Of a stretch of 58,670 nt of DNA, positions 1 to 58,670 are shown piece by piece. The notes beneath the pieces were generated by a model that did no database searches, was not told where the DNA came from, and saw only the letters and a program-made list of their open reading frames with translations. Each line of letters opens with the position of its first letter. The first letter of the stretch is position 1. This stretch comes from Elusimicrobia bacterium GWA2_62_23. Lineage in GTDB: Bacteria > Elusimicrobiota > Elusimicrobia > Elusimicrobiales > UBA9959. The stretch spans positions 1 to 58,670 of the forward strand of contig MGTV01000017.1 in the NCBI GenBank assembly GCA_001799635.1, read 5' to 3'. Both the position numbers and the translations under genes were made by a program.

Positions 1-88
1 TAGTTCTGATGAACCGCCGTATACCGAACGGTACGTACGGTGGTGTGGGAGGACGGCGGGTGAACTAATCACCCGCCTCCTACCCGAT
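1..88 (+). mobile_element. 3' end of a group II intron (domains V and VI)
   Basis: Bases 13-44 fold as group II domain V: a nine-pair lower stem (13-21 with 36-44), a two-base bulge CG at 34-35 on the 3' side, a four-pair upper stem and a tetraloop at 26-29. The segment GCCGTATAC facing GTACGTACGG is the conserved domain V core, preceded by a CGC catalytic triad. Domain VI follows: 55-63 pairs with 69-77, and a lower stem 47-53 pairs with 78-85 around an unpaired A at 82. That A is the branch point, seven bases from a 3' end at CCGAT (88), which fits the AY rule. The 5' part and any reverse transcriptase lie outside the window. The class is uncertain (bacterial C-like is my best guess). Confidence 0.82.
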
Positions 89-869
89 TGGTATGCGCGC
101 GCGCCAGGGTAAGGCGCAGGGTCTCTTTTTCCAGGTCGGCCAGCGAGTCGTAGCCGAGCAGCAGCAGCGGCCGCCCGGCCAGCATGGCCCGCAGGCCGGC
201 GTTCTTGAAGGCTTGCGGCGCGAAAGCGGCGAGCTCGCCGCAGAGCACCCTGAAGTTCACCTGGCTGGAGTAGGTCTTTTTTTCTTTCAGGCCGGAAAAA
301 TCCAGGTCGTCCGAGGCCAGGCGCAGCCGGGCGCGGCCGCCGTTCAGCACCACGTCCATGTAGAAGGAGAGCTCCGAACTCTTCACGTCCTTCTTTACCT
401 CGCGGCTCTTGCCCAGGCCTATGGGCAGGCCGGTGACGGCCATTATCCCCAGGCGCATGGCTTTGGCCCCGGCCGACGGGCCTTCGGAGGCGGTTACGGT
501 GCGAAAAAATTCCTCTTTAATGGGCGCGGCGGCCAGTACCGAGAGATCGTCGGGCGAGCAGGAGACGGGCCCGGCCTCGCAAGAAAAAACTGCGGCGCCG
601 TTCTCTATGACCACTTTTTTTACGGGGACCGGCACGGGCAGGGGGGGCGGGGCGTCGGCCAGTTTTATTACCGGCACCGCGAAAACGGCGCATTGCTCTT
701 CTAGAGCGGCGGCGGCAGCGTCGTCCAGGCCGGCGCCGAGCAGGCCCCAGCAGCGTCGGGCGGCCAGCGCCGCTGTGTCGGGGTCGGTCTTGACGGCAGC
801 GCCCAGCACCCGGGCCAGCACCTGCACGGGAGGCAGCTCTTCTCCCGCGGTGAATATGAGACCGGGCAT
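69..869 (-). CDS. Hypothetical protein, C-terminus formed by the intron end
   Basis: A 266-residue protein that I do not recognise. No signal peptide or membrane segment is evident. There is an Ala-rich N-terminal third, a Pro/Val-rich linker near residues 72-84 and a more conserved-looking C-terminal half containing VTGLPIGLG and LLLLGYDSLADLEKETLRL. Its last six or so codons and its stop lie inside domain VI of the group II intron (bases up to 88). The present C-terminus, RVGGG, is therefore intron-encoded, and the original gene may have been longer. It diverges from the NfeD-type gene at 932, with about 60 bases between the two starts. The ATG at 869 lacks a clear ribosome site, so a start further in is possible. 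Confidence 0.6.
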   Translation of the reverse strand: MPGLIFTAGEELPPVQVLARVLGAAVKTDPDTAALAARRCWGLLGAGLDDAAAAALEEQCAVFAVPVIKLADAPPPLPVPVPVKKVVIENGAAVFSCEAGPVSCSPDDLSVLAAAPIKEEFFRTVTASEGPSAGAKAMRLGIMAVTGLPIGLGKSREVKKDVKSSELSFYMDVVLNGGRARLRLASDDLDFSGLKEKKTYSSQVNFRVLCGELAAFAPQAFKNAGLRAMLAGRPLLLLGYDSLADLEKETLRLTLARAHTNRVGGG

Positions 870-876
870 GGCCTTA

Positions 877-905
877 TTCTAACAAATAGGCCAACTATGT
901 ATAAT
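877..905 (+). promoter_or_regulatory. Probable promoter of the NfeD-type gene
   Basis: A consensus -10 TATAAT lies at 900-905, with a weak -35 (TTCTAA, 877-882) at 17-base spacing. Transcription would begin near 912, leaving a short leader with GGAG at 921-924, seven bases before the ATG at 932. An upstream in-frame ATG at 911 sits almost at the start point and is the alternative start. Confidence 0.55.
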
Positions 906-931
906 GGAAGATGGAAGACAGGAGAATCCCT

Positions 932-2278
932 ATGACCAAACATATTTTCTGCGCCGCGCTCACGCTGGGCCTCGCCCTGCCGGCCGCCGCCAAACCGGCG
1001 GCCAAGGCCGCCGCGCCGGTTTACCAGGTAAAGAAGGTGCTGGTGGCGCCCTATTCCGGCGTCATCACCCCGGCCGCGGCCGAGTTCGTATCCAACGCGG
1101 TGGACAAGCTCAACGCCCCCGAAGGCGCCGACCTGCTGGTGATAGCTTTGGATACGCCCGGCGGCCTGGATTCCTCCATGCGCGTCATCATAAAGGCCAT
1201 GCTGGCCTCCAAGAAGCCGGTGGCTGTTTACGTTTCCCCGCAGGGCGCGCGCGCGGCTTCGGCCGGCGTGTTCATTTCCATGGCGTCGCCGCTGGTGGGC
1301 ATGGCGCCCGGCACCAACATAGGCGCCGCGCACCCGGTAATGCTGGGCGGCGGCTCGCCGCTGGGCGGGCTGGGCGGCAAGGACGAGAAAAAGAGAGAAA
1401 AAGAGCCCATGGAAGAGAAGGTGCTCAACGACGCGTCCGCCTACATGGAGTCCATAGCGCAGAAGACCGGGCGCAACGTGGCGTGGGCCATCAAGTCGGT
1501 CACCGAGAGCAAGTCCATCCCGGCGGAGGAAGCCGTTAAGACCGGCGTGGTGGATTTTGTGGCTGCCGACCTGCCGGAATTTTTGGCCAAGGCGGACGGT
1601 TTCAAGGCGGGGGACTTCGGCAAGCTCGTCACCGCCGGCGCCTCGGTGGAATATTTCCGCCAGACCCGCCGTCAGAAGTTCCTGGCCACCATCACCGACC
1701 CCAACATAGCCATGATCCTTATGAGCCTGGGCGCGGCCGGCCTGTTCATAGAACTTTACAACCCCGGGCTCATCCTGCCCGGCGTGGTGGGGGCCATGTC
1801 GCTCGTCATGGCGTTCTACTCTTTCCAGACGCTGTCGGCCAATTTCGCCGGCGTGGCGCTGATAATGCTCGGCTTCCTGTTCTTCATCGCCGAGATCAAG
1901 GTGGTGAGTTACGGCCTGCTGACGCTGGGCGGGTCCGTGTCCATATTGCTGGGCGCGCTGATGCTGTTCAACCAGCCGTCCATCGGAGGGTTGAGCGTCT
2001 CTATGAGCATGATACTTTCGACCATAATCGGCTTGATCGCGGTGGTGGCGGCGCTGGCCTGGGTAGTGGCCAGGGCGCAGCTGCGCACGGTGGTGACCGG
2101 CATCGAGAGCCTTAAGGACAAGCGCGGCCTGGCCAAGACCGACCTGAAGCCCAAGGGCCGGGTGCTGGTGGCGGGGGAGCTGTGGGAGGCCGAGAGCGTC
2201 TCCGGCGACATTCCCGCCGGCGCCGAGATAACGGTGACCGAAGTGACCGGGTTCCGCGTGCTGGTGAAAAAGGCCTGA
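932..2278 (+). CDS. NfeD-family membrane-bound serine protease (ClpP class)
   Basis: About 448 residues. Residues 1-20 form a signal peptide. A ClpP/SppA-type protease domain spans roughly 30-230, with the nucleophile motif GARAASAG (Ser110) and a likely catalytic Lys163 in KVLNDASAY. The motif PGTNIGAAHP is typical of long NfeD proteins. Several membrane helices follow (about 255-390), then a C-terminal OB-fold NfeD domain. Family members are membrane proteases thought to cleave hydrophobic segments of stomatin-like partners. No stomatin gene is visible here. The start at 932 is chosen for its GGAG site and the signal peptide directly after it; 911 is an in-frame alternative. The stop overlaps the next ATG (TGATG), so the two genes are translationally coupled. 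Confidence 0.9.
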   Translation: MTKHIFCAALTLGLALPAAAKPAAKAAAPVYQVKKVLVAPYSGVITPAAAEFVSNAVDKLNAPEGADLLVIALDTPGGLDSSMRVIIKAMLASKKPVAVYVSPQGARAASAGVFISMASPLVGMAPGTNIGAAHPVMLGGGSPLGGLGGKDEKKREKEPMEEKVLNDASAYMESIAQKTGRNVAWAIKSVTESKSIPAEEAVKTGVVDFVAADLPEFLAKADGFKAGDFGKLVTAGASVEYFRQTRRQKFLATITDPNIAMILMSLGAAGLFIELYNPGLILPGVVGAMSLVMAFYSFQTLSANFAGVALIMLGFLFFIAEIKVVSYGLLTLGGSVSILLGALMLFNQPSIGGLSVSMSMILSTIIGLIAVVAALAWVVARAQLRTVVTGIESLKDKRGLAKTDLKPKGRVLVAGELWEAESVSGDIPAGAEITVTEVTGFRVLVKKA

Positions 2279-2490
2279 TGAAGGACCGGCTGGTGGCCGA
2301 CTGGCAGGCCGAGATCATAGCCGACTGCGTGCACCGCCTGGGGCGCAAGCTGACCCCCAAGGAAGAATTTTTCGTCCGTTCCTGCGAAGGGCTGCTGGCC
2401 CTGGAATCCACCCACGACATGGTAAAGGGCCTCATAGGCCCCGCCCTGGAAAAATACCTCGCCTCGCCCCCGGCGAGGAAGCCTAATTAA
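2278..2490 (+). CDS. Small hypothetical protein coupled to the NfeD-type gene
   Basis: Seventy residues, starting at the ATG that overlaps the preceding stop. It is mainly helical and charged, with no membrane segment or signal peptide. Sequence features include LTPKEEFFVRSCEGLLALES and a Pro/Arg tail. I do not recognise it. The overlap with the NfeD-type gene suggests co-translation and perhaps a cytoplasmic accessory role, but that rests on position only. Confidence 0.65.
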   Translation: MKDRLVADWQAEIIADCVHRLGRKLTPKEEFFVRSCEGLLALESTHDMVKGLIGPALEKYLASPPARKPN

Positions 2491-2512
2491 TTTATAATTT
2501 CATTCGGGGAAG

Positions 2513-2541
2513 TTGAATTGCGGGCCCCTCTATGTCATAAT
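2513..2541 (+). promoter_or_regulatory. Sigma-70 type promoter of clpC
   Basis: TTGAAT (2513-2518) and CATAAT (2536-2541) are separated by 17 bases. The resulting leader of about 70 bases ends in a strong GGAGG at 2608-2612, seven bases before the clpC ATG. Confidence 0.7.
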
Positions 2542-2619
2542 ATATATTCGGCGAGGAGTGTATTCGCCGCCGTTTTCGCTCGTGTTTAGACGATTTGCAT
2601 CACATACGGAGGAACTTAC

Positions 2620-5097
2620 ATGGGAACAAGATTTACCGACAGGGCGCAGCGGGTGATACTCATAGCCCAGGAAGAGGCCAAACGCCTTAACCACGACTAC
2701 GTCGGCACCGAGCATATCCTGCTCGGGCTCATAGCCCTCTCCGAGGGCGTGGCCAGCCAGGTCTTCCAGAACCTGGGCATAGACCTGCGCAAGGTCCGCG
2801 CCGAGATCGAGAAGATAGTGGGCACCGGCGACAACATGATGCTGCTGGGCGAGATCCCCTTCACCCCGCGCGCCAAGAAGGTGCTGGAATACGCGGTGGA
2901 AGAAGCCCAGCACATGAGCCACTCCTACATAGGCACCGAGCACATCCTGCTGGGCCTCATCCGCGAGGAAGAAGGCGTGGCCGCCCGCGTGCTGGAGAAC
3001 CTGGGCCTCAAGCTCGAGACCGTGCGCGAGGAAGTGCTGAGCATCCTCGGCGAGATGGAGCAGAAGGATTCCCCCAAGGAAGCGCAGGCCCCCGAGGCCA
3101 AGAGCCGCTCCCACTCCGGCGCCAAGAGCAAGACCAAGACCCCCATCCTCGACGAATTCGCGCGCGACATGACCCAGATGGCCAAGGAAGGCAAACTGGA
3201 CCCCGTCATAGGCCGCGCCAACGAGATAGACCGCCTCATCCAGGTGCTCGGCCGCCGCACCAAGAACAACCCGGTGCTGGTGGGCGAGCCCGGCGTGGGT
3301 AAGACCGCCATAGTGGAAGGCCTGGCGCAGAAGATAGCCGCCGGCGAGATCTCCGACACGCTGCTGGGCAAGCGCCTGCTCTCCCTTGACCTCGCGTCCA
3401 TCGTGGCCGGCACCAAGTACCGCGGCGAGTTCGAGCAGCGTCTCAAGGGCATCATCGAGGAGATCCGCAAGGCCAAGAACTCCATCATCATGTTCATAGA
3501 CGAGCTGCACACCGTCATAGGGGCCGGCGCCGCCGAAGGCGCCATAGACGCCTCCAACATGCTCAAGCCCGCGCTCGCGCGCGGCGAGCTGCAGTGCATA
3601 GGCGCCACCACCTTCGACGAGTACCGCAAGCACATCGAGCACGACCCCGCCCTGGAGCGCCGCTTCCAGCCGGTGGTGGTGGAGCCCCCGAGCATCGAGG
3701 AGACCATTGAGATCCTCAAGGGCCTGCAGGACAAGTACGAGAGCCACCACAAGTGCAAGTACACCGACCCGGCCATCTTCGCCGCGGCCCAGCTGTCCGA
3801 CAAATATATCACCGACCGCGCCCTGCCCGACAAGGCCATTGACCTGCTCGACGAGGCCGGCTCCCGCGCCCGCCTGAAGCTGAGCGTGGCGCCGCCGGAG
3901 TTCAAGGAGAAGGAGGCCGAGATAGAAGAGGCCTCCAAGAACAAGAACGCCGCCATCTACGGCCAGGAGTACGAAAAGGCCGCCAAGCTGCGCGACCGCG
4001 AGAAGGAACTGAAGAAGGCCCTGGAAGACTCCCGCAAGAAGTGGCGCGAAGGCCGCGACAAGGTTTTTCCGGAGGTCACCGAAGAAGATATAGCGCAGAT
4101 AGCCTCCAAGTGGACCGGCATCCCGGTCACCCGCATGACCGAGACCGAGACGCAGAAGCTGCAGCACATGGAAGGCGAGCTGCACAAGCGCCTCATAGGC
4201 CAGGACGAGGCCGTGAAGATAGTTTCCCAGGCCATCAAGCGCAGCCGCACCGGCATGAAGGACCCCAAGCGGCCCATCGGTAATTTCATCTTCCTGGGCC
4301 CGACGGGCGTGGGCAAGACGGAGCTGGCGCGCGTGCTGGCGGACTTCCTGTTCGGCAACGAAGAGGCCATGGTGCGCATAGACATGAGCGAGTACATGGA
4401 GAAGTTCTCCGTGAGCCGCCTCATAGGCGCGCCCCCCGGCTACGTGGGCTACGAGGAAGGCGGCAAGCTCACCGAGCTGGTGCGCCGCAAGCCGTATTCC
4501 GTGGTGGTGCTCGACGAGATAGAGAAGGCCCACCCCGACGTGTTCAATATCCTGCTGCAGATCATGGACGAGGGCGTGCTCTCGGACAGCCTGGGCCACA
4601 AGGTGAGCTTCAAGAACTCCATCCTCATTATGACCTCCAACGTGGGCGCCCGCCTGATCAGCAAGGGCAAGACGCTGGGCTTCATGCCCACCGAGGACAA
4701 GGAAAAGGATTACAAGGAAATGAAGGACACGGTGATGGACGAGGTGAAACGCGTCTTTAACCCGGAGTTCATCAACCGCATAGACGAGGTCATAGTGTTC
4801 CGCCCGCTCACCGAGGTGGACACCGAGAAGATCCTGGAGCTGAGCCTGGTGAAGGTCACCAGGAAGCTCGACGACAAGGGCGTGAAGTTCGATATCACGC
4901 AGGCCGCCAAGACCTTCCTGGTCAAAAAAGGCTTCGACCCCAATTACGGCGCCCGCCCGCTGCTGCGCACCGTGCAGAAGTACCTGGAGGACCCCATGGC
5001 CGAGTTCCTCCTCAACAGCACCATGAAGAAGGGCGACGTGCTGAAAGTGGACTACAAGGGCGAAGGCGACGCGCTGGACCTGAAAGTCAAGGCGTAG
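2620..5097 (+). CDS. clpC: ClpC-type AAA+ ATPase, unfoldase of the Clp protease
   Basis: 825 residues, normal for ClpC. The double Clp N-domain covers 1-150. The first AAA+ module has Walker A GEPGVGKT (222-229). A middle domain follows, with a UVR-like segment around 445-470 (EYEKAAKLRDREKELKK) that marks ClpC rather than ClpB or ClpA. The second AAA+ module has Walker A GPTGVGKT (560-567), then a D2-small domain. The ATPase unfolds substrates and feeds them to ClpP, which is not encoded here. No mcsA, mcsB or ctsR neighbours are present, unlike in Firmicutes. It has its own promoter and a strong ribosome site. Confidence 0.96.
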   Translation: MGTRFTDRAQRVILIAQEEAKRLNHDYVGTEHILLGLIALSEGVASQVFQNLGIDLRKVRAEIEKIVGTGDNMMLLGEIPFTPRAKKVLEYAVEEAQHMSHSYIGTEHILLGLIREEEGVAARVLENLGLKLETVREEVLSILGEMEQKDSPKEAQAPEAKSRSHSGAKSKTKTPILDEFARDMTQMAKEGKLDPVIGRANEIDRLIQVLGRRTKNNPVLVGEPGVGKTAIVEGLAQKIAAGEISDTLLGKRLLSLDLASIVAGTKYRGEFEQRLKGIIEEIRKAKNSIIMFIDELHTVIGAGAAEGAIDASNMLKPALARGELQCIGATTFDEYRKHIEHDPALERRFQPVVVEPPSIEETIEILKGLQDKYESHHKCKYTDPAIFAAAQLSDKYITDRALPDKAIDLLDEAGSRARLKLSVAPPEFKEKEAEIEEASKNKNAAIYGQEYEKAAKLRDREKELKKALEDSRKKWREGRDKVFPEVTEEDIAQIASKWTGIPVTRMTETETQKLQHMEGELHKRLIGQDEAVKIVSQAIKRSRTGMKDPKRPIGNFIFLGPTGVGKTELARVLADFLFGNEEAMVRIDMSEYMEKFSVSRLIGAPPGYVGYEEGGKLTELVRRKPYSVVVLDEIEKAHPDVFNILLQIMDEGVLSDSLGHKVSFKNSILIMTSNVGARLISKGKTLGFMPTEDKEKDYKEMKDTVMDEVKRVFNPEFINRIDEVIVFRPLTEVDTEKILELSLVKVTRKLDDKGVKFDITQAAKTFLVKKGFDPNYGARPLLRTVQKYLEDPMAEFLLNSTMKKGDVLKVDYKGEGDALDLKVKA

Positions 5098-5137
5098 GCC
5101 GCCGGGGCCCCGCGGCCCCGCCCCATGGAGTGACCGC

Positions 5138-6181
5138 TTGCACCAGCACCATCAGCACCGCCACTACAGCGTTCCCGCCGCGCCGGCCCCAGGGCCGGCG
5201 GGCGGCGGCGTGCCCGGGCTCTTTAAAAAATTCCTGCTCGCCCTGCTGCTCGTGGGCGGCGGTTTCGCCTTCTACTACATGGCGGTGAACCTGAAGTTCC
5301 TGCTGGAGCCCTCTATAGACAGCGCCAAGACGGTGGAGTCGCCCATCCGCGAAGAGGAATGGGCCGGCATGGTGGACGAACTGGGCAAAACTTCCGTGGC
5401 TTACCGAGGCCGGGTGGGCATCTACCTCAAAGACCTGCACACCGGCAAGACCTGGGAGTACAACGCGGACCGGCTTTTCCCGTCGGCCAGCCTCATCAAG
5501 GTGCCCATCATGGCGGCGGTGTTCGAGAAGATCAAGCTGGGCTCCATTACGCTGGACACGCAGATAAAGCTCACCCGCAAGGGGCGGGTGGGCGGTTCGG
5601 GTTCTTTGAAATGGGTGCGCGAGGGCACGAGCCTCTCGGTGATGGAGATCATCTACAAGATGATCACCGAGAGCGACAATACCGCCACCAAGATGCTCAT
5701 AGATTACGTGGGCATGGATTACCTGGCCATGACCTTCGCCAGGCTGGGGCTGGAGCACACCAACATTACCCCGGAAGGCATGAGCCTGACCTCCGGCCGG
5801 GTGAAGAACGAGAATTTTACCACCGCCAGGGAGATGGCCGGCCTGATGGAGAGGATCTACCAGGGGGAACTGGTGAACCGGGATGCCAGCGAGTTCATGC
5901 TGGACGTGCTCAAGCACACCAAGAGCCGCAGCCGCCTGCGCAAAGGCCTGCCGCTCGGCTGGGAGATAGGCCACAAGACGGGGCTGCTGCGTAAGTCCTG
6001 CCACGACGTGGGAATAGTGTTCTCGCCGCGGGGCGATTTCGTGATAGCGGTGCTGACCTCCAACGTGCCGGATTACCGCAGCGCCAAGAATTTCATAGCC
6101 CGGGTGGCCAAATTGACTTACAGGTACTATAAGATAGACTCCGAGTACGCCGGTTCCGCCGAGGCTGGCAGGGCCGGATGA
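5138..6181 (+). CDS. Membrane-anchored serine hydrolase of class A beta-lactamase fold
   Basis: 347 residues starting at TTG, with GGAG at 5127-5130 seven bases upstream. The next Met lies after the membrane helix, so TTG is needed. The N-terminus is His-rich (HQHHQHRHY), followed by one membrane helix (about 30-50) and a periplasmic hydrolase domain. All three active-site motifs of the beta-lactamase/D,D-peptidase superfamily are present: SASLIK (SxxK), SDN in TESDNTA, and KTG in GHKTGLL. It may be a penicillin-interacting enzyme or a cell-wall carboxypeptidase. A true beta-lactamase is less likely, because it is anchored and sits among housekeeping genes. Its stop overlaps the next start. 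Confidence 0.82.
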   Translation: MHQHHQHRHYSVPAAPAPGPAGGGVPGLFKKFLLALLLVGGGFAFYYMAVNLKFLLEPSIDSAKTVESPIREEEWAGMVDELGKTSVAYRGRVGIYLKDLHTGKTWEYNADRLFPSASLIKVPIMAAVFEKIKLGSITLDTQIKLTRKGRVGGSGSLKWVREGTSLSVMEIIYKMITESDNTATKMLIDYVGMDYLAMTFARLGLEHTNITPEGMSLTSGRVKNENFTTAREMAGLMERIYQGELVNRDASEFMLDVLKHTKSRSRLRKGLPLGWEIGHKTGLLRKSCHDVGIVFSPRGDFVIAVLTSNVPDYRSAKNFIARVAKLTYRYYKIDSEYAGSAEAGRAG

Positions 6182-6537
6182 GGCGCGGCGCCAAGCCGCA
6201 GCCGCCGCGCCCGTCGCGGCGCTTCACCCGCCTGGTGCTGCTGCTGCGCCTGGCCTGGCTGGTCCCGGTGACCCTGATAGGGCTGCATTACTTCCTGAAG
6301 AACCTGCACCAGTTGTCCCGGGAGATGTACCTGCACCACGAGTCGTGGTCGGCGCTGACGGGCCCCATAACGGGGGCGGTTTCCGGAGGCGCGCTGCTTT
6401 TTTTCGTCTGGCGGATTTGGAAGAAGACCTGGCTGATAATAACGGACAGGCTTTACCCTGAGAGCTCGGCCCTGGCCTGGCAGATAGTGTGGATAGTCCT
6501 GCTGCTCCTGTTGCCGTACTGGATATACCGTGGATAA
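6178..6537 (+). CDS. Small membrane protein, unknown function
   Basis: 119 residues. An Arg-rich cytoplasmic N-terminus is followed by probable membrane helices near 19-41, 60-80 and 96-116, the last ending in LLLLPYWIYRG. The ATG overlaps the stop of the serine hydrolase by four bases, and its own end overlaps the GTG of the next gene by eight, so it is embedded in a coupled operon. I do not recognise a family. Confidence 0.68.
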   Translation: MRRGAKPQPPRPSRRFTRLVLLLRLAWLVPVTLIGLHYFLKNLHQLSREMYLHHESWSALTGPITGAVSGGALLFFVWRIWKKTWLIITDRLYPESSALAWQIVWIVLLLLLPYWIYRG

Positions 6538-8359
6538 CAAAAAATTGGAACTCCTGGCCCCGGCCAAAGACCTGCGCACCGGGATGGACGCCATAGACTG
6601 CGGCGCCGACGCCGTTTACATAGGCGCCGAGCGCTTCGGCGCGCGCGTGTCCGCCGGCAACAGCATGCAGGACATAGAGAAACTGGCCAAGTACGCCCAC
6701 CGCTACCGCGCCAAACTGTACGCGGCCATGAACACCATAGTGTCCGACGAGGAGCTGCCGCGCGCCCGCCGCATGGTGCAGCAGCTCTGGGACTGCGGCG
6801 CCGACGCAGCCATAATCCAGGACCTGGGCCTGGTGGAAGCCGGCCTGCCGCCCATCCCGCTCATCGCCAGCACGCAGATGGACAATTCCACGCCCGAGAA
6901 GGTGCTGTTCCTGGAGAAAGCCGGGTTCAAGCGCGTGATCCTGGCGCGCGAGCTGACGCTGGAGCAGATCAAGGCCATAAGGGCCAAGACCGCCGTGGAG
7001 CTGGAATATTTCGTGCACGGCGCCCTGTGCGTGAGCTGCAGCGGGCGCTGCTACCTCTCCTATTTCATAGGCGGCCGCAGCGGCAACCGCGGCGAATGCG
7101 CCCAACCCTGCCGCAAACTCTACACGCTCAAAGACGGCGCCGGCGAGACCATCTCCTCCGGCAAGCACCTGCTGTCCCTGAAGGACCTCAACCTGTCGCG
7201 CCGCCTGGGCAACCTGGCCGCGGCCGGCATCACCTCCTTCAAGATAGAAGGCCGCCTGAAGGACCGCGACTACGTGCGCAACGTGACGGCCGCCTACCGC
7301 CGGGAAATAGACAAGCTCATAGAGAAGAAGGGCTACGAGCGCGCCTCCATAGGCAAGAGCTTCGCCGGGTTCGAGCCGGACCTCAACAAGACCTTCAACC
7401 GCGGCTATACCGAATATTTCCTGGACGGCAACCCCGTCAACGTGGCCTCGCCGGACACGCCCAAGTTCGTGGGCGAGGCGCTGGGGCCGGCCACCGAGGT
7501 GAAGAACGGCTCCTTCCGCCTGCGCGAGGCGGCCAAGCTCCACCCGGGCGACGGCATTTCCTATTTCGACCGGCACGGCGTGCTGGCGGGGTCGCTGGTG
7601 AACGGGGTGCTGGACGGCCGCGTGCGCGCCGACAACCTCAAGGGCATGGACAACGGCACCCAGATCTACCGCAACCTGGACAAGCACTTCCTGCGGTCCA
7701 TAGAACTGGGCGCTCCGAAGCGCCGCTTCGCCCTGCGCATGGAGTTCTCCGATTATTCCGGCGGCTTCGAGCTGAAGGTGTCCGACGAGCGCGGCGGCGA
7801 GGCCGCGGTTAAGCTGCGCGGCGTAAAGAACAAGGCCGAAAAGCCCGAGCAGGCCCTGGAGACCATAAAGAAGCAGCTCTCCAAGCTGGGCGAGACCGAT
7901 TATTATCTGGCCGGACTGGAGCTGAAGCTCTCCAAACCGTATTTCATCCCCGTGGGCGCCCTGAACGACCTGCGCCGCGACGCGCTGGCCGCGCTGGAGA
8001 ACGCCCTGCCGCCGCTCCCCGAGCGCGAGCAGGTGAAACTGGAGCGCACCAGCCACCCCTACCCCGAAGAGAGCCTGCCTTTCAGCGCCAACGTGTTCAA
8101 CGCCGCGGCCGCCGCCTTCTACCGGCGCCACGGCGTGAAAGAGATAGCTATGGCCGCCGAAGGCGGGGCGGACCTGGCCGGCAAGCCGCTGATGACCACC
8201 AAGTTCTGCCTGCGCCGCCAGCTCGGCCTGTGCAAGAAGGGCCGTGACGTGGAGCCGCTGTTCCTGGAAGACGCCGAGGGCCGGCGTTTCAAGCTGGAAT
8301 TCGACTGCGCCAGGTGCGAGATGAAGGTTTACTTCGACAAGAAGGCGGTCGGGGAGTGA
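6530..8359 (+). CDS. U32 family protein, RlhA-like (23S rRNA hydroxylation)
   Basis: 609 residues from a GTG start. The N-terminal half is the U32 TIM-barrel-like domain (LELLAPAKD, DAVYIGAERFGAR). The cysteine cluster C167, C170, C174, C190 and C194, in FVHGALCVSCSGRCYLS followed by CAQPC, matches the Fe-S cysteines of tRNA/rRNA hydroxylation proteins such as TrhP and RlhA. The long C-terminal half resembles the extra domain of RlhA, which hydroxylates a cytidine of 23S rRNA, so RlhA is the closer relative by length. These proteins were formerly annotated as collagenase-like peptidases; protease activity is doubtful. It shares an overlapping stop/start with the following lipoprotein gene. 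Confidence 0.87.
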   Translation: MDNKKLELLAPAKDLRTGMDAIDCGADAVYIGAERFGARVSAGNSMQDIEKLAKYAHRYRAKLYAAMNTIVSDEELPRARRMVQQLWDCGADAAIIQDLGLVEAGLPPIPLIASTQMDNSTPEKVLFLEKAGFKRVILARELTLEQIKAIRAKTAVELEYFVHGALCVSCSGRCYLSYFIGGRSGNRGECAQPCRKLYTLKDGAGETISSGKHLLSLKDLNLSRRLGNLAAAGITSFKIEGRLKDRDYVRNVTAAYRREIDKLIEKKGYERASIGKSFAGFEPDLNKTFNRGYTEYFLDGNPVNVASPDTPKFVGEALGPATEVKNGSFRLREAAKLHPGDGISYFDRHGVLAGSLVNGVLDGRVRADNLKGMDNGTQIYRNLDKHFLRSIELGAPKRRFALRMEFSDYSGGFELKVSDERGGEAAVKLRGVKNKAEKPEQALETIKKQLSKLGETDYYLAGLELKLSKPYFIPVGALNDLRRDALAALENALPPLPEREQVKLERTSHPYPEESLPFSANVFNAAAAAFYRRHGVKEIAMAAEGGADLAGKPLMTTKFCLRRQLGLCKKGRDVEPLFLEDAEGRRFKLEFDCARCEMKVYFDKKAVGE

Positions 8360-9339
8360 GCAAAAGACTCCTGCTGCTGGCGGCGCTGGTGGCGATCGGC
8401 GGCTGCAACCGCAGACCCAAACTGGACCCGCTGGTGCGCCTGGAGAGTTACGCCTTCAACGCGAGCGCCCCGCTGGAGAGCCGCATAACGGAGATCCCGG
8501 CGGAACTCCTGGCCTTCTACGCTTCCGAGGATAAGCGGCCCGACTACGCCGCCTACCGGCCTTCGGCCGCGGACAAGGCGCTGGTCATGAAGTACCTGCG
8601 CCTGCTGCCGCCCGTTTATGAGCGGGTCTTTGCCAAGCGCTGCGTGGGCGTCTATTTTGTGAAAGGGCTGATAGGCAACGGTATAACCAGCTGGGTGGCC
8701 GGGCCCGACGATAAGGTTTATTTCCATATCACTCTTAACCCGGCCATGCTGCAGCAGGACCTCTCCGCCATCATGACCGAGCGGGAACGCAGCTGCTTCA
8801 AGCCCAAGGCCGGCTGGGACGTGACCGTGGCCGCCGGGCACAACTATAAAGGGCTGCTTTACGGTCTCGTGCACGAGGCCGCCCACGGCCTGGACTACGC
8901 GGCGGGGATCTCGCCCTATACCGACGACACCATGCCCGCCTACTATTGGCCGCCCAAACAGCTTTCCGGCGGTTTTTTCTTCGACCTGTGGGCGGATTAC
9001 CGCACCGCGCATTTGGAAGGCGACTTCCCAGGGCGCGACCGGATCACTTTCTATGGCCTGGGCGGAGGGCCGAAGCTGGATATCACGGAGGCCCCGGAGC
9101 TTTACAAGGATTTGGCCGCCTCCGGTTTCCCTTCCCTTTACGGCGCCCGCTCCTGGGCCGAGGACCTGGCCGAACTGGAGACTTTTTATACCCTGACGGT
9201 GAGCCTGAAGCAGCCTGTGCGCGTGACCCTCGCTTCGCCGGAGGGGAAATACAGCCTGGCTACCATGGACGGCAAGGCCCTGGGCCGCGCCGAGGAGTTG
9301 CGATCTTACATGGAGAAGATAGATGACGCTGCGCTGTGA
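8356..9339 (+). CDS. Lipoprotein with HExxH zinc-metallopeptidase motif
   Basis: 327 residues from a GTG that overlaps the previous stop (GTGA); an in-frame ATG at 8314 is an alternative. The N-terminus is a lipoprotein signal ending at Cys17 (AIGGC). The motif HEAAHG (His173, Glu174, His177) suggests a gluzincin- or metzincin-like zinc site. Nearby residues DLWADYRTAH and WAEDLAELETFYTL could hold a further metal ligand. I cannot assign it to a named peptidase family. It is probably exported and anchored in the envelope. It overlaps the YaeQ-like gene by 17 bases. Confidence 0.7.
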   Translation: MSKRLLLLAALVAIGGCNRRPKLDPLVRLESYAFNASAPLESRITEIPAELLAFYASEDKRPDYAAYRPSAADKALVMKYLRLLPPVYERVFAKRCVGVYFVKGLIGNGITSWVAGPDDKVYFHITLNPAMLQQDLSAIMTERERSCFKPKAGWDVTVAAGHNYKGLLYGLVHEAAHGLDYAAGISPYTDDTMPAYYWPPKQLSGGFFFDLWADYRTAHLEGDFPGRDRITFYGLGGGPKLDITEAPELYKDLAASGFPSLYGARSWAEDLAELETFYTLTVSLKQPVRVTLASPEGKYSLATMDGKALGRAEELRSYMEKIDDAAL

Positions 9340-9841
9340 ACTGAACATCAACGGAGGCTGCCGGCGCGTGCTGATAATGGCCGGCGAGGAAGAGACGCTG
9401 GACCACGTGGCCCTGCGCCTTACCGCGGCCATCCTGTTCTTCGACGGCGAGCCGGTGGAGCCGGGCCCCACGGACCCGGCGGTGGAGGACATAGGCTTTG
9501 TGCCCGACCTGATGGTGCCCGACGGCGCCGGCGGGGTGGGCGTGTGGGTGGAATGCGGCAACGTGGCCATGAACAAGCTCACCAAGGTGAACCGGCGGGT
9601 GAAAGGCCGGCTGGTAGTGCTCAAAGAGGACGAGGACGGCGGGCGCCGCCTGCGGGAAGTGGTGAAGGCCGAGGTCAACAAGAGCGAGAAGATAGAGATC
9701 CTGGCCTGGCCGCGCAAGGATTTCGCCGCCTGGAAGGAAGCGCTGAAGGAAAGCAACTACGTTTACGGGGAGGCCTCGGGGCATTCGCTGAACCTGGTGC
9801 TCAACGACGCCGCGTTCTCGGTGCAGCTCACCAACTGTTAG
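9323..9841 (+). CDS. YaeQ-like protein (PD-(D/E)xK-type fold)
   Basis: 172 residues. The N-terminal pattern (ETLDHVALRLTAAILFF, then GEPVEPGPTDPAV) and the core PDLMVPD followed by GVWVECGN correspond to the YaeQ family, which has a restriction-endonuclease-like fold but no settled biochemical role. Acidic residues in PDLMV and WVECG occupy the positions of the fold's catalytic motif. It is the last gene of the rightward series; a strong terminator lies 23 bases past its stop. Family assignment is by pattern only. Confidence 0.68.
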   Translation: MTLRCELNINGGCRRVLIMAGEEETLDHVALRLTAAILFFDGEPVEPGPTDPAVEDIGFVPDLMVPDGAGGVGVWVECGNVAMNKLTKVNRRVKGRLVVLKEDEDGGRRLREVVKAEVNKSEKIEILAWPRKDFAAWKEALKESNYVYGEASGHSLNLVLNDAAFSVQLTNC

Positions 9842-11107
9842 CTACTCCATGCCCTCTTCCAAAGCCGCCGGCCCGGCGGCTTTTTTATTGGCCGGCTCCG
9901 CGCGCAGGAAGCGCCGCGAGAGCATCAGCGTGGCGAAGGCGTAGCACGTGATGGTGACGAGGAAGGGGAGGGTGAAGCCGAAGTCCATCTGCAGGCGGCC
10001 GCTGAGGCGCGTACTGGCGGCGAAGGTCAGGTTCCACACGGCGGTGTAGATGGAGCTGATAGCCTGGTGCTGGGCCGGGGGAAAGTGGCCAAGCATGAAG
10101 ACGCTGTACACCGGCCAGCTGGCGTTCATGAGCAGCGTGCGGGCGAAGGCCGCCAGTACCGTGGGGATGAGGAAGCCCGAGAAGCCCATGGTGGCGAGGA
10201 AGGGGATGGACAGGCCCTGGAAGGCGATCATGGCCCGCACCTGGCCCACGCGCTTGACCAGCCAGGGACCTATGAGCCCGCCGAAGGCCATGGCCAGCGG
10301 CATGAGCGACATGCAGAAGCCCAGGCTGGCGATGCCCAGGGTGAACCCGGTCTTGAAGAAGACATTGAGGTACGGCATGATCATGCCGGCGCCGAAACCT
10401 ATGATGAGCTGCGGCAGCAGCACGTGGAAAGCCTTGGTTATGTTCAGGCCGCCGAAAGCCCCCGCTTCCTTTTTAGCGTCGGGAAAGGCGGCCTCCTTTA
10501 TGCCGGCGGCCGAACCCGCCGCGGCCAGCATAAGCAGACAGGCCGTGAGCAGGGTGCCGCGGTAGGCCAGCGCCCCTTCATCCCCGGAGAACAGCAGCGC
10601 GGCCCAGCCTTTGGTGAGCCAGCCCGAGGCCAGGCTGCCGGCGAAGGCGGCGGCGGTGCCCAGCGCGAACTGGAAACTGAAAAGGTGCTGGCGCTCGCCC
10701 TCGGAGGAATTGCGGGCCATGAGAGGGAAAGCGGTTATGGCCATGGCGGCGGCCGCGGCGCCGTTGAGCACGCCCAGCAGCATCAGCGGGACCCGGGCGG
10801 TTATCAGGGCCATGCCCAGCATGGCGGCGGTGGACAGGCCCACGGAGGCCAGCAGCAGCTTTCTCGCCGGGATGCCGGTGGTGAGCAGTGCCATGGGGAT
10901 GGCGAGGGCCGCGATGGTGAGCCCGGGGATGGAACTCAGCACGCCCACGAAGTCCATGGTATAGCCGATCTTGAGGATGTAGAGGTTGAACACCAGCCCG
11001 AAGACGCTCTGGGCCAGCGAGATAAGGAAAGTAAAAGCCAGAAAGCGCCTGGCATTGAGCCTCAGCGCCTTATATGCCGCGACGTAATTTTTGAAGATGT
11101 CGGTCAT
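9842..11107 (-). CDS. Major facilitator superfamily transporter
   Basis: 421 residues with about twelve hydrophobic helices, an inner-membrane carrier of the MFS type. A central cytoplasmic loop near residues 195-215 contains KEAAFPDAKKEAG. Substrate cannot be predicted. The reading frame ends directly against the stop of the YaeQ-like gene (9841/9842). Its last 20 or so codons contain the intrinsic terminator of that convergent gene, explaining the C-terminal residues KKAAGPAALEEG. The start ATG has no clear ribosome site, so the exact N-terminus is uncertain. Confidence 0.85.
   Translation of the reverse strand: MTDIFKNYVAAYKALRLNARRFLAFTFLISLAQSVFGLVFNLYILKIGYTMDFVGVLSSIPGLTIAALAIPMALLTTGIPARKLLLASVGLSTAAMLGMALITARVPLMLLGVLNGAAAAAMAITAFPLMARNSSEGERQHLFSFQFALGTAAAFAGSLASGWLTKGWAALLFSGDEGALAYRGTLLTACLLMLAAAGSAAGIKEAAFPDAKKEAGAFGGLNITKAFHVLLPQLIIGFGAGMIMPYLNVFFKTGFTLGIASLGFCMSLMPLAMAFGGLIGPWLVKRVGQVRAMIAFQGLSIPFLATMGFSGFLIPTVLAAFARTLLMNASWPVYSVFMLGHFPPAQHQAISSIYTAVWNLTFAASTRLSGRLQMDFGFTLPFLVTITCYAFATLMLSRRFLRAEPANKKAAGPAALEEGME
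9864..9886 (+). terminator. Intrinsic terminator inside the convergent MFS gene
   Basis: GCCGCCG (9864-9870) pairs with CGGCGGC (9874-9880) across a three-base loop, followed by six T. It ends the rightward transcript and lies wholly within the 3' coding end of the leftward MFS gene. Confidence 0.85.
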
Positions 11108-11288
11108 GGTGTATAAACTTCACATAACTGGCCGCTGGAGGGACGGCGGGGGTATGGGTTCGGAGGGACAGCGCAGGCCTGAGCCTGCTTAAGCGCGAAG
11201 GCCGAGCCAAGAGCGGCGGCCGCTATGCGGACGACCGCGTGCCCGGAGAGCCCATGCCCCCGGCGGCCCGACTTGACTTCCCGCGGTC

Positions 11289-12323
11289 TTAGCGGCCAGG
11301 CGCTGCCGCAGGAGCGGTTGCGGTGCTGACCGCGGGCGTGGTTATTGTGTCCGTGCTGACGGCCGGGGCCGGTTCGGCCTTGGGCGGGTGGTTGATGTAC
11401 CACACGTAGTTGGCCAGGTCCTTGTGGTCCTTGTTCAGTTTCTCGGGGCAGGCGCCGTCTTCGGTATAGAAAGAAGCCTGGCGCACGTCCTTCACGCGCG
11501 ACTTCACCGAGGCGGGAATAGCCGCGTTGTGGACCACGTGGCCGTTGCCCGCCACCACCAGCACGCTCCAGCCGGGGTTGGCGTTGAGGAATTCCGCCAC
11601 CTTGTTGCCCATGCCCTCGTTCCAGGCCGCCATGGACGCCAGGTAATTCTCCAGGGTGAACATCTTGGCCATGGGCGAGTCGCCGTGGCCGGCGAACGAG
11701 GCCTTGAGGTATTCGTTGTATTTCTTGTGCTTCGTTATCTCCACCTTCTCCGGCAGGAAAGCTTTCTCTTCGGGCGTCAGGCTGTCCAGCCCCGTGCGGG
11801 CTATCTTGCCCACCACTTTCTTGGGCACGTTCAGGGCCAGGCCCCGCAGCTTGTGCTCCACTATGAAATCGAACAGCGGCTTGTACATATTGAAGTCGAA
11901 GCCCCATTCCTTCTTCCAGTTCACCTTGTCCAGGAATTCCTCCTGGGTAAGCTTCCCGGCGGCGTAGTCGTCCAGGATGGGCTGCAGCGTCTGGTTGAGC
12001 ATCTCGAAGCCCACCGCTATCTTGGAGCCGCGGGCTATCTTCATGGCCTTGAGCGCCTCGAACTGCGCCGCGTGGTCCAGCGGCTGGTCGTGGGTCTCGC
12101 CCACGTATACCACGTCGTTCTTCCACACCACGGACATAAAGGCCGCCTCGGTGTTGAAAGGCTTGCCGCTCTGCGCGCCGAAAATGCAGAAGCGCGGGTC
12201 CGGCTTGGCGGCTTCGGCGGGGGCTTCCCGCTTGTCCACGTTGGAGTTGAGCTTCTTGACGTACTTGGCGTAGGCCGCGAGGGGCAGGGTGAGGATTATA
12301 AGGAGGAAAATTAAGGTTCTCAT
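11289..12323 (-). CDS. ChaN-like (DUF399) exported protein
   Basis: 344 residues. The signal peptide is 1-19 (ending LAAYA). The domain from about 45 to 290 has the hallmark VYVGETHDQPLDH near its start, VGFEMLNQ, and a closing LVVAGNGHVVHN. These mark the ChaN family, in which one member binds heme and is linked to iron. The 45 or so C-terminal residues are Ala/Pro/Thr-rich and look disordered. The gene appears leaderless: a TATAAT lies six bases before the ATG. About 180 bases without a recognisable gene separate its stop from the MFS start. Confidence 0.82.
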   Translation of the reverse strand: MRTLIFLLIILTLPLAAYAKYVKKLNSNVDKREAPAEAAKPDPRFCIFGAQSGKPFNTEAAFMSVVWKNDVVYVGETHDQPLDHAAQFEALKAMKIARGSKIAVGFEMLNQTLQPILDDYAAGKLTQEEFLDKVNWKKEWGFDFNMYKPLFDFIVEHKLRGLALNVPKKVVGKIARTGLDSLTPEEKAFLPEKVEITKHKKYNEYLKASFAGHGDSPMAKMFTLENYLASMAAWNEGMGNKVAEFLNANPGWSVLVVAGNGHVVHNAAIPASVKSRVKDVRQASFYTEDGACPEKLNKDHKDLANYVWYINHPPKAEPAPAVSTDTITTPAVSTATAPAAAPGR

Positions 12324-12329
12324 AATTTA

Positions 12330-12335
12330 ATTATA
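12330..12335 (-). promoter_or_regulatory. -10 box of a leaderless transcript (chaN-like gene)
   Basis: Reading leftward, TATAAT is followed by exactly six bases and then ATG. The usual start point falls on the A of ATG. No good -35 is seen. Confidence 0.6.
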
Positions 12336-12348
12336 GCATAGCGGGAAA

Positions 12349-12376
12349 TAAGAACCCCCGGGCCGGCCGGGGGTTC
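12349..12376 (-). terminator. Intrinsic terminator of lexA
   Basis: A ten-pair GC-rich stem (12352-12361 with 12367-12376) with a five-base loop, followed leftward by TTATTT. It lies five bases past the lexA stop and before the chaN-like promoter, insulating the two genes. Confidence 0.82.
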
Positions 12377-12380
12377 CTTC

Positions 12381-13037
12381 TTACCGTTTGATCACGGCCA
12401 CGGCCTTGCCGTTTATGAGGAAGTCGTCGTCGGGGTGCAGGTAGATGGGCTCGTAGTCGTGGGAGGAGTCCGCTTTCAGGATCACCTGGCCGTTCTGGCG
12501 GTCGTCTATGAAGCGCTTGATGGTGGCCTTGTTGTCTATGATGGCCAGCACGATGTCGTTGTTGGCCGGCACGCGCTTGTTGCTGTCTATCACCACATAG
12601 TCGCCGTCCTCTATCTTCTTGCCGGAGATCTCGGCGCGGTTCATGGAGGAGCCGTTGGTCTTGATGGCGTAGAGGCCGGCCGGCGTGGCGCGGCCCACCA
12701 GCCGCCCGGAGACGCGCAGGAAACCTTCGAAGTTCTGTTCGGCGTAGATGGTGGCGGCGCCGCAGTTGGCGGTGCCTACTATAGGAATAGAAAATAATGA
12801 GGAGGCCTCTTTGAGCAGGCCGTGCGCCAGGCCGGGCAGCAGCTTGGCTTTTCCCATCATGCCCTTGGCCTTGTCTATGGTGAAGAAGCCTTTCTTCTCC
12901 AGCTGCTGGAGATGGTGCTTTATTTTCTGGGGGGATTCCTTCGGCAGGCCTATGGCCGCGGCCATCTCGCGCAGGCTGATCTGCGCCAGGTTGGTCTTCT
13001 TGGAAAGGGACAAAAGTTTTTCCTGTATGGGGTGCAT
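12381..13037 (-). CDS. lexA: LexA-type SOS repressor (S24 autopeptidase)
   Basis: 218 residues. The N-terminal winged helix (about 1-60) contains ISLREMAAAIGLPKESPQKI. The C-terminal S24 autoprotease has catalytic Ser131 (NGSSM) and Lys174 (ATIKR). The cleavage site aligns at IVGTANCG, giving Cys92-Gly93 instead of the usual Ala-Gly; UmuD uses Cys-Gly as well. It is divergent from recA and shares its intergenic region, as expected for an SOS repressor. The helix-turn-helix differs from Proteobacterial LexA, so its operator is probably different, and I could not find a shared SOS box. Translation is predicted to be leaderless. Confidence 0.86.
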   Translation of the reverse strand: MHPIQEKLLSLSKKTNLAQISLREMAAAIGLPKESPQKIKHHLQQLEKKGFFTIDKAKGMMGKAKLLPGLAHGLLKEASSLFSIPIVGTANCGAATIYAEQNFEGFLRVSGRLVGRATPAGLYAIKTNGSSMNRAEISGKKIEDGDYVVIDSNKRVPANNDIVLAIIDNKATIKRFIDDRQNGQVILKADSSHDYEPIYLHPDDDFLINGKAVAVIKR

Positions 13038-13043
13038 ATATAA

Positions 13044-13072
13044 AGGATAATATATTAAAGCGCTAAAGTCAA
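13044..13072 (-). promoter_or_regulatory. lexA promoter, leaderless
   Basis: On the minus strand, TTGACT (13072-13067), a 17-base spacer and TATCCT (13049-13044) are followed by six bases and the lexA ATG. The spacer contains AGCGCT, a short palindrome that could be part of an operator. Confidence 0.72.
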
Positions 13073-13086
13073 TATCTCCTTAATAC

Positions 13087-13115
13087 TTGACAGATGCGGG
13101 AAAATCGTCTATACT
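13087..13115 (+). promoter_or_regulatory. recA promoter
   Basis: TTGACA (13087-13092), a 17-base spacer and TATACT (13110-13115) form a near-consensus promoter. The leader of about 135 bases before the recA ATG holds a hairpin at 13185-13204 and a GGAGG near 13241. Confidence 0.85.
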
Positions 13116-13184
13116 AAATGGGAATTCTGAGCAGGCTGTTTTTGGACGCGGCGGAGAAATGTTAACATAATGTACCGGCCGCAA

Positions 13185-13204
13185 CCCGACACAACGGTGT
13201 CGGG
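13185..13204 (+). promoter_or_regulatory. Hairpin/dyad in the recA leader
   Basis: CCCGACAC (13185-13192) pairs perfectly with GTGTCGGG (13197-13204) around AACG. No T-run follows, so this is not a typical terminator. It may be an RNA element of the recA leader or a repressor dyad. Confidence 0.5.
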
Positions 13205-13256
13205 ATGAGTTTGTAGACTATTACGGTAAGAAAATTTAACGGAGGTTACGAATACT

Positions 13257-14362
<1,106 letters not shown>

Positions 14363-14363
<1 letters not shown>

Positions 14364-15250
14364 TGAGGCCTTTAGCGGCGGACTTCTCGCGTCATCTCGG
14401 CATGGAGCGGGGCCTGGCAAAGAACACCTGCCTCGCCTATGCCGGGGACGCGGAGGCCTTCCTGGCCTATTGCGAAGGCCGGAAGACGGACCCCGCCCGG
14501 GCCGAAGCGCCGTTCGTGGAAGAGTACCTGTGGTCGTTAAAGACCGTGCGTAAGCTGGGGCCGGCCTCCATCTTCCGCAAGACCGAGGCCCTGCGCGCCT
14601 TCTACCGCTACCTGCGGCTGGAAGGCAAGGCCTCCAAAGACCCCACCGCCAATTTCCGCGCCCCCAAGCTGCCCCGCAAGGTGCCGCGCTTCCTGGACCG
14701 GCGCGACATGGAGAAACTGCTGGGTTACCCGGCGGGCGACGCCTTCGCCAAGCTGCGGGCCGCGGCGGCCATAGAGCTGCTTTACGCCAGCGGCATGCGC
14801 GTGTCCGAGCTGCTGGGCCTGCGGCTGGAATCGGTGAATTTCCAGCAGGGCTGGCTGCGGGTGTTCGGCAAGGGGGCCAAGGAGCGCATGGTGCCGGTGA
14901 ACGCGGCCGCGCTGGCGCGCCTCAGGGAGTATCTCGCGGCCCGGCAGCAGAAATTCGGGGGGCAGGCGCCGGACGACGAGCTGTTCCTCAACCGCGGCGG
15001 CAAACAGATCAGCCGCGTGCAGATGTGGAAGGACATTGTGGCCTTCGGCCGCGCGGCGGGCGTGGAGATAAAGCCGCATCCCCACCTGTTCCGCCACACC
15101 TTCGCCAGCCATCTGGTGCAGGGCGGCGCGGACCTGCGTTCCGTGCAGGAGATGCTGGGCCACGCCAGCCTCAACACCACCCAGATCTACGCCCACGTGG
15201 ACAAGGGCGACGTGAAGCGCGCCCACGACAAATACCACCCCGATAAGTAG
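14363..15250 (+). CDS. Tyrosine recombinase XerC/XerD type
   Basis: 295 residues. The N-terminal SAM-like core-binding domain is about 1-85. The catalytic domain carries Arg146, Lys170 or Lys173, His241, Arg244, His267 and Tyr276. These fall within three positions of the E. coli XerD residues, and the spacing HLFRHTFASHL, then LGHASLNTTQIYAHV, is typical. It resolves chromosome dimers at dif with FtsK. XerC and XerD cannot be separated with confidence here. It is co-transcribed with recA. No dif site is recognised in the window. Confidence 0.92.
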
Positions 15251-15288
15251 TGTTGCCGCCAACAATTTAATAATATAGTTAGACGGAA

Positions 15289-15367
15289 AGGGGACGCTGC
15301 ACAATAACTCAATTGTTTTTAGCCTCCACGCATTTACCGGTTATTGAGTTATTGTGCAGCGTCCCCT
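15289..15367. repeat. 25-bp perfect inverted repeat, REP/MITE-like element
   Basis: The arm 15289-15313 is the exact reverse complement of 15343-15367, with a 29-base spacer. The ends begin AGGGGACGCTGC. Palindromes with GGGGAC-type ends are characteristic of repeats mobilised by IS200-like (RAYT) transposases; no transposase is present here. The element sits directly in front of the gene at 15378, and its right arm contains an in-frame GTG (15354) that could be mistaken for that gene's start. Confidence 0.8.
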
Positions 15368-15377
15368 AAAGCACCTT

Positions 15378-16928
15378 ATGATAGAAGACCAGAACGATAT
15401 ATTGGATTCCCGCATAAAGCTGCACGACAGGCACCGCTTCGAGATCAAGCTCGACATAGACCTGGACGCCGCTTCCAGGAGCTCCTACGAGGTGGAGACG
15501 TATTTCTTTATCCCGCGCTCGCTCAACATAGGGCCTCACAATTACAGCAAGGAGAAGTTCTACAACTCCAGCCAGCGCTATATCCGCTGGCGCACCCCCA
15601 AGATGGGCCTGGGCAAGATCTGCGACCCGGCGCTTAAGACCTCGCCGCTTAACCGCGTGCGCGAGGACCTGGCCAAGGTGCTGGCCGGCTCCGGCGAACA
15701 GGAACTCGCCGACGGCATCTGCCACGAGCTGCGGCTGCTGGGCTGCATTATCCGCGGCGAGATCCGCGACTACGTGAAGATCTTCGTGGAGGGCCTGGCC
15801 ACCTACAGCGGGGCCGCGCCGGCCGCGCAGCGCCGCCTGTTCGTGGGGGAGGGGCTGGAGAATTTCCTGGGCGACCTGAAGCGCCTGGAGAGCGCGCTGA
15901 ATTCCCTGAAGGCCGAGATCTCCGACCCGGCCGTGCCGCTGAAGGTCCGCGAGACCATGGCTTTCTTCGACGAATACGTGAGCCTGATCCTGGAAGAGTA
16001 CCTGACCTCGCTGGTGGAGGCGCTGCGCGCCAACCCGGAGGCGCGCAAGCGCTTCGAGGCCGTGGAGAAGGGCGTGCTGGCCATAGTGACCGCCCAGAAC
16101 CGCTACCGCCAGGCCATGAAGTACCCGTCGGTGCTGGTGCCGGGCTCCTCCAACGAGGTCATTATCTACCGCCGCGGCGTGCTGAAAAAGTTCGTGAGTT
16201 CGGTGCTCTACCTCAAGGCGGAATTCTCCGAGTGGGAAAGCCTGACGCAGGTGTTCTTCGGGCTGGCGGCCGGCGGGGCCATGCTGTTCGCGGTGCTGGT
16301 CACGCTGTTCTTCCAGCGGCGCTACGCCATGGACAGCATGCCGTTCGTGCTGGCCGTGGTGATCAGCTACATTTTCAAGGACCGCATCAAGGACTGGCTG
16401 AAGCTGCTGTTCTCCAAGAGCCTCACCCGCTGGATCAGCGACCGCAAGATAGACATCCTGGATTGTTCGGGCGGCGGGCGCATAGGCCTGCTCAAGGAAG
16501 CGGCCACGTTCATCCAAGGCAAGGCGGTGCCGCCGGACATCTCGCGCATGCGCCGCATAGACAATATCACCTCGGTGGACGAGGAAGGCAAGCCGGAGCG
16601 CGTCTTCAAGTACAAGAAGGAGATCATCCTCTACCCCGACGTCATCATGAAGACCCACGAGCGCCGGCGCGACCTCAACGACATCATGCGCTTCAATATC
16701 CGCGACGTGGTGGAACAGGCGGACGACTCCCTGGTGGAGTATCCGTACGTGGACCCCGCCACCGGCGACCTGCGCAAGGCCGACTGCGCGCGCGTCTACC
16801 ACATGAACCTGGTGCTGAAGTACACCTTCGCCGACAGGGAAGGGCAGACCATCGTGCATTACGACCGCATCCGCATCGTGCTCAACAAGGACGGCATAGT
16901 GCGGCTGGAAGAAGTGAGGGGAGCTTAA
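15378..16928 (+). CDS. Hypothetical membrane protein
   Basis: 516 residues from ATG 15378. An upstream GTG at 15354 would place the N-terminus inside the palindromic repeat. The cytoplasmic N-terminal 280 residues are mainly helical. Two closely spaced membrane helices lie near 290-312 and 320-340 (FFGLAAGGAMLFAVLVTLFF, then MPFVLAVVISYIF). A soluble C-terminal domain of about 170 residues contains many basic and acidic stretches. I do not recognise a family. It leads a tightly packed operon with the dehydrogenase at 16929. No ribosome site is clear at 15378. Confidence 0.72.
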   Translation: MIEDQNDILDSRIKLHDRHRFEIKLDIDLDAASRSSYEVETYFFIPRSLNIGPHNYSKEKFYNSSQRYIRWRTPKMGLGKICDPALKTSPLNRVREDLAKVLAGSGEQELADGICHELRLLGCIIRGEIRDYVKIFVEGLATYSGAAPAAQRRLFVGEGLENFLGDLKRLESALNSLKAEISDPAVPLKVRETMAFFDEYVSLILEEYLTSLVEALRANPEARKRFEAVEKGVLAIVTAQNRYRQAMKYPSVLVPGSSNEVIIYRRGVLKKFVSSVLYLKAEFSEWESLTQVFFGLAAGGAMLFAVLVTLFFQRRYAMDSMPFVLAVVISYIFKDRIKDWLKLLFSKSLTRWISDRKIDILDCSGGGRIGLLKEAATFIQGKAVPPDISRMRRIDNITSVDEEGKPERVFKYKKEIILYPDVIMKTHERRRDLNDIMRFNIRDVVEQADDSLVEYPYVDPATGDLRKADCARVYHMNLVLKYTFADREGQTIVHYDRIRIVLNKDGIVRLEEVRGA

Positions 16929-18038
16929 ATGGAAATACAGGCGATAGGGATAATGGGCGCCAACACCACCGGGGCCGGCGCGGCCGAGATCTTCCTGAAG
17001 CACGGCTTCCAGGTGCGGCTTTACGACGATTTCAAGGACAGCCTTAACGTGGCGCTGGCCAAGATCGCCTGGTCCCTGCGTAAAGAGGGCAAAGAGGAGC
17101 TGCTCGCCAACATAGAGGGCATACAGGAGCTGGCCAAGTTCAAGGGCGCGGACATCATCATAGAGGCCGCTTCCAAGTCCGACGAGGAGCGCAAGGCCTA
17201 TTTCGCCAAGCTCAAGGACCACCTGGACCCCGGCTGCGTGATAGCCGCCCGCTGCGCCGTGAGGCCGCTCAAGGAGATCATAGCCGGCACCGAGCTGCCG
17301 AAGGACCGGACGCTGGGTTTTCATTTCATAAAACCCGTGCGCTCCAACCTGCTGGTGGAGGTGGTGCGTACCGACGAGGCCAAGGACGAATACATAGAGG
17401 CGGCGGTGAACCTGCTGCGCAAGATAGGCAAGACGCCGGTGATAGTGAAGGATAACCCCGGCCAGATAGTGGAGCGCCTCATAAGGCCTTTCAGCCTGGG
17501 CGCCCTGCGCCTGCTGGATTCCGGCAAAGGCCTGCCGCATGAGATAGACGCCGCTTTCAAGGAAGTTTCCGGCGCGCCCATGGGGCCTTTCGAGGCCATG
17601 GACTTCGCCGGGCTGGATTCCGACTACAAGGCGTCGGAGGCCATCTACGAGGCGCTCGGCAAGCCCGAGCGGCTGCAGCCCTCGGCCACGCAGCTGCGGC
17701 TGGTGCAGTACGGCCAGCTGGGCCGCAAGTCCACCATCGGCTACTACATTTACGAGGACGGCCGCATAGTCGGCGAGAACCCCATCCTGCCCAACCTGGT
17801 GAAATACCTGGGCCTCAAGAAGATCCCCAAGGAAGAGACCTTCGCCGAGATCATGCGGCCGGTGGTGGAGGAGGCCAAGCTGCTGGCTTCCGAGGTGATG
17901 GCTTCCGAATACGACGTGGAAACGGCCATGAAGCTGGCCATGGGCTGGCCCAAGGGGCCTTTCGCCTACAGCCGCGAGCAGGGCGCCGCGCTGGAGAAGA
18001 AGAAGGTTTCGGAATTCGAGAGACTGGACACTTTCTGA
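16929..18038 (+). CDS. 3-hydroxyacyl-CoA dehydrogenase family protein, divergent
   Basis: 369 residues with GGGGAG upstream. The NAD-binding Rossmann domain is about 1-185 and helical C-terminal domains are 186-369, the layout of 3-hydroxyacyl-CoA/3-hydroxybutyryl-CoA dehydrogenases. His132 (GFHFIKPV) and Glu144 (LLVEVV) match the catalytic His-Glu pair. Several signature residues differ: the second Gly of the Rossmann loop is Asn12 (GANTTG), the NTSS-like loop reads ARCAV, and the Asn of the NR motif is Glu182 (VERLIRPF). Substrate or activity may therefore differ. No other beta-oxidation gene is nearby. Confidence 0.83.
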   Translation: MEIQAIGIMGANTTGAGAAEIFLKHGFQVRLYDDFKDSLNVALAKIAWSLRKEGKEELLANIEGIQELAKFKGADIIIEAASKSDEERKAYFAKLKDHLDPGCVIAARCAVRPLKEIIAGTELPKDRTLGFHFIKPVRSNLLVEVVRTDEAKDEYIEAAVNLLRKIGKTPVIVKDNPGQIVERLIRPFSLGALRLLDSGKGLPHEIDAAFKEVSGAPMGPFEAMDFAGLDSDYKASEAIYEALGKPERLQPSATQLRLVQYGQLGRKSTIGYYIYEDGRIVGENPILPNLVKYLGLKKIPKEETFAEIMRPVVEEAKLLASEVMASEYDVETAMKLAMGWPKGPFAYSREQGAALEKKKVSEFERLDTF

Positions 18039-18334
18039 TGCTGCTCAAGAAGGCCTGGCGGGTGCTGCTGGCCGTGCTAGGGGTGGCGGAACGCCTGCCC
18101 TACCCGGAGGCCGTGGAGCGGTCCCTGCACGACCCCGGCGGGAAAAAGCGGGTGGTCATCTACCGGCTTTCCGACGGGACCTTCTCCTACCAGGAAGAGG
18201 TTTTTAACGACAAGCTGCTGGATATGCGCTGGGAGCCGAAAGGTCTGTCCCAGGCCTGCGCCTCGCCGGAGGCCGCCGAGGCCGCCGCGCGCAAAGCCCT
18301 GCCCTGGCTCTGGGCCGTTCATCCCGAAAATTAA
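18038..18334 (+). CDS. Small hypothetical protein
   Basis: 98 residues starting at the ATG that overlaps the dehydrogenase stop (TGATG). The N-terminus has a short hydrophobic stretch (WRVLLAVLGVAERL). The rest is a compact basic/aromatic domain (KRVVIYRLSDGTFSYQEEVF). I do not recognise it. Its TAA overlaps the convergent stop of rsmH within the tetranucleotide TTAA, with no room for a terminator between them. Confidence 0.6.
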   Translation: MLLKKAWRVLLAVLGVAERLPYPEAVERSLHDPGGKKRVVIYRLSDGTFSYQEEVFNDKLLDMRWEPKGLSQACASPEAAEAAARKALPWLWAVHPEN

Positions 18335-19392
18335 AGAGGTTTGTCCGAACGGACCGCCCAGCGCAGCTTGGCGCAGGCCGAGCGCGGGTTGGAGCGCCTT
18401 TCCTGCGGCGAGGGCCGCACGGGGGTGGGCGCCACGCTGGAGTAGATGCCTTCCTGCTCGCCCCTGGCGAAAGCTTTTTTGACCCGGCGGTCCTCTCCGG
18501 AGTGAAAGGACAGGATGGCGACGCGGCCGCCCGGCCGCAGGCACCAGGGCAGCGCCTCCAGCAGGCGTTCCAGCACGCTCAATTCCTCGTTCACCGCTAT
18601 GCGCAGCGCCATGAAGACGCGCTGCAGGGATTTCTTTATGAGGTCGTCGCCCAGCCGGGCGTGCTCTTTCTTGAGCCCGTCGCGCACGGTCCGCGCCAGC
18701 TCGCCGGTGGTGGTGATGGCCGTGGCGCTTTCCTTGATGGCCCGGGCTATGGTCCTGGCGTGGGGTTCGTCGGCGTATTCGGCCAGCACCTTCTCCAGGG
18801 CTGGCTCCGAAATGGTCTTGAGCAGTTCCGCCACCGGTTTGCCGCGTTCCGGGTTCAGCCGCAGGTCCAGCGGGCCGTCGGCCTTGTAGGTAAAGCCGCG
18901 CTCCGGGTTGTCGAGCTGCATGGAGGACACGCCCAGGTCGGCCAGCACGCAGTCGAAGCCGCCCGCCTCAGCGGTGAGGCCGAGGACGCCGGCGAAATTC
19001 ATCTTCCTGACTATGAGGGTTTCCGGACCGTAGCCCAGCGAGCGCAGGCGGGCCTCCGTCTTGGGCAGCTCCAGCGGGTCCACGTCCAGGGCGAACAGGC
19101 GCCCTCCGGGGATTATCCGGGCCAGCAGCTCGCGGGCGTGGCCGCCGTAGCCCAGCGTGGCGTCCAGGCAGGTGTCTCCCGGCTTCGGGGCCAGGAGCTC
19201 CAGGATCTCCTCTACGCAGATGGGGCGGTGGGTGCCGGCGGGGGTGAGCCCCTTGGCTATGATATGGGCCACGTCCCCGGCGTACTTTTCCGGGTCCAGT
19301 TCCTTGTATTTCTGGTCGAAGCGCCGCGGGTGCGTGCCGCCGTAGCGGACGCGCCTTTTATGCGGCTTCGGGGCGGGGGTCTCTTCCGTCAT
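18331..19392 (-). CDS. rsmH: 16S rRNA (cytosine1402-N4)-methyltransferase RsmH
   Basis: 353 residues. The SAM-binding motif I is DATLGYGGHAREL. Other family signatures include ADLGVSSMQLDNPERGF, DLRLNP, VFMALRIAVNEEL and the closing RSNPRSACAKLRW. About 60 residues precede the usual RsmH N-terminus and are basic and Pro-rich. The gene stands apart from the division/cell-wall cluster where rsmH (mraW) usually lies. The hairpin of the upstream SWIB terminator contains the only good ribosome site (GGGAGG), and its T-run ends three bases before the ATG. Expression may therefore depend on read-through. Confidence 0.93.
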   Translation of the reverse strand: MTEETPAPKPHKRRVRYGGTHPRRFDQKYKELDPEKYAGDVAHIIAKGLTPAGTHRPICVEEILELLAPKPGDTCLDATLGYGGHARELLARIIPGGRLFALDVDPLELPKTEARLRSLGYGPETLIVRKMNFAGVLGLTAEAGGFDCVLADLGVSSMQLDNPERGFTYKADGPLDLRLNPERGKPVAELLKTISEPALEKVLAEYADEPHARTIARAIKESATAITTTGELARTVRDGLKKEHARLGDDLIKKSLQRVFMALRIAVNEELSVLERLLEALPWCLRPGGRVAILSFHSGEDRRVKKAFARGEQEGIYSSVAPTPVRPSPQERRSNPRSACAKLRWAVRSDKPL

Positions 19393-19395
19393 GGC

Positions 19396-19428
19396 AAAAA
19401 GGGCCTCCCGGTTATAACGGGAAGCCCT
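19396..19428 (-). terminator. Terminator of the SWIB gene, overlapping the rsmH ribosome site
   Basis: Stem 19424-19428/19400-19404 and 19418-19422/19406-19410 with one mismatch and a seven-base loop, followed leftward by five T (19400-19396). The 3' stem strand includes GGGAGG, the likely Shine-Dalgarno of rsmH, so folding would hide it. Confidence 0.75.
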
Positions 19429-19449
19429 CCCTGAGCCTTTTTGGGCGGC

Positions 19450-19695
19450 TTATTTCAGGTGCTTGGAAACGAGGCCGGTCATTTCGAACATCGTGACCTG
19501 CTTCTTGCCGAATATCTTCAGCAGCTTGTCGTCGGCGTTGATGTTGCGCTTGTTGACCTTGTCCTGCAGGCCGTTCTTCTTTATGTAGTCCCACATCTTC
19601 TTGACGACTTCGGTGCGGGGGAGCGGGTTGCTGCCCACTATCGCGGCGAGGTCGGCCGAGGGGGTGAGGGGTTTCATGAACGAGGGGTTTGCCAT
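19450..19695 (-). CDS. SWIB/MDM2-domain protein
   Basis: 81 residues, essentially one SWIB domain: FMKPLTPSADLAAIVG, LPRTEVVKKMWDYIKKNGLQ and DDKLLKIFGKKQVTMFEM match the SWIB/BAF60b fold. The domain is best known from eukaryotic chromatin complexes but also occurs as small stand-alone proteins in Chlamydia and some other bacteria. Its role there is poorly defined; DNA or nucleoid association is a guess. A GGAG site precedes the ATG. A hairpin-bearing leader and a possible -10 (TATATT) lie upstream. The gene has its own terminator. Confidence 0.9.
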   Translation of the reverse strand: MANPSFMKPLTPSADLAAIVGSNPLPRTEVVKKMWDYIKKNGLQDKVNKRNINADDKLLKIFGKKQVTMFEMTGLVSKHLK

Positions 19696-19785
19696 TGTAT
19701 TTCTCCTTGAAATTGACCGAGGCGCCTTTCTTGGCGCTATGCCCTTAATATACCAAATTCTTCCGCCTTTTGGGTAAGACCGCTG

Positions 19786-20646
19786 TCAGGCCAGGTAGCC
19801 CATCAGCCGGTAAACCAGCTTGGCCGCCGCCAGTTCGGTGATGTTGGACCCCCGCACCGGGGCCGTTTCCACCACGTCCACGCCCACTATCCGCTTCCTG
19901 GCGCAGACGGCTTTGAACAGGTGCAGGGCGTCGTGCCAGCGGAAGCCGCCGGGCTGGGGGGTGCCGGTGCCGGGCATCACTGAAGGGTCGAAGCCGTCCA
20001 CGTCTATGGTGAGGTAGACCGTATCGGTCAGTTCGCGCAGGATAGCCCGCTCCAGCTTCCTGAAATCCAGGTTCTCGTGCATCAGGTGGGTCTTCACGTG
20101 GCCCGCGTTGTGGAACTGTCTTTCGTCGTGGCCCACGCTGCGGATGCCTATCTGCACTACCCGGTTGGTGCGGGAGGCGGGGTGCAGGGCGCAGGCGTGG
20201 CTGTGCCGGGAGCCGGTATAGGAAGCCCGCAGGTCCGCGTGCGCGTCGAAATGGAGGATGGACAGGTTCTTATACCTGCGGATGAAGGGCGGCAGCAGGG
20301 CTTGGGTGACACTGTGTTCGCCGCCCAAGAAGAAAGGTATGGCTTTGGTGGAGGCGAGCAGGCCCTCTACCGTATTCTCCAGCGCGGGGAAGAATTTGGC
20401 CTCCGGCAGGGCGCAGTTCACGGGCGCGGCCGTAAAAATGCCCTTTTTCCAGGTCTCGGCCTTCACCTCTTCGTCCCACAGCTCCACCTGGGGCGAGGCG
20501 GCGATGATGGCCGCGGGGCCTTTCCTGGTGCCCTGGCCGTAAGAGACGGTCTTTTCGTAGGGGACCGGCAGCACCACGAAGGCCGCGCCGGCCAGGGTGG
20601 CGTCGTTCTCTATGACGAATTGTTTCTTGGCTTTCTTGAACAGCAT
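19786..20646 (-). CDS. speB: Agmatinase (ureohydrolase family)
   Basis: 286 residues. It hydrolyses agmatine to putrescine and urea. The two-manganese site is complete: His111 (GGEHS), Asp134, His136 and Asp138 (FDAHAD), Asp215 and Asp217 (DVDGFD). The context beside pyruvoyl arginine decarboxylase favours agmatine over arginine or formiminoglutamate as substrate. An AAGAGG site sits just before the ATG. There is no room for a promoter between it and the upstream terminator hairpin (20665-20694), so it probably depends on read-through from the decarboxylase gene. Confidence 0.9.
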   Translation of the reverse strand: MLFKKAKKQFVIENDATLAGAAFVVLPVPYEKTVSYGQGTRKGPAAIIAASPQVELWDEEVKAETWKKGIFTAAPVNCALPEAKFFPALENTVEGLLASTKAIPFFLGGEHSVTQALLPPFIRRYKNLSILHFDAHADLRASYTGSRHSHACALHPASRTNRVVQIGIRSVGHDERQFHNAGHVKTHLMHENLDFRKLERAILRELTDTVYLTIDVDGFDPSVMPGTGTPQPGGFRWHDALHLFKAVCARKRIVGVDVVETAPVRGSNITELAAAKLVYRLMGYLA

Positions 20647-20657
20647 GATATCCTCTT

Positions 20658-20694
20658 AAATAAAGATCCGGGCCTCGGACTTCCGGCCCGGATC
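20658..20694 (-). terminator. Terminator/attenuator between the arginine decarboxylase and agmatinase genes
   Basis: A perfect ten-pair stem (20685-20694 with 20665-20674) and a ten-base loop, followed leftward by TTTATTT. The agmatinase ribosome site begins only a few bases further on. Confidence 0.78.
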
Positions 20695-20711
20695 GTGTGC
20701 CGGGTCGGGGG

Positions 20712-21260
20712 CTAGAATATGAAAACTGCCGCCGCTACGGTGGTGGTCCAGACGCCTTCGCTGCCTATGGCGCTCTGGGTGATGTTGGAAGCTTTAACGA
20801 TCTTGCCGCTGAGCTTCCAGATCTCTTCTTTCTGGTCCCAGGTGGTCTCGCTGCCGAATTCCACGCCCTGGATGGTGGATAACATCATGGCCGCCAGGTC
20901 TTCGGCGTAGTCGCCGGTCTTCTCGTCGGTCTCGCCGAAGGTGTGGTGTTCGGAGATGTAGCCGTAATGGGACTTGTCCTTGGGCACCGCCAGGCCCACG
21001 GAAGAAGCGATGAGGCGGTGGTTCTCGTTGATGGCGTTGCGGCTGAGCACGCAGTGCACTATCTGGCCGTCGTGCAGCTTTTCCACGCCCTTCTTGGCGG
21101 GGATCACCTTGCAGTAAGGGGGGAAGATGCTGGAGACGTGCACAAGGTTGTACTTGGCTATCTTGGCGTCCCGGAGGGCTTCCTCGAAGCTCGCCAGCTT
21201 TTCCTTGTGGCGGCCGAGGCCCTTGGTCAGGAAGACTTCTTTGGGAACGAGGTGTAGCAT
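20712..21260 (-). CDS. pdaD: Pyruvoyl-dependent arginine decarboxylase
   Basis: 182 residues. It converts arginine to agmatine using a pyruvoyl group made by self-cleavage. The cleavage site is in HVSSIFPP, between Ser43 and Ser44. Other family motifs are VPKEVFLTKGLGRHKEKLAS at the N-terminus, GLAVPKD, GYISEHH and the C-terminal GSEGVWTTTVAAAVF. The enzyme family is shared by archaea, Chlamydia and scattered bacteria. The gene appears leaderless (TATAAT six bases before ATG). It is followed by a strong hairpin and then agmatinase, which uses its product. Confidence 0.94.
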   Translation of the reverse strand: MLHLVPKEVFLTKGLGRHKEKLASFEEALRDAKIAKYNLVHVSSIFPPYCKVIPAKKGVEKLHDGQIVHCVLSRNAINENHRLIASSVGLAVPKDKSHYGYISEHHTFGETDEKTGDYAEDLAAMMLSTIQGVEFGSETTWDQKEEIWKLSGKIVKASNITQSAIGSEGVWTTTVAAAVFIF

Positions 21261-21266
21261 AGGTTA

Positions 21267-21272
21267 ATTATA
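21267..21272 (-). promoter_or_regulatory. -10 box of a leaderless transcript (pdaD)
   Basis: TATAAT on the minus strand, then exactly six bases, then ATG at 21260. The T-run of the upstream terminator occupies the -35 region, so no -35 is evident. Confidence 0.6.
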
Positions 21273-21287
21273 TTAAATAGCCGCGGC

Positions 21288-21317
21288 AAAAAAATACCGC
21301 GGGCACGGGCCCGCGGC
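21288..21317 (-). terminator. Intrinsic terminator of the ornithine-type decarboxylase gene
   Basis: Stem of nine pairs (21309-21317 with 21296-21304, one G-U) and a four-base loop, followed leftward by seven T (21294-21288). It lies 23 bases past the stop and separates the decarboxylase gene from pdaD. Confidence 0.85.
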
Positions 21318-21339
21318 ATCTTTTCTTTGTGAGCCGGGT

Positions 21340-22488
21340 CTAGCGGTTCACGTGGATGACCTTCGCCGGCGGGAAGCCGTTGAACCAGGTGGACGACGCG
21401 TGGCTGTAGGCGCCCATGTTGGTGCTGTACAGCAGCTCGCCCAGCTGCAGGTCGGTCGGCAGCGGCATCGCGGTGGAGATGACGTCCAGGGCGTCGCACG
21501 TGGGGCCGAACACCGCGCAGTTCTCGGTCTTCTTGCCTTTGCGGAAGGAGTAGAGATGGCAGTGCTGGTGGTCGAAGATGATGCCCGAGTAGGTGTGGTA
21601 GGCGCCGTCGTCCACGTAGTAGCAGGTCTTGCCGTCGCGCACCGTCTTGCCGTTGATGCGCACCACGGAAGTGCCGGCGGTGGCTATCATGAAGCGGCCC
21701 GGCTCGGCCAGGATCTCTATCTTCGGGTCGGGGAACAGGCGTTCCAGCTCCGCGTTGATGATCTTGGCGAGTTCCTTGAAGGGCTTCACCGAGGAATCGT
21801 ACGGGGCCGGGAAGCCGCCGCCGATGTCCAGCAGGTTCATCTTGTCGTAGCCGCGTTCCTTGGCTTCCTTGAAGATGTCGGCCGCCAGGTTGATGGCCTG
21901 CACGTAGTTCTCGAAGTTGGTGGTCTGGCTGCCTACGTGGAAGCTGAGGCCTTCCACGCCCAGGCCCTGTTTCACGGCCTCGAGGATGAGGTCCACGGCT
22001 TCGCCGGGGGAGGCGCCGAACTTGGAGGAGAGCTCCACCACCGCGCCGGTGTTGGCCACCCGGATGCGCAGGCACAGGCCGGCGTGGGGGGCGTACTTCT
22101 TGATCTTGTGGATCTCTTCCAGGTTGTCGAACGTGACGAGCGGCCGGTACTGGTCCAGCTCCTTCAAGGTTTCGTTCGGCTTTATCGGGTTAGCGTAGAT
22201 GATCTTGTCCCAGATCCAGGCCAGCCGCTTCTTGTTCGGCATGTTCTTGATGTACTCATGCACTATCATGAACTCCGGCATGGAGGCCACGTCGAAGCTG
22301 GCGCCCGCCTTGTAGAGCGTTTTTACTATTTCCGCCATCGGTTCGCACTTCACCGCGTAGTACGCCTGCACGCGCGGCAGGTGCTTCTTGAACGTGGCGT
22401 AGTTCTTGCGAATTTCATCGTGGTCCACGATGAAGAGGGGCGTGCCGTGCTTCTTGGCGAGGTCCTGCATCTGTTTCTTTGTGATCAT
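21340..22488 (-). CDS. PLP-dependent ornithine-type decarboxylase (fold III)
   Basis: 382 residues. It is an alanine-racemase-fold decarboxylase. PLP binds Lys47 (YYAVKCEP), with His183 (HVGSQ), the GGG loop 222-224 and EPGR 261-264. Cys330 in FGPTCDALD is the active-site cysteine contributed across the dimer, and this motif closely resembles eukaryotic-type ornithine decarboxylase. Ornithine (giving putrescine) is the likely substrate; lysine or both are possible. The neighbouring homospermidine synthase supports a putrescine supply. A GGAGGAAGACC sequence lies about 18 bases before the ATG, a long spacing. Confidence 0.87.
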   Translation of the reverse strand: MITKKQMQDLAKKHGTPLFIVDHDEIRKNYATFKKHLPRVQAYYAVKCEPMAEIVKTLYKAGASFDVASMPEFMIVHEYIKNMPNKKRLAWIWDKIIYANPIKPNETLKELDQYRPLVTFDNLEEIHKIKKYAPHAGLCLRIRVANTGAVVELSSKFGASPGEAVDLILEAVKQGLGVEGLSFHVGSQTTNFENYVQAINLAADIFKEAKERGYDKMNLLDIGGGFPAPYDSSVKPFKELAKIINAELERLFPDPKIEILAEPGRFMIATAGTSVVRINGKTVRDGKTCYYVDDGAYHTYSGIIFDHQHCHLYSFRKGKKTENCAVFGPTCDALDVISTAMPLPTDLQLGELLYSTNMGAYSHASSTWFNGFPPAKVIHVNR

Positions 22489-22545
22489 ACTTTTGTCTGG
22501 TCTTCCTCCGTATCCTATTATGATTTTACTTCAAAACTTAAGGGC

Positions 22546-22569
22546 GGGCCCGGCGTCTCCGCCGGGCCC
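22546..22569 (-). terminator. Hairpin after the homospermidine synthase gene
   Basis: A perfect ten-pair GC stem (22560-22569 with 22546-22555) and a four-base loop. The T-run is interrupted (CTTAAGTTTT), so termination may be weak and allow read-through to the decarboxylase gene. Confidence 0.6.
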
Positions 22570-22578
22570 TCTGGCGCT

Positions 22579-24048
22579 TTAGTCGCCGTCCGTGATCAGG
22601 AAGTTCTTGAACTGCCAGGGGTCTTTCCTGTCCACCTGCGGGTTATTGAAGCCCTTGAAGGCGTTGGTGTAATGCTTCAGGGGGGTCCAGTCGGACTTGG
22701 CCGAGTGCAGCTTGCCCAGCCACGGCTTGGCGATCTTGAGCACGTAGTCGTGCGGCAGGTCTTCCGGCACGCAGACGCCCTCTTCCGGGTTGTCCATCAT
22801 CCACATGGCGGCCGACAGCACGCCTATGGCCACCTGGATGGTGGTGGCGTTCTGGTGCGGGATGAGCTTGCGGCTCTCGTGGATGTCCAGGATGGTGCCG
22901 GTCCACCAGGCGTTGTACTCGTGGCCCATCAGCAGGGCGCCCAGGGTGTCGTAGCCGCTTATGATCTCGTCGCCGAGGATGCGCACCTTCTTCTGCAGCT
23001 TGTAGTCGTAGCCGCGCAGCTCGTTGAGGGAGGCGATGGCGGAGTCGGACGGGCAGTAGGCGTAGTGCACGGTGGGGCGGTACACGGCCTTGCCGTTCTT
23101 CCAGACGGTCAGCTTGTCGCTGAGAGTGAAAGCCTCGCCGTGGCGCACCAGCATGCCGTGGATGCAGTAATTCGGCACCCAGGTGGAGATCCAGGTGTTC
23201 ATGCCCATGCGGGCTATGCAGATCTGGTTCTTGGGGCCGCTCTTGTGCTCGCAGGCGAACGGGGGGAGGGTCTTTTCGTGCGTGCCCCAGCCCAGCTCGG
23301 CCGGCGCCACGCCTTCCTCGCGGAAGCCTTCCACGCTCCAGGTGTTCACGAATTCGTTCACCTGCTTGGGCTTGTTGGTGATCTGGGTGTCGCGCTCGCT
23401 CACGTGGATGACCTTCACGCCGAGTTCCTTGGCGAGCACGTTGAAGGCGCGGTCGTTCACCAGTTGGCGCAGCTTCTCGGCCCGGGCGCCCCTGGCCTTC
23501 TTGTCCGCGATGAGGCTGTTGGCGATGTCTATGAGGCCTTTCTTGGCGAAGTGGGAGATGAGGCCGGGGTTGGCGCCGTGCTCTATGACGGCCGTGGGGC
23601 CCGCGGTCTTCCACTTGGCTATCATCTTGCGCATGGCCATGTGGCGCACATAGAGGGTGCGGTCGGTGGGGTGCTTGTGCTCGGCGTCCTTGTAGGGGTC
23701 CCACAGCTCGGTGGAGGTGTTGATGTAGAGCACGCCGCGGTCGTGGCACCACTGCAGGATCTCGCAGGCGTCTATGTTCCAGGCGAGGTCTATGAGCATG
23801 TCGCCGGCCTTGAGGTACTTGCCGAGCAGGGCGCTCATATTCTTCTCGGTGACCTGGGCGCGGACGTATTTCACGCCCTTGGCCAGCATGGGCTTGAGCG
23901 CTTCGCGCTTGTCCTCGAAATCCATAACGGTGATGTTCTTGGCGGGGACTTTCACCAGCTTGAACAGCATAGGCAGGGCGCACTGCGCCACGGAACCGTA
24001 GCCCACGAAAAGTATTTTGTTCCTGAATTCTTTCATTTTAAATTTCAC
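22579..24048 (-). CDS. hss: Homospermidine synthase
   Basis: 489 residues from GTG 24048, or 485 from ATG 24036. The N-terminal Rossmann domain begins ILFVGYGSVAQCALPML, and the core includes LAWNIDACEILQWC, YINTSTELWDP and EHGANPGLISHFAKKGL, all typical of bacterial homospermidine synthase (saccharopine-reductase-like). The enzyme uses NAD+ and putrescine to make homospermidine. The GTG lies exactly six bases after a TATAAT, suggesting leaderless initiation. It is first in the leftward polyamine block, whose other genes can supply putrescine from arginine or ornithine. Confidence 0.93.
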   Translation of the reverse strand: MKFKMKEFRNKILFVGYGSVAQCALPMLFKLVKVPAKNITVMDFEDKREALKPMLAKGVKYVRAQVTEKNMSALLGKYLKAGDMLIDLAWNIDACEILQWCHDRGVLYINTSTELWDPYKDAEHKHPTDRTLYVRHMAMRKMIAKWKTAGPTAVIEHGANPGLISHFAKKGLIDIANSLIADKKARGARAEKLRQLVNDRAFNVLAKELGVKVIHVSERDTQITNKPKQVNEFVNTWSVEGFREEGVAPAELGWGTHEKTLPPFACEHKSGPKNQICIARMGMNTWISTWVPNYCIHGMLVRHGEAFTLSDKLTVWKNGKAVYRPTVHYAYCPSDSAIASLNELRGYDYKLQKKVRILGDEIISGYDTLGALLMGHEYNAWWTGTILDIHESRKLIPHQNATTIQVAIGVLSAAMWMMDNPEEGVCVPEDLPHDYVLKIAKPWLGKLHSAKSDWTPLKHYTNAFKGFNNPQVDRKDPWQFKNFLITDGD

Positions 24049-24054
24049 CGCCTT

Positions 24055-24060
24055 ATTATA
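24055..24060 (-). promoter_or_regulatory. -10 box of a leaderless transcript (hss)
   Basis: TATAAT on the minus strand, six bases, then GTG at 24048. No clear -35 is present. Confidence 0.55.
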
Positions 24061-24131
24061 ATAACTTCAAGTATCCCGCGCGGAAATCCTTTCGCGCGGG
24101 AATGAAATTATATACAAATATTTTTGAAAAT

Positions 24132-24165
24132 AAAAAAAGCACGACGAGCGGATATTCGCCGCGCT
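24132..24165 (-). terminator. Terminator of the coiled-coil gene pair
   Basis: Nine pairs including G-U wobbles (24157-24165 with 24138-24146), followed leftward by seven T (24138-24132). It lies about 45 bases past the stop at 24209. Confidence 0.78.
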
Positions 24166-24208
24166 TTTCGGCCGATTTTGGCGGAGGGGCGGAGGGGGGA
24201 ACTTCCGG

Positions 24209-27112
24209 CTATTTCCCCAGGTCCTTCAGCTTGTCCTGGTAGTCTTTTTCCAGGCGGTCGCGGGCTTCCTTGAAACGGCGGCCGAGGTCCGCTTCGCGGG
24301 CCGCGTAGTTCTCCTGCAGCGCGGCTTCGCGTTTCTGCAGGTCGCCCACCAGCTGCTGTTCCTGGTCGAGCAGGGCCTTGAGCTTGTTGCGTTCGCCTTC
24401 CAGCTGCGCCGCGCGCATGCGGTGGGAGTCTTCCAGTTCTTTCTTGCGGGCCTCGAACTCGGCGCGGAGCTTAGCCGAAAGTTCTTCCAGGCGCGCCTCG
24501 TGGGAAGAGATGGTCTGGTTGAGCTGGGCGTTCCTGCGCTCCAGCTCCTCGGTCAGGCGGCTGACGTTGTCGGCCAGCGTCCGGTCGGTTTCCACGGCCG
24601 CGGATTTTTCCGAGAGCATGGCCTGGTAGCTGCTCTCCAACTGCGCCTGCCGCGCCTCCAGCGCCTTCTCCTTGACCTTGAGGGCGTCGTTCATGGCCGC
24701 GGTGACGTTGCGCTCGCGGTCCAGGTAGGCGGCTTCCATTTCCTTGGCCTGGGCGGCCAGCCGCGCGTCGAAATCGTCCTTCACGAACTGCAGCTTGCGG
24801 AAATACTCGTCCTGATCGGCCTTGCGGGCCTCGTCGGAACGTTTGGCGAGGGCGGTGATCTGGCCCAGATAGTTCTGCTCAATGTCCTTGAGGCGGTCCA
24901 AAAATTCTTTTTCCAGCGTCTGGCGCAGGTCGCGCGACTTGGTCAGGCCTTCCTGCACCAGCTTCTGGCGCTCCCGTTCGCTTTCGTCCAGGCGGCGGGT
25001 GAGGGCTTCCAGCTCCCCGCGGGCCGCGGAGAGCTCGGCGGCGGAAGAGCCCGCTTCGGCCGTGGCCTTGGACAGGCCTTCTTCCAGGGACCGGACCCTG
25101 GCGCTGATATCCTTCTCTTTCAGGCGGAAGGTCTCTTCCAGGTGCCGCGCGGCTCCGCCGGCGGCGTCCGAGATCTCCTGGCGGAGTTCCTTTTCGCGGC
25201 CTTCGTAGAAGGCTTTGAGTTCGGTTTCGCGGCGCGCGGCTTTTTCTTTCTCCTCTTCGCGGGCCAGGGCGGCTTTCTCGGCCGCCTCGGCCGTCAGGGT
25301 TTCGCGCTCCTCTTCCCAGGCACGGCGCGCGGCGGCGGCCTGGGACTTGAGGGTCTCGGCGTTGCGTTTGAAATTCTCGGTGACTTCGGCTTCGCGGGCC
25401 CGCAGGCTGTCCAGGAAGCCTGCCTCCAGTTCCGCGGCGCGGCGGTTGAGCGACTCGCGCTCTTTCTCCAGCGCCTCTTCCTTGATCTTCAGCTGGGCGG
25501 CCAGTCGCGCGGTCTCTATGTTGAGCCGTTCCCCGTAGGAGGCTTTAGCCTCTTCCTCGCGCTGGGCGGCCTCGGCCTTTAGGCGTTCCGCGCGGGCCTG
25601 GAATTCGGCTTCCATTTCCCTGCGCTCGGCCTCTATGCGGGCCCGCTCGGATTCCAGGATGCCGTGGGCCTGGGAGTCGCGCGCCAGCAGGGCGTCCTTT
25701 ACGCGGGTGTTCTCTTCCTGCAGGGAGTTGGCCCGGGTCATGGCGGCGTCTTTCTGCGCGTGCAGCGCGGAGAGCTGCAGCTCCATGTCCTCGTATTTTT
25801 TGGCGAGGCTTATTTCCTTTATTTTATAGGATTCCTCGAGCGACTGGCGCAGCAGGGACATGCGCTCTTCGAAAGTTTTTTCCAGCTCGCGCTGCTTCTG
25901 CTCCAGCAGGTCGCCTATCTGCCGGCGCATCTCGCCTATCTCGCGGCGCTCCACGGCGGTCTTGGTCTCCCGCTCCTCTATGGCGCGCAGGCGGCGCTCC
26001 GATTCGGCCGCGAAATCCGACAGATTGGCGGCGAAGTGCTGTTCCAGGCTCTTCTCTTTTTTGAGCAGGGCCTCTTTGCCGCGCTCGGCGTCGGCTTTGA
26101 GCTCCCGCGCCATCTGTTCGTGCTTATCCGCCAGCTCCTTTTCGCGGGCCAGGTGCTGGGCGTGCAGCTCGCGCGAGGAGGCTTCCAGGGAGGTCTCCTT
26201 CTGTTTGTAGAAATCCTTGAGTTCGGAGTACTTCTCCTCCCAGCTCTTTTCGCGCAGGGCCAGGTCCTCGCGGGCCTTGCCGAGGGCTTCTTCCAGGCGC
26301 TGCGTCCGCTCGCGGAACTCGGTCTCGGCGGCTTCCAGCCGGCGGGAGGATTTTTCCTCCAGCAGGCGTTTGTTCTCCTCCAGCCAGGAGGTGTAATGCG
26401 CGTAAAGGTCCTGCTCGCGCTTGGTGAATTCGGCGTTGAGACGGTCGTTGAGGGCTTTCAGCTCCTCCACCCGCTCCCGGCGCATCTGGCTGCGGATCTC
26501 TTCCGTGGCCAGCGCCTCGCGGCTCTTATAGTCCGCTTCCTGCTGCGAAAGCTTCTGGCGCCAGAGCTCTTCCATCTGGCGGGCCCGCTCCAGGGCTTCT
26601 TTCTGGGCGGTGGCGCGGCCCAGCTTCAGTTCTTCTATGAAGGTCTCGCGCTCGGTCTTGAAATCGGCTTCGCGCTCCGCTTCCCATTTGCGGAAGAGGG
26701 CTTCCATCTCAATGCGGAGGTTCTTCTTCTGGGCGGCCAGCTCGGCCTCTTTTTTCTCTATGTCGGCCTTCAGCAGGCCGCGTTCGGCCTCGAACTCGGA
26801 GCGCTGGCGGTTCACGGCGTCGTCGAGCATGGCCTGGTACTTCTGCCAGAGGGCGGATTCCTTCTCCACCAGCAGGCGCGCCAGGGCCTGCTCGCGCTTG
26901 GCGATGCGGTCTTCCTGGGCGCGCATCAGCGCCTCGAATTCGGCTTCCTTGGCCTTGTTGTTGCGCTGGATCTCGTCGAAGCTGCGCGAACGCGTGGAGG
27001 CGACTTCCAGCTCCTTCTCCCGGAGCTCCGAGGTGAGGCGCAGGATCATCTTGGCCGAATCCAGTTCGGTCTCTTTAAGGATGTCCTCGAAGTCCTGCCC
27101 CGGGCCGGTCAT
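24209..27112 (-). CDS. Giant coiled-coil protein B
   Basis: 967 residues from ATG 27112, one base beyond the stop of the upstream paralogue. Sequence upstream of 27112 in this frame is only the shadow of that gene. Apart from about 20 N-terminal residues the whole protein is heptad-rich coiled coil, dominated by Glu, Lys, Arg, Ala and Leu, with no ATPase head, membrane segment or signal peptide. Many short segments repeat a pattern of REKxLxxxFxxR type. The N-terminal ETELDSAKMILRLTSELRE resembles ETAKLALRWAVEKI of the neighbour. A filament, scaffold or cytoskeletal role is plausible. No family is recognised. Confidence 0.85.
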   Translation of the reverse strand: MTGPGQDFEDILKETELDSAKMILRLTSELREKELEVASTRSRSFDEIQRNNKAKEAEFEALMRAQEDRIAKREQALARLLVEKESALWQKYQAMLDDAVNRQRSEFEAERGLLKADIEKKEAELAAQKKNLRIEMEALFRKWEAEREADFKTERETFIEELKLGRATAQKEALERARQMEELWRQKLSQQEADYKSREALATEEIRSQMRRERVEELKALNDRLNAEFTKREQDLYAHYTSWLEENKRLLEEKSSRRLEAAETEFRERTQRLEEALGKAREDLALREKSWEEKYSELKDFYKQKETSLEASSRELHAQHLAREKELADKHEQMARELKADAERGKEALLKKEKSLEQHFAANLSDFAAESERRLRAIEERETKTAVERREIGEMRRQIGDLLEQKQRELEKTFEERMSLLRQSLEESYKIKEISLAKKYEDMELQLSALHAQKDAAMTRANSLQEENTRVKDALLARDSQAHGILESERARIEAERREMEAEFQARAERLKAEAAQREEEAKASYGERLNIETARLAAQLKIKEEALEKERESLNRRAAELEAGFLDSLRAREAEVTENFKRNAETLKSQAAAARRAWEEERETLTAEAAEKAALAREEEKEKAARRETELKAFYEGREKELRQEISDAAGGAARHLEETFRLKEKDISARVRSLEEGLSKATAEAGSSAAELSAARGELEALTRRLDESERERQKLVQEGLTKSRDLRQTLEKEFLDRLKDIEQNYLGQITALAKRSDEARKADQDEYFRKLQFVKDDFDARLAAQAKEMEAAYLDRERNVTAAMNDALKVKEKALEARQAQLESSYQAMLSEKSAAVETDRTLADNVSRLTEELERRNAQLNQTISSHEARLEELSAKLRAEFEARKKELEDSHRMRAAQLEGERNKLKALLDQEQQLVGDLQKREAALQENYAAREADLGRRFKEARDRLEKDYQDKLKDLGK

Positions 27113-27113
27113 A

Positions 27114-30100
27114 TCAGCGGCTTTCTCCCTTGCCGTCCCGGCGCGCGGCCAGGCGGTTCTTTTCCTCTTCCAGCTCGCGGAACTTGGCGGCCAGATTAGC
27201 CTCCATTTCCGCGCGGAGCTTGTCCAGGGAGGCGCGGCTGCGCTCCAGCTCCGCGTAATAGTGCTTTTCCAGTTCGTCCTTGCGGACCGAGAATTCCTCT
27301 TCCCGGCGCAGGCGGTCGGCCCGGTTCTTGGCCAGTTCCTCGTCGAACTTCTCGTTGAGCGCGGCTTCCTTCTTCTCGAAGTCGGCCCGCAGGGCCTGGC
27401 GCTCCGCGTTGAGCAGCTCCACCTTGCGGGACTCCCACACCGCGCGTTCGGACGAATACTGGGCCTGCAGCTTGTCCGCCAGTTCGGCGTACTTGCGGTC
27501 CAGGTCCTTTTCGCGGCGCGCCATGGCGCTTTCCAGCTCCTGGCGGCGCTTCTCCAGCGATTTGTCGGCGGCGGCAATGGCGTTCTTTTCGCGGGCCATG
27601 AATTCGGCTTCCAGCTTGGCCTGGCGGTCCGAGACCCCGGAGGCCAGGGCCTGCTCGCGGTTCTTCATGCGCGTTTCCAGGGCGGCTTTGCGGCCCTCGA
27701 ATTCCAGCTCCAGCTTTGAGGCTTCGTCCTGCAGGCGCTGTTTCATCACGGCCTCGGCGGCCTTGAATTTTGCGTCGAAGCGCTCCTGCAGCTCCAGCTC
27801 CTTGTCCCGGAGGGAGGAAAGCCGCTGGTCGTACTCGCGGTCCAGCACCTCGCGGTGGGCGTTGAGCGCCTTGTACATCTCTTCCTTCGCGGCGGCCAGC
27901 TTGCCGAAGAGCTCGTGCTCCTTGGCCTGGGCCTCGCGGTGGAGCTTGAGTTTGAGCTCGCTGTGGTGCTGCTCCAGGGTGTTGCGGTGGCGCTCCAGGT
28001 CGGCCTCGCGCTCCTGCAGGCGCAGTTCGGCCTCGCGCAGGTTCGCCTCGCCTTTGGCCTTCTCCAGGGCGGCGCGTTCTTCCGCCGCGAGCTCCGCGGC
28101 GCGGATCTTGCCGGCGTGTTCGCTCTCCAGCACGTGCATCTGTTCCACCAGGTGCAGGCGCTCGCGCTCCGCCTCGGCGGCGCGCTCCGAATACTCGGCG
28201 GCCAGGGAGGCGCGTTCGGCGGCCAGCCTGTCGTTGAAAGTTTTTTCCGCGTCTGCCACCCTTGCCTTCTGGGCGGCTTTAAGCTCTTCTTCGCGTTTAA
28301 GGAACTTCTTCTCTATCTCTTTGGCGGCGGCTTCGGCCTCGGCCCGGAATCCGGCGGCCCGGGCTTCCAGCTCACGCTGGGCGGCGGCGGCCTGCTCGCG
28401 CAGGTGCGCCTTCTCCAGGTCCAGGTCTTTGCGCAGCTCGGCGGCTTTGGCCGAGACCTCCGCCTTGGCCTGCGCTTCTATTTCGGATTCCTTCTGGGCG
28501 AACTTCAGCTTGAGGTCGTCCTCGAAGTGGGAAAACTTCTTGTGCAGCAGGGTCCGGTGCGCTTCGAACTCCTTCTTGAGCTGCTCTTTTTCCTGGTGGA
28601 GGGCGGATTCTTTTTCCAGGCGCCACTCGTCCTCGCGGGCCAGCCATTCGGCCTTGAGCTTGCGCTGCACGGAGGCCACGCGCGTCTCCAGGGCCTTTTC
28701 CTTCATGGTGTAGGCTTCTTCCAGGCCGGCCCGGAGGCTTTCCAGCCGCTCGGTGTGGCTGGCCTCTATGGCCTTGCGGGCCTCTTCGGCCGCGGCCTGC
28801 TGGCGGGCGGTCCACTCGTTCTGCTCGGCGAGCAGCGAGGCGCGCAGGACTTCCTCCCGGGCGCGCAGTTCGTTCTCGGTCTTTTCCCTGAAAGCTTTGA
28901 ATTCGGCGGCCTTGGCTTCTGCCAGGGCGTCGGCGCGCTGCTTGAATTCCGCTTCCATCCTGGCGGCGGTCTTCAGGGCGGCGTCGTCGGCCTGGGCGCG
29001 GCTTTCCGCGGCGGCCCGCTCCCACTGGCGGCGGGACTCTTCCATGGCCTTTTCATAACGGGCGCGGGTCTCTTCCTCGCGCTTTTTCACCAGCTCCACC
29101 AGCTGGCCTTCCATCTCCAGGCGCAGGTCCACGTATTCCTGCTCGCGCTTTTCCACGTAGGCCTTCATGCGCCCGCGCAGGGCCTCGAGCTCTTTTTCGG
29201 CCGCGGCCTTGTGGGCCGCCAGTTCGGCCTTGCGGTCCTCTTCGGCGCGGGCTACCCGCTCGTCGAAATCTTTCTGCAGGCCGGCGCGCAGACCGTCGGC
29301 GGAGGCCTTGGCCTCCTCCAGGCGTGCGGCGGCGGCGGCTTCGGTCTCGGCCTGCCGGCGGGTCATCTCTTCTTCGAAAGCCTTGCGGCGGGCGGCAAGT
29401 TCGGCTTCGGCGTCGGCCATGAGCTTGGCGTGGGAGGCTTCCAGCTCCTTGCGGCGGGCCTCCAGCGCGGCGGCGGCTTCGGCCTTGGCGGCCTCCACCT
29501 TCTCGAAACGTTCGTCCTGCAGCTGAACCTTGAACTTCTCCAGCTGGGCTTCCTTCTGCTCGTAAAGCTTGGCCAGTTCGGCGGCCTTCACCTCGTAGCG
29601 TTCGCGCAGCGCCAGTTCTTCCTGTTCGGCGCGCAGGCGGGAGGTTTCCAGCAGCTCGCGCTCCAGGCGCTCGTACTTGTCGTGCAGGGCGGCCTCGCGG
29701 CCGGCCAGGTTGTCCTGGTGCTTGGTGAGCAGGGTGTGCAGCTCGGCCTCTTTCACCTCGGAGGCCTTCTTGAGCTCGTCTATCAGGGAAATTTTCAGGC
29801 GGCCTATCTCGTTCTCGCGGGAGGCCAGTTCGTTCTTGAGGGCCACCACTTCTTTTTCCAGCTGGGCGCGGGAAGCGCGCCAGTTGGCGGCCTCCTCGTT
29901 GAGGATCTGCTCGCGGAGCTTGGCCTTCAGGTCCGCCTCCATGGCGGTCTGGGTCTTCCAGTTCTCTTCCCAGGTCTTGATGGTGCCCTGCCACTTCTTG
30001 AGCACCTCGGTCTTCTGCTCCACCTGCTCGGTGAGGGAGCGGTTGATGCTGGTCTTGGTGCGGTTCTCTTCGCGCAGGCGGCCTACCTCTTCCTGCATGC

Positions 30101-30191
30101 CGTGGATCTTTTCCACGGCCCAGCGAAGGGCCAGCTTTGCGGTCTCCAGGTCCGTTATTGTGGACGGGTCGAGTTTAGGTTCCTGCTCCAT
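27114..30191 (-). CDS. Giant coiled-coil protein A
   Basis: 1025 residues with a good GGGAGG site eight bases before the ATG. A short non-coil start (MEQEPKLDPSTITDLETAK) leads into a conserved-looking helix (LRWAVEKIHGMQEEVGRLREEN), then an almost uninterrupted Ala/Glu/Lys/Arg-rich coiled coil to the C-terminus. Two tryptophan-rich spots (LKKWQGTIKTWEENWKTQ and ANWRASR) lie near residues 68-105. It has no nucleotide-binding or membrane domain, so it is not SMC, Rad50 or MukB. It is translated directly before protein B and probably co-assembles with it. Function is unknown; bacterial intermediate-filament-like proteins are the nearest conceptual match. Confidence 0.87.
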   Translation of the reverse strand: MEQEPKLDPSTITDLETAKLALRWAVEKIHGMQEEVGRLREENRTKTSINRSLTEQVEQKTEVLKKWQGTIKTWEENWKTQTAMEADLKAKLREQILNEEAANWRASRAQLEKEVVALKNELASRENEIGRLKISLIDELKKASEVKEAELHTLLTKHQDNLAGREAALHDKYERLERELLETSRLRAEQEELALRERYEVKAAELAKLYEQKEAQLEKFKVQLQDERFEKVEAAKAEAAAALEARRKELEASHAKLMADAEAELAARRKAFEEEMTRRQAETEAAAAARLEEAKASADGLRAGLQKDFDERVARAEEDRKAELAAHKAAAEKELEALRGRMKAYVEKREQEYVDLRLEMEGQLVELVKKREEETRARYEKAMEESRRQWERAAAESRAQADDAALKTAARMEAEFKQRADALAEAKAAEFKAFREKTENELRAREEVLRASLLAEQNEWTARQQAAAEEARKAIEASHTERLESLRAGLEEAYTMKEKALETRVASVQRKLKAEWLAREDEWRLEKESALHQEKEQLKKEFEAHRTLLHKKFSHFEDDLKLKFAQKESEIEAQAKAEVSAKAAELRKDLDLEKAHLREQAAAAQRELEARAAGFRAEAEAAAKEIEKKFLKREEELKAAQKARVADAEKTFNDRLAAERASLAAEYSERAAEAERERLHLVEQMHVLESEHAGKIRAAELAAEERAALEKAKGEANLREAELRLQEREADLERHRNTLEQHHSELKLKLHREAQAKEHELFGKLAAAKEEMYKALNAHREVLDREYDQRLSSLRDKELELQERFDAKFKAAEAVMKQRLQDEASKLELEFEGRKAALETRMKNREQALASGVSDRQAKLEAEFMAREKNAIAAADKSLEKRRQELESAMARREKDLDRKYAELADKLQAQYSSERAVWESRKVELLNAERQALRADFEKKEAALNEKFDEELAKNRADRLRREEEFSVRKDELEKHYYAELERSRASLDKLRAEMEANLAAKFRELEEEKNRLAARRDGKGESR

Positions 30192-30227
30192 TATATGGCC
30201 TCCCGGCCGAAGCTGCGAAAAACGATA

Positions 30228-30258
30228 AGGAATAAGGATAGAACTATCCCTTATTCTT
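30228..30258. repeat. Imperfect dyad upstream of coiled-coil gene A
   Basis: AATAAGGATAG faces CTATCCCTTATT around AA, pairing about fourteen bases with one bulged C. It lies 37 bases before the gene A start, within the probable promoter/leader. It may be an operator or a leader hairpin. Confidence 0.5.
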
Positions 30259-30353
30259 ACTGCTATATTACATGAAAATTATACAAAAGGCTTGTTGAGG
30301 AAATATTAAATTCTTATTGCCGGGGTAAGAGGGGGGAGTCGGGGGATACAAAT

Positions 30354-30380
30354 AAGACCGGCCGCCCTGCCTGGGCGGCC
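30354..30380 (-). terminator. Probable terminator of rpmB
   Basis: Perfect eight-pair stem (30373-30380 with 30360-30367), five-base loop, followed leftward by TCTTATTT. It lies 31 bases past the rpmB stop. Confidence 0.6.
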
Positions 30381-30410
30381 TTGCCGAAACGATGAAAGTC
30401 CCCTGTGGGG

Positions 30411-30605
30411 TTATTTCGCGGGGCGGACAGCTTTGCCGCTCTTTATGCAGACGGTGCAGACGTAAACTGACTGCGTCTTGCCGTCCAGCGCAACTTTCTG
30501 TTTCTGGAGGTTCGGCTTGAAAGTCCGTTTGGTAGCCCTGTGGGAATGGCTGTAGGAGTTACCGGAAACGGGCTTCTTGCCGCAGAGTTCGCATTTGTAA
30601 GACAT
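30411..30605 (-). CDS. rpmB: 50S ribosomal protein L28
   Basis: 64 residues. The start CELCGKKPVSGNSYSHSH and the later RTFKPNLQKQ and VCTVCIKSGK are characteristic of L28. The two CxxC pairs make this the zinc-binding form. L28 binds 23S rRNA in the large subunit. The gene stands alone, with no rpmG neighbour. A TATAAT sits exactly six bases before the ATG and no ribosome site is present, so it is predicted leaderless. The region upstream of the -10 is occupied by a palindromic repeat. Confidence 0.95.
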   Translation of the reverse strand: MSYKCELCGKKPVSGNSYSHSHRATKRTFKPNLQKQKVALDGKTQSVYVCTVCIKSGKAVRPAK

Positions 30606-30611
30606 AACGTT

Positions 30612-30617
30612 ATTATA
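30612..30617 (-). promoter_or_regulatory. -10 box of a leaderless transcript (rpmB)
   Basis: TATAAT on the minus strand, six bases, then ATG at 30605. The -35 region falls inside the palindromic repeat 30629-30681. Confidence 0.62.
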
Positions 30618-30628
30618 CCAAATCGTGC

Positions 30629-30681
30629 GGGGTCAGGTCTTGATTTTTAGCGTTTGCCGCCCAAAATCAGGGCCTGGCCCT
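30629..30681. repeat. REP-like palindrome with GGGGTC end
   Basis: The left arm (30629-30647, GGGGTCAGGTCTTGATTTT) pairs with the right arm (30663-30681). The few mismatches are all compatible with G-U pairs, and the loop is 15 bases. GGGGTC/GGGGAC-ended palindromes are typical of RAYT-mobilised repeats. It lies between rpmB and the response-regulator gene. Confidence 0.62.
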
Positions 30682-30751
30682 CCTTTTGCGGGAGGAATAG
30701 CCGGCCGGTATAAGGCTTTAGTATAATAGGTAACGGGCAACTGGTTAGGCT

Positions 30752-31417
30752 ATGGGCAACACGATACTCATCACGGAAGACTTCGGGCATTATCTCAAGA
30801 TCCTGTCGCAATACTTTACAGGTGAGGGGTTCACTGTTTACTCCGCCTCCACCGGCCAGGAGACCATCCGCCTGGCCGAGAGGCATTTGCCGGACTGTTT
30901 CCTGCTGGACTATAACCTGGGCGGGCAGGAGACCATAGAACCCGCCTGCCTGTTCATCAGGTCGCATCCGCGCCTGAAAAGCGCGCCGATACTAATACTG
31001 AGCGGGGAACACGAACAGGCCGAGAGATGCTACGCTTCCTGCCAGGCCGACAATTTCATACCGAAGGGGCGGCCGCTGGCGGAAATAGGCGCGGCGGTGA
31101 GGCGCAGCCTGAGGCGCGCGGGAGCCGCCTCGGGCGTGATAGCCGGCGGCGACCTTGCGCTGGACGTTGTGAGCCGCCTGATACTGCGCCCCGGCCACCC
31201 GGCCATAGAACTGCCGCGGGAACAGTTCGCCTTCTTCTCTCTGCTGCTCGAGCACAGCCCGCGGTTCGTCACGGAGGATGAGTTGTGCCGCCGCGTGTCC
31301 TGCCCCGGCGCGGAGCCGATGTCGCGCAAAGCGCTGAACATGCTGGCCTACCGGCTGCGCCTCAAGCTCGGTCCGCGGCTGGCGCGCCGCGTAAAGAATT
31401 CCCGTGCCTCCGGCTGA
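30752..31417 (+). CDS. OmpR-type response regulator
   Basis: 221 residues. The receiver domain 1-118 has acidic Glu9/Asp10, phospho-acceptor Asp53 (FLLDYNL), Ser84 and Lys105 (FIPKGR). The C-terminal domain of about 130-215 fits a winged helix (QFAFFSLLLEHSPRFVTEDEL, MSRKALNMLAYRLRLKL), so it is probably a DNA-binding transcription factor. No histidine kinase lies next to it. A TATAAT at about 30721 probably drives it. The strong promoter with two dyads 120 bases downstream (31535-31581) is a plausible target. Confidence 0.84.
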   Translation: MGNTILITEDFGHYLKILSQYFTGEGFTVYSASTGQETIRLAERHLPDCFLLDYNLGGQETIEPACLFIRSHPRLKSAPILILSGEHEQAERCYASCQADNFIPKGRPLAEIGAAVRRSLRRAGAASGVIAGGDLALDVVSRLILRPGHPAIELPREQFAFFSLLLEHSPRFVTEDELCRRVSCPGAEPMSRKALNMLAYRLRLKLGPRLARRVKNSRASG

Positions 31418-31534
31418 ATCTACCTGCAGCCGCGCAGCCATAAAAAACGCACCCACCCCCCGGAAATAACCGCCCTCTCGGATTGAAAAGGGCGCGCCTC
31501 CTTCATTGGGAAAAACGCCGTTCCGATAACGAGC

Positions 31535-31581
31535 GCGAGGTTGACAAACCTCGCCGCGTCGCCTATACTCCAATTTGGAGT
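31535..31581 (+). promoter_or_regulatory. Strong promoter overlaid by two dyads (operator candidates)
   Basis: TTGACA (31541-31546) and TATACT (31564-31569) are 17 bases apart. GCGAGGTT (31535-31542) and AACCTCGC (31547-31554) form a perfect dyad around the -35. ACTCCAA (31567-31573) and TTGGAGT (31575-31581) form a second dyad over the end of the -10 and the start point. The arrangement suggests tight regulation by DNA-binding proteins. It faces the HEAT, membrane and giant surface-protein genes. Confidence 0.78.
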
Positions 31582-31720
31582 TTGGGAACTTCCGGGATTT
31601 GCTTGTTGGCGTGTGTTGTCGGCGCCTTGAGCGTTCAGTATAAGCGCGAGCGAAGGTCTGCCGGTCAGTGATATGTAGCTGAAATTATGCCCAACAGAGA
31701 AAAGAGTCAGAGGAACGGGG

Positions 31721-31954
31721 AAATCCACCGAAGCGAAATTAGCGGCTTGGTCATAAACTCGGACAAAAATATGCCCTTCGGGGAGTTCCCCGAGTTCGGA
31801 AAATAAATATGTATGCGAAATATTATAATCGGCAAAAATTGATTTTATTAATGTGCCGTCCGAATCCGGATCTCCGAGCCAGATTTTTAAGCCGGCCAAG
31901 CCAGAGCCGGACTCGGTGTCGGTTGCCTCAATAGAGATGTTTTGGCCATTTGTG
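31721..31954 (-). repeat. 234-bp inverted repeat, left copy
   Basis: Identical over all 234 bases to the reverse complement of 34198-34431. Read leftward it encodes the same 78-residue segment (NGQNISIEATDTESG to FASVDF) as the giant surface protein. It lies in the leader of that protein's operon, so the same transcript carries both complementary copies. Confidence 0.97.
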
Positions 31955-31999
31955 TCTTTATGTGGAAAACCTGAAGCGGTGAATTTTGGAGAGATATAT

Positions 32000-33010
32000 A
32001 TGAAACGTCTTACTCTTTTTCTGTTTTGGGGAGTCTTCTCTTTGAGTATACTTTCGGAAATTTCCATGGCTAAAACATTTCGCGGCGAGGATGTTGGAAA
32101 TGTTGTGAATAAAATTGATGTAGAAGGTGTCAAAACAGCGGACAAGGTGAATTCAATTACCGCAATCGCCCATAATACTTCTAAAGAAATAGGATATTTA
32201 GTTGAGGCGGGAACAGTATCTACTCCTGGTGTGCTGACGTATGTCCGAGAAAGTAAGAGGGATTGGCGGGTCAGATATTTGCTAATGAGTGAGGTGTTGG
32301 CGAAGACGAAAGATATAAGTGCCCGTCCCACAGTAGTTGCGATTCTAAAAAATAAAAAAGAAAATATTTCAGTGCGGAGCGCTGCGATAAAAGTTTTAGG
32401 AAAGATGGGGGGGGCGGAATCACTATCATCAATTAAGGAAGTAGCAGATGAAAACCTGGATAATCAGGAGTTTCAATCTAGCGTTTTAAGATCGCTTGCG
32501 GATATTGGTGGTTCCCAAGGGGGTGCCATAATTACGAGCCGATTGAAACATAAGGACGCGTTCATTAAAACGGTTGCCGTAAGAGCGCTTTACCAACTAG
32601 CGGTTAACGCTAAAGATATGGCGCAGGTTAAGCCATTAATTGAAATTGCGAACGATTCTCAATTTGAAAATCGCAACGTGGCTATTAAACTGCTGGGGGA
32701 GGCCAAAGAGAAGCAGGCGCTTCCTGTCATTATAAAGATGGCCGAGAATATACAGGAAGACTACACTTATCGTTGTACAGCTGTCGAGGCTTTGGGAAAT
32801 ATTGGCGGGGAGGGTTCAGATAAGGTACTGCTTGGTCTTCTGTCGGATAATGATGAGTTGCTGCGTGGTTATGCTGCGGAAGCCTTGGCAAAAGGAAAAA
32901 ATTCCCCTGAAAAGGTGATAGCCCTAAAAACCGCATTAAACTCAACAAAAGACACTTATGTAAAAAGCAAGATTGCGAAAGCACAGTCTTCATTGGAGAC
33001 AAAAAGATGA
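32000..33010 (+). CDS. Exported HEAT-repeat protein
   Basis: 336 residues starting at ATG 32000 behind GGAGAG. The longer frame to 31853 runs into the inverted repeat and is rejected. The signal peptide is about 1-24 (ending SISMA). From about residue 95 there are successive HEAT/PBS-lyase-like helical repeats (VRSAAIKVLGKMGG, VAVRALYQLA, RNVAIKLLGEAKE, RCTAVEALGNIGGEG, LRGYAAEALAKGK). Such repeats make a curved protein-binding surface. The gene is clearly more A+T-rich than the chromosome around it. It overlaps the next gene by four bases and is probably co-transcribed with the giant surface protein. Confidence 0.84.
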   Translation: MKRLTLFLFWGVFSLSILSEISMAKTFRGEDVGNVVNKIDVEGVKTADKVNSITAIAHNTSKEIGYLVEAGTVSTPGVLTYVRESKRDWRVRYLLMSEVLAKTKDISARPTVVAILKNKKENISVRSAAIKVLGKMGGAESLSSIKEVADENLDNQEFQSSVLRSLADIGGSQGGAIITSRLKHKDAFIKTVAVRALYQLAVNAKDMAQVKPLIEIANDSQFENRNVAIKLLGEAKEKQALPVIIKMAENIQEDYTYRCTAVEALGNIGGEGSDKVLLGLLSDNDELLRGYAAEALAKGKNSPEKVIALKTALNSTKDTYVKSKIAKAQSSLETKR

Positions 33011-33561
33011 GGTTTTCTAGATGGGCGTATAAACTAGGTCTAGGCGGACTTGTGGGGGCTATCGGTATGCTTTTTGCCCATGAGTTCCCCTATGGAAGAA
33101 CTAGCCTTACTTATCATGTCGATTTTATCCAGTATCTTCGGCCATTTTTCCTGGGCATATTGGTCGGCTTGCCTGCTGGGATTGTGAATCGTGATTTAAA
33201 AAAACTGTACACAGTTCCCCTTGTAGCGGGAGTTGCTTGCCTACTCGGACATTATTTGTGGAGATTGGTTTTGCAAGGCAGATATTTGGGTGAGGGCGTA
33301 GTTATTGTTGGGCCGCTCTTAAGCATCATTTTTCAGGCGGGCTCGGTGTCTGGTGGTGTGGGAATTGGGCAAATACTATCATCCCGCGAAAAAAATAGTC
33401 TTGGACGTAATATTGCGAATGTTTCTTTGCGAATGCTGTGCTGTGTTATGCTCTGTCTGATTTTCGTTAGTTTGTTTTACAGCTCACGTCTTATTAATAT
33501 TCTTGCTTTTGGATTTATCTTGGGGTGTGGAAGCTACTTAATAGGGGAAAGCCATGACTGA
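33007..33561 (+). CDS. Polytopic membrane protein, unknown function
   Basis: 184 residues with about five hydrophobic segments (near 12-28, 45-62, 68-90, 97-122 and 140-178). Two Arg/Lys-rich loops (NRDLKKL, SSREKNSLGR) suggest cytoplasmic turns. No conserved motif is recognised. The start overlaps the HEAT gene stop and the end overlaps the giant gene start, so all three are coupled. The A+T-rich composition matches the HEAT gene. Confidence 0.78.
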   Translation: MRFSRWAYKLGLGGLVGAIGMLFAHEFPYGRTSLTYHVDFIQYLRPFFLGILVGLPAGIVNRDLKKLYTVPLVAGVACLLGHYLWRLVLQGRYLGEGVVIVGPLLSIIFQAGSVSGGVGIGQILSSREKNSLGRNIANVSLRMLCCVMLCLIFVSLFYSSRLINILAFGFILGCGSYLIGESHD

Positions 33562-36500
33562 TATCAGTAGATCAAAAAGTATTCATAAAATTGGAATCTC
33601 CATGATTTCTTGGCTGTTCCTGTTGGTAGCGAGCGCAAATGCTGCTTATGGCCCGGCAAATGCGGAGAAAGGTGACGCGATATTTCGTCAATTAAACGTC
33701 GTTGGGTTTAATGGCTATGGCCATACAGGTATCTATTCGCGGTGGACTCCCTCGTCTGGAGATTCTTCCAGCCAAGCAGCTAATTTTGTTGTAGATGGAA
33801 TGGATACTATAGGCGTGCATGGTCGGACTTTTGAGCAGTTCTTGGATGGTCAGCCGTATTGGGGTAGCTACACAGCGAATTTCACACTTACCGCGGAACA
33901 ACGAAGAAATATGGTCGTTGTCGCGAGAAATCAAATAGGCGCGACATATGAACTTACCGGCTGGCCGGATATAAAAAATCCTGGCGTTTCTTTTAGGTGT
34001 GATGGTCTTGTGGAGTATGTGTATGAACAAGTAGGGGTAAATGGTGGGGTCGGCTTTTTTACAGATGCAGAAGAAGAACAGTATGTAGAAGTTTTTTACC
34101 CGTCGGCGCTAATGTCGAGAATGACGCGCGACACGAACGTTGCGACTCCAATAGTTAAGATTATGGATTCCGGTTCTGAAATAACCTCTGGGGGCGTCAC
34201 AAATGGCCAAAACATCTCTATTGAGGCAACCGACACCGAGTCCGGCTCTGGCTTGGCCGGCTTAAAAATCTGGCTCGGAGATCCGGATTCGGACGGCACA
34301 TTAATAAAATCAATTTTTGCCGATTATAATATTTCGCATACATATTTATTTTCCGAACTCGGGGAACTCCCCGAAGGGCATATTTTTGTCCGAGTTTATG
34401 ACCAAGCCGCTAATTTCGCTTCGGTGGATTTTGCTGTTAATGCGGTCCGCCCTTATGCGCGGGTGGTGGAGATCGTGGACGCTTCGGATGCTCTCATATA
34501 CAAAAAAGAGTGGGTTGATGGGGAGAACGCGCTCACGCTTAATACCATTACTGCCTCTGCGCTCGGTTTGAATAAACAGTATAAGGTAAACATCACCTTC
34601 GCCGAGCCGGTCTCGGAGCCGGTGTTGGTCATATCAGGCATAAACAACGGAGAGAATATCGCGCTTGCGTCTACGGACCCTGCCGGCCAGCAGCAGATTT
34701 TCTCCGGTGAGTTCACGGTCCCGGATGATCAGGCATATGTCGGCAAGCATAACTTGACCATATTCGCCAAAGATACGGCCAATTCAGGCACTCCGGAGAT
34801 CCCATTGGGTGCCACTGTGCTGGGGAAAGACCGGCTGCTGGTTGCCGCGGTGGAAGGAACGGATAAGGCGCACCAGATAGCGGTAGGAGAGGACACGGAC
34901 AAGCCGGTTATCGGCTGGTATGACGTTGGATATGGTCAGAGCCCACAGGCGCAAGAGAATAGCATGGATAGCGCGGAGTGGATGGTCTCGCGGTATGGAC
35001 AGAACTTTACCATTATCGATCCTTCCAACAACCTTGCCCGGTTCGAGCTCTACAAAAACAACCTCGCGGAACAGATGGTCACCGTGGATTTCCCGGAAAA
35101 TACGGCGTCCGTGGAGGTGTCTCCTGCGATCCCGGAGGATGGAACAGGCTACTCCGTGAAGGCACTGGATTCTGCCGGGAACGCTTCATCTTTCTTTTTT
35201 CATCTTGACCGGAATCCCCCTGTGGTGAGTTTTACTAGCGTGGTGGTGGAGCTTCTGAACGAAAGTTATCTTGTGAATACTGTCGGTAAGTTGACGGACA
35301 GCATGTCCGGTGTCGGTGTGGAGGTGCAAAAATTCCTTAACCCTCTGCCCGGCCCCCTTCCGATTTCATATACCGGGAGTCCGCTCCCGCCCGGCCCGTC
35401 TGAGTCCTTGTTCTCTTACAGCGGGCTGTATGGGGAACCCGCCCCCGCGATGAATCAGTATGTTTTCGCGGGCAAGGATAAGGCAAATCTCTTGGGCAGA
35501 GACGAGCTTTGGTTGATCAATGGTGAAGACCAGGCAACTGTCGGGACGGGCGGCGGGGGCGGCTCCTGGGGAGATTGGCAGACTTTTGCCGTACAACCGT
35601 CCGGAGTGCTTCTTAAGAACGCGGCAATTAATGTGCAGATCCTCCAGCCCGCCAGCGGATGTAATTTTGTTGATTATCCCACGGGGATGAAAGTGGCCGT
35701 TAAGGTCGGACAGGGGCCGGAGGCGGCTTTGAAAGAGTGGGATAACATTCCGCTCCAACTCGGATATACCCCGGAAGCGGAGGCGACGATACTGGAATAT
35801 GAGGATGGCAATATCATCCTGAATAAGGCGGAGAATGTTGCGCTTCCACAGTTCGCGGGGGTCCAAGTCTATGAAAGGGGGAATACTAATTACGGGGAGA
35901 TATCCTGTTCTGATGGCCAGGGAGGAGAATTCAGAGTACCGTATGGGCCAGAGTCCTATTCATACTTTGGCGATATCAACCTGGATTACAAGTATACGGG
36001 GATAATCCGGCCCAGGATAGTGGAGACGGAGTGGGTCCCGGCTGGGTTGAACGTCAGTGTGGACATGGCCGAAGTCTCCGTGGAGGTTTCAAATATTTCC
36101 AAACCCGGCACCATAACGTTGTCTAAGGCCGCGTTCGATCCCAAGGTGCCTGGCTACCGGCTGGCGGACAGCCGCAACGTATACGATGTCGGCATCACGG
36201 CTGAATATTCGGGCCCAGTAAGAATAATGTTCAAGGTCTCAAAGTACAACCTGACCCAGGAACAAATAGAAGGGATGCGCATTTATCACAATGACAATGG
36301 GCAATGGGTGAATGTTACGGATTCAATTGCCGAAGAGGGGGTTAAATGCGTAGTGCCGCATGCCTCTCCCTTCGCTGTAATGGTGCCGGTTGAAGATGCG
36401 CTGCCCCCTATAACCATCGCCGAGTTCCCCGCTTCCGTTGAGGTCGGCGGAATCGTGTACGTTTCGTCATCGGCGGAAATTGCGCTTAAGGCCGTGGACA

Positions 36501-39500
36501 GCGCCGCCAAAATAGAGGAAATCGCCGGAGTGGCCACCACGTACTTCCTGCTTGATGCGGATCCGGACCAGGCCTGCCTGCTTACCCCGTATGACGCCCA
36601 GGCGCCTGCTGGCACGTGTGCAAATCCTGTTTATCGGACGCCGTTCCGCTTATCTGAGGGTGCGCATCAGTTGTATTTCTTCAGTGTGGACAATGCCGGC
36701 AATTTTGAGCCGTACAATGTTAAGAGCATTGTCTCGGATGGTACTCCGCCGGCGGTGTCCTTGAAATATGGGCAGAACGTGCTGGCTGGGAGCGTGAACC
36801 TTGTGACGGGGGAAATGTTCAGTGTCGCGGCCGAAGATCTGCCGTCAAACGGTGTTTCTGCGGGGCGGCAAAGCATCTTCTATCTGGTGGACGTCAGCCC
36901 CACGGCCTGTTCCAGTGAGGAGATAATTAATACCGCACCTGCCGGAACCTGCGATAATCCGATATATAGCGAGCCGTTCTCGCTGCCGGTGGGGGCGCAC
37001 ACGGTGTATTATTCCGCAGTCGATAACGTGGGGAACCGCGCGGAGGTGAAGAGCGTCAGCATAACCGTGACGGGGGATGTGGTCGCGGTTCCTGACATCT
37101 TCGCTCCCACCGGTTCCCTGGCGGTGGGGCGGTATGAACATGCCGCCTCCAGGCTGGCGGATGGCAAGGTGCTTGTAACCGGTGGCTGGGGCGATGAGAA
37201 CCCCACTGCCACAGCTGAGCTGTACGATCCGGCCGCTGGGGTATTCAGTACCGTCGGGGCTATGTCGACCGTGCGCGGCGGCCACCGCAGCGTGCTGTTG
37301 GGCAACGGCAAGGTGTTGGTGGCGGGTGGTTCTGACGGGCCGGGATATCTTGCTTCGGCCGAATTGTACGACCCCGCCAGCAAAACGTTCAGCGCGACCG
37401 GGTCTATGTCCGCCGGGCGTTATGCCGGCATGGCCACGCTGCTTCCGAACGGCAAGGTGTTAATAACCGGCGGGCGCACCACCGGCAACGTCGAGACGGC
37501 TTCCGCCGAACTTTACGACCCTGCCACCGGGTTGTTCACCCCTACTGGGAATATGAATAGCGCGCGGTGCGCGCATTTTGCGGTACTGCTGCCCAATGGA
37601 AAAGTTCTGGTGGGCGGTGGTGTGATCGGCAGCGGTTTTGTATCCGGTGCCGAAATCTATGACCCTGCCACCGGGGTGTTTACGCCTACCGGCTCATTGG
37701 TTATGTCCAGATATCACCCTGTAACGGCATTGCTGCCCGACGGGCGTGTGCTGGTTGCGGGTGGGGCAAATCCCGGCAGCATAGCGGAGGCGGAACTATA
37801 CGACCCTGCGAGCGGGACGTTCACGCAGACCGGATCAATGAGCGACGCCAGGCTGCATGCTGCGGCCGCGTTGCTGGGTAATGGTAAGGTTCTGGTGGCT
37901 GGCGGGTCCAACGGCGGGCATTTTGCCAGTACTGAACTGTATGACCCGGCTACGGGCAAGTTCGCGCCAGGTGCCACAATGAACACGGCCCGGGACTGGG
38001 CCACGGCCACCATCCTGGCGGATGGGCGTGTGCTGATGGCCGCGGGTTCGGGGTTGAGGTCCGCGGAAGTGTATGGCGGCGCGGCGCCCAACCCGGTACC
38101 GGTCATAAACAACATAAATCCGGTAACCGGTCCTGCCGGAGTTCCGTTCACTATTTCCGGAGGCAATTTTGGTGTCTATACGTCTACCTGCGCCAGGGTC
38201 CTGTTCGGGTCCACCGCCGCGGCGGTTTCCAACTGGAGCAATACCTCCATGGAAGGCGTAGTTCCGCCGCTCTCTGCAGGTGAATACCAAGTAAGGGTGG
38301 AACGGATAGATAACAGCGCCAGCGTATTGAGCAATACGGTAGTCTTCACGGTAGAGCCGCCAGTCAGCGTGCAGGATACATTCGTGCCTACCGGTTCGTT
38401 AGCTGTTGGCCGCTACGAGCACGCCGCTTCCCGTCTGGCGGATGGTAAGGTTCTGATAACAGGTGGATGGGGGGATGAGAATCCCAGCGCCACGGCTGAG
38501 CTGTACGATCCGACCGCTGGGGTGTTCAGTACCGCCGGGGCTATGTTGACCGGGCGCGGCGGCCACCGCAGCGTGCTGTTGGGCAACGGCAAGGTGCTGG
38601 TGGCGGGTGGTTCTGACGGGCCTGGATATCTTGCCTCGGCCGAATTGTACGACCCCGTCAGTAAAACGTTCAGCGCGACCGGGTCTATGTCCGCCGGGCG
38701 TTATGCCGGCATGGCCACGCTGCTTCCGAACGGCAAGGTGTTAATAACCGGCGGGCGCACCACAGGCAACGTCGAGACGGCTTCCGCCGAACTTTACGAC
38801 CCTGCCACCGGGGTGTTCACGCCTACTGGGAATATGAATAGCGCACGGTGCGCGCATTTTGCGGTACTGCTGCCCAATGGGAAGGTGCTGGTGGGCGGTG
38901 GGGTGATCGGCAGCGGTTTTGTGTCGGGCGCGGAAATTTATGATCCCGCTACCGGCGTGTTCACTGCGACCGGGTCCATGCTGGTGGCCAGGTATCACCC
39001 TGTAACGGCATTGCTGCCTGACGGGCGTGTGCTGGTTGCCGGCGGTGCAAATCCCGGCAGCATAGCCGAGGCGGAGTTGTACGATCCCTCGAGCGGCACA
39101 TTCACGCAGACAGGTTCCATGAGCGACGCCAGGCTGCACGCCACGGCGACGCTGTTGGGCAACGGCAAAGTGCTGGTGGCTGGAGGTTCCAATGGCGGGC
39201 CGTTCGCCAGTGCAGAACTATACGACCCTGTCAGCGGCACATTCACGCCCGGCGCCGACATGAACGAGGCGCGCGATTGGGCCACGGCCACGCTGCTGCA
39301 AGGCGGGCGGCTACTGATGGCCGCCGGGTCTGGTTCGAGATCGGCGGAATTGTACCTCTCCTCCGCACCAACTGCTCCGGTGATAAGCGCCGTTTCACCG
39401 TCTTCGGGGCCTGTAGGCGGGCAGTTCACCCTGACGGGGTCCGGATTCGGAGCTTATACCGCGGGTTCCCGCGTATTCGTAGGCACGGCCGCGGCTGTTG

Positions 39501-41164
39501 TGAGTTCCTGGACCGGGACTTCCATAGCGGGTAAGGTGCCGGCTGGGTTGTCTCCCGGCGAGTACGTTGTTTCGGCGCTGGCAGAACTGGGTGGCGACTT
39601 TGTGGTTAGCTCAACGGTATCTTTTACCGTTACTTCTACCCTCAACTCCAGCGAGGACGGCCTTGTCAGTATAGCCACGCCAGGAGTGGAGATAGAGGTT
39701 TCCGCCATATCTACGGAAACCATCACTTCCACCATGACCGTGTTCACGGCCATGATAGATTCCGGTTTGGAGCCGGTGCAGGGCGCGTTCTACGAGTTCG
39801 AGCCCGGCGGGGTGCAGTTCGCCGTGCCCGCCACGCTTAAGTTCTCCTTCGACCCGGTTGGTGTGGATACGACCACTCTGGCCATCTACTACTTCGACGG
39901 GGTTAACTGGAGCAGCACCTCCGTCCTGAACCAGCGCGTGGTCTTTGAGTCCGACACGCTGGCCTACCTGGAGGGCGAGATAACGCATACCTCCATGTAC
40001 GCTATGCTGCGCAAAAAGACTATTACGGGGCCTGTGGTTACCGTAGCTATCTCGCCTTCCACGTTGAACCTGGACAGCAACGGCGGCTATATAACGGCGG
40101 AGCTTTCCTTCGCCGCGGGCACCGGGTGTTTCAAGCCGGAGACAGTGAATATCAGCGCCGTTGGCGATACCCTCCTGGCGGCGCCTATCTACGCGCAAAA
40201 GCCGGGAAGCGGCAAGAAGAAGGGCGGCTACGACGTGCAATGCGGCACCGCCACTGTGAAGTTCGACCGCGATGCGGTAGCCGCGGTCCTGCCGGCCAAT
40301 GCCCTGGTGACCATGACCGTGTCAGGGATTCTTGAGGGCGGTATGACCTTTTCCGCGCAGGGTGCTATGCGGACCATAAGGCACTTCAAGGCAGAGCGCA
40401 GTAATAAATGGCATTACTCACACGGCTGCGGTGCGCATATGGACGGAAAGGAGGGCTCGTTGCGCGACGACCAGGACCTGTTCATGCTCAAAGTGGAGCG
40501 TGACTTGGTCCAGAAGGAGACTCGCAAGCAGCGCGCCGCCGAAGGTTCCGGCTTTAAGCGCCGGGGCACAGTGTTCGAGTTCGGCCCCGAGGGCCTCAGA
40601 TTCGATACGCCGGTAACCATAAGCCTGCCTTACGAAGCTGGCGAGAAGGCCCCTGAGCGGTTGGCGGTGGCCTATTGGAATGACCAGAAGGGCGAGTGGG
40701 AGCCCCTTGTTTCCAAGCTGGACAAGGACGGGCGTTTCATAAGAGCCGATGTGGAACATTTCTCGCAGTACCAGGTGGTGGAATTGCCTGTTGCACTGGC
40801 CGCCTCGTTAACCTCTACGTTGCCGGTGGAGGATAACGGTGGGGCCGCGTCCCAGGCGGCCATCCAGGAATTCCGTCTTGGCCAGGTGTATGTATATCCG
40901 GACCCGGCCAAGGGCGGCAAGGTCCCCACGTTCCACATTGAGGTGGGGCTGGCCGACACGGTAGAGATCCGGGTCTTCAGCGTGGCGGGAAAGCAAGTGC
41001 ACGAGCGGACCCTCGGCGGTAGTCCGCAGTTCCTGGGCGGCGCGTACGCTTATGAGTACCAGTGGGCCGGGCATATAGCCAGCGGCGTCTACTACTACAC
41101 CATTGAAGCTCAGCGCGGAGGCAGGAAGCTGCGTACTAAGGGCAAGTTCGCGGTGGTGAGATAA
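33554..41164 (+). CDS. Giant multidomain surface protein (permuted NlpC/P60, kelch, TIG, C-terminal sorting domain)
   Basis: 2536 residues. The signal peptide is about 1-31. Residues 35-200 resemble a permuted papain-like (YiiX/NlpC-P60) domain, with His57 in GYGHTGIY preceding Cys149 in FRCDGLVEYVYE. Ig-like segments run to about 1180; the segment 216-293 is the 234-bp inverted repeat. Two kelch propellers of seven motifs each start at about 1181 and 1608, each followed by a TIG/IPT-like domain (about 1514-1602 and 1939-2026). ZU5-like beta segments follow (GAFYEFEPGGVQFAVPATL). Residues 2442-2536 resemble FlgD-Ig or type IX sorting domains (VYVYPDPAKGG, ASGVYYYTIEA). Composition shifts at about 34431, from A+T-rich to host-like, so the 5' part looks grafted. 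A PorV/PorQ-like barrel gene follows. Confidence 0.88.
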   Translation: MTDISRSKSIHKIGISMISWLFLLVASANAAYGPANAEKGDAIFRQLNVVGFNGYGHTGIYSRWTPSSGDSSSQAANFVVDGMDTIGVHGRTFEQFLDGQPYWGSYTANFTLTAEQRRNMVVVARNQIGATYELTGWPDIKNPGVSFRCDGLVEYVYEQVGVNGGVGFFTDAEEEQYVEVFYPSALMSRMTRDTNVATPIVKIMDSGSEITSGGVTNGQNISIEATDTESGSGLAGLKIWLGDPDSDGTLIKSIFADYNISHTYLFSELGELPEGHIFVRVYDQAANFASVDFAVNAVRPYARVVEIVDASDALIYKKEWVDGENALTLNTITASALGLNKQYKVNITFAEPVSEPVLVISGINNGENIALASTDPAGQQQIFSGEFTVPDDQAYVGKHNLTIFAKDTANSGTPEIPLGATVLGKDRLLVAAVEGTDKAHQIAVGEDTDKPVIGWYDVGYGQSPQAQENSMDSAEWMVSRYGQNFTIIDPSNNLARFELYKNNLAEQMVTVDFPENTASVEVSPAIPEDGTGYSVKALDSAGNASSFFFHLDRNPPVVSFTSVVVELLNESYLVNTVGKLTDSMSGVGVEVQKFLNPLPGPLPISYTGSPLPPGPSESLFSYSGLYGEPAPAMNQYVFAGKDKANLLGRDELWLINGEDQATVGTGGGGGSWGDWQTFAVQPSGVLLKNAAINVQILQPASGCNFVDYPTGMKVAVKVGQGPEAALKEWDNIPLQLGYTPEAEATILEYEDGNIILNKAENVALPQFAGVQVYERGNTNYGEISCSDGQGGEFRVPYGPESYSYFGDINLDYKYTGIIRPRIVETEWVPAGLNVSVDMAEVSVEVSNISKPGTITLSKAAFDPKVPGYRLADSRNVYDVGITAEYSGPVRIMFKVSKYNLTQEQIEGMRIYHNDNGQWVNVTDSIAEEGVKCVVPHASPFAVMVPVEDALPPITIAEFPASVEVGGIVYVSSSAEIALKAVDSAAKIEEIAGVATTYFLLDADPDQACLLTPYDAQAPAGTCANPVYRTPFRLSEGAHQLYFFSVDNAGNFEPYNVKSIVSDGTPPAVSLKYGQNVLAGSVNLVTGEMFSVAAEDLPSNGVSAGRQSIFYLVDVSPTACSSEEIINTAPAGTCDNPIYSEPFSLPVGAHTVYYSAVDNVGNRAEVKSVSITVTGDVVAVPDIFAPTGSLAVGRYEHAASRLADGKVLVTGGWGDENPTATAELYDPAAGVFSTVGAMSTVRGGHRSVLLGNGKVLVAGGSDGPGYLASAELYDPASKTFSATGSMSAGRYAGMATLLPNGKVLITGGRTTGNVETASAELYDPATGLFTPTGNMNSARCAHFAVLLPNGKVLVGGGVIGSGFVSGAEIYDPATGVFTPTGSLVMSRYHPVTALLPDGRVLVAGGANPGSIAEAELYDPASGTFTQTGSMSDARLHAAAALLGNGKVLVAGGSNGGHFASTELYDPATGKFAPGATMNTARDWATATILADGRVLMAAGSGLRSAEVYGGAAPNPVPVINNINPVTGPAGVPFTISGGNFGVYTSTCARVLFGSTAAAVSNWSNTSMEGVVPPLSAGEYQVRVERIDNSASVLSNTVVFTVEPPVSVQDTFVPTGSLAVGRYEHAASRLADGKVLITGGWGDENPSATAELYDPTAGVFSTAGAMLTGRGGHRSVLLGNGKVLVAGGSDGPGYLASAELYDPVSKTFSATGSMSAGRYAGMATLLPNGKVLITGGRTTGNVETASAELYDPATGVFTPTGNMNSARCAHFAVLLPNGKVLVGGGVIGSGFVSGAEIYDPATGVFTATGSMLVARYHPVTALLPDGRVLVAGGANPGSIAEAELYDPSSGTFTQTGSMSDARLHATATLLGNGKVLVAGGSNGGPFASAELYDPVSGTFTPGADMNEARDWATATLLQGGRLLMAAGSGSRSAELYLSSAPTAPVISAVSPSSGPVGGQFTLTGSGFGAYTAGSRVFVGTAAAVVSSWTGTSIAGKVPAGLSPGEYVVSALAELGGDFVVSSTVSFTVTSTLNSSEDGLVSIATPGVEIEVSAISTETITSTMTVFTAMIDSGLEPVQGAFYEFEPGGVQFAVPATLKFSFDPVGVDTTTLAIYYFDGVNWSSTSVLNQRVVFESDTLAYLEGEITHTSMYAMLRKKTITGPVVTVAISPSTLNLDSNGGYITAELSFAAGTGCFKPETVNISAVGDTLLAAPIYAQKPGSGKKKGGYDVQCGTATVKFDRDAVAAVLPANALVTMTVSGILEGGMTFSAQGAMRTIRHFKAERSNKWHYSHGCGAHMDGKEGSLRDDQDLFMLKVERDLVQKETRKQRAAEGSGFKRRGTVFEFGPEGLRFDTPVTISLPYEAGEKAPERLAVAYWNDQKGEWEPLVSKLDKDGRFIRADVEHFSQYQVVELPVALAASLTSTLPVEDNGGAASQAAIQEFRLGQVYVYPDPAKGGKVPTFHIEVGLADTVEIRVFSVAGKQVHERTLGGSPQFLGGAYAYEYQWAGHIASGVYYYTIEAQRGGRKLRTKGKFAVVR
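34198..34431 (+). repeat. 234-bp inverted repeat, right copy
   Basis: Lies within the giant surface-protein gene (residues about 216-293) and is an exact inverted match to 31721-31954. The length is 78 whole codons. Its end coincides with the change from A+T-rich to host-like composition. Confidence 0.97.
37094..39654 (+). repeat. Tandem duplication of kelch propeller plus TIG, 1281-bp period
   Basis: Two consecutive units (37094-38374 and 38375 onwards) are in frame, 427 codons apart. Identity is patchy. Around 37399-37530 and 38680-38811 the copies are almost base-for-base identical, while the first 60 bases and the TIG parts differ clearly. That mosaic suggests duplication followed by gene conversion. 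Each unit has seven kelch motifs ending in patterns like GKVLVAGGS. Confidence 0.88.
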
Positions 41165-41172
41165 AGGAAAAT

Positions 41173-42078
41173 ATGAACAAGACCACAATAATATTTTCCA
41201 CTTTCCTGGCGGTCATGCCGGCGGCCCTTATGGCGCAGGCCGGAGCGCAGTTCCTGCGTATAGACACCGACGCGCGCCTTAGCGGCATGGCGTCGGCCGG
41301 GGCGGCTTCCGTGTACGGCATAAGCGCTCTCAATTATAACCCGGCCGGCCTCTCCGCCATGACCGGGCCGGAGGCCGCGTTCAGCCACAGTAAATGGCTT
41401 ATGGACGCCAGCCACGACTTCGCCGGTTTCGGGTTTAAGGCCGGCGGCGCCAAGGAGGGGAAGGTGGCGGTGGGCGTTGGGGTAACGCGCCTGTCCAACA
41501 CTTCGTTCGATGGACGCGGCGAGGACCGCAGCGCCCTTGGCGGCTACGGCGCTTACGACCAGGTGGTAAGCCTGGGCCTGGCCGTGAAGAACGTAGGCTG
41601 CGCGGTAAAGTACATACAAGGCAGCATAGCCGGCGTGCGCGCGGAAACTTTTGCGGTGGACCTTGGCACCAAGCGGACGCTTACGCGGCTGCCGGTCACG
41701 CTGGGGCTGGGCGTGCAGAACCTGGGCAGAGGAATGAAGTATCTGTCGCAGCGTGACCAACTGCCGCTAAGCGTGAACGCCGGGGTCTCTTTCCTGGCAA
41801 TGCCGGGCATGGGGCTGACCTTCGATGCGAAACGCCTGGTCTATGACAGAGAGACCATACTTTCTTTCGGCACGGAGTACGCCATAATGACCCAGGCGGG
41901 AGCCGGCTTTGCGCTGCGCGGCGGTTATGGCCTGGCCGGAATGGCGTCCAATGACGGCAAGAGCGGGCTCAGCGTGGGAGCGGGGCTGATGGCCCTCGGC
42001 GCGCAACTGGATTATGCCGTGTCGCCTGAAACCGGCCTGGGCAGCGTACAGCGGATAACGCTTAAAAAACGATTTTAG
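41173..42078 (+). CDS. PorV/PorQ-like outer-membrane barrel protein
   Basis: 301 residues with an AAGGA site before the ATG. The signal peptide is about 1-22 (ending LMAQA). The mature N-terminus, AGAQFLRIDTDARLSGMASAGAA then ISALNYNPAGLS, is the hallmark of the PorV/PorQ (UPF0164) family of FadL-like outer-membrane barrels. The rest alternates short beta strands ending in aromatic KKRF. In Bacteroidota PorV shuttles type IX secretion cargo. Its position right after a giant protein with a C-terminal sorting-like domain suggests a comparable cargo partnership, though no other type IX gene is in the window. Confidence 0.85.
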   Translation: MNKTTIIFSTFLAVMPAALMAQAGAQFLRIDTDARLSGMASAGAASVYGISALNYNPAGLSAMTGPEAAFSHSKWLMDASHDFAGFGFKAGGAKEGKVAVGVGVTRLSNTSFDGRGEDRSALGGYGAYDQVVSLGLAVKNVGCAVKYIQGSIAGVRAETFAVDLGTKRTLTRLPVTLGLGVQNLGRGMKYLSQRDQLPLSVNAGVSFLAMPGMGLTFDAKRLVYDRETILSFGTEYAIMTQAGAGFALRGGYGLAGMASNDGKSGLSVGAGLMALGAQLDYAVSPETGLGSVQRITLKKRF

Positions 42079-42199
42079 GTGAGCTGACCGTGCCGGCGGT
42101 AACAACGCCGGGAGCAATTTGATATTATTGATTCGTGCCGTTAGCCGCGGGGCCGCAGGGGCCGGGCGAACGGCGCGAAATCATTTTGAGAGGTCGTTA

Positions 42200-42973
42200 A
42201 TGGCTCAGCAGAAACAGAACGAGTGGCGGGAACAGTGGGAGATGCTGCGGGACAACGAGTTGTTCCTTTTCAAGGATTGGATACTCCCGAACACGCTCGA
42301 TGATTTTAAAGACAAGGACGTGCTGGAATGCGGCTGCGGCGGCGGGCAGCATACGGCGTTCATAGCTCCGCACGCGCGTTCCGTTACCGCCGTGGACCTG
42401 AACGCGGCGGAGGTGGCCAGGGAGCGGAACAGGGATTTTAAGAACGTTTCCTTTGTGGAGGCCGACATAGCGGCCATGGACCTGGGCCGCCAGTTCGACG
42501 TGGTTTTTTCCATAGGCGTCATACACCATACCGACGACCCGGAAAAGACCGTGGCCAACATGGTGAAACATACCAGGCCCGGCGGCAAGGTGATCATCTG
42601 GGTGTATTCTAAAGAGGGTAACGCGCTGGTGGAGCACGGGGTTGAGCCGTTCCGTAAGGCGTTCCTGGCGGGGATGTCGCGCAAGGGGCTTCTGCGGCTG
42701 TCGCAGTTTATCTGCCTGCTTATGTATCCGCCTATCTATACGGTGTACCTGCTGCCGCTCAAGCGGCTTCCGTTCTACGAGTATTTCCAGAACTTCCGCA
42801 AGATGTCCTTTGAGCGCAACGTGCTGAACGTGTTCGACAAGCTGAACGCGCCGCAGGTGCAGTTCATGGAGCGGGCCCGCGTGGAACGCTGGGTGCCGGC
42901 GGATAAATTCAGGGACGTCAGTATAACCCCGTACAAAGGGGTCAGCTGGCGGGTCAGCGGGATAAAGCTTTAA
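42200..42973 (+). CDS. SAM-dependent methyltransferase
   Basis: 257 residues from ATG 42200, with GAGAGG seven bases upstream; a longer frame from 42119 is less likely. The class I Rossmann fold has motif I VLECGCGGGQHTAF and later AVDLNAAEVARERN, SIGVIHHTDDPEKTV and RPGGKVIIWVYSKEG. The C-terminal hydrophobic region (LSQFICLLMYPPIYTVYLLPL) may associate with the membrane. The substrate is unknown; small-molecule or lipid/polysaccharide methylation is plausible. Confidence 0.85.
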   Translation: MAQQKQNEWREQWEMLRDNELFLFKDWILPNTLDDFKDKDVLECGCGGGQHTAFIAPHARSVTAVDLNAAEVARERNRDFKNVSFVEADIAAMDLGRQFDVVFSIGVIHHTDDPEKTVANMVKHTRPGGKVIIWVYSKEGNALVEHGVEPFRKAFLAGMSRKGLLRLSQFICLLMYPPIYTVYLLPLKRLPFYEYFQNFRKMSFERNVLNVFDKLNAPQVQFMERARVERWVPADKFRDVSITPYKGVSWRVSGIKL

Positions 42974-43010
42974 GCGTGGGTTCATTAAGGTCATTGGGGA
43001 ATAACCAAAA

Positions 43011-44621
43011 ATGAAAAGAACGTTGAACATGGTTCTGGTCCTGGCTTTCTGCGCCTGTTCCGGGCAGGGGCGCGGTGACAACGCGAGCGTTAATAGGTGG
43101 CGGGACCCTTACCGGGTCCTGGCTTCCGGGTTGTCTGCGGCCAGGGACAGGGTGCCCAACCGGAAGGTGGCCGTTCTGCCTTTTTCTTACACTGACAAGC
43201 GTGAGTCCGACGACGGCGTGGTGGTGTCGGAGCGGCTTTTGACCAGCCTGATCAGGGAGAGGAAGCTGGAAGTGGTGGAGCGCAACCTGCTGGAGAAGGT
43301 AATGGGGGAATTGAAACTCCAGTACTCCGGGGCCGTGGACGAACGGTCCATAAAGAGCCTCGGCAAGATACTCGGAGTGGACGCCGTGGTTACCGGTACC
43401 CTTATGCGGCGGCCCGGCGGGCTGCTGGAGATCAACGCGCGCGTGATAGGGGTGGAGAACGGCATGGTGCTCGCGGCCGCGGCCGTGGTGGCCCCGGCCG
43501 ACTGGGAAACGGAGATAATCCCGGCGGAGACGGCGCAGGCCGCCGCCGAACCCGAAGCGGTCCCGCAGGCGGCCGCCCAGGAGGAGAAAGCGCCGGCGGA
43601 AGATTTCCCCGCCGCCTGGAAATACCGCGAAAACCTGCGCGTGGCCGAACGCAGCGGAAAGTCGCTAGTGGACCATCAGGTCCTGGTTGAGCTTGATACC
43701 GCCGCGTTGATCCGCGCTGGCCGCATGAGGGCGGACTGCGCGGACCTGCGCTTCGTCAATTCCAACGAAAAATCCAGGCTGAACTACTGGCTGGAAAGCG
43801 GTTGCGGCGCCTCGCGGACCAGGGTCTGGGTGCGGCTCCCCTTCCTGGCGAAAAAGTCGGTAAAGAATATTTACGTTTATTACGGGAACACGGCCGCCGG
43901 GCCTGTTTCCAACGGGGCGGCCACTTTCCTGCTCTTCGACGATTTCGAGGGTTCGTGGATAGATACCTCCAGGTGGCTGGTGCGCGGCGAGTGCCCGGTA
44001 CGGCAGGAGGGCGGCCTCCTGCGTTTCACCGGCTGCGGTTACGGCAGTTCTATCCGCAAGACCACGCTTACCTCCGCGCAGGGGCTGCAGGCGCCGTACG
44101 TGGTGGAATTCTCCGCCATGGCTTCCGATGGCGGGAACAACGGCATCACCCATGAGCTGGCGCTGCGCTGGGACGGGGTGATAGCCGGTCCTTACGCGCA
44201 GCCGAGGAGCGCCGTAGCGGTAGTTCTTTTCGACGGGTATTCCCCGGGCAGCGCCTGCCGCGGTGAGGACTGCCTGTCCGGCCGGGCCGCTATCACCTGG
44301 TGGCAGAACGGCAGTGTGGACCACATGGAGAGGGTGTCGGAAGATAATTCCCTGACCCCGGGCGTGTGGAGGAACTACGGCGTGGTGGAGGACGGGAGAG
44401 AGGTCGCGATCTACCTGGGGGGGAAGAAGCTGGTTTCCACCCCGGTGGCGGTCTCTTCCGGGGATAAACTCGGCATAGGCGCCAGGGAATACCCGCACGG
44501 GGCTGAATCGTACTACGACAATTTCCGGGTGAGGCGGCACGCGTCCCCTGAACCTTCGGTTTATCAGTATAAGAAGGCTGTAGAGCTTTCGGCCGGAAGG
44601 AGTGAAGGGCTGCGGATATGA
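43011..44621 (+). CDS. Lipoprotein with FlgO/CsgG-like and DUF2341-like domains
   Basis: 536 residues. A lipoprotein signal ends at about Cys16. Residues 45-160 match the FlgO/CsgG-type fold (KVAVLPFSYTDKRE, LVSERLL-like VVSERLLTSLIRE, LEVVERNLLEKVMGEL, LGVDAVVTGTL). An Ala/Glu/Pro linker runs to about 200. Residues 205-300 resemble DUF2341 (RFVNSNEKSRLNYWLE, VWVRLPFLAKKSVKNIYVYYG), and the remainder looks like a concanavalin-type beta sandwich (FDDFEGSWIDTSRW). It probably sits in the outer membrane facing the periplasm or surface. The combination is unusual. It overlaps the thioesterase gene by four bases. Confidence 0.8.
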   Translation: MKRTLNMVLVLAFCACSGQGRGDNASVNRWRDPYRVLASGLSAARDRVPNRKVAVLPFSYTDKRESDDGVVVSERLLTSLIRERKLEVVERNLLEKVMGELKLQYSGAVDERSIKSLGKILGVDAVVTGTLMRRPGGLLEINARVIGVENGMVLAAAAVVAPADWETEIIPAETAQAAAEPEAVPQAAAQEEKAPAEDFPAAWKYRENLRVAERSGKSLVDHQVLVELDTAALIRAGRMRADCADLRFVNSNEKSRLNYWLESGCGASRTRVWVRLPFLAKKSVKNIYVYYGNTAAGPVSNGAATFLLFDDFEGSWIDTSRWLVRGECPVRQEGGLLRFTGCGYGSSIRKTTLTSAQGLQAPYVVEFSAMASDGGNNGITHELALRWDGVIAGPYAQPRSAVAVVLFDGYSPGSACRGEDCLSGRAAITWWQNGSVDHMERVSEDNSLTPGVWRNYGVVEDGREVAIYLGGKKLVSTPVAVSSGDKLGIGAREYPHGAESYYDNFRVRRHASPEPSVYQYKKAVELSAGRSEGLRI

Positions 44622-45016
44622 AACGCCGCGTCTACTATTACGATACCGACACCAGCGGGGCCGTGTACCACGCCAACTACCTGAAATATTTCGAAGAGGC
44701 GCGTTCCGAATACCTGGAGGCCCGCGGTCTCACCGTGAAGGGCCTGCTGGAGCGGGGCGTTGGCTTTGCCATACGGCGGCAGGAAGTGGAGTACAAGTTC
44801 CCGTCGCTCTACGGCGACACCCTCGACGTGGAAACGAAGGTGAAAGAGTACACCCCTTACCGGATAGTTTTTTCCTACCTGGTCCATAACCAGGACGGCC
44901 GGCTGATAGCCAAGGCCGAGACCGACCTGGTCTGCGTGGGCCGCGACCTGAAGTTGATAGAGATACCCGAAGAAGTGAAGGTCCGCCTGGCCGCGGAAGC
45001 GCCCAGGGTTATTTAA
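44618..45016 (+). CDS. YbgC-like acyl-CoA thioesterase (hotdog fold)
   Basis: 132 residues. YYYDTDTSGAVYHANYLKYF carries the catalytic Asp11 of the 4-hydroxybenzoyl-CoA thioesterase/YbgC family, with FEEARSEYL continuing the central helix. It hydrolyses acyl-CoA thioesters; YbgC itself is linked to the Tol-Pal envelope complex and phospholipid metabolism. No tol or pal gene is adjacent. Its stop overlaps that of the convergent radical SAM gene by eight bases. Confidence 0.9.
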   Translation: MKRRVYYYDTDTSGAVYHANYLKYFEEARSEYLEARGLTVKGLLERGVGFAIRRQEVEYKFPSLYGDTLDVETKVKEYTPYRIVFSYLVHNQDGRLIAKAETDLVCVGRDLKLIEIPEEVKVRLAAEAPRVI

Positions 45017-46421
45017 AAGCTATTCCCAGGATGAATTTGAGCCCGTCGAAATAGACCTTGAGGTCGGCGAGGCCGCGGATGGTCTTGAGCCTGCCCCACA
45101 CGTAGGCGAAGCGCAGGTAGAAGCGCCGGTACGCGTAGCGCACCATCTTCTCCACTTCCTCGGGCGTGCCGTAGGCGTCGGGCACGTAGGTGGCCTTGGT
45201 CCTGCCCTTGTATTCCAGCCCTTTCGTTATCTTTCCTTCCTTGAGCGCCTGCTCGTAGAGCACGGTGCCGTATTCCGGGTACGTGGGCAGGAACTGCACG
45301 TAGTCCGGGTTCAGCTTTATCGCGAAATCTATGGTCTTGCGCGCCATCTCCGGCGTTTCGCCGGGCAGGGCTATCATGAACGAGGCGCGGATCTGCATGC
45401 CCGCTTCCTTGGCCCAGCGCGTGGCGGCCAGGCACTGCTCTATGGTGGTGCCTTTCTGGATGAGGTCCAGCATCTGCTGGCTGCCGGATTCGTAGCCGTA
45501 GAAGATGTTCCAGCAGCCGGCGTCGGCCATGAGGCGCAGCATCTTCTCCGACACCGTGTTCACGCGGCCGTAGCAGCTCCAGGGCAGGCGTACTTTGGCC
45601 TTGAGGCCGGAGCAGAACTTTTCCATCCAGTCTATGTTCATGGCGAAGGTGTCGTCCCAGAACATCACCTCGCGGATGCCGAAATTGTTGTAAAGGTTCT
45701 CTATCTCGCTTATGATGCGCTCCGGGCTGTGCCGGCGGTAGCGGAAGGCCTTGTTGCCGGCCTGGAAGCAGAAGGTGCAGCGGTACGGGCAGCCGCGCGA
45801 GGTGATGAGCGGCGCCACCGGGAAGGCCCGGTTCTGGCCGGGCAGCGAGCGGTAGAGCGAAAAATCGTAGAGGTGCCAGGCGGGGGACGGGATGGAGTCC
45901 AGGTCTGCTATGGATTCGCCGAGCGGGTTGCGGACCACCGCGCCGCCCGGGCCGCGGAAGCAGACGCCTTTTACGCCGGAGAGGGAGGCTTTTTTCTCCA
46001 GCCAGCCGGCCAGCTCGGGCATCACGGTCTCGCCCTCGCCGAAAACGCTCACGTCCACGGCGGGGCAGTCGGTCAAAACCTTCTCGGGGAAACAGATGCT
46101 GTGCGGGCCGCCCATGATCAGCGGCATGGGCGAGGCTTCCCTTATGGCGTTGGCAACGGAATAGGCCGAGTCGGCCGAGGCGGTCATAGCCGAGATGCCG
46201 GCCGCGTCCGCGCCCCACTTCAACACTTCCCTTACCACGTCGGCGTCGCCGTAGCCCATGGCCGGAGCGTCTATGATCTTGGCCTCGTGTCCCAGCTTCA
46301 GCAGCACGGCGGCGATATGGCCTATGCCCAGCGGCGGCATGTGGCCGTACTTGATCTTGGCTTTGGTGCCGTAGCCCTTGGCCAGCAGGTCGTAGGGAGG
46401 CGCTATCAGGGCTATTTTCAT
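45009..46421 (-). CDS. B12-binding domain radical SAM protein
   Basis: 470 residues. The N-terminal cobalamin-binding-like Rossmann domain (1-140; MKIALIAPPY, PPLGIGHIAAVL, MGGPHSICFPEKVL, FGEGE) is followed by a radical SAM barrel with CxxxCxxC at Cys211, Cys215 and Cys218 (RGCPYRCTFCFQAG). A C-terminal helical tail follows. Such proteins modify lipids, hopanoids, glycans or cofactors; substrate cannot be assigned. The start overlaps the stop of the GT39-like gene by four bases, so it is in one leftward unit with the glycosyltransferases. Confidence 0.9.
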   Translation of the reverse strand: MKIALIAPPYDLLAKGYGTKAKIKYGHMPPLGIGHIAAVLLKLGHEAKIIDAPAMGYGDADVVREVLKWGADAAGISAMTASADSAYSVANAIREASPMPLIMGGPHSICFPEKVLTDCPAVDVSVFGEGETVMPELAGWLEKKASLSGVKGVCFRGPGGAVVRNPLGESIADLDSIPSPAWHLYDFSLYRSLPGQNRAFPVAPLITSRGCPYRCTFCFQAGNKAFRYRRHSPERIISEIENLYNNFGIREVMFWDDTFAMNIDWMEKFCSGLKAKVRLPWSCYGRVNTVSEKMLRLMADAGCWNIFYGYESGSQQMLDLIQKGTTIEQCLAATRWAKEAGMQIRASFMIALPGETPEMARKTIDFAIKLNPDYVQFLPTYPEYGTVLYEQALKEGKITKGLEYKGRTKATYVPDAYGTPEEVEKMVRYAYRRFYLRFAYVWGRLKTIRGLADLKVYFDGLKFILGIAFK

Positions 46422-47677
46422 GCTTTCTTCTTGGAGTATCGCTCTTTCAGGCCCAGCAGGCCGGCCGCTGCGAAGATGAAGACGTACGGGATCACCGGCA
46501 GGTGGTAGCGCGGTACAAAATCGAAAGCTACGTGCCCGGTGAAGAAGGCCAGCAGGGCGATCAGGGGTGCGGTTTCGCGCCAGCTTTTCCGGGTTAACGC
46601 CATACCGGCCGCGGCTAGCAGGAGCATAAGCGCGTGAAAGCCGAGCAGGGCGAACCTTACCGCGATAGGGAAGAAGTCCCTTTCGAGATAGTACTCGTGC
46701 AGGCTCTTGTCCACTCCCAGTACGCTGGAGTGGCTGGTTATCCAGAACGGCGGCAGGCGCTTAATGGCTATTTTTACGGCTTCCCATGGGTGGGCTTTTA
46801 GCAACGCATTGCCTTCGGCCTGAAGGGCCTGTTCCAGGCGCAGCGCCGGGTGATCGCCTGGGGTAAAGGCGGTGGGCTCGGGATATTCTTTGAATTTCTC
46901 AACGTATTTGCCGAAACTTTCATCCCAGGAAAGCCCCGCGGCCATGTTGCCGGTAAGATAAAAACCGAAACCCGTGCCCACGCTGCACGGTTTGAGCGTT
47001 CCCCAGAGGCGGTAGTTGCGCGCCGACCAGGGCGCCAGCACGGCTAAGAATACGGCCAGGAAAAGCAGCCACTTGAGGAGGAGGCCGCGGTTGAAGATCA
47101 CCGAGAACAGCAGCAGTACTCCCGGGAAAACCAGCGTGACCGGCCGCGTGAGCGTGGCCAGGCCAAGGAAGAGCCCGGCCAACGCGAAGTCCAGGTAGTT
47201 CTTCCGGCTGACGCCGTAAACCCAGAACAGCATGGCGCCGGCGAGCAGGAAAGTGTAGGGTGTTTCCGTGAGCAGGAACGCGGGGTGCACTATGAAAATG
47301 GGGTAAAGGGCCAGCGTCCAACCGGCTAAAGCGGCTGCCCGTTCCCCAAAAAGTTTTTCGGCGGTACGGAAGGAGAAGATCACGGTAAGCGCGCCCAGCA
47401 GGGCCAGCAGCAGCCTGCCGGCGGTGTGCGAGTGCCCGAAAACGGAATAAACCGCGGCGAGCATGAAAGGCAGGCCCGGGGGGCGCCGCGGGGTGGGCAC
47501 GTCCGGATTCAGGGAAAAGCCGTGGCCGGAGGCCAGGTTAAAGGCGATGGTGTCGTAATCAAAGGCGTCTGCGTCCGGCGGATGCTGGGGGGCCAGCAGT
47601 ACGTAGCCGATGCGCAGGGACAAGGCGGCCAGGAAGATCAGCAACAGACGGTTATTGAAGATTTTTTTGATGTCCAT
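46418..47677 (-). CDS. GT39/ArnT-like polyprenyl-phosphate glycosyltransferase
   Basis: 419 residues with about ten membrane helices. The first loop has the acidic motif DADAFDYDTIAFNL, and the cytoplasmic/periplasmic alternation fits the GT39/ArnT/PMT group (glycosyltransferase C fold). Family members transfer a sugar from a polyprenyl phosphate carrier to protein or lipid at the outer face of the inner membrane. The dolichyl-phosphate-mannose-synthase-like GT2 two genes away could make the donor. It overlaps the radical SAM gene. Confidence 0.87.
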   Translation of the reverse strand: MDIKKIFNNRLLLIFLAALSLRIGYVLLAPQHPPDADAFDYDTIAFNLASGHGFSLNPDVPTPRRPPGLPFMLAAVYSVFGHSHTAGRLLLALLGALTVIFSFRTAEKLFGERAAALAGWTLALYPIFIVHPAFLLTETPYTFLLAGAMLFWVYGVSRKNYLDFALAGLFLGLATLTRPVTLVFPGVLLLFSVIFNRGLLLKWLLFLAVFLAVLAPWSARNYRLWGTLKPCSVGTGFGFYLTGNMAAGLSWDESFGKYVEKFKEYPEPTAFTPGDHPALRLEQALQAEGNALLKAHPWEAVKIAIKRLPPFWITSHSSVLGVDKSLHEYYLERDFFPIAVRFALLGFHALMLLLAAAGMALTRKSWRETAPLIALLAFFTGHVAFDFVPRYHLPVIPYVFIFAAAGLLGLKERYSKKKA

Positions 47678-47700
47678 TTATGGCGCAGCTCCGGCGCGGG

Positions 47701-48414
47701 TCAGCGCGTTTTTCCGAGATAGAACAACTGGTTCCCGCGCCCGGAAAAGTTCATGTAAAAAAGCAGGTAGAGGAAATTCGCGGCGGCTTTCTGGAGGGGG
47801 CCGTAGTTCGTCTTTCCGAACGACCCGGTCACGGCCGAGGGGAAGAGGTCCACGAGGACCCGGTAAAGGGAATGGAAGGGGAACCCCCAGGAGAAACAGG
47901 CTACCGTGGAGAAGCCGTGGCGTTCCGCCAGGGCCGTGAGGCTTTCCCTGGTATAGTGCCGCAGGTGGCCCATGGTGACGTCCGTGTTGAGGATGGGCCC
48001 GGCGGGCACGGTCAGCAGCAGGTGTCCGGCGGTCATTTTCGCAAGATTCTCCATGGCGGCGGAGTCGTTTTTGGTGTGCTCCAGCACCTCGGTCATTACG
48101 GTCAAATCGAAGGTCTCTCCGAGGGCGGAGTCTTCGATGCTGAAGGAATGGAAGCCGCCCATGTTCGTCTTCAGGCGTTCCGGTGCGGAGTCGCGGTGCG
48201 GCTCTATGCCTGTGATCCGCGATCCGAATTCGGCCCGCAGTTCCTCCAGAAGCCTGCCGTCGGCGCAACCGACATCCAGTATGGAGCGGGGGCGGGGGCA
48301 ATGGGCGCGGATGAGTGCTTTGATGAAACGGCGGCGGTGGCGCGAAGCGGGATTATAGACGAAGAAGTCGTCCCATGTGGCCTGCGTCTCTATCGCGTCA
48401 CCTGTTTCCGGCAT
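47701..48414 (-). CDS. SAM-dependent methyltransferase (class I)
   Basis: 237 residues. Motif I is ILDVGCADGRLLEEL, followed by GIEPHRDSAPERLK and LTVMTEVLEHTKND. The C-terminal RNFLYL-like stretch is hydrophobic (FLYLLFYMNFSGRGNQLFYLG). It resembles methyltransferases in polysaccharide or lipid glycosylation clusters. It lies between the GT39-like and GT2 genes, with six bases after the GT2 stop, so it is probably co-transcribed with both. Confidence 0.84.
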   Translation of the reverse strand: MPETGDAIETQATWDDFFVYNPASRHRRRFIKALIRAHCPRPRSILDVGCADGRLLEELRAEFGSRITGIEPHRDSAPERLKTNMGGFHSFSIEDSALGETFDLTVMTEVLEHTKNDSAAMENLAKMTAGHLLLTVPAGPILNTDVTMGHLRHYTRESLTALAERHGFSTVACFSWGFPFHSLYRVLVDLFPSAVTGSFGKTNYGPLQKAAANFLYLLFYMNFSGRGNQLFYLGKTR

Positions 48415-48420
48415 TGTGAG

Positions 48421-49302
48421 CTATTTCCTGCTGTGCAGTCTTATGGATTCCACGGCGCAGCCCAGAAGGAAGACCAGCACCGATATCACCAGCATCAAAG
48501 CTATCACCAGCCACCGGGGGTCCGCCTGCGGGGAGAGAAGCAGGTGGGCGGCCGCGGCGAAAGTGGCGAGCAGCGGCAGCAGCGTGACCACGGCGGCGAA
48601 CTTCATGGGGTTGAAATAGAGGATCACCTGCGTCATGATCTGCAGGGTGCGCAGGATGTCGCGCACCGGCTTCACCTTGGAGTGGCCCACGCGCTCCGTG
48701 AAGCGGATGGGCTCGAAGCGCACGAAGCGCCCGGCGTTCAGGAACGAGAGCGTCATGGTGGTGGTGAAGGAATAGCCGTAGCACAGCACCGGCATGGAGG
48801 TGGAGACCGCTTCCTTGCGGAAGATGCGCAGGCCGGAGTTCGCGTCCGGGATGGGCTCGCCGGCCACGAAGCGGGCGATGCGCAGGTAGATGAAGCGCAT
48901 GAGCGCCTTCACGGGGGTGCCCCAGAATAGCGACCCCTCGCGCGCGCCTACCACCATGTCGAAGGCCGGCACGTGCGGCAGGAGCTTGGCTATCTCCGCC
49001 GGCGGGTAGGAGCCGTCGGCGTCTATGATCAGGATCCAGTCGTGCGCGGCGGCGTGGATGCCGCTCAGCAGCGACCGGCCGTAACCGCGGTTGATGGGGT
49101 GGCGGATGACCTTGGACCCGGCGGCCTCTGCCGCGGCGGCGGTCTTGTCCGTGGAGCCGTCGTCCACCGTTATGATCTCGTACTTGAGCCCGGCCGCCGT
49201 CAGGACCTCGCCCGCACCCTTGATGGTGGGCGCTATGGCGCCTTCCTCGTTGAAGGCCGGGATGACCACCGTGATCTCGGTTTTGTTGGAGAACAGCCCC
49301 AT
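48421..49302 (-). CDS. GT2 family glycosyltransferase (dolichyl/polyprenyl-phosphate type)
   Basis: 293 residues. The GT-A catalytic domain spans 8-225, with VVIPAFNEEGAI, VDDGSTDKT and the metal-binding DAD at 94-96 (IIDADGSYPP). Two C-terminal membrane helices (about 226-285) follow, as in polyprenyl-phosphate sugar synthases. It would load a sugar from a nucleotide donor onto a lipid carrier for the GT39-like enzyme. The start directly abuts the stop of the M16 gene (49302/49303). Confidence 0.9.
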   Translation of the reverse strand: MGLFSNKTEITVVIPAFNEEGAIAPTIKGAGEVLTAAGLKYEIITVDDGSTDKTAAAAEAAGSKVIRHPINRGYGRSLLSGIHAAAHDWILIIDADGSYPPAEIAKLLPHVPAFDMVVGAREGSLFWGTPVKALMRFIYLRIARFVAGEPIPDANSGLRIFRKEAVSTSMPVLCYGYSFTTTMTLSFLNAGRFVRFEPIRFTERVGHSKVKPVRDILRTLQIMTQVILYFNPMKFAAVVTLLPLLATFAAAAHLLLSPQADPRWLVIALMLVISVLVFLLGCAVESIRLHSRK

Positions 49303-50721
49303 TTAATCTTCCTTCAGTTCCGTCACCGGCCCGAACTCGGACAGCGGTTTGTCGAACTTCTTGGAGTTCCCTATCACGAAGATCAGCGCGTTGTCGGGGT
49401 CGAACATGGCGCTGGCTGCTGAGAAGGCCGAGTCGCGCGTGACCTTGGAGACGTTCGAAACATACGTCTCCAGGTAGTCCTTCGGCAGGCCGTAATGTTC
49501 CAGCGAAGCCCGCTGGTTCACCACGTCGAAGGGCGTTTTGAAAGTGAAGACGAAGGAATTTATGCGGCTGTCCTTTGCGTCGGAGAGTTCCTTCTCGGAG
49601 AGCGGTTCCGTCTTGACGCGCTTGATCTGCCGCAGTATCTCTTCCATGGCCTGCGAGTAGGTCTCCGGCTTGGTTCCGCAGTAGGCGAACATGTGACCGG
49701 GGTGGGCGTTCTTCCTGGAGATGTAGGAGTACACGGTGTAGGCAAGGCCTTTGCGGGCGCGCACGGTGTCCCACAGCCGCGAGGAAAGGCCGGGGGCGCC
49801 AAGCACGTCGTTGGTGGTGTTAAGCGGGAAGAAGAGTTCCTGATCGGAGCGCTTTACGCCTTTCCAGACCAGCATTACAAAAGCCTGCGGTACGTCCTTC
49901 TCTATAAAGTAGATGCGGCGGGTACCGGCCAGCGCGGGCGGGGGGACCTGCGGGGCCTTGATCTCCCGCTTTTCCCACTTGCCGAAGCGCTGATTCAGCT
50001 TGGTCAGAAGCTCCTCTTTGGAGCCGAAACGGCCGCTGACCGCCATGATGATATTGTTGGGTATGTAATAGGCGGAGTGGTGGACCTTGAGGTCGTTGAT
50101 GGTTATGCCCTCTATCGTCGCCGCCTCGTTGCGGCGGCCGTAGGGGTGGTCCTTGCCGTAATAGTAGCGCAGGGCTTCGCGGGTCACCGATTTGCCCGGA
50201 TCGTCGTTGCGGCGGCGTATCATCTCCAGTTCCATCTTTTTGAGGATGTTGAACTTTTCCGCGTCGAAGGCCGGGTTCATCAGCACGTCTGCGTAGATGT
50301 CCAGCACCTTGTCGAAGTCCTTTTCGAGGGCGAACATGGAAACGCTGGCGTCTTCCAGATCTATGGAAGAGTTGATGGTTGCCCCGAGGTATTCCAGGGT
50401 CTTGTCTATCTCCTCCGGCTTGTAGGAGGCGCTGCCGCCGTCCTCCAGCATGCCGGCAGTCAGGGCTCCCAGCCCCACCTTGTCGGCGGGGTCGTTGATG
50501 GTGCCGGTCCTGACCACCGCGTTTATGCGCACGGCCGGCAGGGAGGGGTCTTCGAGCAGGTAGACTATCATGCCGTTGGGCAGTTCTACCCGCTCGCCCA
50601 GCGGCGGCTTGAAGTCCAGCGGGGCCGGCTGGGGTACATTGAGGGGCAGCGCCCTGGAGGCGGAAGCAGAGAATGCCATGATGGCTCCTAGAATCGAGAC
50701 TTTTAAGAAAGCGTTCCTCAT
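49303..50721 (-). CDS. M16 peptidase homologue lacking the zinc motif
   Basis: 472 residues. The signal peptide is about 1-24. It has the two-domain M16 fold (ELPNGMIVYLLEDPSLPAVRINAVVRTG near the N-terminus; AFVMLVWKGVKRSD, LSSRLWDTVRARKGLAYTVYSY in the second half). The region that should hold HxxEH reads LTAGMLEDGGSA, so it is non-catalytic. In many bacteria such a partner forms a heterodimer with an active M16 protein and supplies the Arg/Tyr pocket (R and Y in the RKGLAYTV segment). The start overlaps the catalytic partner's stop by four bases. Confidence 0.9.
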   Translation of the reverse strand: MRNAFLKVSILGAIMAFSASASRALPLNVPQPAPLDFKPPLGERVELPNGMIVYLLEDPSLPAVRINAVVRTGTINDPADKVGLGALTAGMLEDGGSASYKPEEIDKTLEYLGATINSSIDLEDASVSMFALEKDFDKVLDIYADVLMNPAFDAEKFNILKKMELEMIRRRNDDPGKSVTREALRYYYGKDHPYGRRNEAATIEGITINDLKVHHSAYYIPNNIIMAVSGRFGSKEELLTKLNQRFGKWEKREIKAPQVPPPALAGTRRIYFIEKDVPQAFVMLVWKGVKRSDQELFFPLNTTNDVLGAPGLSSRLWDTVRARKGLAYTVYSYISRKNAHPGHMFAYCGTKPETYSQAMEEILRQIKRVKTEPLSEKELSDAKDSRINSFVFTFKTPFDVVNQRASLEHYGLPKDYLETYVSNVSKVTRDSAFSAASAMFDPDNALIFVIGNSKKFDKPLSEFGPVTELKED

Positions 50722-52268
50722 TTGGCGGCTCCTTTGGCCTGCGCGGGCTTGGCGGCAAGCGGCGGGCGGATGAAGCCCACGGTGTAATTGGAGCGAACCA
50801 GGTACTTGGCGGCCGCGGCCGAGACGTCCTCCGGCTTGACCTTTCGGAGGGCATCTATGGTCTTCCAGTCGAATTTCCAGTCGCCCATTACCTGCTGGGA
50901 TATGGAGAGGTTCTGCGCCGTCTCCAGGCTGGACTCCAGGTTCTTGACCAGGTCGGCTTCATGGGAGTTGATCGCTCTCTCTAGTTCCCAGGCCGTGGGC
51001 GGCTCGGCCTTTATGCGCTCTATCTCCTCCCAGATCGCGGCTTCCACTTCTTCCAGTGTGTGGGGCGCTTTGGGGGCGGCTACCATTACGAAAAGAGAGG
51101 GGTACCTCGAAGAGGTGTGGGAGCCGGCGGCCGCGTAAAGCGCCACCTGCTTGCCCTCCACCAGGTTGCGGTAGAAGCGGGCGGTCTTGCCGCCGGAAAG
51201 CACCTCGCTGAGCATCATTAGCGCGTACATGTCCGGGCTGGAGAAGCCGGGGTTGTGGAAGGCCAGCCGCATGGATGGGTTGGCCTTGAAGAAAAGGTCG
51301 AAGCGTTTCTCTGAGTTCTGTTGCGGCTCCTGAGTGTAATTGGTGTCTGGGAGATCGGAGGGCTTCCAGTCGGCGAAATATTTTTCCGCCAGCCGGATAA
51401 CCTCGGCTGGATCCACGTCTCCGACTATGGCCAGGGTCGCGTTATTGGGTACGTAGAACTGGCGGAAGAAGACTTCCGCATCGGTGCGGGTGAAGGATTT
51501 CAGGTCGTCCAGCCAGCCTACGATAGGGTAGCGGTAGGGATGGGCGGAAAGGGCCGTGGTGCCGAGCAGTTCTCCCAGGGCGCTTTCCGGCTTGGCGTCG
51601 TACATACGCTTTTCTTCCATGACCACGCTGCGTTCGCGGTAGAATTCGCGCAGCACGGCTTTCTTGAACCGATCCGACTCCATGGCCATCAGCGTTTCCA
51701 GCCTGTTGGCCGGCAGGGAGATCATATAGAAGGTGTAATCGGCGGCTGTGGCCGCGTTCAGTCCGCTCTGGCCGAAGTTCTTGTAAAGCTGGGTGAACTC
51801 GTCCTTCACTATAAAGGCGTCCGCTTCTTTTTCCGCGGCGGCAAGGGCCTGCTTCAAGGTCTCAAGGCGCGCTTTGTCGGGGGCGGGCTTGCGCTCCTCG
51901 GCTATCATTGCCTGCGCGGCGGCCTCTACCTTGTCCAGGGCGAGCTTTTCCTTCTTGTAGTCCTTCGTCCCGATGGTCTGCGTGCCCTTGAAGGCCATGT
52001 GCTCGAAAAGGTGCGGCAGGCCGGTCTTGCCCTTGGGGCTGTCCACATTGCCGACCTTGAAGGCTATGGAGTAGGATAAGGTCGGGGCGAAGTGTTTTTC
52101 GAGGATCAGCAGCTTAAGCCCGTTCTTCAGGGTATAGGAGACCACCGGCGGATATTCGGGGTCGGTTTCCACGGCGGCTCCAGGCGGAAGCGCGTTGCCT
52201 TGGGTATCTTTGGCATAGGATGCCTGGGTGAACAGGAGAAAACAGGGAAGAAGAAAGGAAAGACGCAT
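50718..52268 (-). CDS. M16 zinc peptidase, catalytic subunit
   Basis: 516 residues from ATG 52268, preceded by GGAGGA; an upstream ATG at 52319 lacks a ribosome site and adds a non-signal extension. The signal peptide is about 1-19 (TQASYA). The inverted zinc motif HLFEH is at 86-90, with the distal Glu in the RSVVMEEKRMYD region. It should degrade peptides or damaged proteins in the periplasm together with the downstream non-catalytic partner. A TATAAT at 52316-52311 on the minus strand probably begins the transcript. Confidence 0.92.
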   Translation of the reverse strand: MRLSFLLPCFLLFTQASYAKDTQGNALPPGAAVETDPEYPPVVSYTLKNGLKLLILEKHFAPTLSYSIAFKVGNVDSPKGKTGLPHLFEHMAFKGTQTIGTKDYKKEKLALDKVEAAAQAMIAEERKPAPDKARLETLKQALAAAEKEADAFIVKDEFTQLYKNFGQSGLNAATAADYTFYMISLPANRLETLMAMESDRFKKAVLREFYRERSVVMEEKRMYDAKPESALGELLGTTALSAHPYRYPIVGWLDDLKSFTRTDAEVFFRQFYVPNNATLAIVGDVDPAEVIRLAEKYFADWKPSDLPDTNYTQEPQQNSEKRFDLFFKANPSMRLAFHNPGFSSPDMYALMMLSEVLSGGKTARFYRNLVEGKQVALYAAAGSHTSSRYPSLFVMVAAPKAPHTLEEVEAAIWEEIERIKAEPPTAWELERAINSHEADLVKNLESSLETAQNLSISQQVMGDWKFDWKTIDALRKVKPEDVSAAAAKYLVRSNYTVGFIRPPLAAKPAQAKGAAK

Positions 52269-52310
52269 CGTATCCTCCGGAGAAAAGGGCGGTGTGATTA
52301 CCACCCGAGT

Positions 52311-52316
52311 ATTATA
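52311..52316 (-). promoter_or_regulatory. -10 box for the M16 gene pair
   Basis: TATAAT on the minus strand about 43 bases before the ATG at 52268; the leader carries GGAGGA. The -35 is weak. Confidence 0.5.
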
Positions 52317-52403
52317 CAAAATGGGAATTAGTAATTATTAATTAAGACCGAGGACCTATGTCGGGTTGGGACCAAGGGCCCTTACGCCGCGGCTTCGGCT
52401 CCA

Positions 52404-52521
52404 GTATACTATCAGTGTAGTCTTCCTTGTAATTTGGGGAATTGGCCCCAGAGTATCCACAATCCGGCCGTAACCGGATGTATCCAGGGAAAGCAAAGGT
52501 TTGTTTTGCTTTCCCTTTTTT
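52404..52521 (+). ncRNA. Candidate small RNA ending in a strong terminator
   Basis: A rightward intrinsic terminator at 52486-52520 has no rightward gene upstream of it; both neighbouring upstream genes read left. A possible promoter (TTACGC 17 bases before TATACT at about 52404) would give an RNA of about 105 bases. It contains a small hairpin (ATCCGG at 52462 with CCGGAT). Speculative: the rest of the 52269-52582 gap shows no gene, and the open frame on the other strand is not convincing. Confidence 0.35.
52486..52520 (+). terminator. Strong intrinsic terminator before the peptide cluster
   Basis: A perfect twelve-pair stem (52486-52497 with 52505-52516) and a seven-base loop, followed by TTTTT. 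It insulates the cluster at 52583 or ends a small RNA. Confidence 0.9.
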
Positions 52522-52582
52522 AATCGGCAAATTGCATAAAAGCCTCAAAAATGGCAGAATATAGGGGTTAAGGGGAAATAAA

Positions 52583-52780
52583 ATGACTAACAAAGATGCG
52601 GTTATCGCGGCCTTTCTGGTGTCTCTCGGGGCGTTGTCTGTCGCCCAAGCCTCTAGTTATGTTTCGGCTATCTCTCAGGATGAGAAGACCGTTCTTATGT
52701 CGACGATAGCAGTGGCTGGGGATGCGTGCGGCACCGGTGGTTCTTGCGACGAATCATTGGCTGTCCCTACCCCGAAGTAA
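52583..52780 (+). CDS. Small exported peptide, candidate RiPP precursor
   Basis: 65 residues behind AAGGGG, seven bases from the ATG. The N-terminus is signal-peptide-like (AVIAAFLVSLGALSVAQA), a short middle reads SSYVSAISQDEKTVLM, and the C-terminal third is rich in Gly and Cys (GDACGTGGSCDES), ending VPTPK. Two cysteines six residues apart could be crosslinked or thioether-bridged. It is followed after 26 bases by a radical SAM gene, the usual arrangement for a precursor and its modifying enzyme. The family is not recognised. A simple secreted peptide is the alternative. Confidence 0.6.
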   Translation: MTNKDAVIAAFLVSLGALSVAQASSYVSAISQDEKTVLMSTIAVAGDACGTGGSCDESLAVPTPK

Positions 52781-52806
52781 TTCCTGTTTCGCGTCTTTGT
52801 TGTGAT

Positions 52807-53670
52807 ATGAACAGCAAAATGGCGCATTCTTTAAGTATAGTTCTTGGCTATGCCTGCACTTTCAAGTGCAGGCATTGTGCTATTGTCGGGCCTCCGCAGC
52901 AGTGTTTGTCGGAGCCAGAGATTCTATTTCTAACGGAATCAATTAACAGGTTCCGTTTTGATACCCTAATCTTGGTAGGCGGCGAACCGACCCTGTATAT
53001 TCCCGTCATTAACGATTTGTTGTCCGCGGTGGCGTATACTCCCCGCGTGGTCATTACCACAAACGGGGGCTTTGCCGTTACCGAGGAACTTGCGGAGAAG
53101 ACACTGCGGCAAATTACCGGCCTGAATGAGGTCCAGCTTTCATACGACAGGTTCCATAGTGAATTTCTTGCGATGGAAAATGTTGAGAACCTCAAAAAAG
53201 CGTGCGACCGTCTCGGCTTGCGGTTCAGCGTGGTACTGACGATACAATCCCCGCTAGACCTCGCTCTGATAGCGCAACTGCGAAAATCCGGGGAGTTCAC
53301 CATAGGGGTGCAGAAAGTGGTCCCCTACGGGGCCGCGAAAGAGAATAAAATATCATACGCATATCCGTCGTTTGACAAAGAGATTCTCACGCAGTATTGT
53401 CCGAACAAGGATGGCATGGTGTACATGTGCGGACGCGGGTTTTCCGTGTGTGACATCCCCCGCCGCGGCTATGAGAAGTATTTCTTCCGGACCGTGGAGC
53501 AATTGCGGGAAAGCGGGTTCTACCGGCAGATCACGGCCTGTTCTTTCGGGGAGCTCGCAAAAAAGGTCGGGTTGCACGAGGGGACATTGTCTGCGGAGCA
53601 TTCCTGCCCGTGCGTTTTATGCGCGGAGCTCTTCTCCGGGCCGGAAGAAAACAGCCAGCTTCGCCCCTGA
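52807..53670 (+). CDS. Radical SAM enzyme, peptide-modifying candidate
   Basis: 287 residues from ATG 52807; ATG 52819 is an alternative and no ribosome site is obvious. The [4Fe-4S]-SAM motif is Cys17, Cys21 and Cys24 (GYACTFKCRHC). GGEP occurs in LILVGGEPTLYIP, and QLSYDRFHSEFL matches the SxDxFH strand of peptide-modifying radical SAM proteins. The C-terminal third has extra cysteines (YCPNKDGMVYMCGRGFSVC, then HSCPCVLCAEL) suited to a SPASM/twitch-type auxiliary cluster. It directly follows the candidate precursor. Substrate and reaction are unknown. Confidence 0.85.
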   Translation: MNSKMAHSLSIVLGYACTFKCRHCAIVGPPQQCLSEPEILFLTESINRFRFDTLILVGGEPTLYIPVINDLLSAVAYTPRVVITTNGGFAVTEELAEKTLRQITGLNEVQLSYDRFHSEFLAMENVENLKKACDRLGLRFSVVLTIQSPLDLALIAQLRKSGEFTIGVQKVVPYGAAKENKISYAYPSFDKEILTQYCPNKDGMVYMCGRGFSVCDIPRRGYEKYFFRTVEQLRESGFYRQITACSFGELAKKVGLHEGTLSAEHSCPCVLCAELFSGPEENSQLRP

Positions 53671-53680
53671 GGTTTTGTGA

Positions 53681-54367
53681 ATGATCAAGCAAACGGATAT
53701 CAAAGGTCTGAACGCGTATTATAAGGCTGAAGCGATTTCGGATATAACCGAAGAGGCTATCCGGGGCGGCTTTTCGGCGGCTGCCTGTGCGAAATTGATA
53801 TTCAGCGTTCCTTGCGGCGATACCGGCGAGTACGAGACGCTGAAAAAGAATATCCCGGACGCCTATTTGGCCAGAATACAGTATCGCGCAGCTGCCGGGC
53901 AGCTCATCCTGCCGCCATGCCTCGGGGAGGCGACGGCCGTGGCCGTAATGCCCGGAGAGATATCGTTCATCCGCGAGCTCTATCTCCGGAGAGTGATGGA
54001 GTTCTACGAGGAATGGAAGCCCAGTATAACTCCGGACAGGATTGCCTTTTCACGGGATGTCGCGCAATACAGGCTGCTGCCTGAGAATTCGTTGTGTCTT
54101 GCAAAACAGTCTTCTCCCGTGGGGCTGACTACCGTATACGAGCGGGAGGAGCCGGGAACGTATTGCCTTAATTGGATCTGGTTCAGCCCGGAACTGTCTG
54201 TGCATGAGCGCTCGCGGGCGCATTATCTTACGGTTGAATGGCTGGCGAAGAAAGGACGGGCGATAGACGCTTTTGTGGATTCTTTCAACTTTAGATCGAT
54301 AAGATTTTTCCGAAAAACAGGGTTCAGCCCCGTATGCCTGCATATAACAAAAAAATCCTTCCTTTAA
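53681..54367 (+). CDS. GNAT-like acyltransferase
   Basis: 228 residues with GAGG eight bases upstream. The C-terminal half has the GNAT pattern: a beta strand and helix (YCLNWIWFSPELSVHERSRAHYLTVEW, shown in part) and the closing DSFNFRSIRFFRKTGFSPV, in which the FFRKTGF turn is characteristic. The N-terminal half is less clear (ISDITEEAIRGGFSAAA). It could acylate the modified peptide or confer self-protection. It lies ten bases after the radical SAM gene and its end overlaps the next gene. Confidence 0.65.
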   Translation: MIKQTDIKGLNAYYKAEAISDITEEAIRGGFSAAACAKLIFSVPCGDTGEYETLKKNIPDAYLARIQYRAAAGQLILPPCLGEATAVAVMPGEISFIRELYLRRVMEFYEEWKPSITPDRIAFSRDVAQYRLLPENSLCLAKQSSPVGLTTVYEREEPGTYCLNWIWFSPELSVHERSRAHYLTVEWLAKKGRAIDAFVDSFNFRSIRFFRKTGFSPVCLHITKKSFL

Positions 54368-55731
54368 TATTGGTCGGGCTGACCTTCGCCGCTGGTTGCC
54401 GGGGCGCCAGTGAGAACTGGGTTGTCCTGGCCAATAGCCTGCCGTCCCAGGTGCGCACAAACCAGGCGTTCGTCAGCATAGTGCTGTATATATTGAAGCA
54501 GACCCACGAGCCGCTGTTGCGCAGGGATGACGGCGAAAACTATTCTTCCAGAATACTGCGTAAATGGGAGCGAAGCTTGGATTTCAGGGGGTTTGCCTTT
54601 TGCCCGGATCAATCACTGCGGTTTAATGCCCGGACGAAATTTACCGCCGGGCTGCTGGGAAAACACCTGGAGAGCGTAACGAGGAAATTGGACGATTCCG
54701 CCGTCCTGGAAATCCGGGATAGTTGCGTAAACGTGAAGTTCGCGCGCAGCCATCCAAACTACCTGTTCTATTTGACCCAGTACGAAAACGCTCCAACCGT
54801 AGAGAGGGACGGCGTTGTTGAGGACGGGCTCGGCCCGTTCATGGTGGAAAAGGTCGAAAAAAACATAATACTGCTGACGCGGAAAGTGCCGGTGAGGCGC
54901 GGTTACAACACGATAGCCGTGCGGCAAAACTCTCCGGATATCTCCGCGGGAGACCGTGGGATCGCGGATAGGAATTTGATTAGCGGAATGGAGCTGCCCC
55001 TTTCTGCCCAAGGAGACTATCAGGGCTTTTATAGTACAGAACTTAGGACTGGTGACCTGATAATTAATCATCTTGATCCGGAGATGCGCAGGATGATATA
55101 CAACTGTACGGACATTAAAATGCTGCGCAGTTCCTTTTTTCCGTCAAAAAGCGATTTTTTCGACGTGGTATCAGTGCTCCCAATAGGCGTGCCCGGGGCG
55201 AAACAGGGGGAGCCAAGGCAGGATTGCGGCGCGGCTCTTGCCGCGCTGCCGCACAAACATGGCCCCATTATTTTTTCTAACTGGCGTACTGATAATGACG
55301 AGCAGATGAATCGCTTTGCGGAGGCGTTCTTTAAGAGGACTGGAGTGGGAATGCGGGTAGTACACTATCCTCCCGCAGAATTTAAAAAAATGCTCCATTC
55401 CCGGCCCCGGCCATACCATCTGACAATAATGCACCTGGATGCCGTTGTGCCCGATCATCGGGCCTTTCTTGAAGTTTTTTTCCGTAAGGACGGATATCTG
55501 GATTTTGACCTTCCGGTCGGCGCAAAGTTTTTTGAAGGCATGCTCAGCGCGGAGGATGTCGGGCGCAAACATGCACTCGCCATGTCGGTCGTGGGCGAGT
55601 TGGCCAAGGAGGCCGTAGCGCTCCCGCTATACCAGAGTGTCCGCGTATTCTGGTATCCGAAAAAGATTGAAAACATCGTGGTCGGAAAAGGGTTCCTTGA
55701 ATATCCAGAAATAGGTGATTTTCGATGGTGA
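54334..55731 (+). CDS. Peptide-binding lipoprotein (SBP family 5-like)
   Basis: 465 residues. A lipoprotein signal has its lipobox at LTFAAGC (about Cys22). The body resembles extracellular solute-binding protein family 5 (oligopeptide binding): QTHEPLLRRDDGENYSSRILRKW, LRFNARTKFTAGLLGKHLES and GLGPFMVEKVEKNIILLTRK correspond to the usual order of family motifs. No permease or ATPase is nearby, so it is an orphan receptor that might bind the cluster's peptide. The gene starts within the last 34 bases of the GNAT-like gene. The exact start is uncertain because no ribosome site is clear. Confidence 0.75.
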   Translation: MPAYNKKILPLILVGLTFAAGCRGASENWVVLANSLPSQVRTNQAFVSIVLYILKQTHEPLLRRDDGENYSSRILRKWERSLDFRGFAFCPDQSLRFNARTKFTAGLLGKHLESVTRKLDDSAVLEIRDSCVNVKFARSHPNYLFYLTQYENAPTVERDGVVEDGLGPFMVEKVEKNIILLTRKVPVRRGYNTIAVRQNSPDISAGDRGIADRNLISGMELPLSAQGDYQGFYSTELRTGDLIINHLDPEMRRMIYNCTDIKMLRSSFFPSKSDFFDVVSVLPIGVPGAKQGEPRQDCGAALAALPHKHGPIIFSNWRTDNDEQMNRFAEAFFKRTGVGMRVVHYPPAEFKKMLHSRPRPYHLTIMHLDAVVPDHRAFLEVFFRKDGYLDFDLPVGAKFFEGMLSAEDVGRKHALAMSVVGELAKEAVALPLYQSVRVFWYPKKIENIVVGKGFLEYPEIGDFRW

Positions 55732-55847
55732 AGCGTGATAATGCGCAGGGACTACAGATCCATGCCGGTTTTCTATAATGAGAACTGGCTCGCCACTTAA
55801 CCGCTTGTGTGGAATATTGCAATCGAAGGAAACCGCATGGAGAGCAA

Positions 55848-56726
55848 ATGAATAAGACTTTACAGCTTCTGTTGGGGCGGGCAAGCTGCCGGGCGTTTAC
55901 CAAGAGGAAAGTCCCCGCCGCGGTGGTAAAAAATATTATTGAGGCAGGCATTCATGCGCCTACAGGGGGAAATCTTCAGCCCTATTCAATAGTCAAGATA
56001 GAGAAACGGGCTGCTATTAACCGGTTGGCAAAACTGTGCGGACAGCGGTTTATGAAAACGGCTCCTTTGCACCTTGTATTCTGCATAGACCTTTACAGAT
56101 TGAAGCGCTGGGCGAAGATGGAATCGGCTCCTTTCTCCGCTGATCGGGCTCTCAGGCCTTTCTGGATTGCTTTCCAAGATACTGTAATATGTGCCCAGAA
56201 CATGTGTACTGCGGCCGACGCGCTGGGCCTGGGTTCTGTGTATATTGGTCCCATATTTGACAGGATTCCGGAGATACGCAAAATGTGCCACCTGCCCAAG
56301 GGGGTGGTTCCGGTTGTTTCCCTTGTGGTTGGATACCCGTCAATATTCCCCGCCCCGCGCAAGAGGCTTGGCCCGAAAATAGTGGTCCATAACGAGGTTT
56401 ATCGGGATATAAGCGATAAGGAACTGCTTGCGGCTTTTTCTGAAAAGTATAGCGGCTTTAGAAGGGAAATTGCTGTAAAAGACTTGGAGACCCTGCACAG
56501 AGTGTGCCGGCGTGTGCATGGGGCTGCGTTTGCCGAGAAGAGTGTGAGCAGGGCCAAGAGACTCGGCCTGATAAATAGAGCGCAGGTTTATTTCGGGCTG
56601 AATTATCAGGCCGACAGGCTGTTATTTGCCACCCCAACGCAGCTTAAGATGCTGTCGAAGGCAGGCTTATCCTGCTTTTTATCCAGCGCAAAAGTTAAGC
56701 AGGATATTCAACGGCGTGTTGGCTGA
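55848..56726 (+). CDS. Nitroreductase-family flavoprotein
   Basis: 292 residues from ATG 55848, with GGAG five bases upstream. The FMN-binding start GRASCRAFTKRKVPAAVV and AGIHAPTGGNLQPYSIV are typical, and the later GLGSVYIGPI and VVSLVVGYP complete the fold (about 1-195). A C-terminal extension of about 95 residues (from KELLAAFSEKY on) contains several cysteines and basic helices and is unusual. Flavoproteins of this superfamily can oxidise peptide heterocycles in RiPP pathways, or reduce nitro or quinone compounds. Position at the end of the peptide cluster favours the former only weakly. About 116 bases separate it from the lipoprotein gene. Confidence 0.82.
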   Translation: MNKTLQLLLGRASCRAFTKRKVPAAVVKNIIEAGIHAPTGGNLQPYSIVKIEKRAAINRLAKLCGQRFMKTAPLHLVFCIDLYRLKRWAKMESAPFSADRALRPFWIAFQDTVICAQNMCTAADALGLGSVYIGPIFDRIPEIRKMCHLPKGVVPVVSLVVGYPSIFPAPRKRLGPKIVVHNEVYRDISDKELLAAFSEKYSGFRREIAVKDLETLHRVCRRVHGAAFAEKSVSRAKRLGLINRAQVYFGLNYQADRLLFATPTQLKMLSKAGLSCFLSSAKVKQDIQRRVG

Positions 56727-56825
56727 CATGTTGGTTGCAAATCCCAACGCAATGAGGATGGCTTTTATTCCAAGGATAATCTGTAAGCAGGCAGAGACAA
56801 TGACTCAAAATCATGGAGTTTTATC

Positions 56826-58511
56826 TTGAGTGTTTTTACGCGCATACTGGCCTATAACTGGCGGCACTACGCGGCGGCGGTGCTGGTGTTCGTGGCGTTC
56901 TGGCAGGCATTCTCGGCGTTCTCCGCGGTGCGGGTGGCGGACGACAAGCTGCTGACGGCCATGCGGCAGAACGCGGCGTACTTTGAAAAAGCTTTCCTCG
57001 AAGGCGACGTCTTCGAGACGCAGCGCATCATGTGGCGCATCAAGAACGAGAACATAAAGCGCGTCACTTTTCACCCGGTGCAGTTCGAGGGCAGCCGCTG
57101 GATCTTCAAAGAAGCCGTTATCGGCAACCTTTACGACCGGCCGCACGCGCAGCTGACGCATACGGTTCCTTTCATCTCTAACGGCGCGGAACTCGGGCGG
57201 CTGGAGTACGTGATAGACCTGGTGGACGTGAACGCGGCGGTGTTCTACCAGAACTACATGCTGTTCATTACCGTGGTGTTCTTCTTCCTGGGGCTTTTGA
57301 TCCTCTCCAATCTCGGGGCCATACAGACCCTGCTGGCCCTGGAGCGCGCGGTGAACGAGATCAATGCCATAACCACGGCCGGCCGCGGCGACATTATCCG
57401 GGATTCGATCAAAAAGAACATAGCGAGCCTGCCCGCGGGCATTATTGGCACGCCTTTCGCGCAGATGACCGGGCGCATGAGCGACGCGCTGGGCGAAGCG
57501 GCCCGGCTGGAAAGCGAGCTGGCCGTGAGCAAGGCGGTTTCCGACATGGCCGCGCAGGTGGCGCACGATATCCGCTCGCCGCTGGCGGCGCTGGGGGCGG
57601 CGGCGAAAGGGCTTTCCGCGGACGCGGAGCAGCGCAAGCTTATAGAAGGCGCCGTGGGCCGCATGCAGGGCATAGCCGACGACCTGCTGGCCCGCTACCG
57701 GGCGCCGGGCGCGGCGGCGGAGGCGAAAGCGAAGCCGGCGGTGATGCGGTTGGCCGGAATAGTAGAGCAGGTGGTGGAAGAGAAACGCCTGCAGCACGCG
57801 GCCAAGGTTGGGGTTAAGATAAATTTCGAATCGGATGGCGGAGAATTAAAGGCCGCAGTAGAGGCCAAGGAACTACAGCGCGCTGTTTCCAACCTGGTGA
57901 ACAATGCGGTTGAGGCTTTCGAGAAGGGCGGCACGGTGCTGGTGCGGGTGTTCGGGCTGGACGGCCGGGTGCTGATAGCGGTGAAGGACGACGGCAAGGG
58001 GATACCAGCCGATGTTTTAGCCAAGTTGGGCGGCAAGGGCGAGACGCACGGCAAAGCCGGCGGCACGGGGCTGGGGCTTTACCACGCCCGGACTTCGGCC
58101 GAAAGCTGGGGCGGTTCCCTTAAGATAGAATCCGAGCCGGGCAAGGGGACTACGGTCACTATGGAACTGCCGCGCGCAGGCGCTGCGGATAATAAACACA
58201 AAGCCGTGGTGCTGCTGGACGACGACCAATTGGTGCACATGAACTGGCGCATGGCGGCCAAGGCGGCCGGCACCGAGTTGAAGTCTTTCAAAACACCGGA
58301 AGAACTTTCGGCCGCGCAGGAAGGTCTCCCTAAAGATATCCCCATATATATAGACGCCGAGCTGGGCGACGGCGCTAAAGGCGACGAGGTGGCCCAGCGG
58401 CTGCACGAGAAAGGGTTTACCGACATCACCATGGCCACCGGCCATTCCCCGGACAAGTTCGCGGGGCTGTCCTGGCTTAAGGTCAGGGGCAAAGAGCCGC
58501 CCTGGAATTGA
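56826..58511 (+). CDS. Hybrid sensor histidine kinase with C-terminal receiver-like domain
   Basis: 561 residues starting at TTG, supported by GGAG (56815-56818) seven bases upstream. Membrane helices at about 13-33 and 143-165 flank a periplasmic sensor. The DHp helix has phosphorylatable His247 (QVAHDIRSPLAAL). HATPase motifs are NLVNNAVEAF (N box), VKDDGKGIP (G1) and GGTGLGLYHARTSAESWGG (G2). A receiver-like domain (about 455-561) has LLDDDQ and Asp510 in IYIDAELGDG but no clear downstream Lys, so its phosphotransfer role is uncertain. Composition is host-like again, marking the end of the peptide cluster. A strong terminator follows. Confidence 0.9.
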   Translation: MSVFTRILAYNWRHYAAAVLVFVAFWQAFSAFSAVRVADDKLLTAMRQNAAYFEKAFLEGDVFETQRIMWRIKNENIKRVTFHPVQFEGSRWIFKEAVIGNLYDRPHAQLTHTVPFISNGAELGRLEYVIDLVDVNAAVFYQNYMLFITVVFFFLGLLILSNLGAIQTLLALERAVNEINAITTAGRGDIIRDSIKKNIASLPAGIIGTPFAQMTGRMSDALGEAARLESELAVSKAVSDMAAQVAHDIRSPLAALGAAAKGLSADAEQRKLIEGAVGRMQGIADDLLARYRAPGAAAEAKAKPAVMRLAGIVEQVVEEKRLQHAAKVGVKINFESDGGELKAAVEAKELQRAVSNLVNNAVEAFEKGGTVLVRVFGLDGRVLIAVKDDGKGIPADVLAKLGGKGETHGKAGGTGLGLYHARTSAESWGGSLKIESEPGKGTTVTMELPRAGAADNKHKAVVLLDDDQLVHMNWRMAAKAAGTELKSFKTPEELSAAQEGLPKDIPIYIDAELGDGAKGDEVAQRLHEKGFTDITMATGHSPDKFAGLSWLKVRGKEPPWN

Positions 58512-58537
58512 TCTCCGTGGCATAACCGACGGCTGAG

Positions 58538-58570
58538 GAAAGGCGGGAAACAACCCGCCTTTCTTTTTTT
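58538..58570 (+). terminator. Intrinsic terminator of the histidine kinase gene
   Basis: Ten pairs (58538-58547 with 58554-58563), a six-base loop and seven T. Confidence 0.92.
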
Positions 58571-58576
58571 ATCCCA

Positions 58577-58594
58577 TTGGCATAAAAATTGCTC
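58577..58594 (+). promoter_or_regulatory. Sigma-54 promoter
   Basis: TTGGCATAAAAATTGCTC has the -24 GG (58579-58580) and -12 GC (58591-58592) separated by exactly ten bases, the invariant sigma-54 spacing. The start would be near 58604, about 50 bases before the ATG at 58653. Confidence 0.8.
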
Positions 58595-58652
58595 TGTAGG
58601 GGGTGAAGGCTGCAAAAGCCAAAACTAAAAAAGATAAGGAAGGAAACGAATC

Positions 58653-58670
58653 ATGAAAAAGAGCAATATG
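58653..58670 (+). CDS. Start of a truncated gene under sigma-54 control
   Basis: Only MKKSNM is inside the window. AAGGAAGGAAACG precedes the ATG as a strong ribosome site. A short basic N-terminus and sigma-54 control are compatible with a type IV pilin, but the visible sequence is far too short to say. Confidence 0.5.

What the first reader, a model, noticed from the sequence alone, without database searches (positions are those of the whole stretch)
52583..56726. Unassigned radical-SAM peptide cluster: precursor, rSAM, GNAT, peptide-binding lipoprotein, nitroreductase
Seen: five rightward genes, more A+T-rich than the flanks, begin with a 65-residue exported peptide ending in a Gly/Cys-rich tail. 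A CxxxCxxC radical SAM enzyme with a Cys-rich C-terminus follows 26 bases later, then a GNAT-like protein, an orphan SBP5-type lipoprotein and a nitroreductase with a Cys-containing extension. Known: radical SAM enzymes beside short Cys-rich peptides commonly make thioether, epimer or carbon-carbon crosslinked RiPPs, and GNAT and nitroreductase-like enzymes occur as tailoring steps. Inference: this is a RiPP-like system in which the precursor enters the general secretion pathway and a lipoprotein senses or retrieves the product. The signal-peptide leader and the missing dedicated transporter set it apart from classes I know.
Basis: partly seen in the sequence, partly recalled or inferred. Interest (0 to 1): 0.86.

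Follow-up and report, generated by a model that had tools for sequence, protein, structure and literature searches.

The report
Riboswitch-controlled modified-peptide sensing cassette
In a little-known group of bacteria (Elusimicrobia), an RNA switch of a class that detects a DNA building block sits in front of genes for a small exported peptide, an enzyme that probably alters it, a peptide-catching protein and a sensor kinase, which together look like an undescribed signalling system.

Summary
The five genes are real, but the finding's edges are wrong. Upstream, at 52422-52492, lies a 2'-deoxyguanosine-II (2'-dG-II) riboswitch aptamer (RF03165, 83.5 bits). Its terminator shares six bases with aptamer helix P1, so ligand should turn the operon ON. 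Downstream, the kinase at 56826-58511 belongs to the unit.

In 29 homologous loci the peptide ORF precedes the radical SAM (rSAM) gene in all 29; a binding protein (SBP) is in 27 and a kinase in 26; the riboswitch is in 21. The rSAM enzyme is a full-length relative of the peptide epimerase EpeE/YydG. The lipoprotein has the oligopeptide-SBP fold. The Gly/Cys tail is not conserved; GNAT is in 13 of 29 loci, nitroreductase in 5 of 29.

Of 90 riboswitch sites read, 16 carry SBP plus kinase: 6 with this enzyme, 4 with a second rSAM type, 3 YcaO-like, 3 others; one YcaO-like operon is in this same genome.

Best reading: 2'-dG-induced modified-peptide signalling, peptide to SBP to kinase. Everything is computational; modification, export, binding and target are inferred.

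The parts
52422..52492 (+). 2'-dG-II riboswitch aptamer (RF03165)
   Evidence: 83.5 bits, gathering score 60, full model 1-71
52487..52521 (+). Terminator (stem 52487-52515, T-run 52516-52521) sharing 52487-52492 with the P1 3' strand; predicts an ON switch
   Evidence: -16.2 kcal/mol for the 29-base hairpin
52583..52780 (+). Small exported-looking precursor peptide, 65 aa, conserved leader and variable tail
   Evidence: peptide profile hit in 29 of 29 loci; alignment
52807..53670 (+). EpeE/YydG-like radical SAM enzyme, 287 aa
   Evidence: PF04055; EpeE 8ai1 E 7e-22 over profile positions 6-285; fold search
53681..54367 (+). GNAT-like protein, optional accessory gene
   Evidence: PF00583 below cut-off; in 13 of 29 loci
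54334..55731 (+). Family-5 solute-binding protein, lipoprotein-like N-terminus, no permease in the cassette
   Evidence: no Pfam hit; SBP5 fold, best E 3.4e-22; in 27 of 29 loci
55848..56726 (+). Nitroreductase, optional neighbour lying between SBP and kinase
   Evidence: PF00881; in 5 of 29 loci
56826..58511 (+). Membrane histidine kinase with a C-terminal receiver-like stretch
   Evidence: HATPase_c and HisKA over cut-off, Response_reg 12.6 bits below cut-off; in 26 of 29 loci

Best explanation
A 2'-deoxyguanosine-gated peptide signalling cassette. Rising 2'-dG (for instance from DNA breakdown; inferred) binds the leader RNA, stabilises P1 and so blocks the overlapping terminator, and the operon is transcribed. 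The precursor is modified in the cytoplasm by an EpeE-type radical SAM enzyme, most likely by L-to-D epimerisation at hydrophobic residues of its variable part. It is exported through Sec by its signal-peptide-like leader. The mature peptide is bound by the permease-less family-5 SBP, which signals to the adjacent membrane kinase. Shown by computation: aptamer, overlapping terminator, conserved gene set, enzyme homology, SBP fold, kinase linkage. Inferred: ligand identity in this RNA, the modification, export, peptide-SBP binding, SBP-kinase contact, and the kinase's target.
For: Aptamer 83.5 bits with terminator overlapping P1. Peptide in 29 of 29, SBP in 27 of 29, kinase in 26 of 29 rSAM loci, riboswitch in 21 of 29. 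SBP and kinase hits 3-18 bases apart in 23 of 26. EpeE is the best solved relative by sequence and by fold, ranks 1-9; the residue aligned with its catalytic Cys223 is Cys in all 29 unbroken copies. SBP fold like OppA with a PhrE-derived peptide and AapF with a signalling peptide. Leader distances track rSAM (r 0.70), tail hypervariable (mean identity 0.12). Only one Pfam SBP_bac_5 in the own genome, in the sister cassette. 16 of 16 SBP-bearing riboswitch sites also have this kinase.
Against: No experiment. EpeE Asp210 is matched by Asp in only 6 of 31 rows. TIGR04078 scores 46.7 bits against a cut-off of 300. The tail-SBP correlation is not significant once rSAM distance is accounted for (p 0.11). 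Six loci with room for it lack the riboswitch (L067, L071, L188, L193, L195, L201); L067 also lacks the kinase. Two loci (L207 plus strand, L213) show this SBP and kinase with no rSAM of the family in the upstream stretch read. No output regulator is in the cassette. Signal peptide and lipobox were judged by eye; 2 of 9 aligned SBPs lack the lipobox Cys.
Confidence: 0.6

Rival explanations
1. An epipeptide-like toxin, boosted when 2'-dG rises (killing of kin or neighbours); SBP and kinase serve self-sensing or envelope-stress sensing rather than communication.
For: The EpeE-made epipeptide is antimicrobial and triggers envelope stress (PMC8326336 passages). The enzyme here is its relative.
Against: No immunity, protease or ABC-exporter gene among the cassette genes; constant SBP-kinase pair; highly variable tail, though toxins vary too.
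Confidence: 0.2
2. A nutrient or envelope sensor: SBP and kinase detect environmental peptides or another ligand, and the small modified peptide is a separate product or a membrane-bound regulator.
For: SBP5 proteins bind varied ligands; nickel-binding proteins are among the best fold and sequence matches. SBP-kinase pairs without this rSAM exist (L207 plus strand, L213).
Against: Peptide, maturase and SBP travel together in 27 of 29 loci, and sister operons also carry small exported-looking ORFs, some picked by eye.
Confidence: 0.13
3. The first reader's Cys-based thioether or crosslinked RiPP with GNAT and nitroreductase tailoring.
For: Two Cys in the window tail; Cys in the tail in 11 of 13 loci with GNAT against 7 of 16 without (related loci, and two of the 16 are cut by a contig edge).
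Against: 11 of 29 peptides have no Cys after residue 24 and only 3 have two. Closest solved enzyme is an epimerase. GNAT and nitroreductase are optional.
Confidence: 0.05

Closest known systems
Epipeptide locus epeXEPAB (yydFGHIJ) of Bacillus subtilis
   Same: EpeE-like radical SAM enzyme of similar length with the radical SAM Cys motif and the position of Cys223 kept
   Different: Signal-peptide-like precursor; no protease or ABC exporter among the cassette genes; SBP, kinase and riboswitch added; TIGR04078 cut-off not met. Features of EpeX, EpeP and EpeAB are recalled
2'-dG-II riboswitch regulons
   Same: RF03165 aptamer over the gathering score. [quoted passage not shown]
   Different: That paper places the class in Bacteroidetes; here 32 of 198 genomes of this phylum have matches, and some sit before modified-peptide, SBP and kinase operons
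LuxPQ-type binding protein plus sensor kinase (recalled, no call)
   Same: A periplasmic-type binding protein paired with a hybrid-like membrane kinase
   Different: Family-5 oligopeptide-type SBP, ribosomal peptide and maturase encoded alongside, riboswitch gating
Agr and ComQXPA peptide pheromone systems (recalled, no call)
   Same: Modified peptide with variable tail encoded next to its kinase; variable signal part, conserved kinase part
   Different: Unrelated maturases, an SBP between peptide and kinase, riboswitch gating, no separate response regulator seen in the cassette

Membership tests
2'-dG-II riboswitch (RF03165) | Covariance-model score over the curated cut-off | tested here: met
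   83.5 bits against 60, full model
2'-dG-II riboswitch (RF03165) | Junction-proximal G-C pair in P1 (named in PMC8872408, passages) | tested here: met
   G8-C64 of the aptamer in the alignment, read by eye
2'-dG-II riboswitch (RF03165) | Binds 2'-deoxyguanosine | not testable with these tools
   needs in-line probing or similar
Epipeptide (EpeE) RiPP clusters | EpeE-type radical SAM enzyme with Cys at the Cys223 position | tested here: met
   8ai1 E 7e-22; Cys in 29 of 29 unbroken copies
Epipeptide (EpeE) RiPP clusters | NCBIfam TIGR04078 cut-off | tested here: not met
   46.7 bits against 300
Epipeptide (EpeE) RiPP clusters | EpeP-like protease and EpeAB-like ABC exporter in the operon (recalled) | tested here: not met
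   none among the window's cassette ORFs
Epipeptide (EpeE) RiPP clusters | D-residues in the product | not testable with these tools
   needs co-expression and mass spectrometry
SBP family 5 | Pfam PF00496 cut-off | tested here: not met
   no Pfam hit at E 1
SBP family 5 | Family-5 SBP fold | tested here: met
   50 listed Foldseek matches, best E 3.4e-22; model pLDDT 78, pTM 0.64
Peptide pheromone two-component system | Exported peptide gene next to its own sensor kinase | tested here: met
   peptide 29 of 29, kinase 26 of 29 loci; linkage only, export not shown
Peptide pheromone two-component system | Peptide changes kinase activity | not testable with these tools
   needs a kinase assay

The most novel reading that the evidence does not exclude
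A new kind of bacterial communication module: a constant SBP-kinase chassis, gated by a riboswitch for 2'-deoxyguanosine, onto which different RiPP chemistries (EpeE-like, a second radical SAM type, YcaO-like) and unrelated exported peptides are exchanged, giving many private modified-peptide signals tied to DNA breakdown or scavenging.
Probability: 0.4. Interest if true: 0.92.

Novelty: new variant of a known kind. Interest (0 to 1): 0.8.

Why it matters
It would join a nucleoside-sensing riboswitch to modified-peptide signalling, a link that my ten paper searches did not show. It suggests a role for 2'-dG-II riboswitches, extends EpeE-like peptide maturases to the Elusimicrobia with a different export logic, and offers a natural set of swappable peptide chemistries beside one kinase type. 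Each link can be tested with purified parts.

Tried and rejected
Thioether RiPP as the general chemistry: rejected, Cys is not conserved in the tail. Nitroreductase and GNAT as core: rejected. Nitroreductase as a mere passenger: doubtful, since the five family members most like the window's all lie beside such cassettes, while the other 7 of 12 listed places do not. Peptide-SBP co-evolution: raw r 0.34, not significant given rSAM distance. GNAT tied to Cys in the tail: a trend in related rows only. Phage, plasmid, E. coli and viral collections, PADLOC and PHROGs: not searched. Relatives outside this phylum: one genome-contig scan with the single protein (2 loci, both Elusimicrobia) and otherwise only this phylum and its subgroups. 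Literature: ten searches. Searches found no paper; the 6 papers (Elusimicrobi plus riboswitch) and the 2 (riboswitch, RiPP, radical SAM, precursor peptide) were judged from listings only. Matyjasik and Batey 2019 was not held; Weinberg 2017 was not seen.
Full report
WHAT IS THERE. Two parts were missed. First, Rfam finds a complete 2'-dG-II riboswitch aptamer at 52422-52492 (83.5 bits, gathering score 60); the peptide's ATG starts 91 bases past its end. Second, the histidine kinase at 56826-58511 belongs to the set.

THE SWITCH. The 3' strand of aptamer helix P1 (52485-52492) shares six bases with the 5' arm of a terminator (52487-52515, then six T; -16.2 kcal/mol). The two cannot form together, so ligand-stabilised P1 should prevent termination: an ON switch (inference). 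One search lists 108 RF03165 matches in 32 of 198 phylum genomes; I read 90 of them. In 70 of 90 a terminator-like stem starts in the P1 3' strand (shuffled mean 10.7, largest 16), and in 10 more a ribosome-site-like stretch is complementary to the aptamer core (shuffled mean 0.5, largest 4); 10 show neither. The shuffles keep base content only and the detector is permissive. The ligand is inferred from family membership.

HOW CONSERVED. A profile of nine rSAM relatives finds 31 strong places (E 6.5e-49 or better) in 25 of 235 genomes of the class. I read 29 loci holding 30 of them. The small peptide precedes the rSAM gene in 29 of 29; 20 of these were not used to build the peptide profile. 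The SBP is in 27 of 29 and the kinase in 26 of 29; L066 and L197 end at a contig edge, and L067 lacks the kinase. In 23 of the 26 the kinase hit begins 3 to 18 bases after the SBP hit; in the other three (window, L064, L193) about 1 kb lies between, holding a nitroreductase. The riboswitch lies upstream in 21 of 29; in L199, which has two rSAM copies, it precedes one of them. L184 and L190 start too near a contig end to hold it; L067, L071, L188, L193, L195 and L201 lack it at the gathering score, and permissive searches upstream in L067 and L071 found none. By chance a riboswitch would lie within 500 bases upstream of a given gene of this genome with a probability of about 0.0005. Many loci are related, so the counts are not independent.

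THE ENZYME. The best NCBIfam match is YydG (TIGR04078), 46.7 bits against a cut-off of 300. Against solved structures the family profile matches EpeE/YydG nearly over its length (8ai1, E 7.3e-22; next kind, viperin, 4.3e-7), and the predicted model (pLDDT 77) has EpeE in fold ranks 1 to 9. In the alignment C215 falls on the Cys223 that PMC8326336 (passages) gives as the proposed hydrogen donor; it is Cys in all 29 unbroken copies, and C198, C269 and C272 are Cys wherever the copy is complete. That these three serve a second cluster is my reading. Against: the position of EpeE Asp210 is Asp in 6 of 31 rows. So 'works like an epimerase' is likely (about 0.6), not shown.

THE PEPTIDE. The 29 peptides share a lysine-bearing start, a hydrophobic stretch mostly ending in A, and a YVxxLSxxEKxxL-like stretch, then diverge. 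Mean pairwise identity over 23 loci: leader 0.50, tail 0.12, rSAM 0.40, SBP 0.38, kinase sensor region 0.70. Leader distances follow rSAM distances (r 0.70; 0.53 given SBP), which fits leader recognition. Tail distances follow SBP (0.34) and rSAM (0.36) but not the kinase sensor (0.01); the tail-SBP link is not significant given rSAM (p 0.11). Cys occurs after residue 24 in 18 of 29 peptides.

THE BINDING PROTEIN AND KINASE. The lipoprotein-like ORF has no Pfam hit; its predicted fold (pLDDT 78) matches family-5 SBPs (best E 3.4e-22), among them OppA with a PhrE-derived peptide, AapF with a signalling peptide, and also nickel-binding proteins. No permease is in the cassette. In the whole genome Pfam's SBP_bac_5 finds one protein, the SBP of the sister cassette on contig C41; that search misses SBPs as divergent as the window's. 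The kinase is 62% G+C, rSAM and SBP 52-53%, and the kinase is richer than the SBP in 24 of 25 loci, as if variable signal parts were exchanged beside a resident kinase (inference).

SISTER OPERONS. Among 90 riboswitch sites 16 have an SBP, and all 16 also have a kinase of this kind (the profiles were built from some of these sites). One further site (G088:C41) has the kinase without an SBP, and two have only weak kinase hits. Six of the 16 carry the EpeE-like enzyme, four a second rSAM type (PF04055; 'SPASM-like' is my label), three match a YcaO-like profile (its L074 member scores 19.2 bits against a Pfam cut-off of 25.7), one (L132) passes the YcaO cut-off, one (L151) looks YcaO-like by eye and one (L098) is unclassified. 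The own genome has one of these (C41, L074); its kinase is 91% identical to the window's over residues 230-561. Small exported-looking ORFs accompany several: for instance three tandem Gly-rich ones behind the riboswitch in L217, and others in L207, L211 and L214; some were picked by eye. The picture is not uniform: of 20 further kinase loci, seven show no SBP of these kinds (L209, L212, L218, L219, L220, L224, L225), L208 was too short, L207 (plus strand) and L213 have SBP and kinase without this rSAM upstream, and only 3 of 16 loci scanned carry the riboswitch.

OPTIONAL GENES. GNAT is in 13 of 29 loci. Others have a beta-lactamase-fold protein (Pfam-tested in L070 only), other genes, or nothing in that place. 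Nitroreductase is in 5 of 29: between SBP and kinase in three, upstream of the riboswitch in two.

READING. The simplest account is a 2'-dG-induced modified-peptide signal read through SBP and kinase. It works like a peptide pheromone system and uses an EpeE-like enzyme; it is not a member of the epipeptide clusters by the features tested (no exporter or protease, model cut-off not met). The toxin and nutrient-sensor readings stay open.

PAPERS. PMC8872408, PMC9295807, PMC8326336 and PMC10352776: passages only. All others: search listings. PMC8872408 already lists a signal-receiver-domain gene after 2'-dG-II RNAs, so a signalling link as such is in print. LuxPQ, Agr, ComQXPA and the EpeX/EpeP/EpeAB features are recalled. 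None of the listings or passages that I saw describes this system; the library lacks most subscription journals.

Noticed in passing
L074 (own genome C41:28000-33831): A second 2'-dG-II operon in the same genome: small ORF, SBP_bac_5 protein, YcaO-like protein and a kinase of the same kind.
   Followed up: partly
90 RF03165 sites, clusters: Other genes recurring behind 2'-dG-II aptamers: a cluster of 13 followed by FtsX-like and M23-peptidase genes, 10 metallo-beta-lactamase-fold proteins, 9 Rce1-like proteases (family names from one representative each).
   Followed up: partly
about 10 sites, e.g. G000:C6:30743-30813: Translational-type platforms: a GGAGGTGGAT-like ribosome-site stretch complementary to the aptamer core.
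   Followed up: partly
L217:4672-5765: 2'-dG-II aptamer followed by three tandem Gly-rich small ORFs with hydrophobic N-termini, then SBP and kinase.
   Followed up: no
L201 (G275:C62): Apparently decaying cassette: rSAM gene in two pieces and no riboswitch over the gathering score, although its peptide differs from that of L200 by one residue.
   Followed up: no
L199 (G266:C81): Two rSAM copies of the family in a row with the riboswitch and peptide between them.
   Followed up: no
window:12-88 +: Group II intron Rfam match (RF00029, 46.6 bits) at the contig start.
   Followed up: no
window:33554-41164 +: 2536-aa protein with Kelch (10 stretches) and TIG matches, beginning in an A+T-rich stretch (43-45% G+C at 32-34 kb).
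   Followed up: partly
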